A stretch of 64,000 nucleotides of DNA from Nitratireductor aquimarinus (GTDB taxonomy: Bacteria; Pseudomonadota; Alphaproteobacteria; Rhizobiales; Rhizobiaceae): NCBI RefSeq assembly GCF_017255295.1, contig NZ_JAFKDE010000006.1, forward strand, positions 62,001 to 126,000. The letters are read 5' to 3'. Of the stretch, positions 1 to 64,000 are shown in pieces. The notes beneath the pieces were generated by a model. That model did no database searches. It saw only the letters and a list, made by a program, of their open reading frames with translations, and was not told where the DNA came from. The number at the start of each line of letters is the position of its first letter. Position 1 is the stretch's first letter. Position numbers and translations under genes: made by a program.

Positions 1-37
1 CGAAATGCACGGTTCCAATCGTCTGCGGCATCTTCAT
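1..37 (-). CDS. murC: MurC N-terminus (partial, runs off the left edge)
   Basis: Only the first 12 codons are in the window; they read [12 protein letters not shown], which is the usual beginning of UDP-N-acetylmuramate--L-alanine ligase just before its nucleotide-binding glycine loop. The ATG (37-35) overlaps the murG stop codon as ATGA, the same coupling seen elsewhere in this cluster, and a GAAGGAAGG ribosome binding site lies upstream inside murG. Position after murG is the standard dcw order. Identity rests on the N-terminus plus context. Confidence 0.85.
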
Positions 38-1158
38 GCGCGGGTTCCTTCCTTCATTGTGTCTGCGGGTTGGCCGGAGGCAATAGCCTCCACGAGGTCG
101 GCAAGCAACTCCGCTGCATTGGGTTTGCCCACGCTGCGCGCGGCAGCCGCCATCTCGGCCAGATGTTGAGGATCGTTCATGGCTCCGCCGATCAGCTCTG
201 CAAGCCGCTCGGGCGAGAGCGTTGACTGGGCGTGAAGCTCCGCGCCGCCGGCCCGCTCAAGCGCTGCCGCATTGGCCGCCTGATCGTGATCGAGCGCATG
301 CGGATAAGGCACAAGAAACGCCGGACGGCCAATGGCCGCAATTTCCGAAACAGTCGAAGCGCCGGAGCGTGAAATGACCAGATGGCTATCGGCAATGCGG
401 CGCGCCATATCCTTGAAAAAAGTGGAGACCTCGGCTGGCACGCCGAGCTTCTCATAGGCCGCGCACACCTCGCCCTCGTATTCGGGACGCGCCTGCTGCG
501 TCACGACGAGCCGCGCGCGCTGCCCGGGCTCAAGCAGCGCAACCGCTGCGGGGATCGCATCGGAAAAGAACTGCGCGCCCTGGCTGCCGCCAAACACCAG
601 AAGCCTGAAAGGTTCCTGCGCGCCTGCCGCACGATAGGGTTCTGCCGCAGCTTCGATGACCGCAGGGCGCACCGGGTTGCCCGTCGCGACGATCTTGTCG
701 GCAAACGCGCCCTCATCCGGCAGAAAGCCGCCGGCAATCGCCTGCACGCGGCCAGCCAGCGCCTTGTTGGCGCGCCCCATCACCGCGTTCTGTTCGTGAA
801 CCAGCGCCGGTATGCTGCGCCGTGTGGCGGCATAAAGCGGCGGAAGCGTCGGATAACCACCGAACCCCACCACGGCGGCAGGCTTGAACCGCTGCAGGAT
901 CACCGAAGCCTGCTTGACGCCGCGCCAGATGGTCCAGCCGGCCTTCAGAAGCGCAATCGGATTTTTGGAACCGAACGTGGCGCTCTCAACGATGTGCGTC
1001 TCGTCGGCGGGAAACGAACCGGCAAAACGCGCCGCACGCCGGTCGGTCGCCAGATGCACCGACCAGCCGCGCTCATGCAGCGTGTGCGCCAGAGCTTCGG
1101 CCGGAAAAAGGTGACCGCCGGTCCCACCGGCGGCAAGAAGGATCGTACCCTTGGTCAT
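34..1158 (-). CDS. murG: UDP-N-acetylglucosamine--N-acetylmuramyl-(pentapeptide) transferase MurG
   Basis: MurG is the inner-leaflet GT28-family glycosyltransferase that adds GlcNAc to lipid I to make lipid II. The protein is 374 aa, normal for the family. The lipid-I side glycine loop GGTGGH is at about residues 11-16, HEQNAVMG follows in the N-terminal domain, and the UDP-GlcNAc side has GGSQGAQ near residue 190 and [13 protein letters not shown] near 270. I start at the ATG at 1158 ([12 protein letters not shown]), which has an AGGA site in the end of ftsW and lies 1 bp after the ftsW stop; the open frame extends 13 codons further but that part overlaps ftsW. The stop overlaps murC. Confidence 0.97.
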
Positions 1159-1159
1159 G

Positions 1160-2314
1160 TTATCCTGCGACTGCCTCGCGTCCCGCCGGCTGCGCATAGG
1201 CGACCGGGCGGCGCTTTTCGGGCTTGCGGCGCGTGAGCGCCAGCACGAAGCCCATGGAAATAGCCATGGCGATCAGCGATGAACCACCATAGGAGATGAA
1301 GGGCAGCGTCATGCCCTTGGCCGGCAGCATGCGGACATTCACGCCCATATTGATGATCGACTGGAAGCCGAACAGAATCACCAGCCCGCTCACCGCGTAG
1401 CGCGTAAAATCGTCTTCTTCGCGGCGCGCCTTTGAAAGACCGCGCAGCACAACGAAGGCGAAGATGCTCAAAATGATAAGAAGGATGATGATCCCGAACT
1501 CTTCGCCCGCCACGGCGAACACGAAGTCGGTGTGGCTGTCGGGAAGAATGCGCTTCACCGTGCCTTCGCCCGGCCCACGTCCAAACCAGCCGCCACGGGT
1601 GATCGCCTCGATGCTCATGTCCACCTGATAGGTGTCGCCCTCGCCGGTCAGAAAGCGGTCAATACGGTCGGCCACATGCGGGAAGATCGTGTAGGCGAGA
1701 AACGCGCCGCCCGCGCCCAGCGCGCCGAGCACGGCGATCCAGAGCCACGGCATGCCGGCGATGAAGAACATCGCGCCCCATGTGCCAAGCACCAGCATGG
1801 TCTGACCCAGATCGGGCTGCGCGACCAGAAGCGCGATGACGAGACCGAGCAGCAGCATCGCAAACAGATTGCCTGGAATTTCGGGCTGGCGCGCATGCTC
1901 ATGGAAGAGCCAGGCGCAGATCACCACAAAGGCGGGTTTCAGATATTCCGAAGGCTGAATGGAGACGCCGAATATGTGGAGCCAGCGCCGCGAGCCCTTC
2001 ACTTCCATACCGGCAAAGAGCGTCAGCACCATCAGCGCCAGAGCGCCCACCAGCATCACGAGCGCCAGTCGCCGCACCAGACGCGGGCTGAGGAACGAAA
2101 CACCGATCATCACCACCACCGCAGGCAGCATGTAGACAATCTGACGCGTCACGAAATGGAAGCTGGACAGACCGATGCGATCGGCAACGGCCGGGCTTGC
2201 CGCAAACGACAGAACGACGCCAAGCCCCATAAGAAGCAGGAACGCGCCAAGGAACCAACGGTCAATGGTCCACCACCAATTGGCAACCGGGCTTCGGTCG
2301 GTGCGGCTCACCAT
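1160..2314 (-). CDS. ftsW: Lipid II polymerase / cell division protein FtsW
   Basis: A SEDS-family septal peptidoglycan glycosyltransferase of 384 aa with about ten hydrophobic transmembrane segments. Family signatures are visible: [10 protein letters not shown] in the middle, the large periplasmic loop with RIDRFLTG, and [15 protein letters not shown] near the C-terminus. It works with FtsI, encoded in the same cluster. The ATG at 2314 sits 1 bp after the murD stop, and the stop precedes murG by 1 bp, so translation is probably coupled. It is distinguished from RodA by its place between murD and murG. Confidence 0.96.
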
Positions 2315-2315
2315 G

Positions 2316-3713
2316 TCACTTGCTCCCCATCATCTCGGCGCCGGCGAGCGAACGAACCGCCTCGCGGAAGGCATCGCCACGCACCTCAAAATTCCTGAAC
2401 TGATCGAAACTCGCACAGGCTGGCGATAACAGGACTACAGCCTCCGGCGCGGGATCGCCCGCCGCATCGCGCGCCGCATGGTCGACGGCTTTGTCTATGG
2501 TACCCGAAATCTCGAACGCCGTCGCCTCTCCGATCGTAGCAGCAAAGACTGGTGCGGCCTCGCCCACCAGATAGGCCTTGGCGACGCGCGGAAAGAGGCT
2601 CTTCAGCGTTTCAATCCCGCCATCCTTGGGCAGGCCGCCGGCAATCCAGTAAATGCGTTCAAAGCTTGAAAGCGCCCGCTCCGCCGCATCGGCGTTGGTC
2701 GCCTTGGAATCGTTGACGAACAGCACCCGCCCCTTGCGCGCCACCTGCTCCATGCGGTGGGCAAGCCCCGGAAAGCTGTTGAACCCGGCCTGTATCTCTT
2801 CAAGGCTGAGCCCGCATTCCAGACAGGCCGCCAGTGCGGCAAGCGCGTTCTGCGCATTGTGCGCGCCGCGCAGCGAGCCGATGCCTTCAAGTGTGGCAAG
2901 CTGTTCGGCAACGCCGTTCACCGCCCGCATGAGGGCGAGCCCGTCGAGATAGAACCCGTCATCGAGCCGGGACGTTGATGAAATGCGCTCGACCCTGCGC
3001 CCTGCCTCAGCAAGCCGGTCGGCGATGCGGCGGCAATCGGGATCGTCGACACCGACAATCGCCAGCCCGCTTTTCGCCACCAGCCGCTCCTTGATCGAGG
3101 CATAATTCTCGAACGAGCCGTGCCGGTCGAGATGATCGGGCGACAGGTTCAGGAGAATGCCGACCGAGGGGTCGAGCGTCGGTGCGAGGTCGATCTGGTA
3201 GGAGGAGCACTCCACCACGTAATGCCGTTCGGGCTGCGGCGCGTCGAGCGTCATGACCGCCCGGCCGATATTGCCACCCATCTGCGTGTCGCGCCCCGCA
3301 TCGGCGAGAATATGCGCGATCAGCGCCGTGGTGGTCGATTTGCCATTGGTGCCGGTGATCGCCACCAGCGGTGCGTCGGGCGCATGGGCCTGCCGCTCGC
3401 GGGCGAACAACTCCACATCGCCGATGATCTCCACACCCGCCGCCTGGGCCAGTTCCACGCTCCAGTGCGGGCGCGGATGGGTGAGCGGCACGCCGGGCGA
3501 CAGGACGAACGCATCCTGCGCGCTCCAGTCGATGCCGCGCAGGTCGCCCGTGGGCACGCCCTCGCCGGCAGCCCGCGCCACGCTTTCGGGATTGTCGTCG
3601 AACGCGGTCACCACCGCGCCACCGGCAACCAGCGCGCGCGCCGTCGCGATGCCCGAGCCGCCAAGCCCGAACAGAGCGACATTCCTGCCCTTGAAGACGG
3701 AGGCCGGGATCAT
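2316..3713 (-). CDS. murD: UDP-N-acetylmuramoyl-L-alanine--D-glutamate ligase MurD
   Basis: Cytoplasmic Mur ligase that adds D-glutamate to UDP-MurNAc-L-Ala. The protein is 465 aa. The N-terminal Rossmann-type loop GLGGSGIA is near residue 14, the ATP-binding loop [14 protein letters not shown] near residue 120, and the C-terminal ligase domain has [15 protein letters not shown] choose the ATG at 3713 (MIPASVFKG); the open frame runs 20 codons further upstream but that stretch overlaps mraY out of frame. A 10-bp gap separates it from mraY and 1 bp from ftsW. Confidence 0.96.
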
Positions 3714-3723
3714 CGCGCCCGCC

Positions 3724-4806
3724 CTAGCGCAGCTTGAGGGTGGACAGGCCCACCAGCGCCAGAAGCACCGCAATGATCCAGAAACGGATCACCACCTGGC
3801 TTTCGGTCCAGCCGAGCTTTTCGAAGTGATGGTGTATGGGGGCCATCAGGAACACCCGTTTGCCGGTCATCTTGAAGACCGCCACCTGAATGATCACCGA
3901 AAGGATTTCCACCACGAACAGGCCGCCGATGATGGCGAGCACGATCTCGTGCTTGGTGGCCACGGCAACCGAGCCGATCAGGCCGCCAAGCGCCAGCGAT
4001 CCCGTGTCGCCCATGAAGATTGCCGCCGGCGGCGCGTTGAACCACAGGAAGCCGAGCCCCGCACCGATCACCGCGCCAAGGATCACCGCCAGCTCACCCG
4101 TGCCGGGCACGAAGTGGATCTGCAGATAGTTGGCGAAGATGGCGTTACCGGAGAGATAGGCGATCACGCCGAACGACGCCGCCGCCACCATGACCGGCAC
4201 AGTGGCAAGCCCGTCGAGACCATCGGTCAGGTTCACGGCATTGCCCGCACCCACGATCACGAAGGCCGCGAAAGGCACGAAGAAGATGCCCAGATTGAGC
4301 AGGAAATCCTTGAAGAAGGGGAAGGTCAGAGACGAGGAGAACGGCGCCTGCCCCGCATTCATGATGACCCAGGCGGCAATGCCCGCAATCACGAATTCGG
4401 CCGTCAGGCGCGCCTTGCCCGAAAAGCCCAGATGCGACTGCTTCGTCACCTTGAGATAATCGTCATAGAAGCCGATGGCGCCGAAGCCCAGCGTGACCAT
4501 CAGCACCACCCAGACATAAACGCTGGAGAGGTTCGCCCAGAGCGCACAGGAGCCCAGAATGCCCGACAGGATCATGAGCCCGCCCATGGTCGGTGTGCCG
4601 GCCTTCTTGAAATGGGTCTGCGGACCGTCGGCGCGGATCGGCTGCCCCTTGCCCTGGCGCACACGCAGCGATGCGATGATCATCGGCCCGAACAGGAAAA
4701 CGATCAGCGCCGAGGTGATCAGCGCGCCGCCGGTGCGGAAGGTGATGTAACGAAATACGTTGAGAACCGAAACTTCATCGGCCAGGTCAACGAGCATCAT
4801 GAGCAT
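3724..4806 (-). CDS. mraY: Phospho-MurNAc-pentapeptide transferase MraY
   Basis: Integral membrane enzyme that transfers phospho-MurNAc-pentapeptide to undecaprenyl phosphate to form lipid I. At 360 aa with about ten membrane segments it has the typical length. Diagnostic motifs are the aspartate pair in GFYDDYLKV (about residue 117), [10 protein letters not shown], the [12 protein letters not shown] loop and the HHHFEKLG histidine loop near the C-terminus. It lies 3 bp after murF and 10 bp before murD in one transcription unit. The protein start reads [10 protein letters not shown]. Confidence 0.97.
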
Positions 4807-4809
4807 GGA

Positions 4810-6234
4810 TCAGTCCCCCGTCGCCGCGCCCGGATAGGTTTTTAGGATGGCGTCGACCAGTTTGTTGAAGCCGATGCTTTTTGAAGATTTGATCATGACG
4901 GCGTCGCCGGGCTTCACAGCCGCAAGCACAAGCGCGCGCAGATCGTCCGTTGCTTCGCGGTGTTCCACCGGCAGCCCTTCGGGCAGTGCCGCGGCCAGCG
5001 CTTTCATTTCCCTGCCGGCGAGGAAAACGAGCTCCGTGCCCGCATCCGTCACCATGCCGGCGAGCCCGGCATGCAGCTTTTCTGCATGTTCGCCAAGCTC
5101 CGCCATATCGCCCAGAACGGCGATGCGCCGTCCACCGGCTTCCGGCTCGGCGCGCTTCAACAGGTCGAAGGCAGCCGCCATGGAGGCCGGATTGGCGTTG
5201 AAGCTCTCATCGATCAGCGTGAACGCGCCGCCATCGAGCATCAGCCGGTGGCGTGCGCCGCGCCCGGCCTCGGCGTCGAAAGAGCCAAGCGCCATCGCAG
5301 CCTTCTGCATGTCGGCCTGCGCCAAATGCACCGCACCCAGCGTCGCCAGCGCATTCTGCACCATGTGCCGCCCCGGCGCGCCCAGCCGCACCTCGGTCGC
5401 CTCGCCATCGATCTCGATGGCAAAGGTTGAGGATTGCGGACCACACTCCACATGGGTCAGCCGGATATCGGCCTTTTCGTGCGCGCCGAAGCCGGCAATG
5501 GTCTTCACGCCGGCCTCTTCGGCCAGACGCGCAAGCGTGTCCCAGTGCGCATCGTCGCGGTTGATCAGCGCCGCGCCGCCCTTCACCAGCCCCTCGAAGA
5601 TCTCGCCCTTGGCGTGGGCGATTTCCTCAACGCTCTTGAAGAAGCCCAGATGCGCGGCAGCCACCAGCGTCACCACGGCGATGTGCGGACGCACCATCTT
5701 CACCAGCGGGCGGATTTCGTCGGGATGGTTCATGCCGATCTCGAAGATCGCGTAATCGCAATCGGCCGGCATGCGGGCGAGCGTCAGCGGCACGCCCCAG
5801 TGATTGTTGAACGAGCGGTCGGCTGCATGCACGCTGCCGCAGGCGGAAAACGCCTGACGCATCATGTTCTTGGTGGAGGTCTTGCCGACCGAGCCGGTCA
5901 CCGCCACGATCTTGGCGCGGCTGCGCAGTCGCGCCGCGCGCCCAAGATCTTCCAGCGCGCCCAGAACGTCCGGCACCACCACCATCGGCACGGCCAGCCG
6001 GCCGAGCGCCGGCAGCTTCGCCTCGGCGACGATCAGCACCGAAGCGCCCGCCGCCATGGCAGCGGTGGCGAAGCTGTGCCCGTCAAAACGCTCGCCCTCA
6101 ATGGCGAAGAACGCGTCGCCCGGGTTGAGCGTCCGCGTATCGATGGAAATACCGGTGATGGGGCCTGATGCCTGGCCCAGCGGTCTTCCGCCCGTCGCCT
6201 GCACCAGCGCCTCGAAGGTCCACAACGTGCTCAT
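4810..6234 (-). CDS. murF: UDP-N-acetylmuramoyl-tripeptide--D-alanyl-D-alanine ligase MurF
   Basis: Last cytoplasmic Mur ligase; it adds D-Ala-D-Ala to the UDP-MurNAc tripeptide. The 474-aa protein has the N-terminal substrate domain ([15 protein letters not shown] near residue 30), the ATP loop [13 protein letters not shown] near 114, [11 protein letters not shown] in the central domain, and [13 protein letters not shown] with VLGDMAELG in the C-terminal domain. The ATG overlaps the murE stop as ATGA. Placement between murE and mraY is standard. Confidence 0.96.
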
Positions 6235-7685
6235 CCGGCGCGCTCCGCGAGTGCCGTGCGCACTTCCTCATGATCGGAGAAATGGTGTTTGCGGCCTGCA
6301 ATTTCCTGACCCGTTTCATGGCCCTTGCCGGCCACGATCAGCGTGTCGCCTTCCTCAAGCATGGCGACGGCGGCGCGGATCGCTTCACGGCGGTCGCCGA
6401 TCTCACGCGCGCCCGACGCCGCTTCCATGACGGCGGCGCGGATCATCGCCGGATCTTCCGAGCGCGGATTGTCGTCGGTCACGATGGCCACATCGGCGAG
6501 CCGCGCGGCGATCTCACCCATTATCGGGCGCTTGCCCGTATCGCGGTCGCCGCCGCAGCCGAACACCACGATCACGCGACCGGTGGTGAAGGGCCGCACC
6601 GACTGGAGCACATTCTCAAGACCGTCCGGCTTGTGGGCGTAGTCCACATAGACCTGCGCGCCATTGCCGGCCGTTCCGACCAGCTCCAGCCGTCCCGAAG
6701 CGCCCTTCAGCGTCTCAAGTGCGGCAAAGACCGTTTCCGCCGCAGTGCCGGTGCTGATGGCAAGGCCTGCCGCAACCAGCGCATTGGCCACCTGGAAGTC
6801 GCCCGCAAGCGGCAGGTCCACCTCGTAGATCACGCCATCGACATCCACTTCGGCGCGCTGGCGATGCCGCTCATGCTCAACCCGCTTCAGGGTCAGAAAA
6901 CCGCCCTTGCGGCCCACGGTGCGCACATCGAGGCCTGCCGCCTTCGCCGCCTTCTCGGTCGGCTCCGACCACGGATCGTCAGCGAAGATCACCGCCGGCG
7001 CGCCCTTGGGCAGCAGCGCATCGAAGAGCCGCATCTTGGCGCGGTGATACTCCTCGATCGTCGGATGGTAATCCATGTGGTCGCGGCCAAGATTGGTGAA
7101 ACCGCCGGCAGCGAGCCGCACGCCATCGAGGCGGCGCTGGTCGAGCCCGTGGCTGGAGGCTTCCATGGAGGCATGGGTCACGCCCGCCCCTGCGAGCTCA
7201 TCCAGAAGACGGTGCAGCGCAATCGGGTCGGGCGTTGTCAGCTCGCCATATTCGTCGCGCCCCGGCGCAACCACCCCGGTGGTGCCGATGCTGGCAGCGG
7301 GCAGTCCCACATGTTCCCAGATCTGCCGCGTGAAAGAGGCAACGGAGGTCTTGCCGCTGGTGCCGGTCACGGCGACCATGGTTTCGGGCTGGCGCGGAAA
7401 CACACGCGCAGCGCAGAGCGCCAGCGCACGGCGCGGATCGTCGGTCTCGATGACGGGAATGCCCGGATCGGACGAAAGCGCGCCCGGTCGGGCAATGATG
7501 GCCGCAGCGCCCTTGCGCGCAGCCTCCTGCGCAAAGGACGCGCCGTCCGCCTTTACGCCGGCGAGCGCGAAAAACAGGTCACCGGCTTCAACCGTGCGAG
7601 AATCCGACGAAACGCCTGAAATCGGTCGATCCGCCGGCAAGAGCCCCTGACTGGAAAGAATGTCTGCAAATTCACTGAATTTCAT
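6231..7685 (-). CDS. murE: UDP-N-acetylmuramoyl-L-alanyl-D-glutamate--2,6-diaminopimelate ligase MurE
   Basis: Adds the third stem-peptide residue. The motif DNPRSEDP near the C-terminus is the DNPR signature of meso-diaminopimelate-adding MurE, as expected for a Gram-negative wall. The ATP loop is [13 protein letters not shown] and the N-terminal domain has [17 protein letters not shown]. The start is uncertain: ATG at 7685 (MKFSEF, 484 aa) is the conventional choice, but a TTG at 7703 in the same frame is 11 nt after GAGGGG, a better-placed ribosome binding site, and would give 490 aa. The stop overlaps murF as ATGA. Confidence 0.95.
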
Positions 7686-7734
7686 GGGCCCCGGCGCTTT
7701 CAATTACCACGTTTCCCCTCGGCGCATGGCCGAC

Positions 7735-9459
7735 TCACTGCTGTGAGACCAGCAAAGCATTACTTTCTTGACCGAATTCGGGCTTCACGCCAAGAAGCGG
7801 CGCAGAGCGGCGAATGATGTTGCGCACCATCGGTGCGGCATTCATGCCCGCTGTTGCACTGATGCCATCCCGCTCCGGCTTCGGCTCATCGACGAAGACC
7901 AGGACCACATAGTCCGGATCATCGGCCGGGAAACCGGCGATGTAGGCGTTGAAGCGCACATTGTTTGAGTAGCGACCGTTGACGACCTTTTCTGCTGTTC
8001 CGGTCTTGCCACCCACATAATAGCCTTCCACCTCGGCGCGGCGGCCCGAACCCTTTTCCGTGTTGAGACGGAAGAGGTAGCGCATCTCGGCGCTGGTCTT
8101 CGGCGAGATCACCTGTTCGGCGATTTCGTTGGCCTCGGCCTCGGTGCGCGGCAGGAAGGTCGGCGGGAAAAGCTTGCCGCCATTCAGCATCGCTGCCGCT
8201 GCCACCGCCGTCTGAAGCGGCGTGGTCGCCATGCCGTGACCGTAGGAGATCGTGATCGAGTTGATCTTCTTCCAGGTCTTCGGCTCGGTCGGGAGAGCAA
8301 CCTCCGGCAGTTCCGTGGGCAGGCGTCCCAGAAGGCCGATCTTCTGCAGGAAGGCGCGGTGTCCGTCGATGCCAACAACGTCCGCCATCTTGGCCGTGCC
8401 GATGTTGGACGAGTAGATGAAGATCTCCGGAACGCTCAGCACACGGCGCTTGCCATGGAAGTCGTTGATGGTAAAGCCGCCGATACGGATCGGCCGTGTG
8501 GCGTCAAAACTGTCATTGATGCTCACCAGGCCGGAATCGAGCGCCATGGCGGTGGTGAAGAGCTTGAAGGTCGACCCCATCTCGAACACGCCTGCCGACA
8601 TGCGGTTCAGCCGATCCTTGTCGAGCGCGTTGACCGGGTTGTTGGGATCGTAATCGGGCACCGAGCCCATGCCCACCACTTCGCCCGTGCGCGCATTGAG
8701 CACCACCGCACCGGCGGCAATCGCCTTGTAGCGGTCGAGCGCCTGCACCAGCTCGTCGCGAATGATGTGCTGGACGCGCAGATCAAGAGAAAGCCTGACC
8801 GGCTCCAGATGCCCCTCGACCGCGAGGCCCGTCGCCTGAAGGTCGGCAAGCCCCTGATCGTCGACGAATTTCTCGATGCCGGCGATGCCCTTGTTGTCGA
8901 TGTTCACGAGACCGACAATGTGCGAGGCCGTCGGGCCACCCGGATAGAAGCGGCGCTTCTCGGTGCGGAAACCAAGGCCCGGAATGCCGAGCGCCAGAAT
9001 GTCGGCCTGCTGACGCGGCGAAAGCTGGCGACGCAGCCACACAAAACCGGCATCGCTGTCGAGCCGGCGATAGGTCTGCTGATAGTTCAGATCGGGCAGA
9101 ACCGTGGAGAGCTTCTCGATGGCCTCGTCGATGTCGACGATGCGACGCGGCTCTGCAAAGAGCGATGCCGTCTTGATGTCGGTCGCCAGAACTTCGCCAT
9201 TGCGGTCCACGAGATCGGGCCGCGACGCGGTCACGCGGGCAGCGGGAAGGCTCGCTTCGGGCTCTTCCTGCATGGCCAGATGCACGAGACGGCCGCCAAG
9301 CGCGGCGTAAATGCCAAAGATAACGGCCATGGCCATGACGACGCGGTTCTGCGCCCGGCCGCCACGCGCCTTGCCTGCGCCATCCATTACAATGGTTGCA
9401 GCCCCGCGGCGCACTGCAGAGGTATCCGTGTCGTGGGTGTATTCGCTTGCCCCAGTCAT
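7735..9459 (-). CDS. ftsI: Penicillin-binding protein 3 / peptidoglycan transpeptidase FtsI
   Basis: Class B PBP of 574 aa, the septal D,D-transpeptidase partnered with FtsW. It has a charged cytoplasmic tail, one membrane anchor at about residues 38-60, a PBP dimerisation domain, then the penicillin-binding domain with all three motifs: STFK (serine nucleophile) in EMGSTFKLFTT, SSN in IYSSNIGTAK, and KTGT in GGKTGTAEKV. The ATG overlaps the ftsL stop as ATGA. Rhizobial annotations may call it pbpB. Confidence 0.96.
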   Translation of the reverse strand: MTGASEYTHDTDTSAVRRGAATIVMDGAGKARGGRAQNRVVMAMAVIFGIYAALGGRLVHLAMQEEPEASLPAARVTASRPDLVDRNGEVLATDIKTASLFAEPRRIVDIDEAIEKLSTVLPDLNYQQTYRRLDSDAGFVWLRRQLSPRQQADILALGIPGLGFRTEKRRFYPGGPTASHIVGLVNIDNKGIAGIEKFVDDQGLADLQATGLAVEGHLEPVRLSLDLRVQHIIRDELVQALDRYKAIAAGAVVLNARTGEVVGMGSVPDYDPNNPVNALDKDRLNRMSAGVFEMGSTFKLFTTAMALDSGLVSINDSFDATRPIRIGGFTINDFHGKRRVLSVPEIFIYSSNIGTAKMADVVGIDGHRAFLQKIGLLGRLPTELPEVALPTEPKTWKKINSITISYGHGMATTPLQTAVAAAAMLNGGKLFPPTFLPRTEAEANEIAEQVISPKTSAEMRYLFRLNTEKGSGRRAEVEGYYVGGKTGTAEKVVNGRYSNNVRFNAYIAGFPADDPDYVVLVFVDEPKPERDGISATAGMNAAPMVRNIIRRSAPLLGVKPEFGQESNALLVSQQ

Positions 9460-9824
9460 GGCCGCACCGCCCCGGTTGTCGTCTGGTCAGGACCGCCATC
9501 GGCACCCGCCATGTCGGTGACGATCCCCTCAATGGTCAATGGCCGCTCCGGCAGATCGGAGAACTCGGCGATGCGCGGCGCTTCCACCGGCTCAAGCCCC
9601 AGCTCTTCCTTGTAGGTTTCCGTCAGCCGCTGCAGGCGCGCAGGCTGTGTCAGCAGGCTCCAGTCCGCCTTCAGAATGTCGATGGAATCCTTCTCCAGCT
9701 GGGCCTGCCGCTCAATCGTGCGCAGTTCCTTGTAGCTGGCCTCGGCGTCGTGCTTGGTCTTGTAGGTAAAGGCGGCGGCAGCCATCATCACCGTGATCAG
9801 AACAATATCGCTTGTGCGAAACAT
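9456..9824 (-). CDS. ftsL: Cell division protein FtsL
   Basis: A 122-aa bitopic protein: short cytoplasmic tail, one membrane helix at about residues 6-21 (VLITVMMAAAAFTYKTK), then a charged coiled-coil region with heptad-like leucines (YKELRTIERQAQLEKDSIDILKADW). This is the alphaproteobacterial FtsL form, which scaffolds FtsB/FtsQ and activates FtsWI. Sequence conservation in the family is low, so its place between rsmH and ftsI carries much of the weight. It overlaps ftsI by 4 bp and follows rsmH by 6 bp. Confidence 0.9.
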   Translation of the reverse strand: MFRTSDIVLITVMMAAAAFTYKTKHDAEASYKELRTIERQAQLEKDSIDILKADWSLLTQPARLQRLTETYKEELGLEPVEAPRIAEFSDLPERPLTIEGIVTDMAGADGGPDQTTTGAVRP

Positions 9825-9830
9825 CTGAGC

Positions 9831-10850
9831 CTACCTTTCACCAGCACGTGTCGGCCGCGGGAACCGCGAAAGACCGACAATGTCGAAATCCACATCGCCC
9901 GCCGGCGCATCGGTGCGCACGGCCAGACGCAGACGCGCCGAGCGCGCCCTCGGGTTGACGTCCGTCTCTTCCTTCGACGGCGAAACGGATTTCGCCGGTT
10001 TCTGGAAAAGGGGCGCCGCTTCCTGAACCTGCGGCAGATGGCGCGAACCGCCGGAACCGCCAGCCCGCTCAGCCATGAAACGCTTCACGATCCGGTCTTC
10101 GAGCGAATGGAACGTCACCACGACCAGCCGCCCGCCGGGCTTCAGAGCACGCTCGGCTGCAAAGAGCGCGCGCGCCAGTTCGCCCAGCTCGTCATTGACG
10201 TAGATGCGCAGGCCCTGGAACACACGGGTCGCCGGGTGGATCTTTTCCTGCGGACGCCGGCCCACGATTTTCTCGACCGCATTGGCAAGGTCGAGCGTCG
10301 TCTCGAAAGGCTTTTCGGCCCGAAGCCGCTCAAGCCCGCGCGCGATGCGCCCGGCCTGCCGCTCTTCGCCCAGAATGCCGAAGATGCGGGCGAGATCCCC
10401 CGCCTTCATCGTGTTGACCACGTCGGCTGCGCTCAGCCCGGTGCGCTCCATGCGCATGTCGAGCGGGCCTTCCTTCTGGAAGGAAAAGCCGCGCACCGCC
10501 TCGTCGATCTGCATGGAGGAAACGCCGATGTCGAGAACGACGCCGTCAACCGGCGCGCCCACCACCTCGTCGAGGCGGGAGAAGCGGTTCTCCACCAGAC
10601 GCAGGCGTCCATCCCATTTGTCGACCAGCGCCTGCCCTGCGGCAATCGCCGTCGGGTCGCGGTCAATGGCCGTGACCGAACCGCCGGCTTCCAGAAGCGC
10701 GGTGGTGTAGCCGCCGGCGCCGAATGTGCCGTCGATGAAGGAATGACCTTCGAGCGGATGCAGGGCTTCAAGAACTTCACGCAAAAGAACCGGAATGTGG
10801 CGGGCCGGTCCGCCACCGGCCGGGCTTTCGCCGCCGGGGCCCGCCATCAT
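9831..10850 (-). CDS. rsmH: 16S rRNA (cytosine(1402)-N(4))-methyltransferase RsmH
   Basis: SAM-dependent methyltransferase (formerly MraW) that modifies C1402 in the ribosomal P site. The protein is 339 aa. Motifs include [13 protein letters not shown] at the N-terminus, the SAM loop [31 protein letters not shown], and [18 protein letters not shown] in the C-terminal half. I start at the first of two adjacent ATGs (10850), which overlaps the mraZ stop as ATGA; the frame stays open over 200 codons further upstream through mraZ, but that is a high-GC artefact. The stop is TAG. Confidence 0.95.
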
Positions 10851-11314
10851 TCCGACTGTCCGGCAGTCCGGCCGGATGCAGCCGCTTGCCGAAGTTTGAG
10901 AAGCCGTTCGCGCACTGCCTGCCCATGGGCCTTCAGCCGCTCCGGCTCCCAGATCTGAAAGAACAGTCCACGCCCCACGAAGGCCACTTCCTTCGTGATG
11001 CCCGTGTGCTCGCGAATAAAATCGGTCACCGTGATGCGCCCATCTTGATCGAATTTGAGGAAGGCGCCGTCGCCATGCACGAAAAAGGACATGTCGTCCG
11101 CCGTCTGCAGGAACGGATCCTCCTGCGCAATGCGCTCCTCGTAGCGGTCGAGCAGGTCGAGACCGCCCACATCCATCGCCGGGATGTCGAGCGCACGCAG
11201 TGCATAGAGGTCCGTGAAACCACGCTTTTGAACAACGGAGCGAAAGTGCGCCGGCACCGAGACCCGACCCTTGGAGTCGATCTTGTTTACTGCATTCGAC
11301 AGAAACCGGTCCAT
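10847..11314 (-). CDS. mraZ: Transcriptional regulator MraZ
   Basis: First gene of the dcw cluster, 155 aa. MraZ has two SpoVT/AbrB-like domains that form a ring-shaped DNA-binding oligomer and represses its own operon in E. coli. The N-terminus [18 protein letters not shown] contains the conserved DxKGRV-type segment of the first domain; [19 protein letters not shown] is the matching segment of the second. It overlaps rsmH by 4 bp. A four-fold periodic repeat resembling MraZ boxes lies 182-216 bp upstream (separate entry). Confidence 0.95.
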
Positions 11315-11495
11315 GACGCTTAACGGCCAACTGGCCTATGCCCCTTTGCATCTCTTCAGCCGCTGTCAAAAGCGGCTCTCCGAATGTGTGCCCGCCCCTC
11401 TGCAAGGGTGAATCCCATACGCCACGTCGCCCTGAAAAAGAGGCCGACATGGGTGGAACCCGTACTCCAACTGCAACGAAACGCTGATTTGATTT

Positions 11496-11530
11496 ATGGG
11501 GTACCATGGGCCGATATGGGCGTCAACGGG
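11496..11530. promoter_or_regulatory. Candidate MraZ-box array upstream of mraZ
   Basis: Three ATGGG pentamers at 11496, 11506 and 11516 and an ACGGG at 11526 repeat with an exact 10-bp period. E. coli MraZ is known to bind TGGGN repeats separated by 5 bp, the same period. A TTGACG hexamer read on the minus strand (11526-11521) could be the -35 of the mraZ promoter, which would place the array on the promoter. Caution: here the repeats read on the plus strand, opposite to mraZ. The remainder of the 373-bp gap 11315-11687 shows no gene; a short inverted repeat CTAAC-N5-GTTAG lies at 11607-11621 before the next gene. Confidence 0.55.
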
Positions 11531-11687
11531 ATTAACCTTCACTTATGCCTCGATGACAGGCGATTTCGGCATGCATCGGGCCATGGTCATTTATCGTGCA
11601 TTAAGGCTAACAAAAGGTTAGGAAAGGCTTCGGGCCGGCCGGTCCGCACCTGCCCCAAAGTCACCCATGACGCCTGCGAGGAGCCCC

Positions 11688-12797
11688 ATGTCCGACAGCC
11701 AGAACACCCGCGCTGCAAGCCTTTCGCACCTTCATTCGGCACGGCTCGCAAAGGGCGATCCGCTCTCTACGCCCATCGTCATGAGCTCGGTGTTTCATCT
11801 TCCCGGCGATCCCGCAGGCTTTAGGCAATATGGCCGTTTCGACAATCCCACCTGGGAAGCGGTCGAAGCCGCCCTCGCCCATCTGGAAGATGCCGAGACC
11901 GTGAGCTTCCCATCGGGCATGGCTGCAATTTCGTCCGTCTTTCTGGCGCTGCTTTCGGCTGGCGACCGGGTGCTTCTGCCCGCAGACGGCTACTACACGC
12001 CGCGCGTTCTTCTGGAGAAACACCTCTCCCGGCTTGGCATTCTTTACGACACGCGCCCCACGGCCTCCTTCCTTGAAGGCGGGTTTGAAGGCTACCGCAT
12101 GGTTCTCATTGAAACGCCGTCCAATCCGGGGCTCGATGTGTGCGACATCGCGGCCGTCGCGAAGGCTGCCCATGAACATGGCGCCATCGTCGTTGCCGAC
12201 AACACGACCATGACGCCTTTCGGCCAGCGCCCGCTGGATCTGGGCGCGGACATCGTTCTTGCCGCCGACACCAAGGCGGTCAACGGGCACTCGGATGTGC
12301 TGTTCGGCCATGTGGCAAGCCGCGACAGCACGCTGATCGGCGCGGTGCGCGACTGGCGCAAGCTTTCCGGCAACATTCCCGGCCCGTTCGAGGCCTGGCT
12401 GGTGCTGCGCGGGATCGAGACGCTTGAACTGCGTTTTGACCGGATGTGCTCGTCGGCCGAAACCATCGCCACCCGCCTTGCCGATCATCCAGCCATCAAG
12501 GCATTGCGCTATCCCGGCCTTGCAGGTGATCCATCCCATGCGCTCAGCCGCACGCAGATGCTGCGTTTCGGCTCGCTGATCGGGCTAACTCTGGAAACGG
12601 AAGAAAAGGCGGAAGCCTTCATCAACACCTGCCCGCTGCTCGAAGCCACGACCTCGTTCGGCGGCGTTCACTCTTCGGCTGAACGGCGCGCAAGATGGGG
12701 TGACGATGTGGCGGAAGGCTTTGTGCGCCTGTCGATTGGATGCGAGCCGACCGAGGCGCTCTGGGCATCCATCGAAACGGCGCTGAACGGCCTGTAA
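11688..12797 (+). CDS. Cys/Met metabolism PLP-dependent enzyme (cystathionine gamma-lyase/synthase family)
   Basis: Fold type I PLP enzyme of 369 aa. The active-site lysine is in LAADTKAVNGHSDVLFG, with the upstream VIVDTPSNPGLD-type segment seen as LIETPSNPGLD and the PLP aspartate in VVADNTTMTP. SFGGVHSSAERR near the C-terminus fits the family's substrate-carboxylate loop. Members interconvert cysteine, homocysteine and cystathionine; which reaction this one performs cannot be read from sequence alone. Start chosen at 11688 (MSDSQNTR), with GAGGAG 5 nt upstream. It diverges from mraZ and stands alone. Confidence 0.85.
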   Translation: MSDSQNTRAASLSHLHSARLAKGDPLSTPIVMSSVFHLPGDPAGFRQYGRFDNPTWEAVEAALAHLEDAETVSFPSGMAAISSVFLALLSAGDRVLLPADGYYTPRVLLEKHLSRLGILYDTRPTASFLEGGFEGYRMVLIETPSNPGLDVCDIAAVAKAAHEHGAIVVADNTTMTPFGQRPLDLGADIVLAADTKAVNGHSDVLFGHVASRDSTLIGAVRDWRKLSGNIPGPFEAWLVLRGIETLELRFDRMCSSAETIATRLADHPAIKALRYPGLAGDPSHALSRTQMLRFGSLIGLTLETEEKAEAFINTCPLLEATTSFGGVHSSAERRARWGDDVAEGFVRLSIGCEPTEALWASIETALNGL

Positions 12798-12812
12798 ATT
12801 TACCAAAAGCAT

Positions 12813-12844
12813 CCGGAATTTTCCCAAACGGGACAGAATTCCGG
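12813..12844 (-). terminator. Candidate terminator downstream of rnpB
   Basis: Inverted repeat CCGGAATT (12813-12820) and AATTCCGG (12837-12844) with an inner TTCCC/GGGA-type pairing. It lies just after the 3' end of rnpB, read on the minus strand, and is followed by GCTTTT; it also sits 15 bp after the plus-strand PLP gene stop, so it could serve both. The U-tract is short. Confidence 0.5.
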
Positions 12845-12862
12845 AAAATGAAAGACGAAAAT

Positions 12863-13261
12863 GCCAGCCGGTCTATAAGCCGGATTTTGTATGGCCGCAC
12901 CGCCCGAAAGCGATGCAACGTGACGACCATTCCTCTGGGACCGATGTTGCCATCGGCCTCTAGCAACCTACCCGAACGGTCAAGCCGGAAAAAGCCCTGA
13001 GGGTTGCCCCTCGCGCCGTTCCTATTCGGTCTTGCTCCCGGTGGGGTTTACCTTGCCGCCTCCGTTACCGTCGACGCGGTGGGCTCTTACCCCACCCTTT
13101 CACCCTTACCCTGCCCGAAGGCGGGGCGGTCTGCTTTCTGTGGCACTGTCCCTGGGGTCGCCCCCGCCGGATGTTATCCGGCACCGTTTTTCCGTGGAGC
13201 CCGGACTTTCCTCGCGAACAGCCTTTCGGCCCCGGTCCGCGCGGCCGTCCGACCGGCTGGC
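12863..13261 (-). ncRNA. rnpB: RNase P RNA (bacterial class A)
   Basis: Catalytic RNA of ribonuclease P, which matures tRNA 5' ends. The universal signature GAGGAAAGTCCGGGCTCC appears on the minus strand at about 13209-13192. Both ends are fixed by the P1 helix: GCCAGCCGGTC at the 5' end (13261-13251) pairs perfectly with GACCGGCTGGC at the 3' end (12873-12863), giving about 399 nt. The 3' part also carries the conserved ACAAAATCCGGCTTATAG. The frames that stay open here are not genes. Confidence 0.95.
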
Positions 13262-13345
13262 AATGCGTATAAAGGGTTTCATGCGGCAAAACGCAACTCA
13301 AAACAGCCGCGTTCGCGCAGGAAAGCGCCTTCGTCCCGAACTTAA

Positions 13346-13377
13346 ATCGCCGCGCGCCCTTCCGGACGCGCGGCGAT
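13346..13377 (-). terminator. Hairpin between the lytic transglycosylase gene and rnpB
   Basis: A perfect 11-bp stem, ATCGCCGCGCG with CGCGCGGCGAT, 10-nt loop, located 62 bp after the stop of the transglycosylase gene at 13439. On the minus strand it is followed by TTAAG, so the U-run is poor. Most likely it ends transcription of the upstream gene and separates it from rnpB. Confidence 0.5.
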
Positions 13378-13438
13378 CCAAATTTCACCCGAAGCAGCGG
13401 AGGAACCGAAAACCGGTTTCCGCCGCCCAGCCCGAGAA

Positions 13439-14167
13439 TTAATGCCCCAGGATCTGCTTCACCTTGGAGCAGTAGCGCGAGGAGATCGGGTTCATGCGCT
13501 TTGCGCCGTGACCGGCATTGTATTTGAGGATCGTGCCGCAGGTGGAACCGCCGCCGAGCTTGTGCGCCTTGGCGAGATATTTCATGCCGTATTTGATATT
13601 GGTCTCGGGGTTGTAGAGGCCCTTGGAGGAACCGCTGTAACCCATCATGCGCGCGGTTGCCGGCTTGATCTGCATCAGGCCGATTTCACCTGCCGCACCG
13701 CGGGCATTGGCGCGGTAGTTGCTTTCAACGCGCACAACGGCGTTGGCGAGCGAGACCGGCACACCGTAGGCAGCCGCGTATTTGGAAATGATGGTGTGGT
13801 AGGAACCACCCGAACCGCTCTTGCGGACCGACGTCTTGACGGTGGTCTTCTTCCGGGACTTGGAAGCCTTCGCCGTTTTCGTGGACTTGCGGGACTTCGC
13901 CTGCAGGGCCTTCTTGACGGTCTTCTTGTCGGCCTTGATGGAACCGGTGGTCGTCATGTCCACGTCAGTCGCACTGGAACCTTTTCCGCCGCGAATGATT
14001 GCCTGAAGGAGCGTGGTCGGCTCCTTGCCCGTATCAACCTTCTTCTCTGCAGCCTTCTTTGCAGAATGCGTGGCAATGACCTGGCTGTAGCGGGGCTCGT
14101 CAGCGTGAGACAAAGACGTTGCGGCGCAGACAGCAAGCGCTGCCGCGAATAAGGTAGTGATTTTCAT
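13439..14167 (-). CDS. Lytic transglycosylase (SLT domain), exported
   Basis: A 242-aa exported protein: signal peptide at about residues 1-22 (MKITTLFAAALAVCAATSLSHA), a lysine/threonine-rich linker (about 35-115), then a C-terminal SLT domain. The catalytic glutamate is in VVRVESNYRANARG, followed by GEIGLMQIKPATARMMGY and the YNPETNIKYGMKYLAK and KYNAGHG motifs of family 1 lytic transglycosylases, which cleave the MurNAc-GlcNAc bond to form 1,6-anhydro ends. The basic linker resembles a wall-binding spacer. It is monocistronic; the 211-bp upstream gap holds its promoter. Confidence 0.88.
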   Translation of the reverse strand: MKITTLFAAALAVCAATSLSHADEPRYSQVIATHSAKKAAEKKVDTGKEPTTLLQAIIRGGKGSSATDVDMTTTGSIKADKKTVKKALQAKSRKSTKTAKASKSRKKTTVKTSVRKSGSGGSYHTIISKYAAAYGVPVSLANAVVRVESNYRANARGAAGEIGLMQIKPATARMMGYSGSSKGLYNPETNIKYGMKYLAKAHKLGGGSTCGTILKYNAGHGAKRMNPISSRYCSKVKQILGH

Positions 14168-14378
14168 TTCGACCCGTAATTCTGTGCCGCTGCATCAGGG
14201 CGCGGCAGGTTTTGTTTTCCACGAGGCCGGGACGTGGTCCCTCGGCCTCAACACGGGTCGCTGTTTTGCAGGGGAAGGAGAAACAAAAAAGGCGCTTCAA
14301 TTCAAATAATATGAACTGATGAAATTTTGCGCCAGTCTTGGGAGTGAGTGATCGTCAGGGAGAAGAATCAATCACAGG

Positions 14379-15122
14379 TTAATCATACATTAGTTTTTGC
14401 AAAATTGCGCATGTCCAGACATCGGCAATCCCATTTATCTCTAACGGTCTGAAATGCCTTTGAAATTCCCTAACGGAAACCTCCGTGTCACGGTCGAAAA
14501 TGCCTGTTTGGGCGATTCCATACCCATAACCGGAGAGTAATCTCTGGAGAGCCTGCACCGCCGGCCCCGCGTCTCCAGCGCCCAGGGAATGGCCGCCCGA
14601 AATGGGCGGAACTGCGACAAAAGTGCCAAGACCGCCCTTTGCGAGACGCTCCCAGGGGAAGTTTTCGCCGGGGTCAACCTTGCGGCCGGGCGCAATATCG
14701 GAGTGTCCGAGGACCCGTTTTGGCCCGATTTTGTGACGCCGGCAGATATCTTTGCCCAGTTTCAGGACGGCTTCGATCTGGATATCGGGGAAATCAGGCA
14801 GCCCCTGCGGGTGTCCCGCATTGGCGATTTCGATGCCGATGGAGCAGGAATTGATGTCTTCGCAGCCCTGCCAGGAGCTGCGCCCGGCATGCCAGGCGCG
14901 GTCTGCCTCGCGCACCATCTGCACGATCCGGCCATCCTCGTGAACGAGATAATGGCTGGAGACCTCGCTTTCGGGCGCGCACAGCCAGTCCTGTGCGCCC
15001 TGGCCCGTTTCCATGCCGGTGTAATGCAGGATGAGCATGTCGGGCAGAAGCCCGCCACGCCGCTCTCCGAAATTCGGAGAGGGACACACTTCGGCGCCTG
15101 CGAAATCAGGCTCGAACATCAT
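14379..15122 (-). CDS. N-acetylmuramoyl-L-alanine amidase (AmpD-like) with peptidoglycan-binding domain
   Basis: Zinc amidase of the Amidase_2 family with a C-terminal PG_binding_1 repeat (about residues 180-245). Zinc ligands are visible as LHYTGM (first His) and GHSDIAPGRKVDPG (second His and Asp); WHAGRSSWQG and GIEIAN are further family motifs. No signal peptide is seen, which fits AmpD-type recycling of anhydromuropeptides in the cytoplasm. I start at the ATG at 15122, 10 nt after GGAGGA; a GTG at 15146 overlaps the upstream stop but lacks a comparable site. Confidence 0.87.
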   Translation of the reverse strand: MMFEPDFAGAEVCPSPNFGERRGGLLPDMLILHYTGMETGQGAQDWLCAPESEVSSHYLVHEDGRIVQMVREADRAWHAGRSSWQGCEDINSCSIGIEIANAGHPQGLPDFPDIQIEAVLKLGKDICRRHKIGPKRVLGHSDIAPGRKVDPGENFPWERLAKGGLGTFVAVPPISGGHSLGAGDAGPAVQALQRLLSGYGYGIAQTGIFDRDTEVSVREFQRHFRPLEINGIADVWTCAILQKLMYD

Positions 15123-15142
15123 GGCGGAACAGTCCTCCGCGC

Positions 15143-15853
15143 TCACGCGCGAACCTGCGCTTTCTCGATGCTCTCATAGGCGGCATTGATGGAAGCGAGC
15201 CGCGTGTTGGCGATAGCGAGGAATTCTTCGGGAACGCCACGTGCGATCATGCGATCAGGATGGTTTTCGGCAACCAGCCTGCGGTAGCGGCGCTTGATCT
15301 CGTCAAACGGGGCATCCTGCTCGACGCCAAGAACCATGTAGGGATTGCCCTCGCCCTGAAGCGCATGGCGCGAGAGGATCTGCTCGAAATGGTCTTCGCG
15401 GATATCGAAGATCTCGGCAACGCGCTGAAGGAAGTCACGCTCGCGCTCATGGATCACACCATCGGCCTTGGCGATGTGGAACAGCGCATCAAGGATATCC
15501 TCAAGCATGGCGCAATTGGTGTCACCGGAGCCGCAGAGACCGGACATCTGACGGGCATAGGCCTCGAAGCCGGCCACATCCTGCTGCGCCAGACCATAAA
15601 GACGCGAAACATTGGCCTGCTCATTGCGCGGAACGGAGAAAATCTCGTGAAACGCCTGCACCTCGTCGGGCGTCACGACGCCATCGGCCTTGGCCATCTT
15701 TGCAGACAGGGCAATGATGGCGACGGAGAAGGCGACGCGCCGGCGCAACTGCGGATCGCCTTCGAAAACGGTGCGAATGGCCTCGACCATCGCCGAAAGC
15801 GCGCTGCCGGGTGCGCGCGTAATAAAGTCTGTAATGCGATCCCAAAAAGTCAT
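15143..15853 (-). CDS. TerB-like and DnaJ domain protein (DjlA-like)
   Basis: A 236-aa protein with an N-terminal TerB-like helical domain (about residues 25-150, with FSVAIIALSAKMAKADGVV and ALFHIAKADGVIHERE, two metal-binding-type repeats) and a C-terminal J domain (about 165-230) carrying the HPD tripeptide in AENHPDRM. Co-chaperones of this type stimulate DnaK ATPase. Unlike E. coli DjlA it lacks an obvious N-terminal membrane helix. The start is MTFWDRITDF at 15853. It lies immediately upstream of the amidase gene and is probably co-transcribed with it. Confidence 0.85.
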   Translation of the reverse strand: MTFWDRITDFITRAPGSALSAMVEAIRTVFEGDPQLRRRVAFSVAIIALSAKMAKADGVVTPDEVQAFHEIFSVPRNEQANVSRLYGLAQQDVAGFEAYARQMSGLCGSGDTNCAMLEDILDALFHIAKADGVIHERERDFLQRVAEIFDIREDHFEQILSRHALQGEGNPYMVLGVEQDAPFDEIKRRYRRLVAENHPDRMIARGVPEEFLAIANTRLASINAAYESIEKAQVRA

Positions 15854-16007
15854 GCGGTTTTGTAACCGCAATTGCTGACGATTTCGAGACGCAGATTGGC
15901 GCATGAAGAAACCGGACAAGCCGCACGGCTCACCCGGTCTCATTCATGAGCGTCAATGCCCGCCGGCATCAGCTCGATACCAGACGGTGCAATCACCTTA
16001 CTGGACC

Positions 16008-16196
16008 TTACTGGCTGGTCGTGCCCTGATCCTGCATCGTGTCAGGCGCTTCCGGCGCAGCAGCGGGCGCATCCATCGGGGTCGTATCCTGCTGCTCGGA
16101 CTCGATGCTCTGGGTGGTCGTGTTGTCGCCCTCACTGCAGGCGGCAAGTCCGAGAAGGGCCAGCCCCGAAACGGTTGCAGCTAGAAACTTTTTCAT
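16008..16196 (-). CDS. Small predicted lipoprotein, unknown function
   Basis: A 62-aa protein with a lipoprotein signal: MKKFLAATVSGLALLGLAAC, lipobox LAAC at residues 17-20. The mature part is short and low-complexity, rich in Asp, Glu, Thr, Pro and Ala, with no recognised domain. The start is the ATG at 16196 with GGAGAG about 5 nt upstream; an in-frame extension to 16247 has no support. Such short acidic lipoproteins recur in Hyphomicrobiales. Confidence 0.7.
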   Translation of the reverse strand: MKKFLAATVSGLALLGLAACSEGDNTTTQSIESEQQDTTPMDAPAAAPEAPDTMQDQGTTSQ

Positions 16197-16367
16197 ATCC
16201 ACTCTCCATACAAAGCACATCTTCCGGGCACGTCGCCGCGCGCCCACAGCGAGGAAATGCGCCAGACCGCATGGAGTTTCGTAACGTTGAGTGACGGGCC
16301 GTAACGATGCGGGATCGCGGACGCGCCATGCGCCCTGCCCGCAGGCTTACGGGCCAGGGTCAGGCCC

Positions 16368-16892
16368 CTAAAGGCTGGTGGCGCTGCGCGCGGCCTGATC
16401 ATATTGCCCGGACAGGGCGTGCATTACCGCGGCAATGCCGGAAAGTGCTTCCTCATCGAGTTTGAGGCGCTTGGTGCTCGAAACGAGCAGCGCTTCACGA
16501 ACCTCGTGATAGCGCTCGCAGGCGGCAGCCCCTTCCGCAGTCGCCTTCACCGTCTTCTCCTTGCCCCTGCGCCCGGTCTTGACCAGACCGAGCGCGGCCA
16601 GCTTCTTGATGGCGTAGGACGCGACGTGAACGTCTTCGATGTTGAACATCATGCACAGTTCCGAAAGCGTCTTCTCCCGGTTCCTGTGATTGACGGCGTG
16701 CAGGATCTGCACGGCGGTGGGCTGCAGACCCGGCACACCCGCCGCCGCCATGCAGCGCACCATCCAGCGCTCGAAGGAATGGCTCATCACGGTCATCGCA
16801 AACTCGATCTCCGACAGCGCCGGCATGGCGCCAGCGGCCAGATGGGCTGCGGAGACGACCGGTCCGACTTTCCGTTCGGCGTTCGACATCAT
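16368..16892 (-). CDS. MarR-family winged-helix regulator
   Basis: A 174-aa protein with a MarR-like winged helix in the middle (REKTLSELCMMFNIEDVHVASYAIKK is the recognition region; LGLVKTGRRGKEKTVKATAEG the wing). The ATG shares bases with the dctM stop (TAATG at 16894-16890), so it is the last gene of dctPQM-marR. The likely operator is the 17-bp palindrome at 19907-19923 between dctP and the divergent oxoprolinase gene. The ligand is unknown; the context suggests the TRAP substrate or its product. Confidence 0.85.
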   Translation of the reverse strand: MMSNAERKVGPVVSAAHLAAGAMPALSEIEFAMTVMSHSFERWMVRCMAAAGVPGLQPTAVQILHAVNHRNREKTLSELCMMFNIEDVHVASYAIKKLAALGLVKTGRRGKEKTVKATAEGAAACERYHEVREALLVSSTKRLKLDEEALSGIAAVMHALSGQYDQAARSATSL

Positions 16893-18196
16893 TACCTCGC
16901 GAGCATGGTTTGCGGCAGCCATAGCGCCAGTTGCGGGAACAGGACGACCAACGCAACGGCGACGATCATCATGAGGAAGAACGGCAGGGTCATGCCGGCG
17001 ACCTTGAGAATGTTGTGCCCGGTGAGCCCCTGAATGACGAACAGGTTGAAGCCGACCGGCGGCGTGATCTGACTCATCTCGACCACGAGCACGAGATAGA
17101 TGCCGAACCAGATGATGTCGAGCCCCGCAGCCTCGACCATGGGCAGAATGACCGATGCGGTGAGCACGACGATGGAAATACCGTCGAGAAAACAGCCCAG
17201 CACGACGAAGAAAAGGGTCAGCACAGCCAGAAGCGCATAGGGCGAGTAGCCCTGCTCGGCGATGAACTGCGCCAGCGCACGGGGAATGCCCGTATAGCCC
17301 ATGGCCACGGTCAGAACGGACGCACCGGCGAGGATGAGCACGATCATGCAGGAAGTGCGCGAGGCGTTGCGCAGCGCAGCGAAAAAGGTCGAGCGACTTA
17401 ACGTGCCGGTGAACCATGACAGGGCCAGTGAGAGAACCACACCGACAACGGCGGCCTCGGTGGGCGACGCAAAGCCGCCATAGATCGAACCGATGACACC
17501 GATGATGAGCGCCAGGATCGGGAACAGGCGGCGAGTCTGCCAGATGCGCTGAAGATAGGGAATGCGCGGATCGGCCTCGGGCATGCGCTTGTGATTGATC
17601 ATCGACCAAACGGCCGTGTAGCCCATGAAGAGCGCCGCCAGCATGATGCCGGGAATGACGCCGGCGATGAAAAGACGGGCGATGGACTGCTCGGTGGCCG
17701 CACCATAGACGATCAGGATGATCGAGGGCGGGATGAGCAGGCCGAGCGTGCCGGAACCGGCAAGCGAGCCGATGGCCATGCGCTCGTCATAGCCGCGCTT
17801 TCTGAGTTCGGGCAGAGACATGCGGCCGATGGTGGCCGTGGTGGCGGCAGACGAGCCGGACACGGCGGCAAAGATGGCGCAGCCCAGAATGTTGACGTGC
17901 AGGAGCCGGCCCGGCAGACGCCGCATCCACGGCGCAAGACCGGCGAACATGTCTTCGGCCAGCCGCGTGCGGAACAGGATCTCCCCCATCCAGATGAACA
18001 TGGGAAGAGCAGCCAGGTCCCACGAATTGATGGAACCCCATACGGTGGTGGCCATCACCGCGCCGGGCGGCACCGGAACCATGAGATAGATGGCGGTAAG
18101 GCCGGCCACCATGAGCGCCAGAGCGACCCAGAGGCCGGCGGCAAGCAGGACGAGCATCAGCCCGCCGAGCGTGAGGGAAATGGTCAGAAGGTCCAT
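16892..18196 (-). CDS. dctM: TRAP transporter large permease DctM
   Basis: A 434-aa integral membrane protein with about twelve segments, the ion-coupled permease of a tripartite ATP-independent periplasmic importer. Family motifs include PMFIWMGEILFRT, GSSAATTATIGRMSLPEL, SLAGSGTLGLLIPPSI and FASPTEAAVVG. The ATG at 18196 overlaps the dctQ stop and sits 7 nt after GGAGG; a GTG one codon earlier is the alternative. The stop overlaps the marR start. Sequence does not show the substrate. Confidence 0.95.
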   Translation of the reverse strand: MDLLTISLTLGGLMLVLLAAGLWVALALMVAGLTAIYLMVPVPPGAVMATTVWGSINSWDLAALPMFIWMGEILFRTRLAEDMFAGLAPWMRRLPGRLLHVNILGCAIFAAVSGSSAATTATIGRMSLPELRKRGYDERMAIGSLAGSGTLGLLIPPSIILIVYGAATEQSIARLFIAGVIPGIMLAALFMGYTAVWSMINHKRMPEADPRIPYLQRIWQTRRLFPILALIIGVIGSIYGGFASPTEAAVVGVVLSLALSWFTGTLSRSTFFAALRNASRTSCMIVLILAGASVLTVAMGYTGIPRALAQFIAEQGYSPYALLAVLTLFFVVLGCFLDGISIVVLTASVILPMVEAAGLDIIWFGIYLVLVVEMSQITPPVGFNLFVIQGLTGHNILKVAGMTLPFFLMMIVAVALVVLFPQLALWLPQTMLAR

Positions 18197-18747
18197 CACA
18201 CTTCCTCCGCCGCGCCATCTTCGGTGGCGAGATAAGATGGAGACCGGCCCGTTAGCGCGGCGAACAGGTCATCCAGCAGCGCAACGGCGAAGATGCCGAT
18301 CCCGAGCGCCATGACCGCCTGCGGTATCCAGAGCGGGATGGCGATGATGCCGTAAGACAATTCGTTGAAGCGGTGACTGTCGAGGGCGAGCTTCGCTGCA
18401 TAATAGAAGAAGAAGCCGGCCAGCGCCGCGCCGACCAGAAGCACGAACACCTCGGCCACCCGGCGCATGCCCTCGGGCATGGCGGCAAGACCCAGGGTCA
18501 CACGGATCTGCGCACCGCCGCGCAGGGAGCCGGCAAGCGCCATGAAAGACGCGCCGACCAGCAGGAAGCCCGCGATCTCGGCCAGCGACGGCACGAGAAA
18601 CCCGTAAGGAGGCAGGCCGAAAAGCCCAAGCAGGGTGTCCACCACGCGCCCCATGACCTGGGCGAACACCAGAACTGCAATCGCGCAGAGGGCAGCCATG
18701 GCCAGCCACTCGGCCGCGCCATAAAGCCCGTTCAGTATTTTTCTCAT
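18196..18747 (-). CDS. dctQ: TRAP transporter small permease DctQ
   Basis: A 183-aa membrane protein with four predicted helices, the small subunit that joins DctM in the TRAP permease. The third segment includes SFMALAGSLRGGAQIRVTL, typical of the family, and the last reads WIPQAVMALGIGIFAVALLDDL. It follows dctP after a 98-bp gap containing a strong stem-loop and overlaps dctM by a few bases. GGAGA lies upstream of the ATG. Confidence 0.92.
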   Translation of the reverse strand: MRKILNGLYGAAEWLAMAALCAIAVLVFAQVMGRVVDTLLGLFGLPPYGFLVPSLAEIAGFLLVGASFMALAGSLRGGAQIRVTLGLAAMPEGMRRVAEVFVLLVGAALAGFFFYYAAKLALDSHRFNELSYGIIAIPLWIPQAVMALGIGIFAVALLDDLFAALTGRSPSYLATEDGAAEEV

Positions 18748-18798
18748 TGTCGTCGTCTCCGCTCGACGGTCTCATTTTGGTCGCACATGGCGACCGGT

Positions 18799-18830
18799 CT
18801 GCGGGCGGCCGGACATCCAGCCGCCCGCAG
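18799..18830 (-). promoter_or_regulatory. Intra-operon stem-loop between dctP and dctQ
   Basis: A perfect 11-bp stem CTGCGGGCGGC / GCCGCCCGCAG with a 10-nt loop lies 16 bp after the dctP stop and has no U-tract. A hairpin here would protect the dctP message end or partly stop transcription, giving the excess of binding protein over permease that TRAP systems need. That role is inferred from position. Confidence 0.55.
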
Positions 18831-18845
18831 GGTCAGTCAAAGCGG

Positions 18846-19817
18846 TCAGTTCCTGTAAGCGTCGAGGACGGCCTTGCCTTCGTCGCCAGCCTTTTCGGCC
18901 CATTCGGCGGACATTTCCGCACCGATGGCGGCAAGCCCTTCCTTGAGCTCGGCGCTCGGCGCAGTGACGGTGATGCCATTGTCCTTGAGGATCTGGGTCT
19001 TGTCTTCCGTCTCCTTGACGGAGGCTTCCCAGCCGCGCGTCTCGGCGGTGGCCGCAGCCTCAAGCACCGCTGCCTGCTGATCTTCCGGCAGCGCATCGAA
19101 CGCGGCCTTGTTGACGAAGACCATGTTGCGCGGGAGCCAGGCCTGCGCGTCGGAATAATGGGAGAGGAAGTCCCAGACCTTGGAGTTTGCGCCGGTGGAG
19201 GGCGACGTGACCATGGCCTCGACGCGGCCGGTGGCGAAGGCGGTCGGCAGGTCCGGCACCTCTACCTGGGTCGGCAGCGAGCCGGCGAGCTGCGCCAGAC
19301 GCTCGGTGGCGGCATTGTAGGCGCGCATCTTCAGACCCTTGAGGTCGTCGACCGAAGAGATTTCCTTCTGGGTGTAGATGCCCTGCGGCGGCCACGGCAC
19401 GGAGAAGAGAAGCTGAAGCCCCTGCTCCTGAAGCTTTGCGGCAAGCTGGTCCTTCGACGCGCCATAGAGCTTCTTCGCGTCATCATAGCTGGTCGCCAGG
19501 AAGGGGATCGAATCCACTTCATAGATCGGGTCTTCATTGGAAAGACGCGATCCCAGAACCTCGCCGATCTGGGCAAGGCCCTGACGCACCGCGTTCTTGA
19601 TGTCGGGATGCTTGAACAGCGAGCCGTTGGAATGAACGGTGATCTCCAGACCGCCATCGGTGGCGGTTTTCACATCCTCAGCGAACTGGGCGATGTTCTG
19701 CGTGTGGAAATTGGTGTCGCCATAGGGCACCGGCATGTCCCACTTGGTCTGCGCGGAGGCAGAGGTGGCAAAGCCGAGAGCGGCTGCGGCCACAGCGAAT
19801 TTCACGGAATGATGCAT
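18846..19817 (-). CDS. dctP: TRAP transporter substrate-binding protein DctP
   Basis: A 323-aa periplasmic solute receptor with a signal peptide of about 22 residues ending TSASA-Q. The DctP fold is supported by LKGLKMRAYNAATERLAQLAG, the region holding the carboxylate-binding arginine (KMR), and by VEAMVTSPSTGANSKVWDF. Start MHHSVKF at 19817 with GGGAG upstream. It leads the dctPQM-marR operon and diverges from the hydantoinase/oxoprolinase gene, so a cyclic or acidic amide such as pyroglutamate is a plausible substrate, but this is inference only. Confidence 0.93.
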   Translation of the reverse strand: MHHSVKFAVAAAALGFATSASAQTKWDMPVPYGDTNFHTQNIAQFAEDVKTATDGGLEITVHSNGSLFKHPDIKNAVRQGLAQIGEVLGSRLSNEDPIYEVDSIPFLATSYDDAKKLYGASKDQLAAKLQEQGLQLLFSVPWPPQGIYTQKEISSVDDLKGLKMRAYNAATERLAQLAGSLPTQVEVPDLPTAFATGRVEAMVTSPSTGANSKVWDFLSHYSDAQAWLPRNMVFVNKAAFDALPEDQQAAVLEAAATAETRGWEASVKETEDKTQILKDNGITVTAPSAELKEGLAAIGAEMSAEWAEKAGDEGKAVLDAYRN

Positions 19818-19906
19818 CGTCAATCTCCCATTTGTATGAGGCAACGGAGGCGTTCCCTCACCTTCTTTCGTTGCAATGGAAGGAGCGTCGCACACTCAGA
19901 TAATAT

Positions 19907-19923
19907 GTCAATAAATTATTGAC
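19907..19923. promoter_or_regulatory. Perfect 17-bp palindrome, candidate MarR operator
   Basis: GTCAATAAATTATTGAC has identical half-sites GTCAATAA and TTATTGAC around one central base. It is midway in the 161-bp gap between the divergent dctP and oxoprolinase genes and is far more AT-rich than its surroundings. A TTGACA hexamer reading toward dctP overlaps it. Size and symmetry fit a MarR dimer, and a marR gene ends the dctPQM operon. Confidence 0.65.
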
Positions 19924-19978
19924 GTTTTATCCGAGACATGTTTCTCCTTTTGCCAAGGATAATGCGAAGGAACCGACG

Positions 19979-22900
19979 ATGACAGCTGGCAAATGGGATT
20001 TTTGGATCGACCGCGGCGGCACGTTTACCGATGTGATCGGCCGCGATCCGGATGGCGGGCTTTTCGCCCGCAAGCTGCTTTCTGAAAATCCGGAAGCCTA
20101 TGCCGACGCCGGTATTCAGGGCATTCGCGATCACCTCGGCGTCAAGGCCGGCGAAGCCATGCCTTCGCATCTGATCGGCGACGTGAAGATGGGCACGACC
20201 GTGGCGACCAATGCGCTTCTGGAGCGCAAGGGCGACCGCGTGGCGCTGGTCATCACCAGGGGTTTCCGCGACGCGCTCAAGATCGCCTACCAGGCGCGGC
20301 CGGACATCTTCGCCAAGGAAATCATCCTGCCCGAACAGCTCTATGAGCGCGTGATCGAGGTGCCGGAGCGCCGCCGTGTCGACGGCACGGTGGAAACGGA
20401 ACTCGACCTCGACGCCGTGAAGGGCGAGATCGAGGCGGCCAAGGCCGATGGCATCGACGCGGTCGCCATCGTCTTCATGCATGCGTGGAAATATCCCGAG
20501 CATGAGAAAGCGGCGGCAAGCCTTTGCCGCGAATCCGGTTTTTCGCAGGTTTCGGTCAGCCACGAGACCTCGCCGCTGATCAAGCTGGTGGGTCGTGGCG
20601 ACACCACGGTGGTGGACGCCTATCTGTCGCCGATCCTGTCGCGCTATGTGAACCGCGTGGCGGCGGAACTGGGCGTCAACGAGAACGGCGAAGGCCCGGG
20701 CCTCAAATTCATGATGTCGTCGGGCGGCCTGACGGCGGCCGACAAGTTCCAGGGCAAGGACGCGATCCTTTCCGGCCCTGCCGGCGGCGTGGTCGGCATG
20801 GTGGAGACGGCGCGGCTTGCCGGCTTCGACAAGGTGATCGGCTTCGACATGGGCGGCACCTCGACGGATGTGGCCCATTATGACGGCGAATATGAACGCG
20901 CCTTCGACACGGAAGTGGCGGGCGTGCGCATCCGCGCGCCGATGATGCGCATTCACACCGTGGCCGCCGGCGGCGGTTCGATCCTGCATTATGAAGACAA
21001 CCGCCTTAAGGCGGGTCCGGATTCGGCCGGCGCAAACCCCGGCCCCGCCTGCTATCGCCGTGGCGGGCCGCTGGCCGTGACCGATGCGAACGTGATGCTG
21101 GGCAAGCTGCAGCCGGATTTCTTCCCGGCCATTTTCGGCCCCGAGCAGAACGAGCCGCTCGATGTGGACGCCGTGCGCGCCCGCTTCACCGAACTGGCCG
21201 AGCAGATCGGCGACGGACGTCCCGCGGAAGCCGTGGCGGAAGGCTTCATCACCATTGCGGTCGAAAACATGGCCAATGCGGTGAAGAAGATCTCCGTGCA
21301 GCGCGGCTATGACGTGACCGGCTATCTGCTGAACTGTTTTGGCGGCGCGGGCGGCCAGCATGCCTGCCTCGTGGCCGACGCGCTGGGCATGGAAGCGGTG
21401 CTGATCCATCCGATGTCGGGCCTGCTCTCGGCCTATGGCATCGGGCTTGCGACCGTGTTCGCCTCGCGCCAGCAGGCGCTTTTGAAGCCCTTTGCGGAAA
21501 GCTCTCTGGACGCCATCGACGCGCTTTCGGCGTCGCTGCGCGAAGAGGTGCGCGAGGAACTCGCCGATCAGGGCATCACCGGCGACAAGGTGGTCTGGGC
21601 AACCAAGCTGGAAATCCGCTACGAGGGCACCGACACGACGCTGCCCATCGCCTTCGACGGCACGCTTGAGACCGCCAGGGCCGCCTTCGAGGCGGCGCAC
21701 AAGGCGCAGTTCGGCTTCGTCTATGACGACAAGCCGATGGTGGTGGAAGCCGTCAGCGTCGAGGGACTGGACGCGGGCGATGGCCGTCCGGTTGAGCAGG
21801 AGCAGGCGACCAGCGACGCCACGCCCGCCCCCGGCGAAACGCGCGCGATCTTCTGCGACGGCGCATGGCACGATGCCGGCATCTACCGCCGCGAGACGCT
21901 GTCGCGCGGCGCCAGGGTCAACGGCCCTGCCCTCATCATCGAGGCCAACCAGACGGTTGTTGTGGAGCCCGGCTGGCAGGCCGAGATCACCGCGCTCGAC
22001 CACATTCTGATGCGCCGCGTGGAAAAGAAGGCCCGCATGGCCGCACTCGGCACCAAGGCCGATCCGGTGATGCTTGAGGTCTTCAACAACCTGTTCATGT
22101 CGATCGCCGAACAGATGGGCGTGACGCTGCAGAACACCGCCTATTCGGTGAACATCAAGGAGCGGCTCGACTTCTCCTGCGCGGTGTTCGACCAGAATGG
22201 CGCGCTGGTGGCCAATGCCCCGCACATGCCGGTGCATCTGGGCTCCATGGACCGCTCGGTGGAAACCGTCATCCGGCTGAACAAGGGCAATATCCGCCCC
22301 GGCGACGTGTTCGCGCTGAACGCGCCTTACAATGGCGGCACGCATCTGCCCGACATCACGGTGGTCACACCCGTGTTTGACGATCACGGCGAGAACATTC
22401 TGTTCTACACCGCCTCGCGCGGCCACCATGCCGATGTCGGCGGCACAGCACCCGGCTCCATGACGCCGCTGGCGACCACGGTGGATGAAGAAGGCGTTCT
22501 GTTCGACAATTTCCGCCTCGTCGAGAGCGGCAAGTTCCGCGAAGAGGAGCTGCACACGCTTCTGACCGACCACGCCTATCCGGCGCGCAACCCGCACCAG
22601 AACATCGCCGATCTGAAGGCGCAGATCGCCGCCAACGAAAAGGGCGTTGCTGAACTGCGCAAGATGATCGACCAGTTCGGTCTGGACGTGGTGCAGGCCT
22701 ATATGGGCCATGTGCAGGACAATGCGGCGGAAGCCGTGCGCCGCGTACTCGAACGCCTGCCGGATGCGTCGGAATATGAATATCCGACCGACACGGGCCA
22801 GGTGATCAAGGTGAAGATCACCGTCGACCGCGAGAAGCGCGAGGCGACCGTCGACTTCACCGGCACGTCGAATGTTCAGAAGAACAATTTCAACGCGCCT

Positions 22901-23605
22901 GAACCGGTGACCCGCGCGGCGGTGCTCTATGCCTTCCGCGTGATGGTGGAAGGGCAGATCCCGATGAATGCGGGCTGCCTCAGGCCGATCAACATCGTGA
23001 TCCCGGAAAACTGCATGCTGCGCCCCTCCTATCCGGCAGCGGTCGTGGCCGGCAATGTGGAGACGTCCCAGCACGTCACCAATGCGCTGTTCGGCGCGAT
23101 GAAGGCCATCGCCAACAGCCAGGGCACGATGAACAATCTGACCTTCGGCAATGAAGAGTATCAGTATTACGAGACCATCTGCTCCGGCTCACCGGCCGGT
23201 CGCATGAATGACGGTCGCGGCTTCGATGGCGCGTCGGGCGTTCATGTCCACATGACCAATTCGCGCCTGACAGACCCGGAAATCCTCGAACTGCGCTTCC
23301 CGGTTCTGCTTGAGGACTTCCACATCCGCGAAGGCTCGGGCGGCAAGGGCAAGTGGAATGCGGGCGACGGCACGCGCCGCACCATCCGCTTCCTGAAGAC
23401 CATGGAATGCGCCATTCTCTCCTCCCACCGCACCCAGCCGCCACGCGGCGTTGAGGGCGGTGGCGATGGTGAAATGGGCAAGACCGAGGTGCGCCGCAAG
23501 GACGGTCATGTCGAAACGCTCAAGGGCTGTGACCAGACGGTGATCGAGGCTGGCGAAGCGGTGATCGTGACAACGCCCACCGCCGGCGGTTTCGGCAAGG
23601 CGTAA
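19979..23605 (+). CDS. Hydantoinase/5-oxoprolinase family protein, HyuA-HyuB fusion
   Basis: A 1208-aa protein with both halves of the family in one chain: Hydantoinase A N-terminal region (about 5-190, [14 protein letters not shown]), Hydantoinase A ATPase-like domain (about 200-490, [15 protein letters not shown] and GPAGGVVGM) and Hydantoinase B (about 690-1205, [48 protein letters not shown]). This is the layout of eukaryotic-type ATP-dependent 5-oxoprolinase, which opens pyroglutamate to glutamate. Hydantoin or acetophenone carboxylation is an alternative for the family. Start at 19979 (MTAGKWDFW) with GAAGGA upstream. Confidence 0.88.
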
Positions 23606-23618
23606 AGCACTCAGGATT

Positions 23619-23648
23619 GCGGGCGGGGGAGCGTGCTTCTCCGCCCGC
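23619..23648 (+). terminator. Hairpin after the oxoprolinase gene
   Basis: GCGGGCGG (23619-23626) pairs with CCGCCCGC (23641-23648), 14 bp after the stop. No U-run follows, so it may be a message-end structure more than an intrinsic terminator. Confidence 0.4.
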
Positions 23649-23744
23649 ATTGTCATTGAAGCCCCCGGTCCGGGGCCAGGCGCTGCCGAACGGGCGGCGC
23701 GCGGGGCTAAACCTGCACCCCGCCTTTAACAGCCCCGTCACACT

Positions 23745-23773
23745 CGGTCATTCAGGTTTCACGCGCGCGTCAT
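23745..23773 (+). promoter_or_regulatory. Candidate PhoB box array upstream of btaA
   Basis: Three 7-mers with 4-bp spacers (11-bp period): CGGTCAT at 23745, GTTTCAC at 23756, GCGTCAT at 23767. Against the Pho-box unit CTGTCAT they match 6, 4 and 5 of 7. The array ends 45 bp before the btaA start. Betaine-lipid genes in Sinorhizobium are known to be induced by phosphate starvation through PhoB, which supports the reading. Confidence 0.5.
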
Positions 23774-23786
23774 GGAAGCGCAGTAG

Positions 23787-23809
23787 CCCCTCAAGACAAG
23801 ATTGAGGGG
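23787..23809 (+). promoter_or_regulatory. Stem-loop covering the btaA ribosome binding site
   Basis: CCCCTCAA (23787-23794) and TTGAGGGG (23802-23809) form a perfect 8-bp stem with a 7-nt loop. The only good ribosome binding site of btaA, AGGGGAGAG ending 5-6 nt before the ATG, starts inside the 3' arm, so the fold would partly hide it. Confidence 0.5.
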
Positions 23810-23817
23810 AGAGACCC

Positions 23818-25062
23818 ATGACAGATCTTTCAGCCGGCACCGGCCTTTCCACCCGACGCCATCTCGGCAAGGCGGTCTATCAGAACAGGGCCACAACGCG
23901 CGCAGGCCTTTCCGAACGCCTCTTCGCCCTTCTTTTTTCGGGCCTCGTCTATCCGCAGATCTGGGAAGACCCGGACGTGGACATCGCGGCGATGGAGCTC
24001 GATGAAAGCCACCACATCGTCACCATCGCGTCGGGCGGCTGCAACGTGCTGGCCTATCTCACCCGCCAGCCGGCGAAGATCGACGCCGTGGACCTGAACG
24101 CCGCGCATGTGGCGCTCAACCGGCTGAAGCTCACCGCCTTCAAGGCGCTGCCCGCCCATGGCGACCTGCTGCGCTTCTTCGGCGCAACCAACCAGCGCAG
24201 CAACAGCGAGGCCTATCGCCGCTTCATCGCGCCAGCGCTCGACGCCCAGTCGCGCCGGCACTGGGAAAGCCGCGGGCCGCTCGGCCGCAAGCGCATCGAC
24301 GCCTTCACGCGCAATTTCTACCGCAAGGGCCTGCTCGGCTTCTTTATCGCCACCGGCCACACGGTCGCAAAGTTCTATGGCGTGAACCCGGCGGACATCA
24401 TGAAATCGCGCTCGCTTCGCGATCAGCGCATCTTCTTCGATGAGCAGTTACGCCCGCTGTTCGACCGCGGGCTCGTGCGCTGGGCGACCTCGCGCAAGGC
24501 ATCGCTTTTTGGCCTCGGCATTCCGCCGGCACAGTATGACTCGCTGATCACGGCGGGTGACGGCACCATGGCGGACGTTCTGTCGAGCCGGCTTGAGAAG
24601 CTCGCCTGCCATTTTCCGCTCAAGGAAAACTATTTCGCCTGGCAGGCCTTCGCCCGCCATTATCCCGCACAGGGCGAAGCCACCCTGCCTGCCTATCTGG
24701 AGCGCAGGAACTTCGACACGATCCGCGCTGCGGCGGACAATGTGACGGTGCACCACGCGAACCTGATGGATGTGCTGGGCAACAAGCCCGCGCAGAGCGT
24801 GGACCGCTATGTGCTGCTCGACGCGCAGGACTGGATGAACGACGATCAGCTCAACGCACTGTGGAGCGAGATCACCCGCACGGCAGCGCCCGGCGCGCGC
24901 GTCATCTTCCGCACTGCCGCAGCGCCGAGCCTGCTGCCGGGCCGCGTGAACGACCACATTCTGAACCAGTGGCGCTATGAGAAGCTCCGCTCGCGCGAAC
25001 TCTCGGCCAATGACCGTTCGGCGATCTATGGCGGGTTCCACCTCTATGTGAAAGCGGCCTGA
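23818..25062 (+). CDS. btaA: S-adenosylmethionine:diacylglycerol 3-amino-3-carboxypropyltransferase BtaA
   Basis: First enzyme of diacylglyceryl-N,N,N-trimethylhomoserine (DGTS) synthesis: it moves the 3-amino-3-carboxypropyl group of SAM to diacylglycerol. The 414-aa protein (DUF3419 family) has YPQIWEDPDVDIAAMEL, then IVTIASGGCNVLAYL (SAM loop) and IDAVDLNAAHVALN near residues 65-100, and VLLDAQDWMND toward the C-terminus. It is followed by btaB after 2 bp. Pho-like repeats and a ribosome-site hairpin lie upstream. Product lipids replace phospholipids when phosphate is scarce. Confidence 0.93.
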   Translation: MTDLSAGTGLSTRRHLGKAVYQNRATTRAGLSERLFALLFSGLVYPQIWEDPDVDIAAMELDESHHIVTIASGGCNVLAYLTRQPAKIDAVDLNAAHVALNRLKLTAFKALPAHGDLLRFFGATNQRSNSEAYRRFIAPALDAQSRRHWESRGPLGRKRIDAFTRNFYRKGLLGFFIATGHTVAKFYGVNPADIMKSRSLRDQRIFFDEQLRPLFDRGLVRWATSRKASLFGLGIPPAQYDSLITAGDGTMADVLSSRLEKLACHFPLKENYFAWQAFARHYPAQGEATLPAYLERRNFDTIRAAADNVTVHHANLMDVLGNKPAQSVDRYVLLDAQDWMNDDQLNALWSEITRTAAPGARVIFRTAAAPSLLPGRVNDHILNQWRYEKLRSRELSANDRSAIYGGFHLYVKAA

Positions 25063-25064
25063 GA

Positions 25065-25742
25065 ATGGCCATGCCGCAGACCGCCGGCCACGCCAGTCTG
25101 ATGGACGGCGTCTATCGCCGCCAGCGCCATATCTACGACCTGACGCGCAAATATTATCTGCTTGGGCGTGACGGGCTGATCGGCGGGCTGAACGCACCGG
25201 AAGGCGGTGCGGTGCTGGAGCTGGGCTGCGGAACGGGGCGCAATCTGGCGCTCGTTTCGGATCATTATCCGAAAGCGCGTCTTTTCGGCCTCGATATCTC
25301 GCAGGAGATGCTTGCCACCGCAAGAAGGCGCATGGAGCGTGAGGGGATCGACGCCCGACTGGCCAAAGCCGATGCATCGTCTTTCGATGCCGAGGCGCTG
25401 TTCGGGCAGGCCCGGTTCGACCGGGTTTTCATTTCCTATTCGCTGTCGATGATCCCGCCATGGCGCGAGACCATTGCAGCCGGCCTCGACTGCGTTGCGC
25501 CGGGCGGGTCGCTGCACATCGTGGATTTCGGCCAGCAGGAGCGCCTGCCCGGCTGGTTTCGCGCAGGATTGCGCCGCTGGCTTGCGGCCTTCCACGTGAC
25601 ACCGCGTGATTCACTGCGTGAAGCGCTGGAATCGGAATGCGAGAAACGGGGCGCAAGCCTTCGTTTCGACTCGTCTTTTCGCGGTTACGCCGTGCAGGCG
25701 ATTGTGGAAATGCCTGCGGTGAACGGCATCCCGTTGCAGTGA
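25065..25742 (+). CDS. btaB: S-adenosylmethionine:diacylglycerylhomoserine N-methyltransferase BtaB
   Basis: A 225-aa class I methyltransferase that makes the three N-methylations turning diacylglycerylhomoserine into DGTS. The N-terminus GVYRRQRHIYDLTRKYYLLGRD is characteristic of BtaB; SAM motif I is VLELGCGTGRNLAL, with GLDISQEMLATA as motif II. It starts 2 bp after btaA and shares its promoter. The M-A-M start allows ATG 25065 or 25071. Confidence 0.92.
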   Translation: MAMPQTAGHASLMDGVYRRQRHIYDLTRKYYLLGRDGLIGGLNAPEGGAVLELGCGTGRNLALVSDHYPKARLFGLDISQEMLATARRRMEREGIDARLAKADASSFDAEALFGQARFDRVFISYSLSMIPPWRETIAAGLDCVAPGGSLHIVDFGQQERLPGWFRAGLRRWLAAFHVTPRDSLREALESECEKRGASLRFDSSFRGYAVQAIVEMPAVNGIPLQ

Positions 25743-25746
25743 CGTG

Positions 25747-25870
25747 GTGCGTGGTTCGACAAGCTCACCATGAGGGATGGGATTGGCTGCACAACTGGTG
25801 AGCAAGGGTGTGGAACCGGTCTTCACCGCGAAGCCCACCTCCCTCATGGTGAGCTTGTCGAACCACGCAC
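25747..25870. repeat. REP-doublet (REPIN-like) inverted repeat
   Basis: Two 31-bp arms, 25747-25777 and 25840-25870, are perfect reverse complements separated by 62 bp. The core TTCGACAAGCTCA-NN-ATGAGGG recurs in the doublet at 43276-43439. It fills most of the gap between btaB and the convergent serine hydrolase gene. Repeats with this core are common between genes of alphaproteobacteria. Confidence 0.8.
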
Positions 25871-25917
25871 AATGCTGCCACCGCAAAACCGAACAGCGCC
25901 GAGATTGGCGCCTGCCC

Positions 25918-27315
25918 CTACTCCAACTCCCCCGGGATCTTCGCCAGAGCCTCGATCAGCGCCTGCGGCTTGTAGCCGAGGCGTGAGGGCGTGAGGCCCA
26001 TGCGCACCACCACCATGCGCAGCGAAGGAATGACCGTGATGGTCTGGCCATCATGGCCGAGCATCCAGAATGCGTCGGGCGGCAGGTTGAAGCCCTCGTC
26101 TTCCGGCACGCCGCGCGGCGTGTTGGCGCGGGGACCGTGCAGCCAGGTCTGCCGGCCATATTCGCCGCCCGAAGCTTCCGTGGGGGTGCGCATCCACCGC
26201 ACCCAGCCTTCCGGCAGAATGCGTTCGCCCTTCCACACGCCATCCTGCAGGAGAAGCTGGCCGAACTTCGCCCAGTCGCGTGCTGACGCATAGAGGTTGG
26301 AAGAACCGGCATAGGTGCCGCGCGGGTCCGTCTCGAAGACGGCGCTGTCCATGCCCAGCGGACCGAACAGGGCCTCATAGGGCCACGCCAGCGCATCCTG
26401 TGGCGCATTGAACGTGTCCTGCCAGACACGCGACAGGAGAACGCTCGTGCCGCTCGAATAGTTGAAGACCCCGCCGACGGGACCTTCAAGCTTCTGGTCA
26501 GCCGCGAAGGCCGGCATGTCGGAGGCGAGATAGAGCATGCGCGTGACATCGCTCACATCGCCGTAATCCTCGTTGAAGTAGAGACCGCTCTCCATCGCGA
26601 GAAGATCGGCAACGGTGATCTTCGATCGCTCGTCACCCGCCCATTCGGGGAACAGATTGCTGTCCTCGACGGACAGGCGGCCAGCCTTGACGCGGGTGCC
26701 GATGAGCGCGGCGGTGACGGTCTTGGTCATGGACCAGCCGATCAGGGGCTGCGTGTAATGGGCGACATCCTCGCCAAAACGCTCGCCGATGATGCGGCCA
26801 TCCTGCACGACGACCACGGCGCGCATGCCGGGGCCGGTGAGCGCCGGATCATCGAGGAGTTCGGCCACCAGTTCATGCCCCTTAACGTCGATGCGCGGGC
26901 CATCCGGCCACAGATCCGTTCCCTGAGACGCAGGCTCCGGCCTGTCGAAACGGGCGCCCAGCGCCGCCTTCACATCGCCATCGGGCACGGCGGCGCAGCC
27001 GGTCGCACCACGATAGACGGCAAGCCCGTCGCCAAAGACCCCGAAGAGGCCGGTGTGAACCGTGGCGTCGGACGGCTCGACCCGCACGCTCATGAGCTTC
27101 AAAAGCGGATGGCCCGGGGCCTGAACGTCGCGCTCGAGCACGGTCTGCGGGTCGCGCCCGGCTATGAACACATTGGAGCAGATAATCTTGGCGGCGTAAT
27201 TGGAGCCGACACGAATGAGCGCGGGCGGCGAGACGTAAAGCCAGAGAGCGGCACCGGCGATTGCAACGGCAAGGAGACCGAGGAGCCATTTGAAGAGCCT
27301 GAGAGCAGTTCGCAT
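25918..27315 (-). CDS. Membrane-anchored serine hydrolase, beta-lactamase family
   Basis: A 465-aa protein with one N-terminal membrane anchor or uncleaved signal (about residues 6-28) and a class C beta-lactamase-like domain. Catalytic motifs: SMTK in IGWSMTKTVTAALIG (serine nucleophile), YSSG in FNYSSGTSVLL (Tyr), and HDGQ near the C-terminus in place of KTG. The set resembles 6-aminohexanoate-dimer hydrolase and EstB-type esterases more than true beta-lactamases. Substrate unknown. Start MRTALRLFK at 27315; an upstream in-frame start at 27357 has no good site. It diverges from the lysozyme gene. Confidence 0.82.
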   Translation of the reverse strand: MRTALRLFKWLLGLLAVAIAGAALWLYVSPPALIRVGSNYAAKIICSNVFIAGRDPQTVLERDVQAPGHPLLKLMSVRVEPSDATVHTGLFGVFGDGLAVYRGATGCAAVPDGDVKAALGARFDRPEPASQGTDLWPDGPRIDVKGHELVAELLDDPALTGPGMRAVVVVQDGRIIGERFGEDVAHYTQPLIGWSMTKTVTAALIGTRVKAGRLSVEDSNLFPEWAGDERSKITVADLLAMESGLYFNEDYGDVSDVTRMLYLASDMPAFAADQKLEGPVGGVFNYSSGTSVLLSRVWQDTFNAPQDALAWPYEALFGPLGMDSAVFETDPRGTYAGSSNLYASARDWAKFGQLLLQDGVWKGERILPEGWVRWMRTPTEASGGEYGRQTWLHGPRANTPRGVPEDEGFNLPPDAFWMLGHDGQTITVIPSLRMVVVRMGLTPSRLGYKPQALIEALAKIPGELE

Positions 27316-27444
27316 TCCGTCGTCTTCTCCGTCTTCCCTTGCGGCCAGCCCTTTCATCCTGTGGTGACGGGGCCGGCAACTTCGCCTATTTCTGTCGGCG
27401 ACGCCCCTATTTGCTGATTCGCACCCTGAGGAGCCCCGCTCATC

Positions 27445-28248
27445 ATGCGTCGATTGATGATCGCCAGTCTATCCGCTTTGCTCGTCGGCTGCTCGACCGT
27501 CGACTATGATTTTTCCGATGTTGCGCCCAAGGCGCAACCCTCGACAATGCGCAGCAGCGGCGGCCTGCGCTTTGCCGACACCGACCCGCATGAATGGGAG
27601 GGTGGCGCACCCTGGCACTATGCGGTGCACGGAACGGATGTCGCCAAATATCAGGCCGACATCGACTGGAAGAAGGTTGCCCGCAACGACATTTCCTTTG
27701 CCTTCATCAAGGCGACGGAGGGTGGCGACATTGTCGACGATTATTTTGCGCGCAACTGGCGCGCGGCAAAGGCGGCCGGCGTTCCGCGCGGGGCCTACCA
27801 TTTCTACTACCATTGCCGCCCGGCCATCGAGCAGGCGCGGTGGTTCATCCGCAATGTGCCGCGCGACGCTTCGGCCCTGCCGCCCGTTCTGGACATGGAG
27901 TGGACGCCCTTCTCTCCCACCTGCACCATCCGCCCGCCGGCGGAGAAGGTGCGTTCGGAGATGCGCATCTTCCTGAACGCGGTGGAACGCCATTATGGCA
28001 AGCGGCCGATCATCTATACCTCGATCGACTTCTTCGATGACAATGATCTGAGCAGCTTCAAGGGCTATCCCTTCTGGTTACGCTCGGTGGCCGGTCATCC
28101 GGATGACAAATATTCCGATCATCCTTGGGTCTTCTGGCAATATACGGGCACCGGCGTGATCCCGGGCATTGAGGGGAAGGCCGATATCAACGTGTTCAAC
28201 GGCAACGCCAGAGCCTGGAAGAACTGGCTCCGGGCCAATGCCAGCTGA
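27445..28248 (+). CDS. Glycoside hydrolase family 25 lysozyme, predicted lipoprotein
   Basis: A 267-aa protein with a lipoprotein signal (lipobox LVGC at residues 13-16) and a GH25 (Chalaropsis-type muramidase) domain at about 60-265. Family motifs: HGTDVAKYQADIDW (first Asp), FIKATEGG, GAYHFYYH, and the catalytic pair in PPVLDMEWTPF. WQYTGTG marks the C-terminal end. It hydrolyses the MurNAc-GlcNAc bond. It lies 43 bp before another peptidoglycan-cleaving gene, suggesting a joint wall-remodelling role. Confidence 0.88.
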   Translation: MRRLMIASLSALLVGCSTVDYDFSDVAPKAQPSTMRSSGGLRFADTDPHEWEGGAPWHYAVHGTDVAKYQADIDWKKVARNDISFAFIKATEGGDIVDDYFARNWRAAKAAGVPRGAYHFYYHCRPAIEQARWFIRNVPRDASALPPVLDMEWTPFSPTCTIRPPAEKVRSEMRIFLNAVERHYGKRPIIYTSIDFFDDNDLSSFKGYPFWLRSVAGHPDDKYSDHPWVFWQYTGTGVIPGIEGKADINVFNGNARAWKNWLRANAS

Positions 28249-28291
28249 TCGCGCCAGACGCCTTCAGCCCGTGTTATCAAGGAGAGTTCAT

Positions 28292-29470
28292 ATGCGCAGA
28301 AATTCCATCGCGCTTGGGGCGCTGTTCGCCTTTGGCTTTGCCGGCAGCGCCGTGGCGCAGCAATGTGGCGGCGATTTCAACGCCTGGCGGGAAGGCGTGC
28401 GGCAGGAGGCTGCAGCCGACGGCATCGGCGAGCGCGGCCTTTCGGCGCTGAACGGCGCCGGCATCGAGCAGAAGGTTCTGCAACGCGACCGCGCGCAGGG
28501 CGTGTTCAACCAGACCTTTGCCGAATTCGCCGGCCGCATGATCAATGATTACCGGCTGAAGAACGGCGCGGCCAATCTGAAGAAATACGCCAACACCTTC
28601 GCGCGCGCCCAGAACGAGTTTGGCGTCCCCGGCCCGGTGATCGCCTCCTTCTGGGCGCTGGAAACGGATTTCGGCGCGGTGCAGGGCGACTTCTCGACGC
28701 TCAACGCGCTCGCCACGCTGGCGCATGACTGCCGCCGGCCGGAGATCTTCCGCCCGCAGCTGATCGCGCTTCTGCACCTGATCGATCAGGGCTGGGTGCC
28801 GGCCAATGTGACCGGCGCGTGGGCCGGCGAGATCGGCCAGATGCAGATGCTGCCGTCCGACTATTACACTAAGGGTGTCGATGGCGACGGCGACGGCAAG
28901 GTGGATTTGAAAGGCAGTTCGCCCGACGCCATTCTGACGGCGGCGAAGAACCTCCAGTCGCTTGGCTGGAAGCCCGGCCAGCCCTGGATGGAAGAAGTGC
29001 GTGTGCCGGATCAGATGGCCTGGGAGAAGACCGGCCGCGTGACCAAGCTGCCGCGCTCGGAATGGGCGGCGATGGGCGTGACCTATCGCGATGGCAGCCC
29101 GCTGCCGGCCGATGGCATGGCGACGGCTGTGGTTCTGCCGATGGGCCACAAGGGACCGGCCTTCCTCGTCTACGACAATTACGACATCTATCTGGAATGG
29201 AACCAGTCGCTCATCTACACGCTGACGGCGGCGCATCTGGCGGCGCGCCTTGCCGGCGCACCGCGCTTTGACGTGCGCTCGCCCGAGCAGGGCCTTGCGC
29301 CCGAGACGATGAAGCAGTTGCAGACCAAGCTTGCCGCGCGCGGCCATGATGTGGGCAAGATCGACGGCATTCTGGGCGCCGGAACCCGCGAAGCGGTGCG
29401 TCAGGAACAGCTGCGCCTTGGCCTGCCCGCCGATGGCTGGCCGACGCCGACGCTGTTCTCCAACCTCTAG
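28292..29470 (+). CDS. Lytic murein transglycosylase (MltB family) with peptidoglycan-binding domain
   Basis: A 392-aa exported protein: signal peptide about 1-21, SLT_2 (MltB-like) domain about 25-320, PG_binding_1 repeat about 330-390 (GLAPETMKQLQTKLAARGHDVG). The catalytic glutamate is in FWALETDFG; GEIGQMQMLPSDYY and the Asp-rich DGDGDGKVDL segment are typical of the family. I start at 28292 (MRRNSIAL) with AAGGAG upstream; the longer frame overlaps the lysozyme gene. Its TAG stop shares the CTAG palindrome with the convergent antiporter stop. Confidence 0.9.
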   Translation: MRRNSIALGALFAFGFAGSAVAQQCGGDFNAWREGVRQEAAADGIGERGLSALNGAGIEQKVLQRDRAQGVFNQTFAEFAGRMINDYRLKNGAANLKKYANTFARAQNEFGVPGPVIASFWALETDFGAVQGDFSTLNALATLAHDCRRPEIFRPQLIALLHLIDQGWVPANVTGAWAGEIGQMQMLPSDYYTKGVDGDGDGKVDLKGSSPDAILTAAKNLQSLGWKPGQPWMEEVRVPDQMAWEKTGRVTKLPRSEWAAMGVTYRDGSPLPADGMATAVVLPMGHKGPAFLVYDNYDIYLEWNQSLIYTLTAAHLAARLAGAPRFDVRSPEQGLAPETMKQLQTKLAARGHDVGKIDGILGAGTREAVRQEQLRLGLPADGWPTPTLFSNL

Positions 29471-30924
29471 GCGTTTTCTTTAGACGCCCCGGCAGCCGGT
29501 TCTTCATCGGGTTGCCGGGGTTTTTCTTCCGCCGCCTCAGATGCGACCGTCGCCTCGGCGGCTTCCTTTTCCGCCTTCTCTTCTTTCTTCCGGGCCGCTT
29601 TCGCGGCCTTTTCAAGCGCGCGGCGGGCGCGCCATTTGCGCAGGGTCAGACGGCCGGCGCGATAGCGGGCGCGCACCCACCAGAGCCCCTCACCCACATT
29701 CCCGATCTCTTCGGCATAGGCTTCCGACAGCGCTTCGCGATAGGAAGAAAAGCCCTTGGCCGCCACATAGTCGATGCGGCGCATGACCGACATCCACGCC
29801 GGCGAGAAGAGAAGCGAGATGGCGGTGACGGCGATGGCAAGGCGATAGCTGTCCTGCCCGAGCGCGCCCGCCGACAGGCCGGCAGCCGCCAGCACGAAGG
29901 AGAACTCGCCGATCTGCGCCATGGAGAGGCCGCCGATCAGCGCCGTGTTGCGGTCGTGCCCGGTGGCGCGCAGCAGGAAGACGTTGAGCAGCGTCTTGGC
30001 GGCGATGACCAGAAGGGCGGCCCCCAGCACCATCCAGAGATTGTTCCAGATATAGGTCAGGTCGAACAGAAGGCCGATGGACAGGAAGAAGATCACCACG
30101 AGGATGCTCTGGATCGGTTCGATGACCGGGATGATGCGGGCGCGCAGGTTGGAATTGCCCACCAGAATGCCGGCCACGAACGCGCCATAGGCGGGCGAAA
30201 GACCGAGAAAGCCCGAGAGAGCGGCCGCGCCGAAACAGACGCCCAGCGCGCCAAGCGCCAGGATCTCGACATTGTCGGCAATGGCAGCCGCGAAGGGCAA
30301 GCGCAGCTTGCCGCGTCGCCCGAGCCACCACAGGAGCCAGCCGAGAAACCCGACCGCCAGCGCCACCTTGGCGGCGATGGCGAGAAGGCTCGTGTCGGCA
30401 CCGCCAAGGGCCGAGACGATGATGAGCATCGGCACCACGGCAATGTCCTGCGCGATCAGCACGGCGATGGCGATACGGCCCGCATCGCGGCGAAGCTCGT
30501 CCATGTCGCTGAGCATCTTCATGGCGACGACCGTGCTCGACAGGCCGATGATGAAGCCGAAGATGATGCCCTCGGAAAGCCCCGTTCCGCCCATCCATGC
30601 GATGGACAGACCGATGGCCAGCGCCACGGCCAATTGCCCGACCGCCACAAGGACAGCAGGTTTTAGGCTCATGATGAAGGCTCTCAGCGAAAGCTCCATG
30701 CCGATGAAGAAAAGCAGCATGAGCACGCCCATCTCGGCAAGCGCGGTCACGCTGTCGGAATTGCCGATGAGGCCGAAGCCGGTCGGCCCCATGACGACAC
30801 CGGCCAGAATGAAACCGACAAGCGGAGGCTGTTTCAGGCGCATCAGGCCAAGCCCGAGCGCAATGGCCACCAGAAGGACGAAGGCGATCTCCGTCAGTGG
30901 AAAGGCGTGTGCTTCCGCTTCCAA
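29467..30924 (-). CDS. CPA2-family cation:proton antiporter
   Basis: A 485-aa membrane protein of the monovalent cation:proton antiporter-2 family (Kef/RosB type) with about twelve segments to residue 390. Motifs: LGLMRLKQPPLVGFILAGV in segment 2, GLSSTVVAMKML, and AQDIAVVPML with the transport Asp. No TrkA-N or TrkA-C domain follows; instead the C-terminus (about 415-485) is a charged Lys/Glu/Ala-rich coiled-coil-like tail. The start is probably TTG at 30924, since the next in-frame Met is 27 codons in and would remove segment 1; AAGGGAA lies upstream. K+ or Na+ specificity is not visible. Confidence 0.88.
   Translation of the reverse strand: MEAEAHAFPLTEIAFVLLVAIALGLGLMRLKQPPLVGFILAGVVMGPTGFGLIGNSDSVTALAEMGVLMLLFFIGMELSLRAFIMSLKPAVLVAVGQLAVALAIGLSIAWMGGTGLSEGIIFGFIIGLSSTVVAMKMLSDMDELRRDAGRIAIAVLIAQDIAVVPMLIIVSALGGADTSLLAIAAKVALAVGFLGWLLWWLGRRGKLRLPFAAAIADNVEILALGALGVCFGAAALSGFLGLSPAYGAFVAGILVGNSNLRARIIPVIEPIQSILVVIFFLSIGLLFDLTYIWNNLWMVLGAALLVIAAKTLLNVFLLRATGHDRNTALIGGLSMAQIGEFSFVLAAAGLSAGALGQDSYRLAIAVTAISLLFSPAWMSVMRRIDYVAAKGFSSYREALSEAYAEEIGNVGEGLWWVRARYRAGRLTLRKWRARRALEKAAKAARKKEEKAEKEAAEATVASEAAEEKPRQPDEEPAAGASKENA
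29487..29525 (+). terminator. Intrinsic terminator of the lytic transglycosylase gene, inside the convergent gene
   Basis: CCCCGGCA (29487-29494) pairs with TGCCGGGG (29513-29520), followed directly by TTTTT. It starts 17 bp after the plus-strand stop and lies within the last codons of the minus-strand antiporter gene. Confidence 0.75.
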
Positions 30925-30954
30925 GTTCCGGTTCCCTTTTCCGTGTGCGCCCGA

Positions 30955-32175
30955 TCAATCCGCCATGGTTTCGAGGCTGGCGAAACCTTCCGGTGCGGAA
31001 CCCGCATCGAAAGGCGTTTTCACCTCGACGAACGTGTCGGGATAAAACCCGTTGAACCGGGTTCTTAGCGACATGGAATAGGCGCCAATATGGCCGATCT
31101 CGATCCAGTCGCCGGTATCCACCGTTTCCGGCAGCCAGAACGGACGAGACAGGATGTCGACGGAATCACAGGTCGCCCCGCAGACCTTGAACGGCACCAC
31201 CTTTTCAGGGTCGCCATTGCGGTTGCGGATCGCGGGGTCGGGAATGAAGCGGGCCGGCAGGGTGATTTTTCCGGTCCAGGAATCGGAGAGCGAGGCCCAG
31301 ATGCCGTCATTGATGTAAAGCCGGCGGCCCTTGCGCAGGAGAACGCGCACGATGAGCGAAAAGGCGCGCGCAACGATGACGCGACCGGGCTCCGCAACGA
31401 GCGGCATTTCATCAAAGCCCCACTCCACAATATCGGCCCGCAACCGCGCCATGATTTCATCAAGGCTCGGCATTTCGGGCTTCTTGCGGTTCGGGTCGTG
31501 GCCATATTCCGCCGGGAAACCACCGCCAACGTCGAGTGCGGCGAGTGGCACGCCCGCCCTGCCCCGCACCCAGTCTGCCGAGGCAAGCGCGCGCTCATAG
31601 GTATCCGGGTCCTGGATCTGTGAACCGACATGGAAGCACAGGCCAAGCCTGTAGCCATGGCGATGCAGACGCCGCAGAAGCTCAACCGCCTGAGCGGGAC
31701 CGGCCCCGAATTTCTTCGACAGTTCGTAGGCCGCGTGGCCCTTGGTCTGGATGCGCACGAAGACGGTGAGCGTGCCCGGATCGATATCGAGGGCGCGGAC
31801 CACGCGGATCAGCTTGGAGACCTCATCCTCGTGATCGACCGCGATGACGCGAATGCCGTATTCCTCCAGCGCAAGGCGAATATCGGACTGCGCCTTGACC
31901 GGGTGCATGTAGAGCATCTCGGCCCGCGGCGCGACGGAACGGACGGAAGCAAACTCGGCGGGTGAGGCCACATCGAACGCATCGACGCCGGCTTCCGCCA
32001 GCGTCTTCAAAACCAGTTTCTCGCCATTCGTCTTGACCGCATAGGCCGTCTTGCCGGGGAACTGCCCCATGAAATCACGTGCATCGGCTTTCAGAACATC
32101 GGGCCGGAAGCAGTAGATCGGCTCATCCGGACGAAGCTTCATGGCGGCGTCTCGGGCGGTCTCAAAAAACTGCAT
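30955..32175 (-). CDS. Ornithine/diaminopimelate-type decarboxylase (PLP, fold type III)
   Basis: A 406-aa alanine-racemase-fold decarboxylase. The PLP lysine is in TAYAVKTNGEKLVL (about residue 48), the phosphate-binding glycines in ALDVGGGFP, the PLP Glu in EPGRVIVA, and the catalytic Cys with following Asp in VCGATCDSVD, as in ornithine decarboxylases. Putrescine synthesis from ornithine is the likely role; lysine or DAP activity cannot be excluded. GGAG lies 8 nt before the ATG. The leader resembles the alphaproteobacterial speF RNA found upstream of ornithine decarboxylase genes. Confidence 0.88.
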   Translation of the reverse strand: MQFFETARDAAMKLRPDEPIYCFRPDVLKADARDFMGQFPGKTAYAVKTNGEKLVLKTLAEAGVDAFDVASPAEFASVRSVAPRAEMLYMHPVKAQSDIRLALEEYGIRVIAVDHEDEVSKLIRVVRALDIDPGTLTVFVRIQTKGHAAYELSKKFGAGPAQAVELLRRLHRHGYRLGLCFHVGSQIQDPDTYERALASADWVRGRAGVPLAALDVGGGFPAEYGHDPNRKKPEMPSLDEIMARLRADIVEWGFDEMPLVAEPGRVIVARAFSLIVRVLLRKGRRLYINDGIWASLSDSWTGKITLPARFIPDPAIRNRNGDPEKVVPFKVCGATCDSVDILSRPFWLPETVDTGDWIEIGHIGAYSMSLRTRFNGFYPDTFVEVKTPFDAGSAPEGFASLETMAD

Positions 32176-32229
32176 TGGCGGCTCCGGGTTCGGTTGAACG
32201 CTTAGGGCGGACCGGAAGGGTAGAGGATT

Positions 32230-32320
32230 TGCCGTTCAAGTAAACGCTCCTCCAAAGGGTTTTTCCGGCACAGGAAACGGGAAGGCATGTTTCGGGTGGG
32301 CGGCGCGCGCCTCTCCGATT
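32230..32320 (-). ncRNA. Candidate speF-type structured leader of the decarboxylase gene
   Basis: The minus-strand leader contains GCCCACCCGAAAC, a 10-nt loop with CTTCCC, and GTTTC closing a 5-bp stem (32293-32289 with 32278-32274), preceded by a self-complementary GGCGCGCGCC. The speF motif is a known alphaproteobacterial element in just this position. I match it from memory of its conserved hairpin; ends are approximate. Confidence 0.45.
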
Positions 32321-32337
32321 TAGGGTCCTGATCCTAA
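32320..32337. promoter_or_regulatory. 18-bp palindrome between divergent decarboxylase and DMT transporter genes
   Basis: TTAGGGTCCTGATCCTAA reads TTAGG-N-TC-NN-GA-N-CCTAA, symmetric at 14 of 18 positions. It lies in the 199-bp divergent gap, 38 bp before the transporter ATG and upstream of the leader RNA, so a shared operator is plausible. No regulator gene is adjacent. Confidence 0.4.
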
Positions 32338-32374
32338 TGCACCAGACAGGCATTCGATCCCGAATGTTTCCGAG

Positions 32375-33313
32375 ATGAAAGACAATGCGATGACCGCACA
32401 ATCGCCAGCCGGAACCGCCACGCCGCCTATGTCGCTTGAAAACTGGGCGCTTCTCATCGTTCTCGGCGCGGTTTGGGGCGGCTCCTATTTCTTCGCGCGG
32501 ATCGCGGTCGGCGAGATGCCGCCGCTCATGCTGGTCATGTTTCGCGTGTCGATCGCAGCCCTGATCCTGCAGGCCTATCTCGCCCTGCGCGGCCCTTCTT
32601 TCCGCACGGCGCTACCGCTTGCGGGCAGTTTCTGCGTGATGGCGCTCCTGAACAATGTGATCCCGTTTTCACTGATCTTCATGGGCCAGACGGAGGTTGG
32701 CGCAGGGCTTGCCTCGGTGCTCAATGCAACGACGCCCTTCTGGACAGCCATCCTCGCAAACATGCTGACAGCGGATGAAAAACTGTCGGTCACGAAGATC
32801 ACGGGCATAGCACTCGGCATCGCCGGCACGGCGGTGATGATCGGCCCCGGCCTTTTTGCCGGGCTGGGCGGGCCGATCTGGGCCAAGTTCGCGATGATCG
32901 GCGGTGCGGTCTCCTACGGCTTCGCCTTCATCTATGCGCGCCGCTTCCGCAACGTGCCTTCGCCCATCGTCGCCGCCGGGCAGCTAAGCGCTTCGAGCGT
33001 GATCATGATCCCGCTGGTTCTGGCGCTTTACGGCACGGGCAACCTGTTTGCGTTCTCGGGCAATGTCTGGGCCGCCGTGATCGGGCTTGCCGCCCTTTCG
33101 ACGGCCTTCGCCTATCTGATCTATTTCCGTGTCCTGGCAAGCGCGGGCGCGACCAACGCTTCGCTTGTCACCTTCCTCAATCCGGTGAGCGCGATCCTGC
33201 TTGGAACCGTGTTTCTGGGGGAAAGGCTGGCGCGTTTCGAGATGGCCGGAATGGCGCTGATCGCGGCGGGCCTGATCGTGATCGACGGGCGGCTGATCGC
33301 GCGCATCCGTTAA
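32375..33313 (+). CDS. DMT-superfamily (EamA) transporter
   Basis: A 312-aa membrane protein with about ten helices arranged as two EamA repeats (about residues 22-155 and 170-308). Typical features are GAVWGGSYFFARIAV near the first helix, NNVIPFSLIFMGQTEVGAGLASVLNATTPFW split across segments 3-4, and GTVFLGERLARFEMAGMALIAAG near the end. Members export amino acids, metabolites or drugs. It diverges from the decarboxylase gene. ATG at 32375 or 32390 is possible; neither has a clear site. Confidence 0.88.
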   Translation: MKDNAMTAQSPAGTATPPMSLENWALLIVLGAVWGGSYFFARIAVGEMPPLMLVMFRVSIAALILQAYLALRGPSFRTALPLAGSFCVMALLNNVIPFSLIFMGQTEVGAGLASVLNATTPFWTAILANMLTADEKLSVTKITGIALGIAGTAVMIGPGLFAGLGGPIWAKFAMIGGAVSYGFAFIYARRFRNVPSPIVAAGQLSASSVIMIPLVLALYGTGNLFAFSGNVWAAVIGLAALSTAFAYLIYFRVLASAGATNASLVTFLNPVSAILLGTVFLGERLARFEMAGMALIAAGLIVIDGRLIARIR

Positions 33314-33471
33314 CACAAAGTGAATCAAACCGATTGCCCAATGATTTCAAAAGGGCGCGCGCGACAGTGGTCAGATTTTCCAGATTCCTACCGCAGCGCA
33401 GCATAAAATCCGCTTGCCGCAGACCCGCCCATCCCTAGAATCCGGGAAGCATAAGCAGAGGAGGCTTTGCC

Positions 33472-33558
33472 ATGGGACTGACACGGCCTGTTAATGCACT
33501 GATGATTTGTGCGGCATTCGTCTTTATCGGCGCTCTCGTGATGGGCGTGTTGCCGTAA
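33472..33558 (+). CDS. 28-aa single-pass membrane peptide
   Basis: A very short frame encoding MGLTRPVNALMICAAFVFIG followed by ALVMGVLP and a TAA. GAGGAGG stands 7 nt before the ATG, the strongest ribosome binding site in the region. Residues 8-26 form one hydrophobic helix after a basic N-terminus. It stands alone between the DMT transporter and the metF terminator. Function unknown. Confidence 0.65.
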   Translation: MGLTRPVNALMICAAFVFIGALVMGVLP

Positions 33559-33672
33559 AGCCATAACCGGAACAGCCACCCAGCCCCTCCCCGCATCCAT
33601 GCGGATGCAAAAGGGTTGATCCAGGGTTTCGATGCTCTGGAAGGCAGCTATCCGGATTTTGTTGATAGACAT

Positions 33673-33700
33673 AAAAAAGGGCCGGTTCGCCGGCCCTTTC
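33673..33700 (-). terminator. metF: Intrinsic terminator of metF
   Basis: A perfect 10-bp stem AAAGGGCCGG-TTCG-CCGGCCCTTT with a UUCG-class tetraloop, 12 bp after the metF stop. On the minus strand it is followed by a T-rich run (the A tract at 33673-33678). Confidence 0.9.
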
Positions 33701-33711
33701 TCACAAGCGGT

Positions 33712-34632
33712 TTATGCTGCCGCCGGCTGCTCGGCGCCAAGGTCCGCCTTCGGGCGGATGCCGATCATGTGGCTGACGGCGTAGACGAGATCCGCACGGT
33801 TCATCGTGTAGAAATGGAAATCGTCAATGCCGCGCTCGATAAGGTCCAAAACCTGCTCGGCGGCCACCGCCGAAGCCACGAGAGCGTGGATCTGCGGTTC
33901 GTTTTCCAGCCCAGCGAAACGCTCGGCCAGCCAGCCGGGAACACTTGCGCCGCAGCGGCCCGCAAAGTTGGCCACCTGGGTGAAATTGTGCACCGGCAGA
34001 ATGCCCGGAACGATGGGGATGTAGATGCCGGCGCGGCGCGCGCGCTCGACGTAACGCTCATAGAGATCGTTGTCGAAGAAGAACTGGGTTATGGCGCGTG
34101 TCGCCCCATTGTCGACCTTGCGCTTGAGCATGTCGATGTCGGTTGCGAAATCCGGGCTTTCGGGATGCTTTTCCGGATAGGCGGACACCGAGATATCGAG
34201 ATCGCCCTGCAGCTTCATCGCGCCCGTGAGCTCTGCGCCATTGGCGTAGCCATTGGGATGGGGGCGATAGGCAGCGCCGACACCCGCACTCGGATCGCCG
34301 CGCAGCGCCACGAAGCGCTTTACGCCCATTTCGACGAACTCGGCCACCACCTGATCGACTTCCTCGCGTGAAGCGTCAACACAGGTCATGTGGGCGGCCG
34401 GCGTCAGCGTCGTCTCTTCAAGGATGCGGCGGACCGTGCGGGCCGTGCGCTCGCGCGTGGAGCCGCCCGCGCCATAGGTGACGGAGACGAAGGACGGCGC
34501 CAGAGGCTCAAGCCGCTTCACCGTTTCCCACAGGCGGTCCTCCATCGCATCCGTCTTCGGGGGGAAGAACTCGAACGACACACGGAGCTTGCCAGCCGTG
34601 TCCGGCTGACGGGAAAAACGCTGTTGCGGCAT
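33712..34632 (-). CDS. metF: 5,10-methylenetetrahydrofolate reductase MetF
   Basis: FAD enzyme that makes 5-methyltetrahydrofolate for methionine synthesis. The 306-aa protein has FEFFPPKT (N-terminal catalytic Glu region), SVTYGAGGSTRERT, ALRGDP in the core, ITQFFFDNDLY and PGILPV, all standard in the family. The ATG shares bases with the upstream regulator stop (TGATG), so the two are translationally coupled. The longer frame to 34794 runs into the regulator gene and is not used. Confidence 0.96.
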   Translation of the reverse strand: MPQQRFSRQPDTAGKLRVSFEFFPPKTDAMEDRLWETVKRLEPLAPSFVSVTYGAGGSTRERTARTVRRILEETTLTPAAHMTCVDASREEVDQVVAEFVEMGVKRFVALRGDPSAGVGAAYRPHPNGYANGAELTGAMKLQGDLDISVSAYPEKHPESPDFATDIDMLKRKVDNGATRAITQFFFDNDLYERYVERARRAGIYIPIVPGILPVHNFTQVANFAGRCGASVPGWLAERFAGLENEPQIHALVASAVAAEQVLDLIERGIDDFHFYTMNRADLVYAVSHMIGIRPKADLGAEQPAAA

Positions 34633-35651
34633 CAAGCCGTCTCCTTCTGAGCAATCGACGGCGCCATGCCGTCGGCAATCTGCATGCGCCGGTCGCGGGC
34701 CAGCCAAAGCTTGACCGTGAGGCCCTTTCCGGCCTCGCCACGCGGCGCAAATTCCAGTGTTTCGGCCAGATCGAGTTCGGCCTCTTCGAGCCATTCTGCA
34801 ATCTGGCTGTCGGCCAGTCCGAGCCGCATATGGGCATGTTCCTCGCGCAGGAACTCGTGCTCATGCGGCGCGAAATCGACGATCACCAGCCGCCCGCCGG
34901 GCCTCAAAAGCCGGGCGGCCTCGCGGATGGCGTTTCCTGGCCTGTCGATATAGTGCAGCACCTGATGGATGGTCACCAGATCATGCGCATCACGCTCAAG
35001 CTGCGGGGCGGAGATATCGCCAAGGCGCACCTGCGCATTGGCGATGCCGGCCCGGTCGAGATTGGCGCGGGCCACCGCAAGCATCTCGCGCGACAGATCA
35101 ATGCCGACCCCGCGCTGGTAGAGCGGCGCGAACAGCTCCAGCATGCGGCCGGTGCCCGTGCCAAGATCCACCATGGACTGGAACGGCCGGTCGCCGATGA
35201 GCTTTCGGAGCTCTTCTTCCACGGCCTTGTCGGGCACGTGAAGCGAGCGGATCTCATCCCAGCTTGCCGCGTTCTGCGAAAAATACTCCGCCGCCCTCTC
35301 CTCGCGCCGGCGCTTGATCGCACCAAGCCGCTCCAGATCACGCTCAATGACCGGGTCGGCCTGATCGAGCCGCACCACGACGCCATCGACGAATTCACGC
35401 GCGGCGTCGGCATCCGACAGGCGGAAATAGGCCCAGGAACCTTCCTGGTAACGGACGATGAGATGGGCTTCGAGCAGGAGCTTGAGATGACGGGAAACGC
35501 GCGGCTGCGACTGGCCGAGAATCTCGGTCAGGTCGGTCACGGTCAGATCGCCCTGCGACAGAAGCGCAAGGATACGCAGGCGACTGGTTTCAGCCGCCGC
35601 CTTCAACGTATCGACCATCTGGTCGAGATGAATTGCCGGACGCATCAGCAT
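34632..35651 (-). CDS. ArsR-type regulator fused to a SAM-dependent methyltransferase domain (SahR-like)
   Basis: A 339-aa two-domain protein: an ArsR winged helix at about 1-90 (LRILALLSQGDLTVTDLTEIL, then QPRVSRHLKLL as recognition helix) and a class I methyltransferase domain from about 130 (VDLGTGTGRMLELF, GIDLSREMLAVA, VTIHQVLHYI). No ArsR metal Cys motif is present. Position before metF and the SAM-binding fold suggest that SAM or SAH is the ligand, as for proteobacterial SahR. The start is taken at 35651 with AGGAG upstream; the ATG at 35669 lies in the operator and lacks a site. Confidence 0.85.
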   Translation of the reverse strand: MLMRPAIHLDQMVDTLKAAAETSRLRILALLSQGDLTVTDLTEILGQSQPRVSRHLKLLLEAHLIVRYQEGSWAYFRLSDADAAREFVDGVVVRLDQADPVIERDLERLGAIKRRREERAAEYFSQNAASWDEIRSLHVPDKAVEEELRKLIGDRPFQSMVDLGTGTGRMLELFAPLYQRGVGIDLSREMLAVARANLDRAGIANAQVRLGDISAPQLERDAHDLVTIHQVLHYIDRPGNAIREAARLLRPGGRLVIVDFAPHEHEFLREEHAHMRLGLADSQIAEWLEEAELDLAETLEFAPRGEAGKGLTVKLWLARDRRMQIADGMAPSIAQKETA

Positions 35652-35667
35652 GCGCTTCTCCTGATAC

Positions 35668-35687
35668 ATATAAAGATATGTTTATAT
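35668..35687. promoter_or_regulatory. 20-bp palindrome, candidate operator of the ArsR-methyltransferase/metF operon
   Basis: ATATAAAGATATGTTTATAT is symmetric at 18 of 20 positions and entirely AT-rich within GC-rich DNA. It lies 17-36 bp before the regulator start and 115 bp before the divergent DUF2293 gene. Long AT-rich palindromes are usual for ArsR-family dimers, and autoregulation together with control of metF is expected. Confidence 0.65.
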
Positions 35688-35801
35688 CGTTTCGGCTTGC
35701 TTGGCAAGGCGGCGCAGTTCACACTGCACAGCCTGCGGCAAGGCGGGGCACAGCGCGCGGCAATGCGGGCCGCGCACAGGAAGAAGAGAGTTTTCAGGGA
35801 C

Positions 35802-36137
35802 ATGAAACGGGCATCAACCGGGCGGCGCAAAGCGGTCGACAAGGCGCTGACGCTGCTTATTCCCTGGGCGCCGATGGCGGATGCCGAGGCGATCCGCGAC
35901 AAGGCAGACGACCGCAAGCTGCGCACGCTGCCTCCGGCCATCGCCGTTTGGCTGGCAACGGTGACGCATGTGCGCCATGAGCACACGGATTACGACGCGA
36001 TGCTGGAAGACGGTTATGACCGGGATGCGGCGCGGCACTTCGTGGTGGACGACATCAACACCGTTCTGACGCGCTGGCGCGCCACACGCCTGCTCGATCC
36101 GGCGGAAGAAGATGGCATGGAAGCCCGGCAGGACTGA
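35802..36137 (+). CDS. DUF2293 domain protein
   Basis: A 111-aa protein matching the DUF2293 pattern of alphaproteobacteria: LPPAIAVWLATVTHVRHEHTDYDAMLEDG split over residues 43-72, then YDRDAARHFVVDDINTVLTRW. The HVRHEHTDYD core with conserved His and Asp is the family hallmark; no function is established. The N-terminus is basic. It diverges from the ArsR-methyltransferase gene, and its stop codon falls in the loop of a long hairpin. Confidence 0.75.
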   Translation: MKRASTGRRKAVDKALTLLIPWAPMADAEAIRDKADDRKLRTLPPAIAVWLATVTHVRHEHTDYDAMLEDGYDRDAARHFVVDDINTVLTRWRATRLLDPAEEDGMEARQD

Positions 36138-36157
36138 ACCTGCCGGGCTTCCATGCC
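36114..36157. terminator. Perfect 19-bp stem-loop between convergent genes, stop codon in the loop
   Basis: The arm at 36114-36132 and the arm at 36139-36157 are perfect reverse complements (GGCATGGAAGCCCGGCAGG and its complement), with a 6-nt loop ACTGAA holding the TGA of the DUF2293 gene. The KAS III gene ends 6 bp beyond on the other strand. No U-tract on either side; most likely a bidirectional message-end structure. Confidence 0.65.
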
Positions 36158-36162
36158 CTGCA

Positions 36163-37341
36163 TCACATCATGCGCAGGAGCGCGCCACCAATGGAGTAGC
36201 CAGCGCCGAAGGCGCATAGCAGCCCATGCTCGCCGGGTTTCATGTCCCGGTGCTTTTCTTCAAGTGCGATGATTGCACCAGCGGCTGCCGTGTTGCCCAG
36301 ACGGTCGAGCACGGTGGGCGCACGGTCCTGCCCCACCTCGCCGCCAAAGGCGAGCTTGAGGATCATGGCGTTCATGCGCGCATTGGCCTGATGCAGCCAG
36401 AAGCGACGCATCGTCTCCGGCGTGTGACCGTGCTCCGCCAGAAAGTCGACAATGAATTTGTGACCGGCAATGGTCACATCCTTGAAGACCTTGTTTCCGT
36501 TCTGCTTGATGAGATTGCCTTCCATGGCGAGATAGGACGGATCGTCCTGCGCCAGGCGGCTCATGAAGCCGAAATTGGTGCGGATGTTGTTTGAGAACTG
36601 GGTCCAGCTGCGCGTGTCGACGATTTCGAAACGGCCGGGACGCTCTTCGCTCGCGCCCAGCGCCTCGATGAGAACGGCCACGGAGGCGTCACCGAAGATG
36701 AAGTGGGTCTGCCGGTCGCGGAAGTTCAGATGCGCGGTGATGAGCTCCGGCGTGACGACGAGCACACGGCGGTGCGCGCCGGAGCGCACGAGATTGGTCG
36801 CCACATGGAGGCCGGCGAGCGCCGAGGAGCAGCCAAGCCCCATGTCGAAGCCAGCGCCGCTGGTGCCGAGCGCCTTCTGGATCTCGATGGCGATGGCCGG
36901 ATAGGGCCGCTGATGATGGGCGGACGCACAGATGACAAGATCGACATCGCGCGCCTCGACGCCGGCATGGGCAAGCGCCTTTCGGGCTGCGGCCACGCCG
37001 AACTCGGCCATGACGGAAAGTTCGTCATCTGCGCGGGCGGGAATGTTGGGCGCCATGCGGGCTGGATCGAGAATGCCGTCACGCTCATAGACATGGCGGC
37101 GCTGGATGCCGGACGCATGCTCGATGAAGCCGGCATCGGATTTCGCCAGCGGCGGCAGGCCGGCGGCCTCGCGCTTCGGGTTTTCCGTGTCGACCCAGGC
37201 GTTGAAGCTCTCGACCAATTCTTCATTGGAGATGGACGCTTCAGGGATTTCGACGCCAATTCCGCCGACGCAGACGCGCGTCATGGCGTTGGAATGGTGC
37301 GGTGCGAAGTCTGAAGCCTCTTGCTCGCTGGTGCGCAGCAT
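36163..37341 (-). CDS. Beta-ketoacyl-ACP synthase III family protein
   Basis: Thiolase-fold condensing enzyme of 392 aa with the KAS III triad: Cys in MGLGCSSALAG (about residue 163), His in WLHQANARM and Asn in RLGNTAAAGAI. It is longer than FabH (about 320 aa) and lacks fab neighbours, so it is probably an accessory KAS III that starts synthesis of unusual or branched acyl chains, or loads a non-acetyl primer. The start is at 37341 (MLRTSEQEA); MTRVCVGGIG at 37284 is an alternative without a good site. It converges on the DUF2293 gene. Confidence 0.82.
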   Translation of the reverse strand: MLRTSEQEASDFAPHHSNAMTRVCVGGIGVEIPEASISNEELVESFNAWVDTENPKREAAGLPPLAKSDAGFIEHASGIQRRHVYERDGILDPARMAPNIPARADDELSVMAEFGVAAARKALAHAGVEARDVDLVICASAHHQRPYPAIAIEIQKALGTSGAGFDMGLGCSSALAGLHVATNLVRSGAHRRVLVVTPELITAHLNFRDRQTHFIFGDASVAVLIEALGASEERPGRFEIVDTRSWTQFSNNIRTNFGFMSRLAQDDPSYLAMEGNLIKQNGNKVFKDVTIAGHKFIVDFLAEHGHTPETMRRFWLHQANARMNAMILKLAFGGEVGQDRAPTVLDRLGNTAAAGAIIALEEKHRDMKPGEHGLLCAFGAGYSIGGALLRMM

Positions 37342-37555
37342 GATCCGTGCCTGTGTTTGCCTTCTGGAGGTTCGGACCGGAAACCGGTTTCGGTTGATCC
37401 GACGCCCCACAAATAGTTTCGATCGTCCCTTTTGCGTCCGAATGGATACATGGCGATCTATGGCCGATTTACGACGTGACGCCACGGTGTCAAGGAAACA
37501 CTGCCCCGGGCGTTCACGATGCAATAATGAACGAAACACTCAAACAGAGTGTGAA

Positions 37556-37585
37556 CGCAAAAAGAGAAGGGGCCGAAGCCCCTTC
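37556..37585 (-). terminator. ettA: Intrinsic terminator of ettA
   Basis: GAAGGGGC-CGAA-GCCCCTTC, a perfect 8-bp stem with a tetraloop 36 bp after the ettA stop, followed on the minus strand by TCTTTTT. Confidence 0.85.
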
Positions 37586-37620
37586 CCGAATGCGCATTCT
37601 ACAGACACGTTTCGGTCTGT

Positions 37621-39270
37621 CTACCGCGTCAGGCGCTTGTAGGTCACCCGCCTGGGGTTGACGCTGTCGGGGCCGAGACGGCGGATCTTGTCCTGCTCGT
37701 AATCCTCGAAGTTGCCCTCGAACCACTCCACATGGCTATCGCCTTCAAAGGCGAGGATGTGCGTGGCCAGACGGTCGAGGAACATGCGGTCATGCGAGAT
37801 GATAACGGCGCAGCCGGCGAAGTTTTCCAGCGCGTCTTCGAGTGCGGCCAGCGTCTCGGTGTCGAGGTCGTTGGTCGGTTCGTCGAGCAGCAGGACGTTG
37901 CCGCCTTCCTTGAGCAGCTTGGCCATGTGAACGCGGTTGCGCTGACCGCCGGACAGCGAGCCGACCTTCTGCTGCTGGTCGCCGCCCTTGAAGTTGAAGG
38001 ACGAGCAATAGGCGCGGCTGTTCACTTCGTGAGCGCCAAGCTTGATGATGTCGTTGCCGCCGGAAATCTCTTCCCAGACCGTCTTGTCGGGGTCGAGCGA
38101 GTCGCGGCTCTGGTCGACATAGCCCAGCTTGACGGTCTCACCGACACGGATCTCGCCACCATCGGGCTTTTCCTGGCCGGTGATCATGCGGAACAGCGTG
38201 GTCTTACCCGCGCCGTTGGCGCCGATCACGCCGACAATGCCGCCGGGCGGCAGCTTGAAGTCGAGACCGTCGATCAGGAGGCGGTCGCCATAGCCCTTGG
38301 AGAGGCCTTCGGCCTCGATGACCACATTGCCGAGGCGTTCGCCGGCCGGAATGATGATCTGCGCATCGCCGGGACGCCGGTCGGCGGCAGACTGCACCAG
38401 CTCGTCATAGGCGCGGATACGGGCCTTCGACTTGGCCTGACGGGCCTTGGGGCTGGCTGCCATCCACTCGCGCTCGCGCGACAGCGCCTTCTCGCGGGCG
38501 GCCTCTTCGCGGCCTTCCTGCGCCATGCGCTTGGCCTTGGCTTCCAGATAGGCGGTATAATTGCCTTCATAGGGAATGCCACGACCACGGTCGAGCTCGA
38601 GAATCCAGCCGGTGACATTGTCGAGGAAGTAGCGATCGTGGGTGATGATCATCACGGCGCCGGGATATTCGCGCAGGTGCTTTTCAAGCCACGCCGTGGT
38701 TTCTGCGTCCAGATGGTTGGTCGGTTCGTCGAGCAGCAGCAGATCGGGCTGGCGCAGGAGAAGCTGGCACAGCGCCACGCGGCGCTTTTCACCACCCGAC
38801 AGATGGTCGATGGATGCATCGGCCGGCGGGCAGCGCAGCGCTTCCATGGCCATTTCGACCTGGCTTTCCAGATCCCAGAGGTTCTGGCTGTCGATCTGAT
38901 CCTGAAGCTGGGAAGCCTCCTCCGCCGTCTCGTCGGAGTAGTCCATCATCAGCTCGTTGTAGCGGTCGAGGATCGCCTTCTTGGCGGCGACGCCCTCCAT
39001 CACATTGCCCATCACGTCGAGGGCCGGATCAAGCTGCGGCTCCTGCGGCAGATATCCGCAGGTCGCGCCTTCGGCGAGCCATGCTTCGCCGGTGAACTCC
39101 TTGTCGAGACCGGCCATGATCCTGAGCACGGTCGACTTACCCGCGCCGTTGGGGCCGAGAATGCCGATCTTGGCGTCCGGGTAAAAGGACAGATGAACGT
39201 TCTCAAGAACCTTCTTGGAGCCGTAGGCCTTGTTGAGGCCGGACATGTGGTAGATGAATTGGCGTGCCAT
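37621..39270 (-). CDS. ettA: Energy-dependent translational throttle protein EttA (ABC-F)
   Basis: A 549-aa soluble ABC-F protein with two ATPase domains. Walker A motifs are GPNGAGKST (near residue 39) and GANGAGKTT (near 360); signatures [12 protein letters not shown] and [12 protein letters not shown]; Walker [16 protein letters not shown] and [15 protein letters not shown]. The inter-domain arm and P-site tRNA-interaction linker is charged ([19 protein letters not shown]). EttA binds the ribosomal E site and gates translation by ADP/ATP ratio. The start [14 protein letters not shown] at 39270 is the conserved N-terminus. It diverges from the hydrolase gene. Confidence 0.95.
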
Positions 39271-39371
39271 GTGGCTCGTCGCGCTCCGTCTCACTCGAAT
39301 TGGGGGGAACCTGTTGAGCAGCGTATGTAGGCCAAACGAAGCGGCGGGGCAATCCGCAGCACGGAGGGAAG

Positions 39372-40301
39372 ATGGGCTTCGATATCGAAACGCGGCTTGC
39401 AACGCCGACCGGTGCTGATCTGCATCTGTTCAAACGCTCGGCGAGCGGCGAGGCGCGCGCTGCCGTGCAGATAAACCACGGCGTTGCGGAACATGCCGCG
39501 CGCTATGCGGCCTTCGCCGATTTCCTGTCGCAGCGTGGCTTTCACGTCTATGCACACGACCATCGCGGCCATGGCGAAACAAAAGCGCCGGGCGCCCCGC
39601 TTGGCCATTTCGGACCAGGCGTCGGGATGGACACGCTGCTCACGGACGTGAACGCGGTGCATGATCATATCGCCGGGGAACATCCCGGTCTGCCGGTGGT
39701 CATCTTCGGGCATTCGATGGGCGGCATGATCGCCCTCAATTTCGCACTGCGCCATGGCGACCGGCTGGCGGGAGCTGCGGTGTGGAACGCACCACTGACC
39801 ACCGCGCTGGAAGCGTTTGCCGGCCGGTCCGTTCTGGCGTGGGAGCGCTTCCGCCTCGGATCGGATGTGCCTTCATGGCTTCTGCCGAAATTTACCTTTG
39901 CGCTCTGGGCGAGCGCCTTCCCGGAGCGGCGCACCGGGTCCGACTGGCTGTCGCGGGATGCTGCCGAAGTCGACGCCTATATCGCCGATCCGCTGTCCGG
40001 CTGGGATCCGTCGGTCGGCATCTGGACGGTGCTGTTCGAACTGGGTCGGGGCCCCGCCGACCCGGCGACGCTTGCGGCAGCGCGCAAGACCCTGCCCTAT
40101 CAACTGGTCGGCGGTTCGGAAGATCCTTCGACACGCGGCGGCAAGATCACACGGAAGCTTGAAACACATCTGCGCAAAAACGGCTTTTCGAATCTCGAAA
40201 CAAGGATTTACGAGGGTTTCCGGCACGAATCCCTCAGGGAGATCGGGCGCGAGCAGGCCATGGAGGACTTTGCGGCCTGGGCCGAAAAAATCATCAATTA
40301 A
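39372..40301 (+). CDS. Alpha/beta hydrolase (monoacylglycerol lipase/lysophospholipase-like)
   Basis: A 309-aa soluble serine hydrolase of the Hydrolase_4 group. The nucleophile is in [12 protein letters not shown] (GHSMG, about residue 117), the acid probably in [12 protein letters not shown], and the histidine in [11 protein letters not shown] near the C-terminus. [11 protein letters not shown] is the oxyanion-side motif typical of monoacylglycerol lipases. GGAGGGAA lies just before the ATG. No signal peptide. Substrate not known; it may be co-transcribed with the following CoA-transferase gene. Confidence 0.87.
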
Positions 40302-40391
40302 TGCCAAAATAATGCGGTGAGCGCATCTAGAAGGCGACCGGGCCGTTTGCTACCTCAAAAGCATATCAGTTTTGGAGGGCTGCGGGCGATC

Positions 40392-41567
40392 ATGAACAAC
40401 CCACCCCTGAAGGGCGTTCGCGTCATCGAATTGGCGCGCATTCTGGCCGGCCCCTGGGCAGGCCAGGTTCTGGCCGATCTGGGCGCTGACGTCATCAAGG
40501 TCGAAAACCCCAATGGCGGCGACGACACCCGCAAATGGGGACCGCCCTTCGTGAAAGGTGCGGATGGCGAGAACCTTTCTGCCGCCTATTACCATTCGTG
40601 CAACCGGGGCAAGCGCTCCATCGCGCTCGACTTCTCGAAGCCGGAAGAGGCGGAGAAGCTGAAAAAGCTGATCGCCACCGCTGACGTTCTGATCGAGAAC
40701 TTCAAGCTGGGCGGGCTCAAAAAATACGGGCTCGATTATGAGAGCCTGAAGGCCATCAACCCGCGCCTCGTCTATTGCTCCATCACCGGCTTTGGCCAGA
40801 CCGGCCCCTATGCGCCGCGCGCGGGCTACGACTTCATCATTCAGGGCATGTCGGGGCTGATGTCCATCACCGGCGCGCCGGGCGGCGAGCCGCAGAAGGT
40901 GGGCGTGGCGGTGAGCGACATCTTCACCGGGCTCTACTCGGTGATCGCCATTCAGGCCGCACTTCGCCACGCGGAGGCGACCGGCCAGGGCCAGCACATC
41001 GACATGGCGCTGCTCGACAGCCAGGTGGCCGTGCTTGCCAATCAGAACATGAATTATCTGATCTCCGGCAACAGCCCGGTGCAGATGGGCAACGCCCACA
41101 TGAACATCGCGCCCTATGAGGTGCTGCCGGTGAAGGACGGGCACATCATCCTCGCCGTGGGCAATGACGGCCAGTTCCAGCGCTTCTGCAAGATCGTCGG
41201 CCTTGACGATCTGCCGGCAGACGAACGCTTTGCAACCAACCCGGCGCGCGTGGCCAACCGCACGGCGCTGCGCGAGCGCATCGTCGCCACGCTGGCGGGC
41301 TGGGAAAAGGCGGAACTTCTGGGCAAGTTCGACGCCAATGCGGTGCCGGCGAGCCCGATCAACACGATTGAGGAAATGTTCGATGATCCGCAGGTGAAGG
41401 CGCGCGGCATGCAGCTTTCGCTCGATGACGGACACGGGACGGCGCTGCCTTCGGTGCGTGCGCCCATCGCCCTTTCACAAACCCCGCTTTCCTATGAACG
41501 GCCAAGCCCCCGGCTTGGCGAACACACGGCAGAGATCCTGCGCGAAATCGGAGACGACAGCGAATGA
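40392..41567 (+). CDS. CaiB/BaiF (class III) CoA-transferase
   Basis: A 391-aa family III CoA-transferase. The N-terminal region reads VRVIELARILAGPWAGQ and DLGADVIKVENP, the nucleophile Asp region is in GYDFIIQGMSGLMSITG, and GQHIDMALLDSQVAVLANQ is a late family motif. These enzymes move CoA between carboxylic acids. The stop overlaps the start of a TPP-dependent enzyme as ATGA, so the two probably work in one pathway, as formyl-CoA transferase and oxalyl-CoA decarboxylase do. Substrate unknown. Start at 40392 (MNNPPLKGVRV). Confidence 0.88.
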   Translation: MNNPPLKGVRVIELARILAGPWAGQVLADLGADVIKVENPNGGDDTRKWGPPFVKGADGENLSAAYYHSCNRGKRSIALDFSKPEEAEKLKKLIATADVLIENFKLGGLKKYGLDYESLKAINPRLVYCSITGFGQTGPYAPRAGYDFIIQGMSGLMSITGAPGGEPQKVGVAVSDIFTGLYSVIAIQAALRHAEATGQGQHIDMALLDSQVAVLANQNMNYLISGNSPVQMGNAHMNIAPYEVLPVKDGHIILAVGNDGQFQRFCKIVGLDDLPADERFATNPARVANRTALRERIVATLAGWEKAELLGKFDANAVPASPINTIEEMFDDPQVKARGMQLSLDDGHGTALPSVRAPIALSQTPLSYERPSPRLGEHTAEILREIGDDSE

Positions 41568-43222
41568 AGACCGGTGGCCAGCTTATCGTCGACAGCCTTG
41601 AAGCCAATGGCGTCGACCGCATTTTCAGCGTGCCGGGCGAAAGCTACCTGGCGGTGCTCGACGCGCTTCACGATTCAAAGATCCGCAACATTGTCTGCCG
41701 TCAGGAAGGCGGCGCGGCGATGATGGCGGACTGCCACGGACGGCTGACCGGCCAGCCCGGCATCTGCTTCGTCACACGCGGCCCCGGCGCGACCAACGCA
41801 TCGCCCGGCGTCCACATCGCCATGCAGGATTCCACGCCGATGATCCTGTTCATCGGACAGGTGGCGAGCCATGCCCGCGAACGCGAGGCGTTTCAGGAAG
41901 TGGATTACCGCGCCTTTTTCGGCCCCATCGCCAAATGGGCAACCGAGATCGACGATGCGGCGCGGATCCCCGAAATCCTGACGCGCGCCTTTTCGGTCGC
42001 GACCTCCGGCCGCCCCGGCCCGGTGGTGATTTCGCTTCCCGAGGACATGCTGACAAGCCTGGTGGATGCGCCCGCAGCACGGGCCGCCACGCCGGTCGAA
42101 ACGCGCCCGGGCGCAGCCGAGATGGAAGAGCTTGCCGCTCTCCTGAAGGACGCCAAACAGCCCTTCGTCATTCTTGGCGGCTCGCGCTGGAACGAGAAGG
42201 CCGTGGCCGATTTCCAGAAGGCGGCGGAAGCATGGTCGCTGCCCGTTGGCTGCTCGTTCCGCCGGCAGATGCTGTTCGATCACCTGCACCCCTCCTATGC
42301 CGGCGATGTGGGCATCGGTCCCAATCCGAAGCTCGCAGCCGCCGTCAAGGATGCCGATCTGGTGCTGCTCGTCGGCGGCCGGTTCAGCGAGATGCCGTCC
42401 TCAGACTACACGCTCATGAAGAGCCCCTATCCCGACCAGAAGCTGGTGCATGTGCACGCCGACGCCAATGAGCTTGGCCGCGTCTATCGCCCCACACTTG
42501 CCATCAACGCATCATCGGCGGCCTTCGCCGAGGCGTTTGCCGGGCTCGCACCGGGTGACGCGCCCCGTGACATGCCATGGGCAGAAGAGACCGAGCGCCT
42601 GCATCAGGCCTATCTCGACTGGTCGACCCCGCCAAAGACCGGCCCCGGCGCGGTGCAGATGGGTCCGATCATGGAGTATCTGGAAAGCGTTCTGCCGGAC
42701 GATGCGATCTTCACCAATGGCGCAGGCAATTACGCCACCTGGGTGCACCGCTTCCACCGTTTCCGCCGTTTCGCCACGCAGGGCGCACCGACCTCCGGCT
42801 CAATGGGCTATAGCACGCCGGCAGCCGTGGCCGCCAAGGCGCTTTTCCCCGAGCGCCCCGTGCTGGCGTTTGCCGGCGATGGCTGCTTCATGATGAACGG
42901 TCAGGAATTCGCCACTGCCGTGCAGGAGAACCTGCCGATCATCGTGGTGGTGGTGAACAACGGCATTTTCGGCACGATCCGCATGCATCAGGAGCGCGAA
43001 TATCCCGGCCGCGTTTCCGGCACCTCGATCAACAACCCCGATTTCGCAGCGCTTGCCCGTGCCTATGGCGGACATGGCGAAACGGTGGAGAAGACGGAAG
43101 CGTTTGCCAAAGCATTCGAGCGCGCACAGGCCAGCGGCAAACCGGCGCTGATCGAAATCCGGCTCGACCCGGAAGCCATCACGCCCGCCAAAACGCTGAC
43201 GGATATCCGCGAGAAGCGTTGA
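41564..43222 (+). CDS. Thiamine-diphosphate-dependent enzyme (acetolactate synthase-like)
   Basis: A 552-aa protein with the three TPP-enzyme domains: N-terminal pyrimidine-binding (about 1-170, with the activating Glu in CRQEGGAAMMADCHGR), central (about 190-320), and C-terminal diphosphate-binding (about 370-540, GDGCFMMNGQEFATAV ending in VVVNN). The ilv biosynthetic enzyme normally lies with its small subunit, which is absent here. Coupling to a CoA-transferase suggests a 2-oxoacyl or 2-hydroxyacyl-CoA lyase or decarboxylase, such as the oxalyl-CoA type, but the substrate cannot be read. Confidence 0.85.
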   Translation: MKTGGQLIVDSLEANGVDRIFSVPGESYLAVLDALHDSKIRNIVCRQEGGAAMMADCHGRLTGQPGICFVTRGPGATNASPGVHIAMQDSTPMILFIGQVASHAREREAFQEVDYRAFFGPIAKWATEIDDAARIPEILTRAFSVATSGRPGPVVISLPEDMLTSLVDAPAARAATPVETRPGAAEMEELAALLKDAKQPFVILGGSRWNEKAVADFQKAAEAWSLPVGCSFRRQMLFDHLHPSYAGDVGIGPNPKLAAAVKDADLVLLVGGRFSEMPSSDYTLMKSPYPDQKLVHVHADANELGRVYRPTLAINASSAAFAEAFAGLAPGDAPRDMPWAEETERLHQAYLDWSTPPKTGPGAVQMGPIMEYLESVLPDDAIFTNGAGNYATWVHRFHRFRRFATQGAPTSGSMGYSTPAAVAAKALFPERPVLAFAGDGCFMMNGQEFATAVQENLPIIVVVVNNGIFGTIRMHQEREYPGRVSGTSINNPDFAALARAYGGHGETVEKTEAFAKAFERAQASGKPALIEIRLDPEAITPAKTLTDIREKR

Positions 43223-43275
43223 GGATCATTTGTGCTGCGGGCGTGAGCCTGCGGCACTGTCAGCGCGTGCCTTCT

Positions 43276-43439
43276 CCCCCGCCCTTCGACAAGCTCAGGA
43301 TGAGGGAGAAGGCAGATTAACCGTGCTATCTTTGATCAGGCGAGATTACGTTTGAAAGCCCTCTGATAGGGTGGGCTCCGACTTGCCAAGTCCTCCCCTC
43401 CAACCCAGCCCTCATCCTGAGCTTGTCGAAGGGCGGGGG
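43276..43439. repeat. REP-doublet (REPIN-like) inverted repeat
   Basis: Two perfect 31-bp inverted arms, 43276-43306 and 43409-43439, separated by 102 bp. The core TTCGACAAGCTCA-NN-ATGAGGG is shared with the doublet at 25747-25870, with GG instead of CC at the variable pair. It occupies most of the 346-bp gap between the TPP enzyme gene and the convergent paaE; nothing coding is seen there. Confidence 0.8.
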
Positions 43440-43481
43440 CGACATGGAGGGGCAGCGGAAAATCCATAAGAGCAGGCGCTT

Positions 43482-43529
43482 GCCCCTCATCCCCCTGCCG
43501 GGACCTTCTCCCCGCTTGCGGGGAGAAGG
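43482..43529. repeat. RIME-like palindromic element (single copy)
   Basis: GCCCCTCATCCCCCTGCCGG followed by CCTTCTCCCCGC-TT-GCGGGGAGAAGG. This is the same module pair seen in paaD (45141-45266) and at 55621-55746. It lies next to the REP doublet, 40 bp after the paaE stop on the minus-strand reading, and may act as its message-end hairpin. Confidence 0.75.
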
Positions 43530-43568
43530 AACGCGTCATTGACGGTTGTCAGAAATGAAACGCGCTGA

Positions 43569-44648
43569 TCAGGCGGCGTCGAAATCGAGGACCAGCTTCT
43601 TCGCCGTGGGGCGGGTCTGGCAGGCGAGTGTGAAGCCGGCTTCCACTTCCCAGGGTTCGAGCGAGAAGTTCACGGCCATTTCCGACTGCCCCTCCACAAC
43701 GCGGCAGCGGCAGGTGCAGCACATGCCACCGGCGCAGGAGTAAGGCAGCTCGATACCGGCCTTGTGGGCAGCGTCGAGCACGGTGCCATCGGCATCCTGC
43801 ATGGAGAAGCTGCGGCGCACGCCATCGACAACGACCTCAATGGCAACACCATCCTGAACCGCTTCGCGTGCGGCCTTCGATGCCTTGCGGGGCGCGGGCG
43901 CTTCGCCGGAGGGCGTGAAGCGCTCGAAGCGGATGCGGTCACGCTCGACACCCATGGTCTCAAGTGCGCCGGAAACCGCGTCGATCATCTCGCCGGGGCC
44001 GCACAGGAACACGCCATCCATGGCGGCGGGCTCGATGAGACCGCCGGAGGCGAGCTCGCCAACGCGCCCGGCATCAATGCGGCCATTCAGGAGCTCCACA
44101 TCCTGCGTTTCGCGCGACAGGAGATGGATCAGCGTGAAGCGGCCCATATGGCGGTCCTTGAGATCGTTCAGCTCCTCAAGGAACATGATCGTCTCGGTGG
44201 AGCGATTGCCATAGACCAGCGTGATGGTGCTCTCGGGCTCGTGGGCGAGAACCGTGCGGGCGATGGAGAGCATTGGCGTGATGCCGGAGCCGGCGGCGAA
44301 CAGCAGGTAATCGTGGCGCTCACCCTTCAGCGCGGTGAAGCGGCCCTGCGGCGGCATCACCCGGATCGTGTCGCCAACCGACAGGACATCGTTGACGAAG
44401 GTGGAGAAGCGGCCATCGGCCACCTTCTTCACACCGACGCGGAGATACGGATCGCCGGGCGCGGAGCAGATGGAATAGGACCGGCGCGCCTCCGTGCCGT
44501 CAATATCGGTGGCGAGCGTCAGATACTGGCCGGGCGTGAAGGCAAAGGCCTCGGCCTGATCGGCCGGGATCTCAAAGGCGATCGCCACGGCTTCGGGGGT
44601 CTGGCGCTCGATGGAGGCCACTTTCAGATCGTGAAAACGCGGGGCCAT
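43569..44648 (-). CDS. paaE: Phenylacetyl-CoA 1,2-epoxidase reductase subunit PaaE
   Basis: A 359-aa ferredoxin-NADP reductase-like protein: FAD-binding domain (about 1-105, RRSYSICSAPGD), NAD(P)-binding domain (about 110-235, LLFAAGSGITPMLSIAR and VFLCGPGEMI) and a C-terminal plant-type [2Fe-2S] domain with ligands in PYSCAGGMCCTCRCRVVEG and LACQTRP. It feeds electrons to the PaaABC diiron oxygenase. The start is the ATG at 44648, 4 nt after GAGG. Last of paaABCDE. Confidence 0.94.
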   Translation of the reverse strand: MAPRFHDLKVASIERQTPEAVAIAFEIPADQAEAFAFTPGQYLTLATDIDGTEARRSYSICSAPGDPYLRVGVKKVADGRFSTFVNDVLSVGDTIRVMPPQGRFTALKGERHDYLLFAAGSGITPMLSIARTVLAHEPESTITLVYGNRSTETIMFLEELNDLKDRHMGRFTLIHLLSRETQDVELLNGRIDAGRVGELASGGLIEPAAMDGVFLCGPGEMIDAVSGALETMGVERDRIRFERFTPSGEAPAPRKASKAAREAVQDGVAIEVVVDGVRRSFSMQDADGTVLDAAHKAGIELPYSCAGGMCCTCRCRVVEGQSEMAVNFSLEPWEVEAGFTLACQTRPTAKKLVLDFDAA

Positions 44649-44670
44649 GGTCACCTCGGTCTGGGTTCAG

Positions 44671-45300
44671 TCAGATACATTTGAAATAGTCGAAAGGCTC
44701 GTGGCAGGTCTGGCAGCGGTAAAGCGCCTTGCAGGCCGTGGAACCGAACTCGGAAATGCGCGCGGTCTCGAGCGAACCGCAGCGCGGGCACGCCACCTCC
44801 GTCTCGCCGAAAAGGGAGCGGATGGAATTGGACGCATTCGCCGGTGGCGCAATGCCATAGGCGCGCAGCTTTTCACGCCCCTCCGCCGTGATCCAGTCCG
44901 TCGTCCATGCGGGCGAAATGACCCGCTCGATGCGCGGTTCGAAACCCGCCTCGCGCAACGCCGTCTCCACCGCGAGCTCAATGGCAAGCACCGCCGGGCA
45001 GCCCGTATAGGTGGGCGTGACGCGGGCAACGGCGACGTCACCCTCCATCTCCACACCGCGCAGGATGCCGAGATCGGCAATGGTGACGGCGGGGATTTCC
45101 GGATCGACCACGGAAGCGGCGGCGCGATAGGCGCGCTCTTCCTTCTCCCCGCCTGCGGGGAGAAGGTGGCCCGAAGGGTCGGATGAGGGGCTTTGCACAG
45201 CATCCGAGAGGCAGGCTCGCCCCTCATCCCCCTGCCGGGACCTTCTCCCCGCAGGCGGGGAGAAGGAGGCTGTCACGACCTTATCCGACCTCGCACTCAC
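44671..45300 (-). CDS. paaD: PaaD (phenylacetyl-CoA epoxidase assembly factor), with an in-frame repeat insertion
   Basis: MIP18/DUF59-family protein for maturation or repair of the PaaABCE complex. The conserved part reads SVVDPEIPAVTIADLGILRG, with TPTYTGCPAVLAIE in the middle and zinc-type cysteines CPRCGS and CQTCHEPF near the end. The GTG start at 45300 overlaps the paaC stop. The predicted length is 209 aa, against about 165 in E. coli: residues 12-53 are encoded by a complete 126-bp RIME-like repeat that keeps frame and adds no stop. Without it the protein is 167 aa. An alternative is that translation starts after the repeat, but no good start is visible there. Confidence 0.85.
   Translation of the reverse strand: MSARSDKVVTASFSPPAGRRSRQGDEGRACLSDAVQSPSSDPSGHLLPAGGEKEERAYRAAASVVDPEIPAVTIADLGILRGVEMEGDVAVARVTPTYTGCPAVLAIELAVETALREAGFEPRIERVISPAWTTDWITAEGREKLRAYGIAPPANASNSIRSLFGETEVACPRCGSLETARISEFGSTACKALYRCQTCHEPFDYFKCI
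45141..45266. repeat. RIME-like mosaic element inside paaD
   Basis: Two terminal palindromes, CCTTCTCCCCGCC-TGCGGGGAGAAGG (45141-45166) and CCTTCTCCCCGCA-GGCGGGGAGAAGG (45241-45266), flank a middle with GATGAGGGGC and GCCCCTCATCCCCCTGCCGG. The length of 126 bp is a multiple of three. Boundaries are ambiguous by a base; no target-site duplication is evident. The same modules occur between genes at 43482-43529, 55621-55746 and 63887-63940. Confidence 0.88.
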
Positions 45301-46082
45301 CAGGTCATCCCCGGATAGGTGCGCTGCATGTATTGCAGCTCCGCGAGCAGGAAGCCCAGTGCCTCGCCATGGCGACCCTGACGGCCACCGGTCTGGCCAT
45401 AGGGCGTTTCCACCCATTCAAGGCCAGCTTCGGCAAAGACCGGGCCGACAATGGCGTCGAAGGCAGGCCGCAGGGTGGACGGGTCGGGCGCGATGCCGGC
45501 CCCGGCCACGGCGCGGGTGACATCATCGCTCTCGAACAGCTCGTCCACATAGGGCGCGAGCGCCTCGACCGCCGCCTTCATGCGGCGGGTGCTTTCTTCC
45601 GTGCCATCGCCAAGGCGCACCACCCATTCGCCGGCATGGCGGATGTGATAGGCGACTTCCTTCTCGGCCTTGGCGGCGATGCCGGCCAGACGCTCGTCGG
45701 TCGACGTCATCATGGCCTGCCAGAGCGGCTGCATGAAGGCTGCGAAATAGAACTGGCGCAGCATGGTGTGTGCGAAATCGCCATTCTGGCGCTCGGCCAT
45801 CAGGCAGTTCACATATTCACGCTCGCGGCGCACATAGGCGATCTGGTCCTCGTCGCGACCCTTGCCCTCAACCTCGCCGGCATATTGGTAGAGCGAACGC
45901 GCCTGACCGATGAGATCGAGCGCCATGTTGGGCATGGCGAGATCCTCTTCCAGCATGGGCGCGTGGCCGCACCACTCCGAAAGCCGGTGGCCGAGAACCA
46001 GATGATCGTCGGCAAGCCGCAACAGGAACGCCGTCAGCGTTTCGCCGGAGATGGAAGGAGCGGTGGAAGAAGCAGCGGCCAT
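45297..46082 (-). CDS. paaC: Phenylacetyl-CoA 1,2-epoxidase structural subunit PaaC
   Basis: A 261-aa ferritin-like subunit that pairs with PaaA but is catalytically degenerate in the known complex. Motifs: LADDHLVLGHRLSEWCGHAP, EEDLAMPNMALDLIGQARSL, MLRQFYFAAF and KEVAYHIRHAGEWVVRLGDG as in other PaaC. The ATG at 46082 shares bases with the paaB stop (TGATG); a GTG one codon earlier is the alternative. The stop overlaps the paaD GTG. Confidence 0.93.
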   Translation of the reverse strand: MAAASSTAPSISGETLTAFLLRLADDHLVLGHRLSEWCGHAPMLEEDLAMPNMALDLIGQARSLYQYAGEVEGKGRDEDQIAYVRREREYVNCLMAERQNGDFAHTMLRQFYFAAFMQPLWQAMMTSTDERLAGIAAKAEKEVAYHIRHAGEWVVRLGDGTEESTRRMKAAVEALAPYVDELFESDDVTRAVAGAGIAPDPSTLRPAFDAIVGPVFAEAGLEWVETPYGQTGGRQGRHGEALGFLLAELQYMQRTYPGMTW

Positions 46083-46369
46083 CACATATGCCCCACTTCT
46101 TCCGGAATTTCGTAAAAGGTCGGGTGACGGTAGACCTTCGACATTGCCGGCTCGAAGTTCTCGTCCTTGTTTTCCGGGTCCGACGCGGTGATCGCAGACG
46201 ACGGCACGACCCAGATGGAGGTGCCCTCGCCGCGGCGCGTGTAGACATCGCGCGCAGCCTGAAGCGCCATCACCTCATCGGCGGCGTGCACCGAGCCGCA
46301 ATGCTTGTGGGCCAGCCCGTTGCGCGGGCGGATGAAGACTTCCCAAAGGGGGATCTGGTTCTTGCTCAT
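46082..46369 (-). CDS. paaB: Phenylacetyl-CoA 1,2-epoxidase subunit PaaB
   Basis: A 95-aa small subunit needed to assemble the epoxidase. The sequence WEVFIRPRNGLAHKHCGSVH followed by DVYTRRGEGTSIWVVPSSAI is diagnostic for PaaB. It lies between paaA (13 bp upstream) and paaC (overlapping). The start is MSKNQIPLWEV at 46369; the longer in-frame extension overlaps paaA. Confidence 0.95.
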   Translation of the reverse strand: MSKNQIPLWEVFIRPRNGLAHKHCGSVHAADEVMALQAARDVYTRRGEGTSIWVVPSSAITASDPENKDENFEPAMSKVYRHPTFYEIPEEVGHM

Positions 46370-46382
46370 AGCGTCTCTCCGC

Positions 46383-47378
46383 TCACTCTGCCGCCATCTT
46401 CGCCGCTTCGCGGCGGGCATTTCGTTTTTCCGCATGCGCAAGGACCGCCTCGCGCACCCATGCGCCATCGTCCCAGGCCTTCTGACGGGCGGCGATGCGG
46501 TCGCGGTTCATGGGGCCATGCCCCTTCACCACGCGCCAGAACTCATCCCAGTCGATGGCGCCGAAATCGTAGCCGCCCTTCTCCTCGTTCCATTTCAGGT
46601 CCGGATCGGGGAAGGTCAGGCCGATGAACTCGCCCTGCGGCACCGTTGCATCGACGAATTTCTGCCTGAGCTCGTCATTGGTGAAGCGCTTGATCTTCCA
46701 CTTCATGGACTGGTCGCTGTGCTGGCTGTCGCCATCATGCGGACCGAACATCATGAGCGAGGGCCACCACCAGCGGTTCAGCGCATCCTGCGCCATTTCC
46801 TTCTGCTCGGGCGTGCCGCGCGCCAGCGTCATCATGATCTCGTAGCCCTGACGCTGGTGAAAACTCTCTTCCTTGCACACGCGGATCATGGCGCGCGCAT
46901 AGGGGCCGTAGGAACAGCGGCAGAGCGGGATCTGGTTCATGATGGCCGCGCCATCCACAAGCCAGCCAATCGCGCCGATGTCAGCCCAGGTCTGCGTCGG
47001 ATAGTTGAAGATGGAGGAATACTTCGCCTTGCCGGACAGAAGCTCCTCGGTCATCTCCTCGCGCGAAACGCCCAGCGTCTCGGCGGCGGAATAGAGATAA
47101 AGCCCGTGGCCGCCTTCATCCTGCACCTTGGCGAGCAGGGCCGCCTTGCGGCGCAGCGACGGGGCGCGCGTGATCCAGTTGCCCTCCGGCAGCATGCCGA
47201 CAATCTCGGAATGCGCGTGCTGGCCGATCTGGCGGACGAGCGTCTTGCGGTAGCCCTCCGGCATCGGGTCGTTGGGCTCGATTTTCTCTTCGGCGTCGAT
47301 GCGCGCCTGAAACGCGGCGAGGAAAGCCTCGTCTTCGTTCGTATCGGTCTTAGCGCCGATAAGCCCTTGGCTATACAT
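46383..47378 (-). CDS. paaA: Phenylacetyl-CoA 1,2-epoxidase catalytic subunit PaaA
   Basis: A 331-aa diiron oxygenase subunit that epoxidises the ring of phenylacetyl-CoA. The ferritin-like helices carry the iron-ligand regions [16 protein letters not shown] and [34 protein letters not shown] and [14 protein letters not shown] are strongly conserved in PaaA. The start MYSQGLIG at 47378 follows GGAGGA by 6 nt. First gene of paaABCDE; paaG, paaZ, paaH, paaJ and paaK are not in this window. Confidence 0.96.
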
Positions 47379-47437
47379 CGCTTGTCCTCCATGCTTGCGG
47401 CGGCTCAGGGCGGGGGAACATGCCCTCACAGAAAACG

Positions 47438-47482
47438 TGTAACAAAAAAGCTTGAAACTTGCAATATTTTGTAACGCTTTTT
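47438..47482. promoter_or_regulatory. AT-rich repeats in the paaA / thioesterase divergent promoter region
   Basis: TGTAAC occurs twice in direct order (47438 and 47470, 32 bp apart), and AAAAAGC (47445-47451) is mirrored by GCTTTTT (47476-47482). The segment is unusually AT-rich and lies between the divergent starts at 47378 and 47499. It probably holds both promoters and perhaps a regulator site; no regulator is adjacent. Confidence 0.35.
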
Positions 47483-47498
47483 GGCGACGGGAGGAATG

Positions 47499-47933
47499 AT
47501 GAGCGAAACGGCGATCGAAAAGGACGCGCTGACGGCCGCGCGCGACACGCTTGCAACGGTTTTCGCACCGTGGATTGCAGCGCTTGAGATCGAGGCGCTC
47601 GCAGCGGACGAAACGGGCGTGGACTTCCGCCTGCCGGAAAACCGGGACCTTGCGCATGCGGGCGGCGTGATCTGCGGGCAGGCAACGGCTTCCGCCGCCG
47701 ACACCTGCGCGGTGGCAGCCCTTTCCGCCGCCAATGGCCGCTTCCGCACCTGCACGACGGTGGACATGACCACACACTTCATTCGCCCGCTGAAGCCCGG
47801 CCCCGTGGTGATCCGCGTCGAGGTTCTGTCGAATGGACGGCGCATGGCCTATGTGCGGGTGGAGATGCGTGCTGAAGGCGACGCACGCCTCGCCTTCACG
47901 GCGACCGGCGCCTACGCTTATCTTGACGGCTAA
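47499..47933 (+). CDS. PaaI-like hotdog thioesterase
   Basis: A 144-aa hotdog-fold thioesterase. [23 protein letters not shown] is the N-x(n)-HGG-type active-site helix region with the acidic residue after it, and [13 protein letters not shown] is the central strand typical of PaaI/YdiI relatives. It probably clears stalled acyl-CoA intermediates; the divergent paaA suggests phenylacetate intermediates, which is inference. Two adjacent ATGs follow GGAGG; the second (47499) has better spacing. Confidence 0.82.
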
Positions 47934-48033
47934 ACTTCCAAGGAGCTGCGTTTTATTTCGAGTGACAGATCAATCGGAATTAAAGTAGCCTGATCCGGCA
48001 ATTCTCGCTGCAATTACGCTGTGGAGGAAAGTC

Positions 48034-48360
48034 ATGATCAGGTCACTTGAAGATTTCGACGAGTTCTGCGGGGACGACCAGAAGCTCGACACATCGCACC
48101 TTTCGATCCTGAGCAATGAGGAAATCTCGTTTTTCAGGCATTGCCTGGACTTCGACGAGAACGGCTTCGTCTCGAAAATCTACTTTGGAGATCTGGCGAA
48201 AGCCGGCCTCAACGATTTCCAGATCGCAGACGTGGCGGCCCTTTTCGGCATTGACGAAAAGCGCTTCAAGCGCACCTATCACGCCTTCGGCGATGGACAG
48301 GGAAACTGCATTCACAGGGCTTACTGGTGGTGCCCTTACGACAGGCCACGCGCGGTCTGA
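48034..48360 (+). CDS. Hypothetical protein, 108 aa
   Basis: Well-formed gene with GGAGG 6 nt before the ATG, but the product is not recognised. The protein is acidic, mixed hydrophobic and without signal or membrane segment. FDENGFVSKIYFGDLAKAGL followed by NDFQIADVAALFGIDEKRFKRT looks like two helices resembling a small helix-turn-helix or EF-hand-like fold, and the C-terminus has a WWC motif. It is flanked by the thioesterase and a hairpin shared with creA. Confidence 0.6.
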   Translation: MIRSLEDFDEFCGDDQKLDTSHLSILSNEEISFFRHCLDFDENGFVSKIYFGDLAKAGLNDFQIADVAALFGIDEKRFKRTYHAFGDGQGNCIHRAYWWCPYDRPRAV

Positions 48361-48375
48361 GGATGAGAAAACGAG

Positions 48376-48409
48376 GCGAAGCGGGCGAAACGCGTTGCGC
48401 CCGCTTCGC
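48376..48409. terminator. Stem-loop between convergent genes
   Basis: GCGAAGCGGGC (48376-48386) and GCCCGCTTCGC (48399-48409) form a perfect 11-bp stem with a 12-nt loop, 15 bp after the hypothetical gene and 14 bp after creA on the opposite strand. No clear U-tract. Confidence 0.55.
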
Positions 48410-48423
48410 ACCAGCAGAGAAGA

Positions 48424-48912
48424 CTATTCCCCCTCTTTCCAGACCGCATCCTGCCCGTAGAGCGGCACGGTGGAGATCGCCATCTTGGCCGAACCGTCCT
48501 GCACCTGGCGGGCGTGGGACAGATAGATCAGCGTGTCGTTGGCCTCATCATAGATGCGCTTGACGACGACCGACTTCCAGATGAGCGACTGGCGCTGCTT
48601 GAACACTTCTTCGCCACCGTCATCCATATCGATATCGCCGATAACGATGGGACCGGTCTGGCGGCAGGAGATGGAGGAGTTGGACGGGTCCTCGAACCAG
48701 TTGCCCTTCTGCAGACGGTCGATCACGCCGCGATCGAAATAAGTGACATGACAGGTCACGCCCTCCACTTTCGGGTCATTGACGGCTTCGATGATGATGT
48801 CGTTGCCGAGCCAGTCGACACCGATTTCGCCCACCTGCTCGGCGGATGCGGGAGCTGCGATGAAAACGGACGCGATGAATGACGCGGCAAGGGTCGGGAG
48901 GGAAAAACGCAT
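48424..48912 (-). CDS. creA: CreA family protein, exported
   Basis: A 162-aa protein with a signal peptide of about 23 residues (ending PASA-E) and the CreA domain: VGVTCHVTYF-like segment seen as VEGVTCHVTYFDRG, then DPSNSSISCRQTGPI and QRQSLIWKSVVVKRIYD. Two conserved cysteines probably form a disulfide in the periplasm. The function of the family is unsettled. Start MRFSLPTLAA at 48912; the longer frame upstream is not supported. It has its own promoter region. Confidence 0.87.
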   Translation of the reverse strand: MRFSLPTLAASFIASVFIAAPASAEQVGEIGVDWLGNDIIIEAVNDPKVEGVTCHVTYFDRGVIDRLQKGNWFEDPSNSSISCRQTGPIVIGDIDMDDGGEEVFKQRQSLIWKSVVVKRIYDEANDTLIYLSHARQVQDGSAKMAISTVPLYGQDAVWKEGE

Positions 48913-49013
48913 GGCCTGTCTCGAACGGTTGAAACTCGGATGCCCCCAATATGGGGACTGACCGGCGCAAATGGAATGCACCGGTCAGACGAACCGCTTT
49001 GAAAGAGAGCTGG

Positions 49014-49232
49014 TTATTTGCCGGACCGGATCATGTCGCGGATCTTCACCGCCTTTTCGAAATGATCGAGCGCGTGCGTCCTGATCCACCATTCCGCCGC
49101 TTCCATGAGAAGCTCGGGATCGTCATTCTTGTTCGCGAAGAAGGCATAGAAAGAGAGCCCGACGCCCTCACCCTTCTTCGCGATTTTCTCTTCGCAGATC
49201 GCGATGGCTTTCGCCCTGAGTGCAGGCCGCAT
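49014..49232 (-). CDS. Small conserved protein (DUF6500-like), 72 aa
   Basis: A 72-aa soluble protein, MRPALRAKAIAICEEKIAKK at the start, with FYAFFANKNDDPELLMEAA and a C-terminal HALDHFEKAVKIRDMI helix. I recall near-identical small proteins in Rhizobiales under DUF6500, but cannot check. The start is the ATG at 49232; the frame upstream to 49457 is open by chance. Function unknown. The 256 bp upstream to rutR show nothing coding. Confidence 0.7.
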   Translation of the reverse strand: MRPALRAKAIAICEEKIAKKGEGVGLSFYAFFANKNDDPELLMEAAEWWIRTHALDHFEKAVKIRDMIRSGK

Positions 49233-49488
49233 GTGAGTGCTCCGGTTGAGTTGGGACCGGGCGTTTAACAGCTGTGCGGCGCAGAGGCAACGCGCCTCAT
49301 CGTATCCGAGCAAGGCTCGGATTAGCTGAGCTCGACAAGGCTGAAACCTCTGCGAGAACCAAGGTCGCACATGTCGCTGAGAAGGGTTTTGAAGACAACC
49401 TGCCAAATACCCGGTTTGCAGAAATTCAAGTCCAAACCCACCACGGCAAAAAAACAACGCGAACTTGCTATCGCAATCTTGCCGTTAC

Positions 49489-50106
49489 TTACTCCAAAAA
49501 CAACCCCTCCAGAAACCGCGCGGCATCCTCGAAACGGCCCTCACCGCCGCGCTTTTCACCGAGAACGGCGCGTACCTGGACGTCGAAATCGGCGTAGTGC
49601 TGGGTGGTCGCCCAGATGGCGAAGATGAAGTGATAGGGATCGCTCTTCTTTAGCCGCCCCTCGCGCATCCATGCGGCGATGACGGTCGCCTTCTCGTCCA
49701 CCAGTTCCCTGAGCTCGCCCTCAAGCAACGGAAGGATGCGCGGCGCGCCCTGCAGGATCTCATTGGCGAAAAGCCGGCTCTCGCGCGGAAAGTCGCGCGA
49801 CATCTCCATCTTGCGGCGGATGTAGGAGCGGATTTCCGACTGTGGGTCGCCTGCCGCATCCATGGCGCGCAGGGGCGCGAGCCATGTCTCCATGAGACGC
49901 TGAATCAGGGTCGTAAAAATCTCCTCCTTGTTCTTGAAATAATAAAGGAGATTGGGCTTCGACATACCCGCCTCATCGGCGATCTGATCGATGGTCGAAC
50001 CACGGAACCCGTGCCTGGAAAAAACCTCAAGCGCCGCCTCGCCGATCAGCTCGCGTTTCTCGCGCTGGATGCGGGTGCGTTTGGGGCGGGGAGCGGGCTC
50101 GTCCAT
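49489..50106 (-). CDS. rutR: TetR-family pyrimidine regulator RutR
   Basis: A 205-aa TetR-type regulator. The helix-turn-helix reads STIDQIADEAGMSKPNLLYYFKNKEEIF (about residues 37-64), and the ligand domain has ETWLAPLRAMD, SRLFANEILQGAPRI and IFAIWATTQHYADFDVQV, all strongly like E. coli RutR, which binds uracil and thymine. It diverges from the pyrimidine-degradation genes, and a RutR-type palindrome lies in the shared gap at 50275-50292. Confidence 0.9.
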   Translation of the reverse strand: MDEPAPRPKRTRIQREKRELIGEAALEVFSRHGFRGSTIDQIADEAGMSKPNLLYYFKNKEEIFTTLIQRLMETWLAPLRAMDAAGDPQSEIRSYIRRKMEMSRDFPRESRLFANEILQGAPRILPLLEGELRELVDEKATVIAAWMREGRLKKSDPYHFIFAIWATTQHYADFDVQVRAVLGEKRGGEGRFEDAARFLEGLFLE

Positions 50107-50274
50107 CAGGCCGCCGCTCCATGGGCTGCGGGGTCGGTTGCGCGCGTGTGACGGGGGCCATCAAGGCCGTGTAAACGGCGCTTCTGGTCCAGCCGATTAG
50201 TCCACTGTGGAATGCGCCGGCGCAAGGACATTTCCCCTACTATACTCTTGACCGCCCACATGGCGGTGTTAACG

Positions 50275-50292
50275 TTTGTCCAAACGGTCAAA
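50275..50292. promoter_or_regulatory. Candidate RutR operator
   Basis: TTTGTCC-AAAC-GGTCAAA matches the RutR consensus TTGACCANNTGGTCAA in half-site sequence (one mismatch) and in the 4-bp spacing between halves. It lies 85 bp before the aminotransferase ATG, in the 270-bp gap with rutR. No other gene is seen in the gap. Confidence 0.75.
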
Positions 50293-50376
50293 AATTTCGT
50301 AGCATAACTATGTGCGAACTACCAAGCATTGACCGGGATAAGCCGAGCGCAACAAACAATCAGGGGAAGCTTGGTC

Positions 50377-51705
50377 ATGCTCGACAGGCAAAACAAGAGG
50401 CCGAACGACCTATCCGCATTCTGGATGCCGTTCACTGCGAACCGGCAGTTCAAGGAAACGCCACGGATGCTGGTCGCAGCCAAGGACATGCACTTCACGG
50501 CCGAGGACGGCCGCAAGATCATGGATGGCACGGCGGGGCTGTGGTGCGTGAACGCCGGGCACTGCCGGCCGAAGATCACCGAGGCCATCCAGAAACAGGC
50601 CGCAGAGCTGGACTATGCGCCCGCCTTCCAGATGGGCCATCCCATCGCGTTTGAATTCGCCAACCGGCTGGCCGCGATGGCCCCGGAGGGCATGGACCAT
50701 GTGTTCTTCACCAATTCGGGCTCGGAGAGCGTCGACACGGCGCTGAAGATCGCGCTTGCCTATCACCGGGTGAAGGGGGACGGCTCGCGCTTCCGCCTGA
50801 TCGGCCGCGAGCGCGGCTATCATGGCGTGAATTTCGGCGGCATCTCGGTGGGCGGCATCGTGTCCAACCGCAAGATGTTCGGCACGCTTCTGACGGGCGT
50901 TGACCACATGCCGCACACGCATCTGCCCGGCGAAAACGCATTCACGCGCGGCGAGCCGGAGCATGGCGGCGACCTAGCCGACGAGCTGGAGCGCATCGTT
51001 GCGCTGCATGACGCCTCGACGGTGGCAGCGGTGATCGTCGAGCCGGTGGCCGGTTCGACGGGTGTTCTGATCCCACCGAAGGGCTATCTGAAGCGCCTGC
51101 GCGACATCTGCGACAAGCACGGCATCCTCTTGATCTTCGATGAGGTCATCACCGGTTTCGGCCGCCTCGGCGCGCCGTTTGCTGCGGATTATTTCGGCGT
51201 GGTGCCGGACATCATGACCACCGCCAAGGGCGTGACCAACGGCGTCATCCCGATGGGCGCGGTGTTCGTGAAGAAGGAAATCCACGACGCCTTCATGAAC
51301 GGGCCGGAGCACCTGATCGAGTTCTTCCACGGCTACACCTATTCGGGCAATCCGATTGCCTGTGCGGCGGGTCTGGCAACGCTCGACACCTATCAGGAAG
51401 AGGGGCTGCTCACGCGCGCCTCGGAGCTTGCCGACCACTGGGCCGACGCGCTGCATTCGCTCAAGGGCGAGCCGCATGTGATCGACATTCGCAATATCGG
51501 CCTTGTCGGCGCGGTGGAGCTGGAGAGCATTCCCGGCGAACCGACCAAGCGCGCCTTCTCGGCCTTCCTCAAGGCCTATGAGCGCGGGTTCCTGATCCGC
51601 ACCACGGGCGACATCATCGCGCTTTCGCCGCCGCTGATCATCTCCCGCGGCCAGATCGATGAGCTGATCGACAATCTGCGCGACGTTTTGAGGATGATTG
51701 ACTGA
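50377..51705 (+). CDS. Omega-amino acid:pyruvate aminotransferase (class III)
   Basis: A 442-aa class III PLP aminotransferase. The Schiff-base lysine is in TTAKGVTNG, the PLP Asp in LLIFDEVITGFGR, and FTNSGSESVDTALKIA binds the phosphate. WMPFTANRQFKE at the N-terminus is typical of beta-alanine:pyruvate aminotransferases. It would consume the beta-alanine or 3-aminoisobutyrate released by pyrimidine breakdown. Start at 50377 (MLDRQNKRPND) after AGGGGAAG. It leads the RutR-controlled operon. Confidence 0.9.
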   Translation: MLDRQNKRPNDLSAFWMPFTANRQFKETPRMLVAAKDMHFTAEDGRKIMDGTAGLWCVNAGHCRPKITEAIQKQAAELDYAPAFQMGHPIAFEFANRLAAMAPEGMDHVFFTNSGSESVDTALKIALAYHRVKGDGSRFRLIGRERGYHGVNFGGISVGGIVSNRKMFGTLLTGVDHMPHTHLPGENAFTRGEPEHGGDLADELERIVALHDASTVAAVIVEPVAGSTGVLIPPKGYLKRLRDICDKHGILLIFDEVITGFGRLGAPFAADYFGVVPDIMTTAKGVTNGVIPMGAVFVKKEIHDAFMNGPEHLIEFFHGYTYSGNPIACAAGLATLDTYQEEGLLTRASELADHWADALHSLKGEPHVIDIRNIGLVGAVELESIPGEPTKRAFSAFLKAYERGFLIRTTGDIIALSPPLIISRGQIDELIDNLRDVLRMID

Positions 51706-51706
51706 T

Positions 51707-52000
51707 ATGGCGACGGAACGCGAAAAGGCCACCCATGAGGTGCTGATCGAAGACGAGCGCGTGCGCGTGACCCGCTGGGATTTCGCGCCGGGGGCGGAGA
51801 CCGGCTGGCACCGCCATGGCATGGACTATGTCATCACCACGCTCACGCCCTGCGCTTTCCATCTGGAAATGCCGGGCGGCGAAACCGTGCACAACAACCT
51901 TGAAGCGGGCGTTTCCTACCGCCGCGACGAGGGCGTGGAGCACAATGTCATCAATGGCGGCGACAAACCGATGTCGTTCGTCGAAGTCGAATTGAAGTAA
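51707..52000 (+). CDS. Small cupin protein
   Basis: A 97-aa single-domain cupin. The metal-binding motif is visible as PGAETGWHRHGMDYVITTL (two His and the following acidic residue region), and the second cupin motif as RDEGVEHNVINGG. It starts 1 bp after the aminotransferase stop and 14 bp before the amidohydrolase, so it belongs to the pyrimidine operon. Its role there is unknown; a small-molecule isomerase or tautomerase function is possible. Confidence 0.8.
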   Translation: MATEREKATHEVLIEDERVRVTRWDFAPGAETGWHRHGMDYVITTLTPCAFHLEMPGGETVHNNLEAGVSYRRDEGVEHNVINGGDKPMSFVEVELK

Positions 52001-52013
52001 GGGAATACGCAAC

Positions 52014-53264
52014 ATGGCCGCACCGGGCGAGAACTTAAAGATCAACGCCGACCGCCTCTGGGATTCACTCATGGAGATGGCGAAGATCGGGCCCGGTGTG
52101 GCCGGCGGCAACAACCGCCAGACACTGACGGACGAAGACGGCGAAGGCCGCAGGCTCTTTCAGAAATGGTGCGAGGAAGCCGGGCTCGAAATGGGCGTGG
52201 ACGAAATGGGCACCATGTTCGCAACGCGCGCAGGCACCGACCCGGACGCCCTGCCCGTCTATGTCGGCTCGCATCTCGACACCCAGCCGACGGGCGGCAA
52301 GTATGACGGTGTACTCGGCGTTCTGGGCGGGCTCGAAGTCATCCGCTCGATGAACGATCTGGGCATCAAGACCAAGCATCCCGTCGTGGTGACCAACTGG
52401 ACCAATGAGGAAGGCACGCGCTTCGCCCCGGCCATGCTGGCGTCGGGCGTGTTTGCCGGCGTGCATGAGCGCGACTGGGCCTATGACCGCACGGATGCGG
52501 AAGGCAAGCGCTTCGGCGACGAGCTGGAGCGCATCGGCTGGAAGGGCGACGAGCCCGTTGGCCAGCGCAAGATGAAGGCCTTCTTCGAACTGCACATCGA
52601 GCAGGGCCCGATCCTTGAAGACGAATTCGTCGATATCGGCGTTGTCACCCATGGGCAGGGCCTGTGGTGGCTGCAGGTGACGCTGACCGGCAAGGAGAGC
52701 CACACCGGCTCGACGCCGATGCCAAAGCGCCGCAATGCCGGGCTCGGCATGGCGCGGGTAACGGAGCTGGTGCACGAAGTGGCGATGGACTACCAGCCGA
52801 ACGCCGTGGGCGCCATCGGCCATGTGGAGGTCTACCCCAATTCCCGCAACGTCATTCCGGGCAAGACGGTGTTCACCGTAGACATCCGCTCGCCCGACGA
52901 GAAGACGCTGAACAGGATGCGCGCGAAGATCGAGGCGGGCATCGAAACCATCTGCGACGCGCTCGACATCAAGTTCGAGATCGAGCCGGTCGGCCATTTC
53001 GCCCCGGTCACCTTCGACGAGGGCTGCGTGAAGGCGATCCGTGACGCCGCCGAACGGCTTGGCTATTCGCATCGCGACATCGTTTCGGGCGCTGGTCACG
53101 ACGCCTGCTGGATCAACCGCGTGGCGCCGACCGCCATGGTGATGTGCCCCTGCGTCGACGGGCTTTCGCACAATGAGGCGGAAGAGATCACGAAGGAGTG
53201 GGCGCAGGGCGGCGCGGATGTCCTGTTCCATGCCGTGGTGGAAACGGCGGAGATCGTCGAATGA
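52014..53264 (+). CDS. hydC: Zn-dependent N-carbamoyl-amino acid amidohydrolase (beta-ureidopropionase type)
   Basis: A 416-aa M20-family hydrolase that cleaves N-carbamoyl-beta-alanine to beta-alanine, CO2 and ammonia. Metal ligands: GSHLDTQPTGGKYDGVLG (His, Asp), TNEEGTRF (Glu), ELHIEQGPILE (His), and GLSHNEAEEI (last His). HTGSTPM and NVIPGKTVFTVDIR mark the dimerisation domain. Placement between the aminotransferase and dihydropyrimidinase fits step three of the reductive pathway. Allantoate or L-carbamoylase activity is the family alternative. Confidence 0.88.
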   Translation: MAAPGENLKINADRLWDSLMEMAKIGPGVAGGNNRQTLTDEDGEGRRLFQKWCEEAGLEMGVDEMGTMFATRAGTDPDALPVYVGSHLDTQPTGGKYDGVLGVLGGLEVIRSMNDLGIKTKHPVVVTNWTNEEGTRFAPAMLASGVFAGVHERDWAYDRTDAEGKRFGDELERIGWKGDEPVGQRKMKAFFELHIEQGPILEDEFVDIGVVTHGQGLWWLQVTLTGKESHTGSTPMPKRRNAGLGMARVTELVHEVAMDYQPNAVGAIGHVEVYPNSRNVIPGKTVFTVDIRSPDEKTLNRMRAKIEAGIETICDALDIKFEIEPVGHFAPVTFDEGCVKAIRDAAERLGYSHRDIVSGAGHDACWINRVAPTAMVMCPCVDGLSHNEAEEITKEWAQGGADVLFHAVVETAEIVE

Positions 53265-53315
53265 TCTGACGATCCTGCATATCCGCCGAGGACAACACAA
53301 TAAGAGGGGAAACTC

Positions 53316-54767
53316 ATGTCCAAGGTCATCAGAAACGGAACCATCGTCACGGCCGACCGGACGTGGAAGGCCGACATTCTCGTGCAGCATGACAAGATCG
53401 TGGCGATCGGCCACGATCTACATGGCGATCACGAGATCGACGCCACCGGCTGCTATGTGATGCCGGGCGGGATCGACCCGCATACCCATCTCGAAATGCC
53501 CTTCATGGGCACCTATTCAAGCGACGATTTCGAAAGCGGAACACGCGCCGCCGTTTCCGGCGGCACCACCATGGTGGTGGATTTCTGCCTGCCCTCGCCC
53601 GGCCAGTCTCTGCTGGAAGCCATCCAGATGTGGGACAACAAGTCGACCCGGGCGACCTGCGACTATTCCTTCCACATGGCGATCACCTGGTGGGGCGAGC
53701 AGGTTTTCAACGAGATGCCGCAGGTGGTGGAAAAGGGCATCACCTCCTTCAAGCACTTCATGGCCTACAAGGGCGCGCTGATGGTGGACGATGACGAGAT
53801 GTATTCGTCGTTCCAGCGCTGCGCCGAGATTGGCGCGCTGCCGCTCGTTCATGCCGAGAATGGCGATGTGGTCGCGCAGCTTCAGGCAAAGCTGATGGAG
53901 GAAGGCAATAACGGGCCGGAGGCGCACGCCTATTCGCGCCCGCCCGAAGTGGAGGGCGAGGCCACAAACCGCGCCATCATGATCGCCGACATGGCGGGCA
54001 CGCCGCTTTATGTGGTGCACACGTCCTGTGAACAGAGCCATGAGGCGATCCGCCGGGCGCGGCAGAAGGGCATGCGCGTTTACGGCGAACCGCTGATCCA
54101 GCATCTGGTGCTGGATGAAAGCGAATATGCCAATGCCGACTGGGACCATGCGGCGCGGCGGGTGATGAGCCCGCCCTTCCGCAACAAGCAGCATCAGGAT
54201 TCGCTGTGGGCGGGGCTGCAGGCAGGCTCGTTACAGGTGGTGGCAACCGACCATTGCGCCTTCTCCACCGAGCAGAAGCGCTATGGCGTTGGCGATTTCA
54301 CAAAGATCCCGAACGGCACGGGCGGACTGGAAGACCGCATGCCGGTGCTCTGGACACGCGGGGTCAACACCGGGCGGCTGACCATGAACGAGTTCGTCGC
54401 CGTCACCTCCACCAACATTGCGAAAATCCTCAACATGTATCCGCGGAAGGGCGCGATCGTTGAAGGCGCGGACGCGGACATCGTGATCTGGGATCCGGAA
54501 GCCACGAAGACGATTTCGGCAAAGAGCCAGCAATCGGCCATCGATTACAATGTGTTCGAGGGCATCGAGGTGAAGGGCCTGCCGAAGACCGTTCTGTCGC
54601 GCGGCGAGATCGTGGTCGAGGATGGCGTGGTCAAAGCGAAGCCGGGCCACGGAAAATTCGTGGAGCGCGAACCGCATATGGCGGTGAACAGGGCGCTGTC
54701 GCAATGGAAGGAAGTGACCGCGCCACGCAGGGTGGAGCGGACGGGCATTCCGGCAAGCGGCGTTTAA
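53316..54767 (+). CDS. hydA: Dihydropyrimidinase (D-hydantoinase)
   Basis: A 483-aa amidohydrolase-superfamily enzyme that opens dihydrouracil or dihydrothymine. Binuclear zinc motifs: GIDPHTHLEMPFMGTYSSDD (His-x-His), the carbamylated lysine in SFKHFMAYKGAL, His in PLVHAENGD and YVVHTSCEQSH, and the Asp in VATDHCAFS. The length is normal. GAGGGGA lies 6 nt upstream of the ATG. Dihydropyrimidine dehydrogenase (first step) is not in the window. Confidence 0.93.
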   Translation: MSKVIRNGTIVTADRTWKADILVQHDKIVAIGHDLHGDHEIDATGCYVMPGGIDPHTHLEMPFMGTYSSDDFESGTRAAVSGGTTMVVDFCLPSPGQSLLEAIQMWDNKSTRATCDYSFHMAITWWGEQVFNEMPQVVEKGITSFKHFMAYKGALMVDDDEMYSSFQRCAEIGALPLVHAENGDVVAQLQAKLMEEGNNGPEAHAYSRPPEVEGEATNRAIMIADMAGTPLYVVHTSCEQSHEAIRRARQKGMRVYGEPLIQHLVLDESEYANADWDHAARRVMSPPFRNKQHQDSLWAGLQAGSLQVVATDHCAFSTEQKRYGVGDFTKIPNGTGGLEDRMPVLWTRGVNTGRLTMNEFVAVTSTNIAKILNMYPRKGAIVEGADADIVIWDPEATKTISAKSQQSAIDYNVFEGIEVKGLPKTVLSRGEIVVEDGVVKAKPGHGKFVEREPHMAVNRALSQWKEVTAPRRVERTGIPASGV

Positions 54768-54782
54768 GGGGGTACGGATCCA

Positions 54783-55607
54783 GTGAACGCCAACCCAGCC
54801 ATTCGCCAGGAAGCGTCCTCCCCTCAAACCAGCCAGCCCGTCGTGGAAGCCAAGGGGCTTGGCCTCACCTTCGAGACCAATGACGGGCCGGTGCGCGCGC
54901 TCGCCGATGTGGACCTGACCATCAACAAGGGCGAGTTCGTCTCCTTCATCGGCCCATCGGGCTGCGGCAAGACCACGTTTCTGCGCGTGATCGCCGATTT
55001 GGAGCAGCCGACCGCCGGCGAAATCCTCGTCAACGGGATGACGCCGGAAGAGGCCCGCCGCAAGCGGGCCTATGGCTACGTGTTTCAGGCGGCGGGGCTC
55101 TTTCCCTGGCGCACCATCGAGCAGAATGTCGCCCTGCCGCTGGAAATCATGGGCTATTCGCGGGCGGAGCAGAAGGAGCGCGTGCACCGCACGCTCGATC
55201 TGGTGAACCTTGCGGGCTTTGAGAAGAAGTTCCCATGGCAGCTCTCCGGCGGCATGCAGCAACGCGCCTCGATTGCGCGGGCGCTGGCCTTTGACGCCGA
55301 CCTTCTTCTCATGGACGAGCCGTTCGGCGCGCTCGACGAGATCGTGCGCGACCATCTGAACGAGCAGCTTCTCGAACTGTGGGCGCGCACCGGCAAGACA
55401 ATCGGCTTCGTGACACACTCGATACCGGAGGCGGTTTATCTGTCGACGCGCATCGTCGTCATGTCGCCACGGCCCGGCCGCGTGACGGATGTGATCGTTT
55501 CGCCCCTGCCAAGGGAGCGGCCGCTCGACATCCGCGAAACACCGGAGTTTCTGGAGATCGCACACCGGGTGCGCGATGGGCTGAGAGCGGGGCATGGCGA
55601 TGACTAG
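54783..55607 (+). CDS. ABC transporter ATP-binding protein (NitT/TauT type)
   Basis: A 274-aa importer ATPase. Walker A is GPSGCGKTT, the Q-loop VFQAAGLFPWRT, the signature LSGGMQQRASIARAL, Walker B LLLMDEPFGALDE and the switch His in FVTHSIPEAVYLS. GTG start at 54783, 15 bp after hydA, in the same operon. The NitT/TauT subgroup moves nitrate, sulfonates or pyrimidine-like compounds; here dihydropyrimidine, hydantoin or uracil uptake is inferred. Confidence 0.92.
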   Translation: MNANPAIRQEASSPQTSQPVVEAKGLGLTFETNDGPVRALADVDLTINKGEFVSFIGPSGCGKTTFLRVIADLEQPTAGEILVNGMTPEEARRKRAYGYVFQAAGLFPWRTIEQNVALPLEIMGYSRAEQKERVHRTLDLVNLAGFEKKFPWQLSGGMQQRASIARALAFDADLLLMDEPFGALDEIVRDHLNEQLLELWARTGKTIGFVTHSIPEAVYLSTRIVVMSPRPGRVTDVIVSPLPRERPLDIRETPEFLEIAHRVRDGLRAGHGDD

Positions 55608-55620
55608 GGAAATGTCCACC

Positions 55621-55746
55621 GCCAGCGCTGCCCCTCATCCGCCTGCCGGCACCTTCTCCCCGCGCACGGGGAGAAGGACGAAGCGACACCGTCTACGCCC
55701 CCTTCTCCCCGCCTGCGGGGAGAAGGTGAGGATGAGGGGCGAGCGC
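55621..55746. repeat. RIME-like element between ABC ATPase and permease genes
   Basis: GCCCCTCATCC-GCCTGCCGG is followed by two palindromes, CACCTTCTCCCCGC-GCACGGGGAGAAGG (55651-55677 region) and CCTTCTCCCCGCC-TGCGGGGAGAAGG (55712-55737 region), then GATGAGGGGCGAGC. It is about 126 bp, the size of the copy in paaD, and sits inside the operon in the 159-bp gap. Confidence 0.8.
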
Positions 55747-55766
55747 CCCGCCCCAAAGGTGACGCC

Positions 55767-56693
55767 ATGACGGCGGCGGCGGGAACGGCGCCGGCGGGCG
55801 CGACAACGCCCTTCTTTCGCCGTGCGGTGGAGGGCAAGACGCTACCGATCCTGATCGTGCTCGGCGTCATCGTTCTGATCTGGTACGCCTTCACCGTCTA
55901 TCTGAACGCGCCATGGCAGATCGACGCCTATGAGCGCGCGGGGACGGAATGGACAGCCGCCGATCTCGTGCGCGATACGATGGCGCAGGAGCGGCCCGTT
56001 TTGCCCTCGCCGCATCAGGTGGTGGCGGAAATCTGGAAAACCACGGTCGGCACCCGGCTCACCTCCAAGCGCAACCTGTTCTATCACGCCTGGATCACCC
56101 TCTCCTCCACCCTGCTCGGCTTCGTGATCGGCACCGCGCTCGGCGTGCTGCTGGCCGTCGGCATCGTGCACAACAGGGCGATGGACAAATCGGTAATGCC
56201 CTGGGTGATCGCCAGCCAGACGATCCCGATCCTGGCGGTTGCGCCAATGATCATCGTGGTGCTGAACGCCATCGGCCTCTCGGGCCTTCTGCCCAAGGCG
56301 CTGATTTCCACCTATCTGTCCTTCTTTCCCGTGGTGGTGGGCATGGTGAAGGGTTTCCGCAGCCCCGAAGCCTTCCAGCTCGACCTGATGCGGACCTACA
56401 ATGCCAGCGGCGCACAGACCTTCTGGAAACTGCGCTGGCCAGCCGCCCTTCCCTATCTCTTCACCTCCATGAAGGTGGCGGTGGCGATCAGCCTTGTGGG
56501 GGCGATTGTCGGCGAACTGCCGACGGGTGCTGTTTCGGGCCTCGGCGCGCGGCTTCTGGCCGGCTCCTATTACGGCCAGACGGTGCAGATCTGGTCTGCC
56601 CTCTTCATGGCGGCCGCACTCGCCGCCATTCTGGTGGGCGTGGTGGGCATCGGCCAGCGCATGGTGATGGCGCGGATGGGAGAAAAGCCATGA
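55767..56693 (+). CDS. ABC transporter permease, first subunit
   Basis: A 308-aa BPD_transp_1 permease with about six membrane segments. An initial segment (about 25-48) is followed by a 60-residue periplasmic-type region, then the core. The EAA-type loop is AFQLDLMRTYNASGAQTFWKLRWPAALP across about residues 205-232. It overlaps the second permease gene as ATGA. Two different permeases with one ATPase imply a heterodimeric channel. Confidence 0.9.
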   Translation: MTAAAGTAPAGATTPFFRRAVEGKTLPILIVLGVIVLIWYAFTVYLNAPWQIDAYERAGTEWTAADLVRDTMAQERPVLPSPHQVVAEIWKTTVGTRLTSKRNLFYHAWITLSSTLLGFVIGTALGVLLAVGIVHNRAMDKSVMPWVIASQTIPILAVAPMIIVVLNAIGLSGLLPKALISTYLSFFPVVVGMVKGFRSPEAFQLDLMRTYNASGAQTFWKLRWPAALPYLFTSMKVAVAISLVGAIVGELPTGAVSGLGARLLAGSYYGQTVQIWSALFMAAALAAILVGVVGIGQRMVMARMGEKP

Positions 56694-57550
56694 ACTGGGC
56701 GCTGACGGGAGCCTTTCTTTTCTGGGCAGGGGCCTGGGCGCTCAATGAGTGGCTTGCGCGGCTCAACCCGCGCTCGGCATCGGCCAAACGCGCGCTCGGC
56801 ATTCTGATCCCGGCCATTTTCGGCATCACGCTTCTGGTGGTCTGGGAAGGGCTGGTGCGCGGCTTCAACATCTCGCCCGTGCTTCTGACGCCGCCAAGCG
56901 CCATCTGGGCGCGGCTGGTCTCCTCCGTTCCCACCCTGTGGGCGGACTTTCAGCAGACCTTCCTGAAAGCGGTGCTGATCGGCTACGCCATCGGCTGCGG
57001 CGCAGGCTTCCTGACGGCCATCGCCATCGACCGCTCGCCCTTCCTGCAGCGCGGCCTGATGCCGCTGGGCAATTTCGTCTCCGCGCTGCCGATCATCGGC
57101 GTTGCGCCGATCATGGTCATGTGGTTCGGCTTCGACTGGCCCTCCAAGGCCGCCGTCGTGATCATCATGACCTTCTTTCCCATGCTGGTGAACACGGTGC
57201 AGGGGCTGACCGCCTCTACCGCCATCGACCGCGACCTGATGCGCACCTATGCATCATCCTACTGGCAGACGCTCTTCAAGCTGCGCCTGCCGGCAGCCGC
57301 CCCCTTCATCTTCAACGCGCTGAAAATCAATTCCACGCTGGCGCTGATCGGGGCCATCGTCGCCGAATTCTTCGGCACGCCGATTGTGGGCATGGGGTTC
57401 CGCATCTCAACCGAGGTGGGGCGCATGAACATCGACATGGTGTGGGCCGAGATTGCCGTTGCCGCACTCGCCGGTTCGCTCTTCTATGGTGCGGTCGCGC
57501 TTCTGGAGCGCGCTGTCACCTTCTGGCATCCATCCATCAGGAGTGGATAA
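56690..57550 (+). CDS. ABC transporter permease, second subunit
   Basis: A 286-aa BPD_transp_1 permease with about six segments, paralogous to the gene before it. The EAA loop reads AIDRDLMRTYASSYWQTLFKLRLPAAAP around residues 180-207. The ATG at 56690 overlaps the previous stop. The longer in-frame extension to 55949 lies across the first permease gene and is an artefact. It completes the membrane part of the importer. Confidence 0.9.
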   Translation: MNWALTGAFLFWAGAWALNEWLARLNPRSASAKRALGILIPAIFGITLLVVWEGLVRGFNISPVLLTPPSAIWARLVSSVPTLWADFQQTFLKAVLIGYAIGCGAGFLTAIAIDRSPFLQRGLMPLGNFVSALPIIGVAPIMVMWFGFDWPSKAAVVIIMTFFPMLVNTVQGLTASTAIDRDLMRTYASSYWQTLFKLRLPAAAPFIFNALKINSTLALIGAIVAEFFGTPIVGMGFRISTEVGRMNIDMVWAEIAVAALAGSLFYGAVALLERAVTFWHPSIRSG

Positions 57551-57593
57551 TCACGGCCGTGAGGAGAACGGCCCAATCAAAGAGGGAAGCGAA

Positions 57594-58577
57594 ATGAAAC
57601 ACGCAGTCACAGGCATACTTTCCGGCGCGCTGATGCTCGCCGCTTCGCAAGCTCTTGCAGCCGACGACGTGACCCTGCAGCTCAAATGGGTAACGCAGGC
57701 GCAGTTCGCCGGCTACTACGTCGCCAAGGATCAGGGTTTCTACGAGGAAGAAGACCTCAACGTCGAGATCAAACCCGGCGGGCCGGACATTGCGCCCGTC
57801 CAGGTGCTGGCCGGCGGCGGCGCGGACGTGATGGTGGACTGGCTCCCGTCAGCACTGGCCGCACGCGAAAAGGGCGTGCCGGTGGTCAACATCGCCCAGC
57901 CTTTCGCGCGCTCTGGCCTGACCATGGTCTGCCGCAAGGAGACCGGCATCGAAAAGCCGGAAGACTTCAAGGGCAAGACGCTCGGCACCTGGTTCTTCGG
58001 CAATGAATATCCGCTCTATAGCTGGCTGTCGAAGCTCGACCTGCCGCGCGACGGTTCCGAAAACGGCGTGACCATCCAGAAAATCGGCTTCAATGTCGAC
58101 CCGCTTTTGCAGAAGCAGGCCGACTGCATCACCGCCATGACCTACAATGAATACTGGCAGGTGATCGACGCCGGGCTGAGCGAAGACGACATCGTTGTAT
58201 TCAACTACACGGACGAGGGCGTGGCCACGCTCGAAGACGGGCTCTATGTGCTGGAAGACAAGCTTCAGGACCCTGAATTCGTGGACAAGATGGCGCGCTT
58301 CGTGAAAGCCTCCATGAAGGGCTGGATGTGGGCCAAGGACAACCCGGATGAGGCGGCGCTCATCGTGCTCGACAATGATGCGACCGGTGCGCAGACCGAA
58401 AAGCACCAGAAGCGCATGACGCGCGAGATTGCCAAGCTTCTGGGCGACAGCCCGACGCTGGATGAAGCTGCGTACCAGCAGACCGTCGACACGCTGCTGC
58501 AGGGCGGTTCCGATCCGGTGATCACCAAGGAGCCGGAAGGCGCATTCACGCACGACATTTCCAACAAGGCGATGTGA
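57594..58577 (+). CDS. ABC transporter substrate-binding protein (NMT1/THI5-like)
   Basis: A 327-aa periplasmic receptor with a 22-residue signal peptide (ending ALA-A). The NMT1/THI5-like fold is shown by VTLQLKWVTQAQFAGYYVAK at the mature N-terminus and by GGGADVMVDWLPSALAAREK. Relatives bind pyrimidine precursors (ThiY) or riboflavin-like ligands, consistent with the pyrimidine operon. AGAGGGAAG lies upstream of the ATG. It is followed by a strong terminator. Confidence 0.9.
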   Translation: MKHAVTGILSGALMLAASQALAADDVTLQLKWVTQAQFAGYYVAKDQGFYEEEDLNVEIKPGGPDIAPVQVLAGGGADVMVDWLPSALAAREKGVPVVNIAQPFARSGLTMVCRKETGIEKPEDFKGKTLGTWFFGNEYPLYSWLSKLDLPRDGSENGVTIQKIGFNVDPLLQKQADCITAMTYNEYWQVIDAGLSEDDIVVFNYTDEGVATLEDGLYVLEDKLQDPEFVDKMARFVKASMKGWMWAKDNPDEAALIVLDNDATGAQTEKHQKRMTREIAKLLGDSPTLDEAAYQQTVDTLLQGGSDPVITKEPEGAFTHDISNKAM

Positions 58578-58644
58578 TGGCTGGCCGGGCTCGACGCCCG
58601 GCTGACAACACAACCCATGCTTTTCCAGGGAAGAGGCGAAAAGG

Positions 58645-58670
58645 AAGGGGCCAAACGGCCCCTTTTCTTT
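58645..58670. terminator. Terminator between the ABC operon and pobR
   Basis: AAGGGGCC-AAAC-GGCCCCTT followed by TTCTTT on the plus strand, 68 bp after the binding-protein stop. It reads as a usable terminator on the minus strand as well (pobR stop at 58688), followed there by TCCTTTTC. Confidence 0.85.
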
Positions 58671-58687
58671 GTTCTGACCGGAGCCTT

Positions 58688-60877
<2,190 letters not shown>

Positions 60878-60936
60878 TCCCCTGCCATTAGAATACCCGG
60901 CCCTACGGTCGGCCCCAGACTACCAAGGAGAATAGC

Positions 60937-61335
60937 ATGTCCAGCAAGGAAGAAAGCGCCCGACACAAGGAGGGCATGAAGACGCGTCGCGCGGTGCTGG
61001 GCGATGCCTGGGTGGACAATGCGCAAGCCCGCAAGACCGCCTTTGACGAGCCTTTTCAGGAACTCATCACGGAAGCCGCCTGGGGACACGTCTGGTCGCG
61101 GCCCGAATGGACAAAGCGTGAGCGCTCGATGGTGACCATCGCGCTTCTGGCAGCGCTCGGACAGGACGAGGAACTTGCCATGCATGTACGCGCCACCGCC
61201 AATACAGGAGCGAGCGCGAAGGATCTGCGCGAGGCCATGCTGCACGTGGCCATCTATGCCGGCGTGCCTGCGGCAAACCATGCAATCAAGATCGTCAAGC
61301 AGACGCTTGCGGCGATGGAGGAAGACAAGGCATGA
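60937..61335 (+). CDS. pcaC: 4-Carboxymuconolactone decarboxylase PcaC
   Basis: A 132-aa small decarboxylase of the AhpD-like fold acting in the protocatechuate branch of the beta-ketoadipate pathway. [18 protein letters not shown] at the N-terminus, then [17 protein letters not shown] and [18 protein letters not shown] are conserved in PcaC. AAGGAG lies 6 nt before the ATG. The stop overlaps pcaH as ATGA. In rhizobia pcaD normally precedes this gene; here pobA does. Confidence 0.94.
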
Positions 61336-62072
61336 AGAACCAGAGACCGGAAACCGGCGGCTTCTTCCAGCGCGACCGCGCCTGGCAACCGCCAGCGCTG
61401 ACCCCGCTTTACAAGACATCCGTCGTGCGCTCGCCGCAGAAAGCGCCGATCGCCTTTCCGCACACGCCGTCTGAGATCACCGGACCGACATTCGGGCACG
61501 GCATTCTGGGCGCGCTCGACAACGACCTGACGCTGAACCATGCGCGCTCCGGCGAAAGCGCGATTGGACCGCGCATCATCGTCTATGGCCGGGTTCTGGA
61601 CGAGAATGCGCGCCCCGTCCCCAATGTTCTGGTCGAGTTCTGGCAGGCCAATGCAGGCGGCCGCTACCGGCACAAGAAGGACGGCTACCTCGCTCCGCTG
61701 GACCCCAATTTCGGCGGCTGCGGGCGGACCATCACCGACGAAGACGGCAATTATTCCTTCCGCACGATCATGCCTGGAGCCTATCCCTGGCCGAACGGCA
61801 TCAATGACTGGCGGCCGGCGCATATCCACTTCTCCGTGTTCGGACACGGTTTCGTTCAGCGCCTGATCACGCAGATGTATTTCGAGGGCGATCCGATGAT
61901 CTGGAAATGCCCGATTGTCGGCACCATTCCCGACCGCAGGGCCATCGAGGGGCTGATCGCGGCGCTCGACATGGAGGCGACCGTGCCGATGGATGCGCGC
62001 GCCTACAAGTTCGACATCGTTCTGCGTGGCCGCCGCTCGACCCTTTTTGAAAACCGCATGGAGGGCAATTGA
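61332..62072 (+). CDS. pcaH: Protocatechuate 3,4-dioxygenase beta subunit PcaH
   Basis: A 246-aa intradiol dioxygenase subunit that binds the non-haem Fe(III). The iron ligands are two Tyr and two His: [20 protein letters not shown] (first Tyr region), [20 protein letters not shown] (second Tyr and both His). [20 protein letters not shown] is the typical core strand. It overlaps pcaC by 4 bp and the pcaG start by one base (TGATG). Confidence 0.95.
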
Positions 62073-62686
62073 TGGCCCAGGATCTCAATCGCCTGAAGGA
62101 AAGCGCGTCGCAGACCGCCGGCCCTTACGTCCATATCGGCCTGACGCCGAATTTCTGCGGCATTGAAGGCATCTTCCCTGACGATCTCGGCGCATCGCTC
62201 GTCAGCGACCAGACGAAGGGCGAGCGCATCAGCGTGGTGATCCGCGTGTTTGACGGAACGGGCTCGGTTCTGAAGGACGCGCTGGTGGAAACCTGGCAGG
62301 CCGACGCCGAGGGGCTTTACAACTCCCCTTCGGAGACGCGCGGCGCGGCGGACCCTGCCTTCAGCGGCTGGGGGCGGTTTCCCTCCGACATGGAAAGCGG
62401 CGAAATCCGCTTCGAGACGATCAAGCCCGGACCGGTTCCCTTCCCCGGTGGACGCATGATGGCGCCGCACATCAATCTCTGGATCGTGGCGCGCGGCATC
62501 AATCTGGGGCTGGCGACGCGCCTGTATTTCGGTGACGAAGAGGCAGCAAACGCCGAGGACCCGGTGCTCGCGCGGATCGAACATCGAAACCGCGTGCCGA
62601 CGCTGATCGCCAGCCGCGACGGCGACATCTACACGTTCGACATCCATCTCCAGGGGGAGATGGAAACGGTGTTCTTCGACATCTGA
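62072..62686 (+). CDS. pcaG: Protocatechuate 3,4-dioxygenase alpha subunit PcaG
   Basis: A 204-aa partner of PcaH in the (alpha-beta)n dioxygenase, which cleaves protocatechuate to 3-carboxy-cis,cis-muconate. QTAGPYVHIGLTPNF near the N-terminus and FSGWGRFPSDMESGEIRFET are family-specific, and APHINLWIVARGIN is the C-terminal core. As usual for alpha subunits, the iron Tyr/His set is incomplete. GGAGGG lies upstream of the ATG that overlaps the pcaH stop. Confidence 0.95.
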   Translation: MAQDLNRLKESASQTAGPYVHIGLTPNFCGIEGIFPDDLGASLVSDQTKGERISVVIRVFDGTGSVLKDALVETWQADAEGLYNSPSETRGAADPAFSGWGRFPSDMESGEIRFETIKPGPVPFPGGRMMAPHINLWIVARGINLGLATRLYFGDEEAANAEDPVLARIEHRNRVPTLIASRDGDIYTFDIHLQGEMETVFFDI

Positions 62687-62719
62687 ACGACACCCCGCTT
62701 TCTTTTTTGCCGCATCAAC

Positions 62720-62748
62720 CTGCCGCCGGGCCAATCGCCCGGCGGCAG
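62720..62748 (+). terminator. Stem-loop between pcaG and pcaB
   Basis: CTGCCGCCGGGC and GCCCGGCGGCAG form a perfect 12-bp stem with a 5-nt loop in the 107-bp gap, followed by ATGTGTTATTGA, a weak U-tract. It may reduce read-through into pcaB or protect the pcaCHG message end. Confidence 0.5.
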
Positions 62749-62793
62749 ATGTGTTATTGAGCTACTCAGAACGCCAACCGGGACATTTGCCGC

Positions 62794-63858
62794 ATGACCA
62801 TCTCCGTGTTCGATCATCCCATCCTTTCAGGCCTGCTTGGCGACGAGGAGCTCGCGCATCTCTTTTCCGCGCGGGCGGAACTCGACGCGGTGCTGAAATT
62901 CGAGGCCGCGCTTGCCGAAGCCGAAGCCGATGAGGGCGTCATTCCGCGCCCGGCGGCGGAGACGATCACCGCGACGCTAGCGCGCTTCAGCCCGGATGTG
63001 GCCGGTCTGAAGGCCGGCGTGGCGCAGGACGGGGTGGTTGTGCCGGCGCTGGTCAGGGAATTACGCGCAGCCCTTCCCGAAGACGTCAGGGCGCATCTCC
63101 ATTTCGGCTCGACCAGCCAGGACGTGATCGATACGGGGTTTGCACTGCGGGTGCGCGATGCGGTGGCGATTCTTGCGCGGCGGCTTGCCGGGCTGATTGA
63201 CGCGCTGGAGGCTTTGGAGACGCGGGACGGACAGACCAAAGTGATGGCGCATACGCGCATGCAGGCCGCCATTCCCGTTTCCGCCAGCCGGAAAATCCGG
63301 TCATGGCGTGAACCGCTCATCCGCGATGTGCGACGGCTGGAGACGGTTCAGGGCGACATCGCGGTGCTGCATTTCGGTGGCGCAGCCGGCACGCTCGACA
63401 AGCTCGGCCACAAGGGCGAGGCCGTTGCCGGGCGGCTGGCGGCACGGCTTGGCCTTGCGCAGCCCGACCATGCCCGCCACAGCGAGCGCGACGGGATCGC
63501 CGCTTTTGCCTCCGTTCTCTCGCTGATCAGCGGAAGCCTCGGCAAAATGGGGCAGGACATCGTGCTTGCCGCGCAGAGCGAAATTGGTGAGATCGAACTG
63601 GCGGCGGGCGGCGGATCTTCCGCCATGCCGCACAAGAAGAACCCGGTCGCCGCCGAAGCGCTGGTGACGCTCGCGCGCTTCAACGCCACGCTGGTGGGTG
63701 GCGTGCATCAGGCGCTGGTGCATGAAAACGAACGCTCCGGCGCGGCGTGGACGCTGGAGTGGATGCTTCTGCCGCAGATGGTTGTCGCAACGGGTGCGGC
63801 CTTGCTCAAGGCTTCGGAACTGGTGGACGGGCTGGCGTTCAAGGCCAGGAGCGTTTAG
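62794..63858 (+). CDS. pcaB: 3-Carboxy-cis,cis-muconate cycloisomerase PcaB
   Basis: Fumarase/argininosuccinate-lyase superfamily enzyme of 354 aa. The superfamily loop GGGSSAMPHKKNPVAAEALV with the catalytic serine is near residue 270, FGSTSQDVIDTG near 104 and HTRMQAAIPVSASRK near 150. It lactonises carboxymuconate to 4-carboxymuconolactone, the PcaC substrate. The length fits rhizobial PcaB, shorter than some pseudomonad forms. Last gene of the pob-pca run in the window. Confidence 0.93.
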   Translation: MTISVFDHPILSGLLGDEELAHLFSARAELDAVLKFEAALAEAEADEGVIPRPAAETITATLARFSPDVAGLKAGVAQDGVVVPALVRELRAALPEDVRAHLHFGSTSQDVIDTGFALRVRDAVAILARRLAGLIDALEALETRDGQTKVMAHTRMQAAIPVSASRKIRSWREPLIRDVRRLETVQGDIAVLHFGGAAGTLDKLGHKGEAVAGRLAARLGLAQPDHARHSERDGIAAFASVLSLISGSLGKMGQDIVLAAQSEIGEIELAAGGGSSAMPHKKNPVAAEALVTLARFNATLVGGVHQALVHENERSGAAWTLEWMLLPQMVVATGAALLKASELVDGLAFKARSV

Positions 63859-63886
63859 CAGGGCGCTGTGTTCCCGGGCGTCCGTC

Positions 63887-63940
63887 GGCGCTCGCCCCTC
63901 ACCCTTACCCTCTCCCCGCCAGCGGGGAGAGGGAGACCTC
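63887..63940. repeat. RIME-like palindrome after pcaB
   Basis: CTCGCCCCTCACCCTTACCC followed by CTCTCCCCGCCAGCGGGGAGAG, a diverged version of the module at 43482-43529 and 55621-55746. It lies 29 bp after the pcaB stop and can form a strong hairpin. Nothing else is seen to the window end. Confidence 0.65.
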
Positions 63941-64000
63941 GACGTGGTGGGTCAATTTTCAACCGGTGGCGCTCCACAGAAACGTGGCGGTGCAACGCTG

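Follow-up and report, generated by a model that had tools for sequence, protein, structure and literature searches.

The phenylacetate-degradation gene paaD of Nitratireductor aquimarinus contains, in frame, a complete RIME-like palindromic repeat (RIME, Rhizobium-specific intergenic mosaic element). The reading that we favor, at a probability of roughly 0.88, is that the repeat inserted behind the paaD start and is read through as a near-neutral, disordered tail at a permissive site. The window, meaning the whole 64,000-nt stretch of DNA that was analyzed, has the following features at this locus.

45297 to 46085, minus strand: paaC, the upstream gene of the operon, from the ORF list.
44671 to 45300, minus strand: paaD, 209 aa; its GTG start and the stop of paaC share the letters of GTGA.
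45268 to 45300, minus strand: first 11 paaD codons, 5′ of the element.
45240 to 45267, minus strand: start-proximal 28-nt inverted arm with its own 12-bp stem palindrome.
45141 to 45266, minus strand: the RIME-like palindromic repeat that paaD carries in frame, with inverted arms, genome copies, and plasmid matches.
45140 to 45167, minus strand: distal 28-nt inverted arm with its own 12-bp stem palindrome.
44671 to 45147, minus strand: conserved PaaD region, modeled with confidence from a helix at residue 52 onward.

The paaD ORF is stop-free over its 209 aa, and its GTG start (45300 to 45298) overlaps the TGA of paaC (45299 to 45297), as the preliminary description of this DNA had reported. 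The element begins at the second position of codon 12 and ends at the first position of codon 54, and the earlier statement that it is exactly 42 codons long and opens no stop agrees with the coordinates of the 126 nt within the ORF; without it, the protein would be 209 − 42 = 167 aa by arithmetic only. RIMEs are defined by two terminal palindromes, and the paaD element has both: its two 28-nt arms are perfectly inverted and separated by 72 nt, with the palindrome beginning at nucleotide 34 of the gene. Downstream, the PaaD family model TIGR02159 matched residues 64 to 209 (191 bits), and Pfam matches to FeS_assembly_P and Zn_ribbon_PaaD were also obtained, the Fe-S assembly domain matching from residue 59. 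We conclude that a complete RIME-like element lies in frame inside paaD, as had been described.

The element is dispersed and multicopy. BLAST with the paaD element gave 130 pieces in the genome of the organism (4.57 Mb, 28 contigs), and merging of these left 49 places in the stretches examined. Of the three other copies that had been proposed in the window, the one at 55650 to 55728 does have two palindromes, whereas the one near 43482 is a single-palindrome half and the one near 63887 is a variant that crosses the window end.

43478 to 43530, strand not given: half element with one palindrome, on the 3′ side of the ORF at 43569 to 44654 (minus strand), which is presumably paaE.
55650 to 55728, strand not given: two-palindrome relative of the element, within the window.

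Two long inverted repeats at 43273 to 43442 and 25747 to 25870, which have TTCGACAAGCTCA in common, are apparently another type of palindromic repeat.

Search of plasmid DNA with the element returned 261 records, and in 43 of them a place matched 80% or more of its length. The match in Sinorhizobium meliloti pSymB spanned the full 126 bp at 77% identity, and matches in Shinella plasmids were full length at 82%; the sequence is thus common to Rhizobium and Sinorhizobium repeats, and the name RIME-like is fair. The element resembles RIMEs in its length of about 126 bp, its paired terminal palindromes, its many copies, and its full-length pSymB counterpart, and it differs in that RIMEs are named for their position between genes, whereas the paaD copy lies within a reading frame. 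Its identity with RIME1 or RIME2 is presumptive. No match to the Y1 transposase family (PF01797, E ≤ 0.001) was found in the N. aquimarinus genome, while the same search found the family in 5 of 14 genomes as a control; elements of the REP type are mobilized by such a transposase.

Among the 60 plasmid records listed of the 261, the best place had no gene in 50, no annotation in 3, and a named gene in 7. Three of the seven gene-naming records and 1 of the 50 gene-free records were opened, and the latter has a single annotated feature, so that "none" is uninformative. When the repeat was translated in the PaaD frame and searched against plasmids as a peptide, six records came up, five without a gene under the match and one unannotated.

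The junction between paaC and paaD was compared in relatives. For each of the 10 genus genomes, the spacing between the paaC stop and the conserved DPEIP motif (194, 230, 101, 101, 101, 164, 116, 128, 161, and 131 nt) leaves a remainder of 2 on division by 3, and the junction is stop-free. The inserts range from the full element down to short remnants, with a different repeat in two genomes. Nitratireductor sp. B36 (locus L001) has the same element with the same flanks and a 36-nt in-frame length change, and its PaaD is 95% identical to that of the window. By eye, a longer module in B36 (L001:2502-2731, against window positions 45140 to 45267) replaces part of one arm for a net gain of 36 nt in frame, and the replacing module resembles a sequence in locus L117. 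Unusual conservation of the insert between these two genomes was considered and dropped, as identity within it is inside the local range.

Short-read assemblies can misplace repeats, and misassembly could have joined one into paaD. That the same insert and flanks occur in B36 and that other inserts lie in the single-contig genomes G042 and G184 makes such an artefact scarcely credible.

PaaD was found in 137 of 394 genomes searched (138 matches, from which the 8 weakest were left out), and 100 further loci were added. The junction set, named relatives included, came to 220 loci with the motif, 202 of them distinct; a fuzzy match to the conserved C-terminal motif of PaaC upstream of PaaD recognized paaC in 198 of these 202 and not in the other 4. 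An inverted-repeat score of at least 13 was reached by 16 of the 198 junctions and by none of 1,980 shuffled ones, the maximum of which was 12. All 16 palindromic junctions were in frame and open, and unrelated palindromes occupy this paaD site in frame in other genera. The remaining 182 junctions split 127/32/23 over frames 2, 1, and 0 because many lineages start paaD elsewhere. Two Bacteroidetes junctions (L077, 170 nt; L080, 145 nt) contained stops and lacked a palindrome. As a natural contrast, the junction L222:1024-1233 (genome G095) carries repeat-like sequence (score 7) that is out of frame, contains stops, and is apparently untranslated. The comparison of junctions that the preliminary description had called for supports the in-frame reading, both in the genus (10 of 10) and among the palindromic junctions (16 of 16).

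The inserts at this site are of several kinds. By eye, they were sorted into RIME-like repeats, repeats about 162 bp or about 133 bp long, and types that have CCCTCCCC stems, and three of the types at the PaaD site are multicopy in whole genomes. The 162-bp type is multicopy in G042, G273, G003, G139, G155, G241, and G095, and the 133-bp and RIME-like types are multicopy in G290; at least one further copy of the 133-bp type was present in G078 among the matches listed. No further copies of the L121 and L122 repeats were found among the matches listed at E ≤ 1e-12, and their standing as repeats rests on a similar second sequence (in L002 and L131) and on their palindromes (score 19 in L122 and 9 in L121).

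In a quick tree of PaaC plus PaaD with 128 rows, in which 42 of 125 inner branches are open and many forks are weak, all 16 palindromic junctions fell inside one 37-row clade (SH-aLRT 97). Within that clade the junction distance is at least 95 nt in 28 of 37 rows, the reading is in frame in 36, and 9 have no classified repeat at the site. Outside the main clade, L218 (200 nt) and L222 (210 nt) have long junctions. With labels assigned by eye from the sequences, remnants included, and with L087, L146, L218, and L222 left out of the counts, the repeat label changes at least 15 times and presence or absence at least 9 times over the whole tree. The 16 palindromic junctions do not represent as many independent events. 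From the several repeat types and the repeated label changes, we conclude that one site was filled several times by different elements.

The same pattern was found in the beta subunit of glycyl-tRNA synthetase (GlyS). A RIME lies in the middle of the protein in G002 and G004, while in two congeners, N. aquimarinus (G000) and G005, the linker at that place is 5 aa long; at the loci L095 and L105, from two genomes of the genus, the in-frame RIME was seen in the linker after RYDLIDAV. In other genera, the same loop is filled by other palindromic sequences. The linker was measured between both flanking motifs in one frame, a measure that all 72 loci passed, in a sample biased toward the 30 best-scoring loci, to which 40 of 75 other matches and L095 and L105, found through their inserts, were added. 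Linkers were 25 to 82 aa long in 24 loci, 6 to 17 aa in 11, and exactly 5 aa in 37, and every one was stop-free. The inverted-repeat score of the 24 long linkers was at least 12 in 18 and above that of their own ten shuffles in 20, and 6 of the 24 had no clear palindrome. The insert site corresponds to residues 557 to 563 of the solved chain 7yse_C and falls between the Pfam matches to tRNA_synt_2f and DALR_1. When sites with and without an insert were compared by eye within one genus for a target-site duplication, the differences extended beyond the insert.

The acidic N-terminal region of N. aquimarinus FtsY (L260:924-2651; G000:C7:199323-201050, minus strand) contains a RIME-like in-frame segment, which follows a long Glu-Pro repeat and precedes SRP54_N. 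FtsY was matched in 9 of 10 genus genomes, and repeat-like peptides were seen by eye in all 9 loci; the inverted-repeat score was at least 13 in 5 of the 9, a value that has no shuffle control and includes one partly masked locus.

Further cases were noted on plasmids. An E2 acyltransferase on Pararhizobium qamdonense plasmid p2 (L381:1704-3023) has a RIME-like segment between its lipoyl and E3-binding domains, and another such segment lies at about residues 150 to 193, just before the second Pyr_redox_2 stretch, of an oxidoreductase on a plasmid of Shinella sp. PSBB067 (L382:1554-2978). A transporter on a Rhizobium phaseoli plasmid has the repeat at its C terminus. In a pick of 20 longer repeat-overlapping ORFs of the N. 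aquimarinus genome, taken from a scan of part of the 49 repeat places, Pfam found 16 without a domain, 3 in which the repeat lies where the ORF begins (L254, L258, and L270), and FtsY; the 16 domain-free ORFs are probably spurious GC-rich or antisense frames. Likewise, of 52 RIME-peptide matches in the genus, 15 loci were read, and by eye they comprised 1 FtsY, 1 PaaD, and 13 that looked spurious, antisense, or unassignable. In the sequences compared, in-frame and stop-free repeats appear in many species and in several genes. The preliminary description, which treated paaD as one case and in-frame RIMEs as not otherwise known to occur, underestimated the scope of a recurrent pattern.

If PaaD started inside or behind the repeat, the repeat would be an untranslated spacer and its openness a matter of chance in GC-rich DNA. 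Other in-frame start codons do exist: the window ORF has one GTG at codon 9, another within the repeat (codon 35), and one directly before DPEIP, and 13 of the 16 palindrome carriers, the window copy included, have another in-frame ATG, GTG, or TTG before or inside the palindrome. In 13 of the 16, at least one such codon falls within the last 33 nt or elsewhere from palindrome to domain, and in 13 the part between the palindrome and those 33 nt has none. RIMEs, moreover, often have three of six frames open (exactly three in 16 of the 22 places of 105 to 175 nt in the N. aquimarinus genome, the paaD copy included), and the L222 junction is an instance of out-of-frame repeat-like sequence. The lengths of these 22 places show no preference (7/7/8 over the three remainders modulo 3), and with mostly three open frames a random RIME copy would fit in only a minority of cases.

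Retention of the frame in all 16 palindromic junctions and all 10 genus genomes nevertheless speaks for translation of the repeat. Given the other in-frame start codons, the choice of start is settled only in L142, which from the overlapping GTG up to the domain has no in-frame ATG, GTG, or TTG. Were PaaD to start at the GTG before DPEIP, it would lose the predicted first helix (residues 52 to 62), and start choice cannot account for the internal in-frame insertions in GlyS, FtsY, and E2. Translation starting behind the repeat is unlikely on these grounds, less clearly so for the window copy with its GTGs before, inside, and behind the repeat, and an untranslated spacer is quite improbable. 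Frame retention and L142 in the relatives thus support the proposal that the repeat is read in frame as PaaD sequence.

An AlphaFold2 model of PaaD gave coil of low confidence for residues 1 to 51 (block means of pLDDT 42 to 56 for residues 1 to 50) and a mean pLDDT of 96 for residues 51 to 60, with the confident domain beginning at a helix at residue 52, for which the last part of the element supplies the codons of the first residues. The PaaD insert is therefore predicted to be disordered.

The mRNA of the element is predicted to form one long hairpin (−124.1 kcal/mol, z −9), and a hairpin of such stability might impede translation. Such a structure could slow translation of paaD or mark the mRNA for processing and so tune PaaD relative to PaaABC, the frame being only a side condition, and it would suit this role that in none of the 16 palindromic junctions does the palindrome begin before nucleotide 18 of the gene, which leaves the start itself free. 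A regulatory hairpin is nonetheless hard to reconcile with the 9 of 37 clade rows that have no classified repeat at the site, with repeat type, length, and arm integrity that vary freely and include palindrome-free remnants, and with similar repeats in the middle of glyS and ftsY. Regulation is possible but would leave the free turnover of elements unexplained, and we consider it unlikely.

Substitutions by codon position bear on what is selected. In the gap-free pair L141/L142, the counts were 3/5/3 in the junction plus insert versus 5/1/20 in the domain, and although the former are 11 substitutions only, selection seems from these counts to act on the frame more than on the peptide. Other pairs were mixed (L083/L084, 3/2/8; L083/L085, 4/4/9; L084/L085, 4/4/3). 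The repeat-coded peptide is probably made and would be near neutral. Co-option of the peptide for PaaD function, for example in docking to the PaaABC complex, could explain why an insert or remnant is kept across the genus and why the B36 and window proteins are so alike. Yet sister genera have different, unrelated peptides at the same site, the insert is disordered in the model, L141/L142 gives no sign of amino acid constraint, and junctions shrink to 101 nt within the genus, and we regard co-option as very improbable.

In the favored reading of a permissive insertion, a RIME-like repeat would insert just behind the paaD translation start, and the GTG overlapping the paaC stop would stay 5′ of it, allowing the ribosome to read through. 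With no stop opened and 42 codons added, a disordered N-terminal tail would precede an unchanged PaaD domain. Selection would preserve the frame rather than the peptide, insertions would persist only where extra sequence is tolerated (the PaaD N terminus, the GlyS beta loop, the FtsY N-terminal region, and inter-domain linkers), and the inserted repeats would then decay through in-frame deletions.

Rickettsia palindromic elements (RPEs) are described as short palindromic repeats of several families that occur between genes and in frame inside conserved genes (PMC2229807, PMC10969869). The repeats in PaaD, GlyS, FtsY, and E2 resemble RPEs in lying in frame inside conserved genes and differ in being GC-rich repeats of Rhizobiaceae, with unrelated types filling the same sites (the PaaD N terminus and the GlyS loop). 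The insertion is best read as working like that of RPEs, by way of other repeats and in another bacterial group, and the likeness is one of mode of working. ERIC, RU, and Correia are likewise small palindromic elements with open frames that are fused in frame to genes, according to PMC2229807; they are enterobacterial and neisserial repeats, and target duplications are known for several of them. A 2024 review calls in-frame fusions of small repeats not unusual, with RPEs as the extreme case, and considers a similar route of protein evolution conceivable in other prokaryotes (PMC10969869).

Among the papers listed by a literature search of titles and the beginnings of abstracts, which did not extend to the founding paper on RIME or to the 2002 paper on RPEs, none described RIME-type repeats inside genes, and excerpts of PMC3233446 and PMC2873474 merely cite the RIME paper. 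In-frame fusion is known for RPEs and for enterobacterial and neisserial elements, and what appears to be new is the presence of RIME-type repeats in frame in Rhizobiaceae genes.

We think it somewhat probable that Rhizobiaceae have a Rickettsia-like traffic of several unrelated types of palindromic repeat, which land repeatedly in the same permissive codon positions of genes that are essential or catabolic (the GlyS loop, the PaaD N terminus, and the FtsY N-terminal region), where they would be swapped, overwritten, and trimmed in frame, and that these sites are natural hot spots of protein insertion. In-frame repeat capture looks recurrent in the family, with filled and empty sites within one genus and in an essential synthetase, which makes it testable whether selfish repeats feed raw material to proteins. 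In rhizobia-like bacteria, repeat DNA classed as "intergenic" seems to become protein, and annotators are warned that such repeats can be coding sequence.
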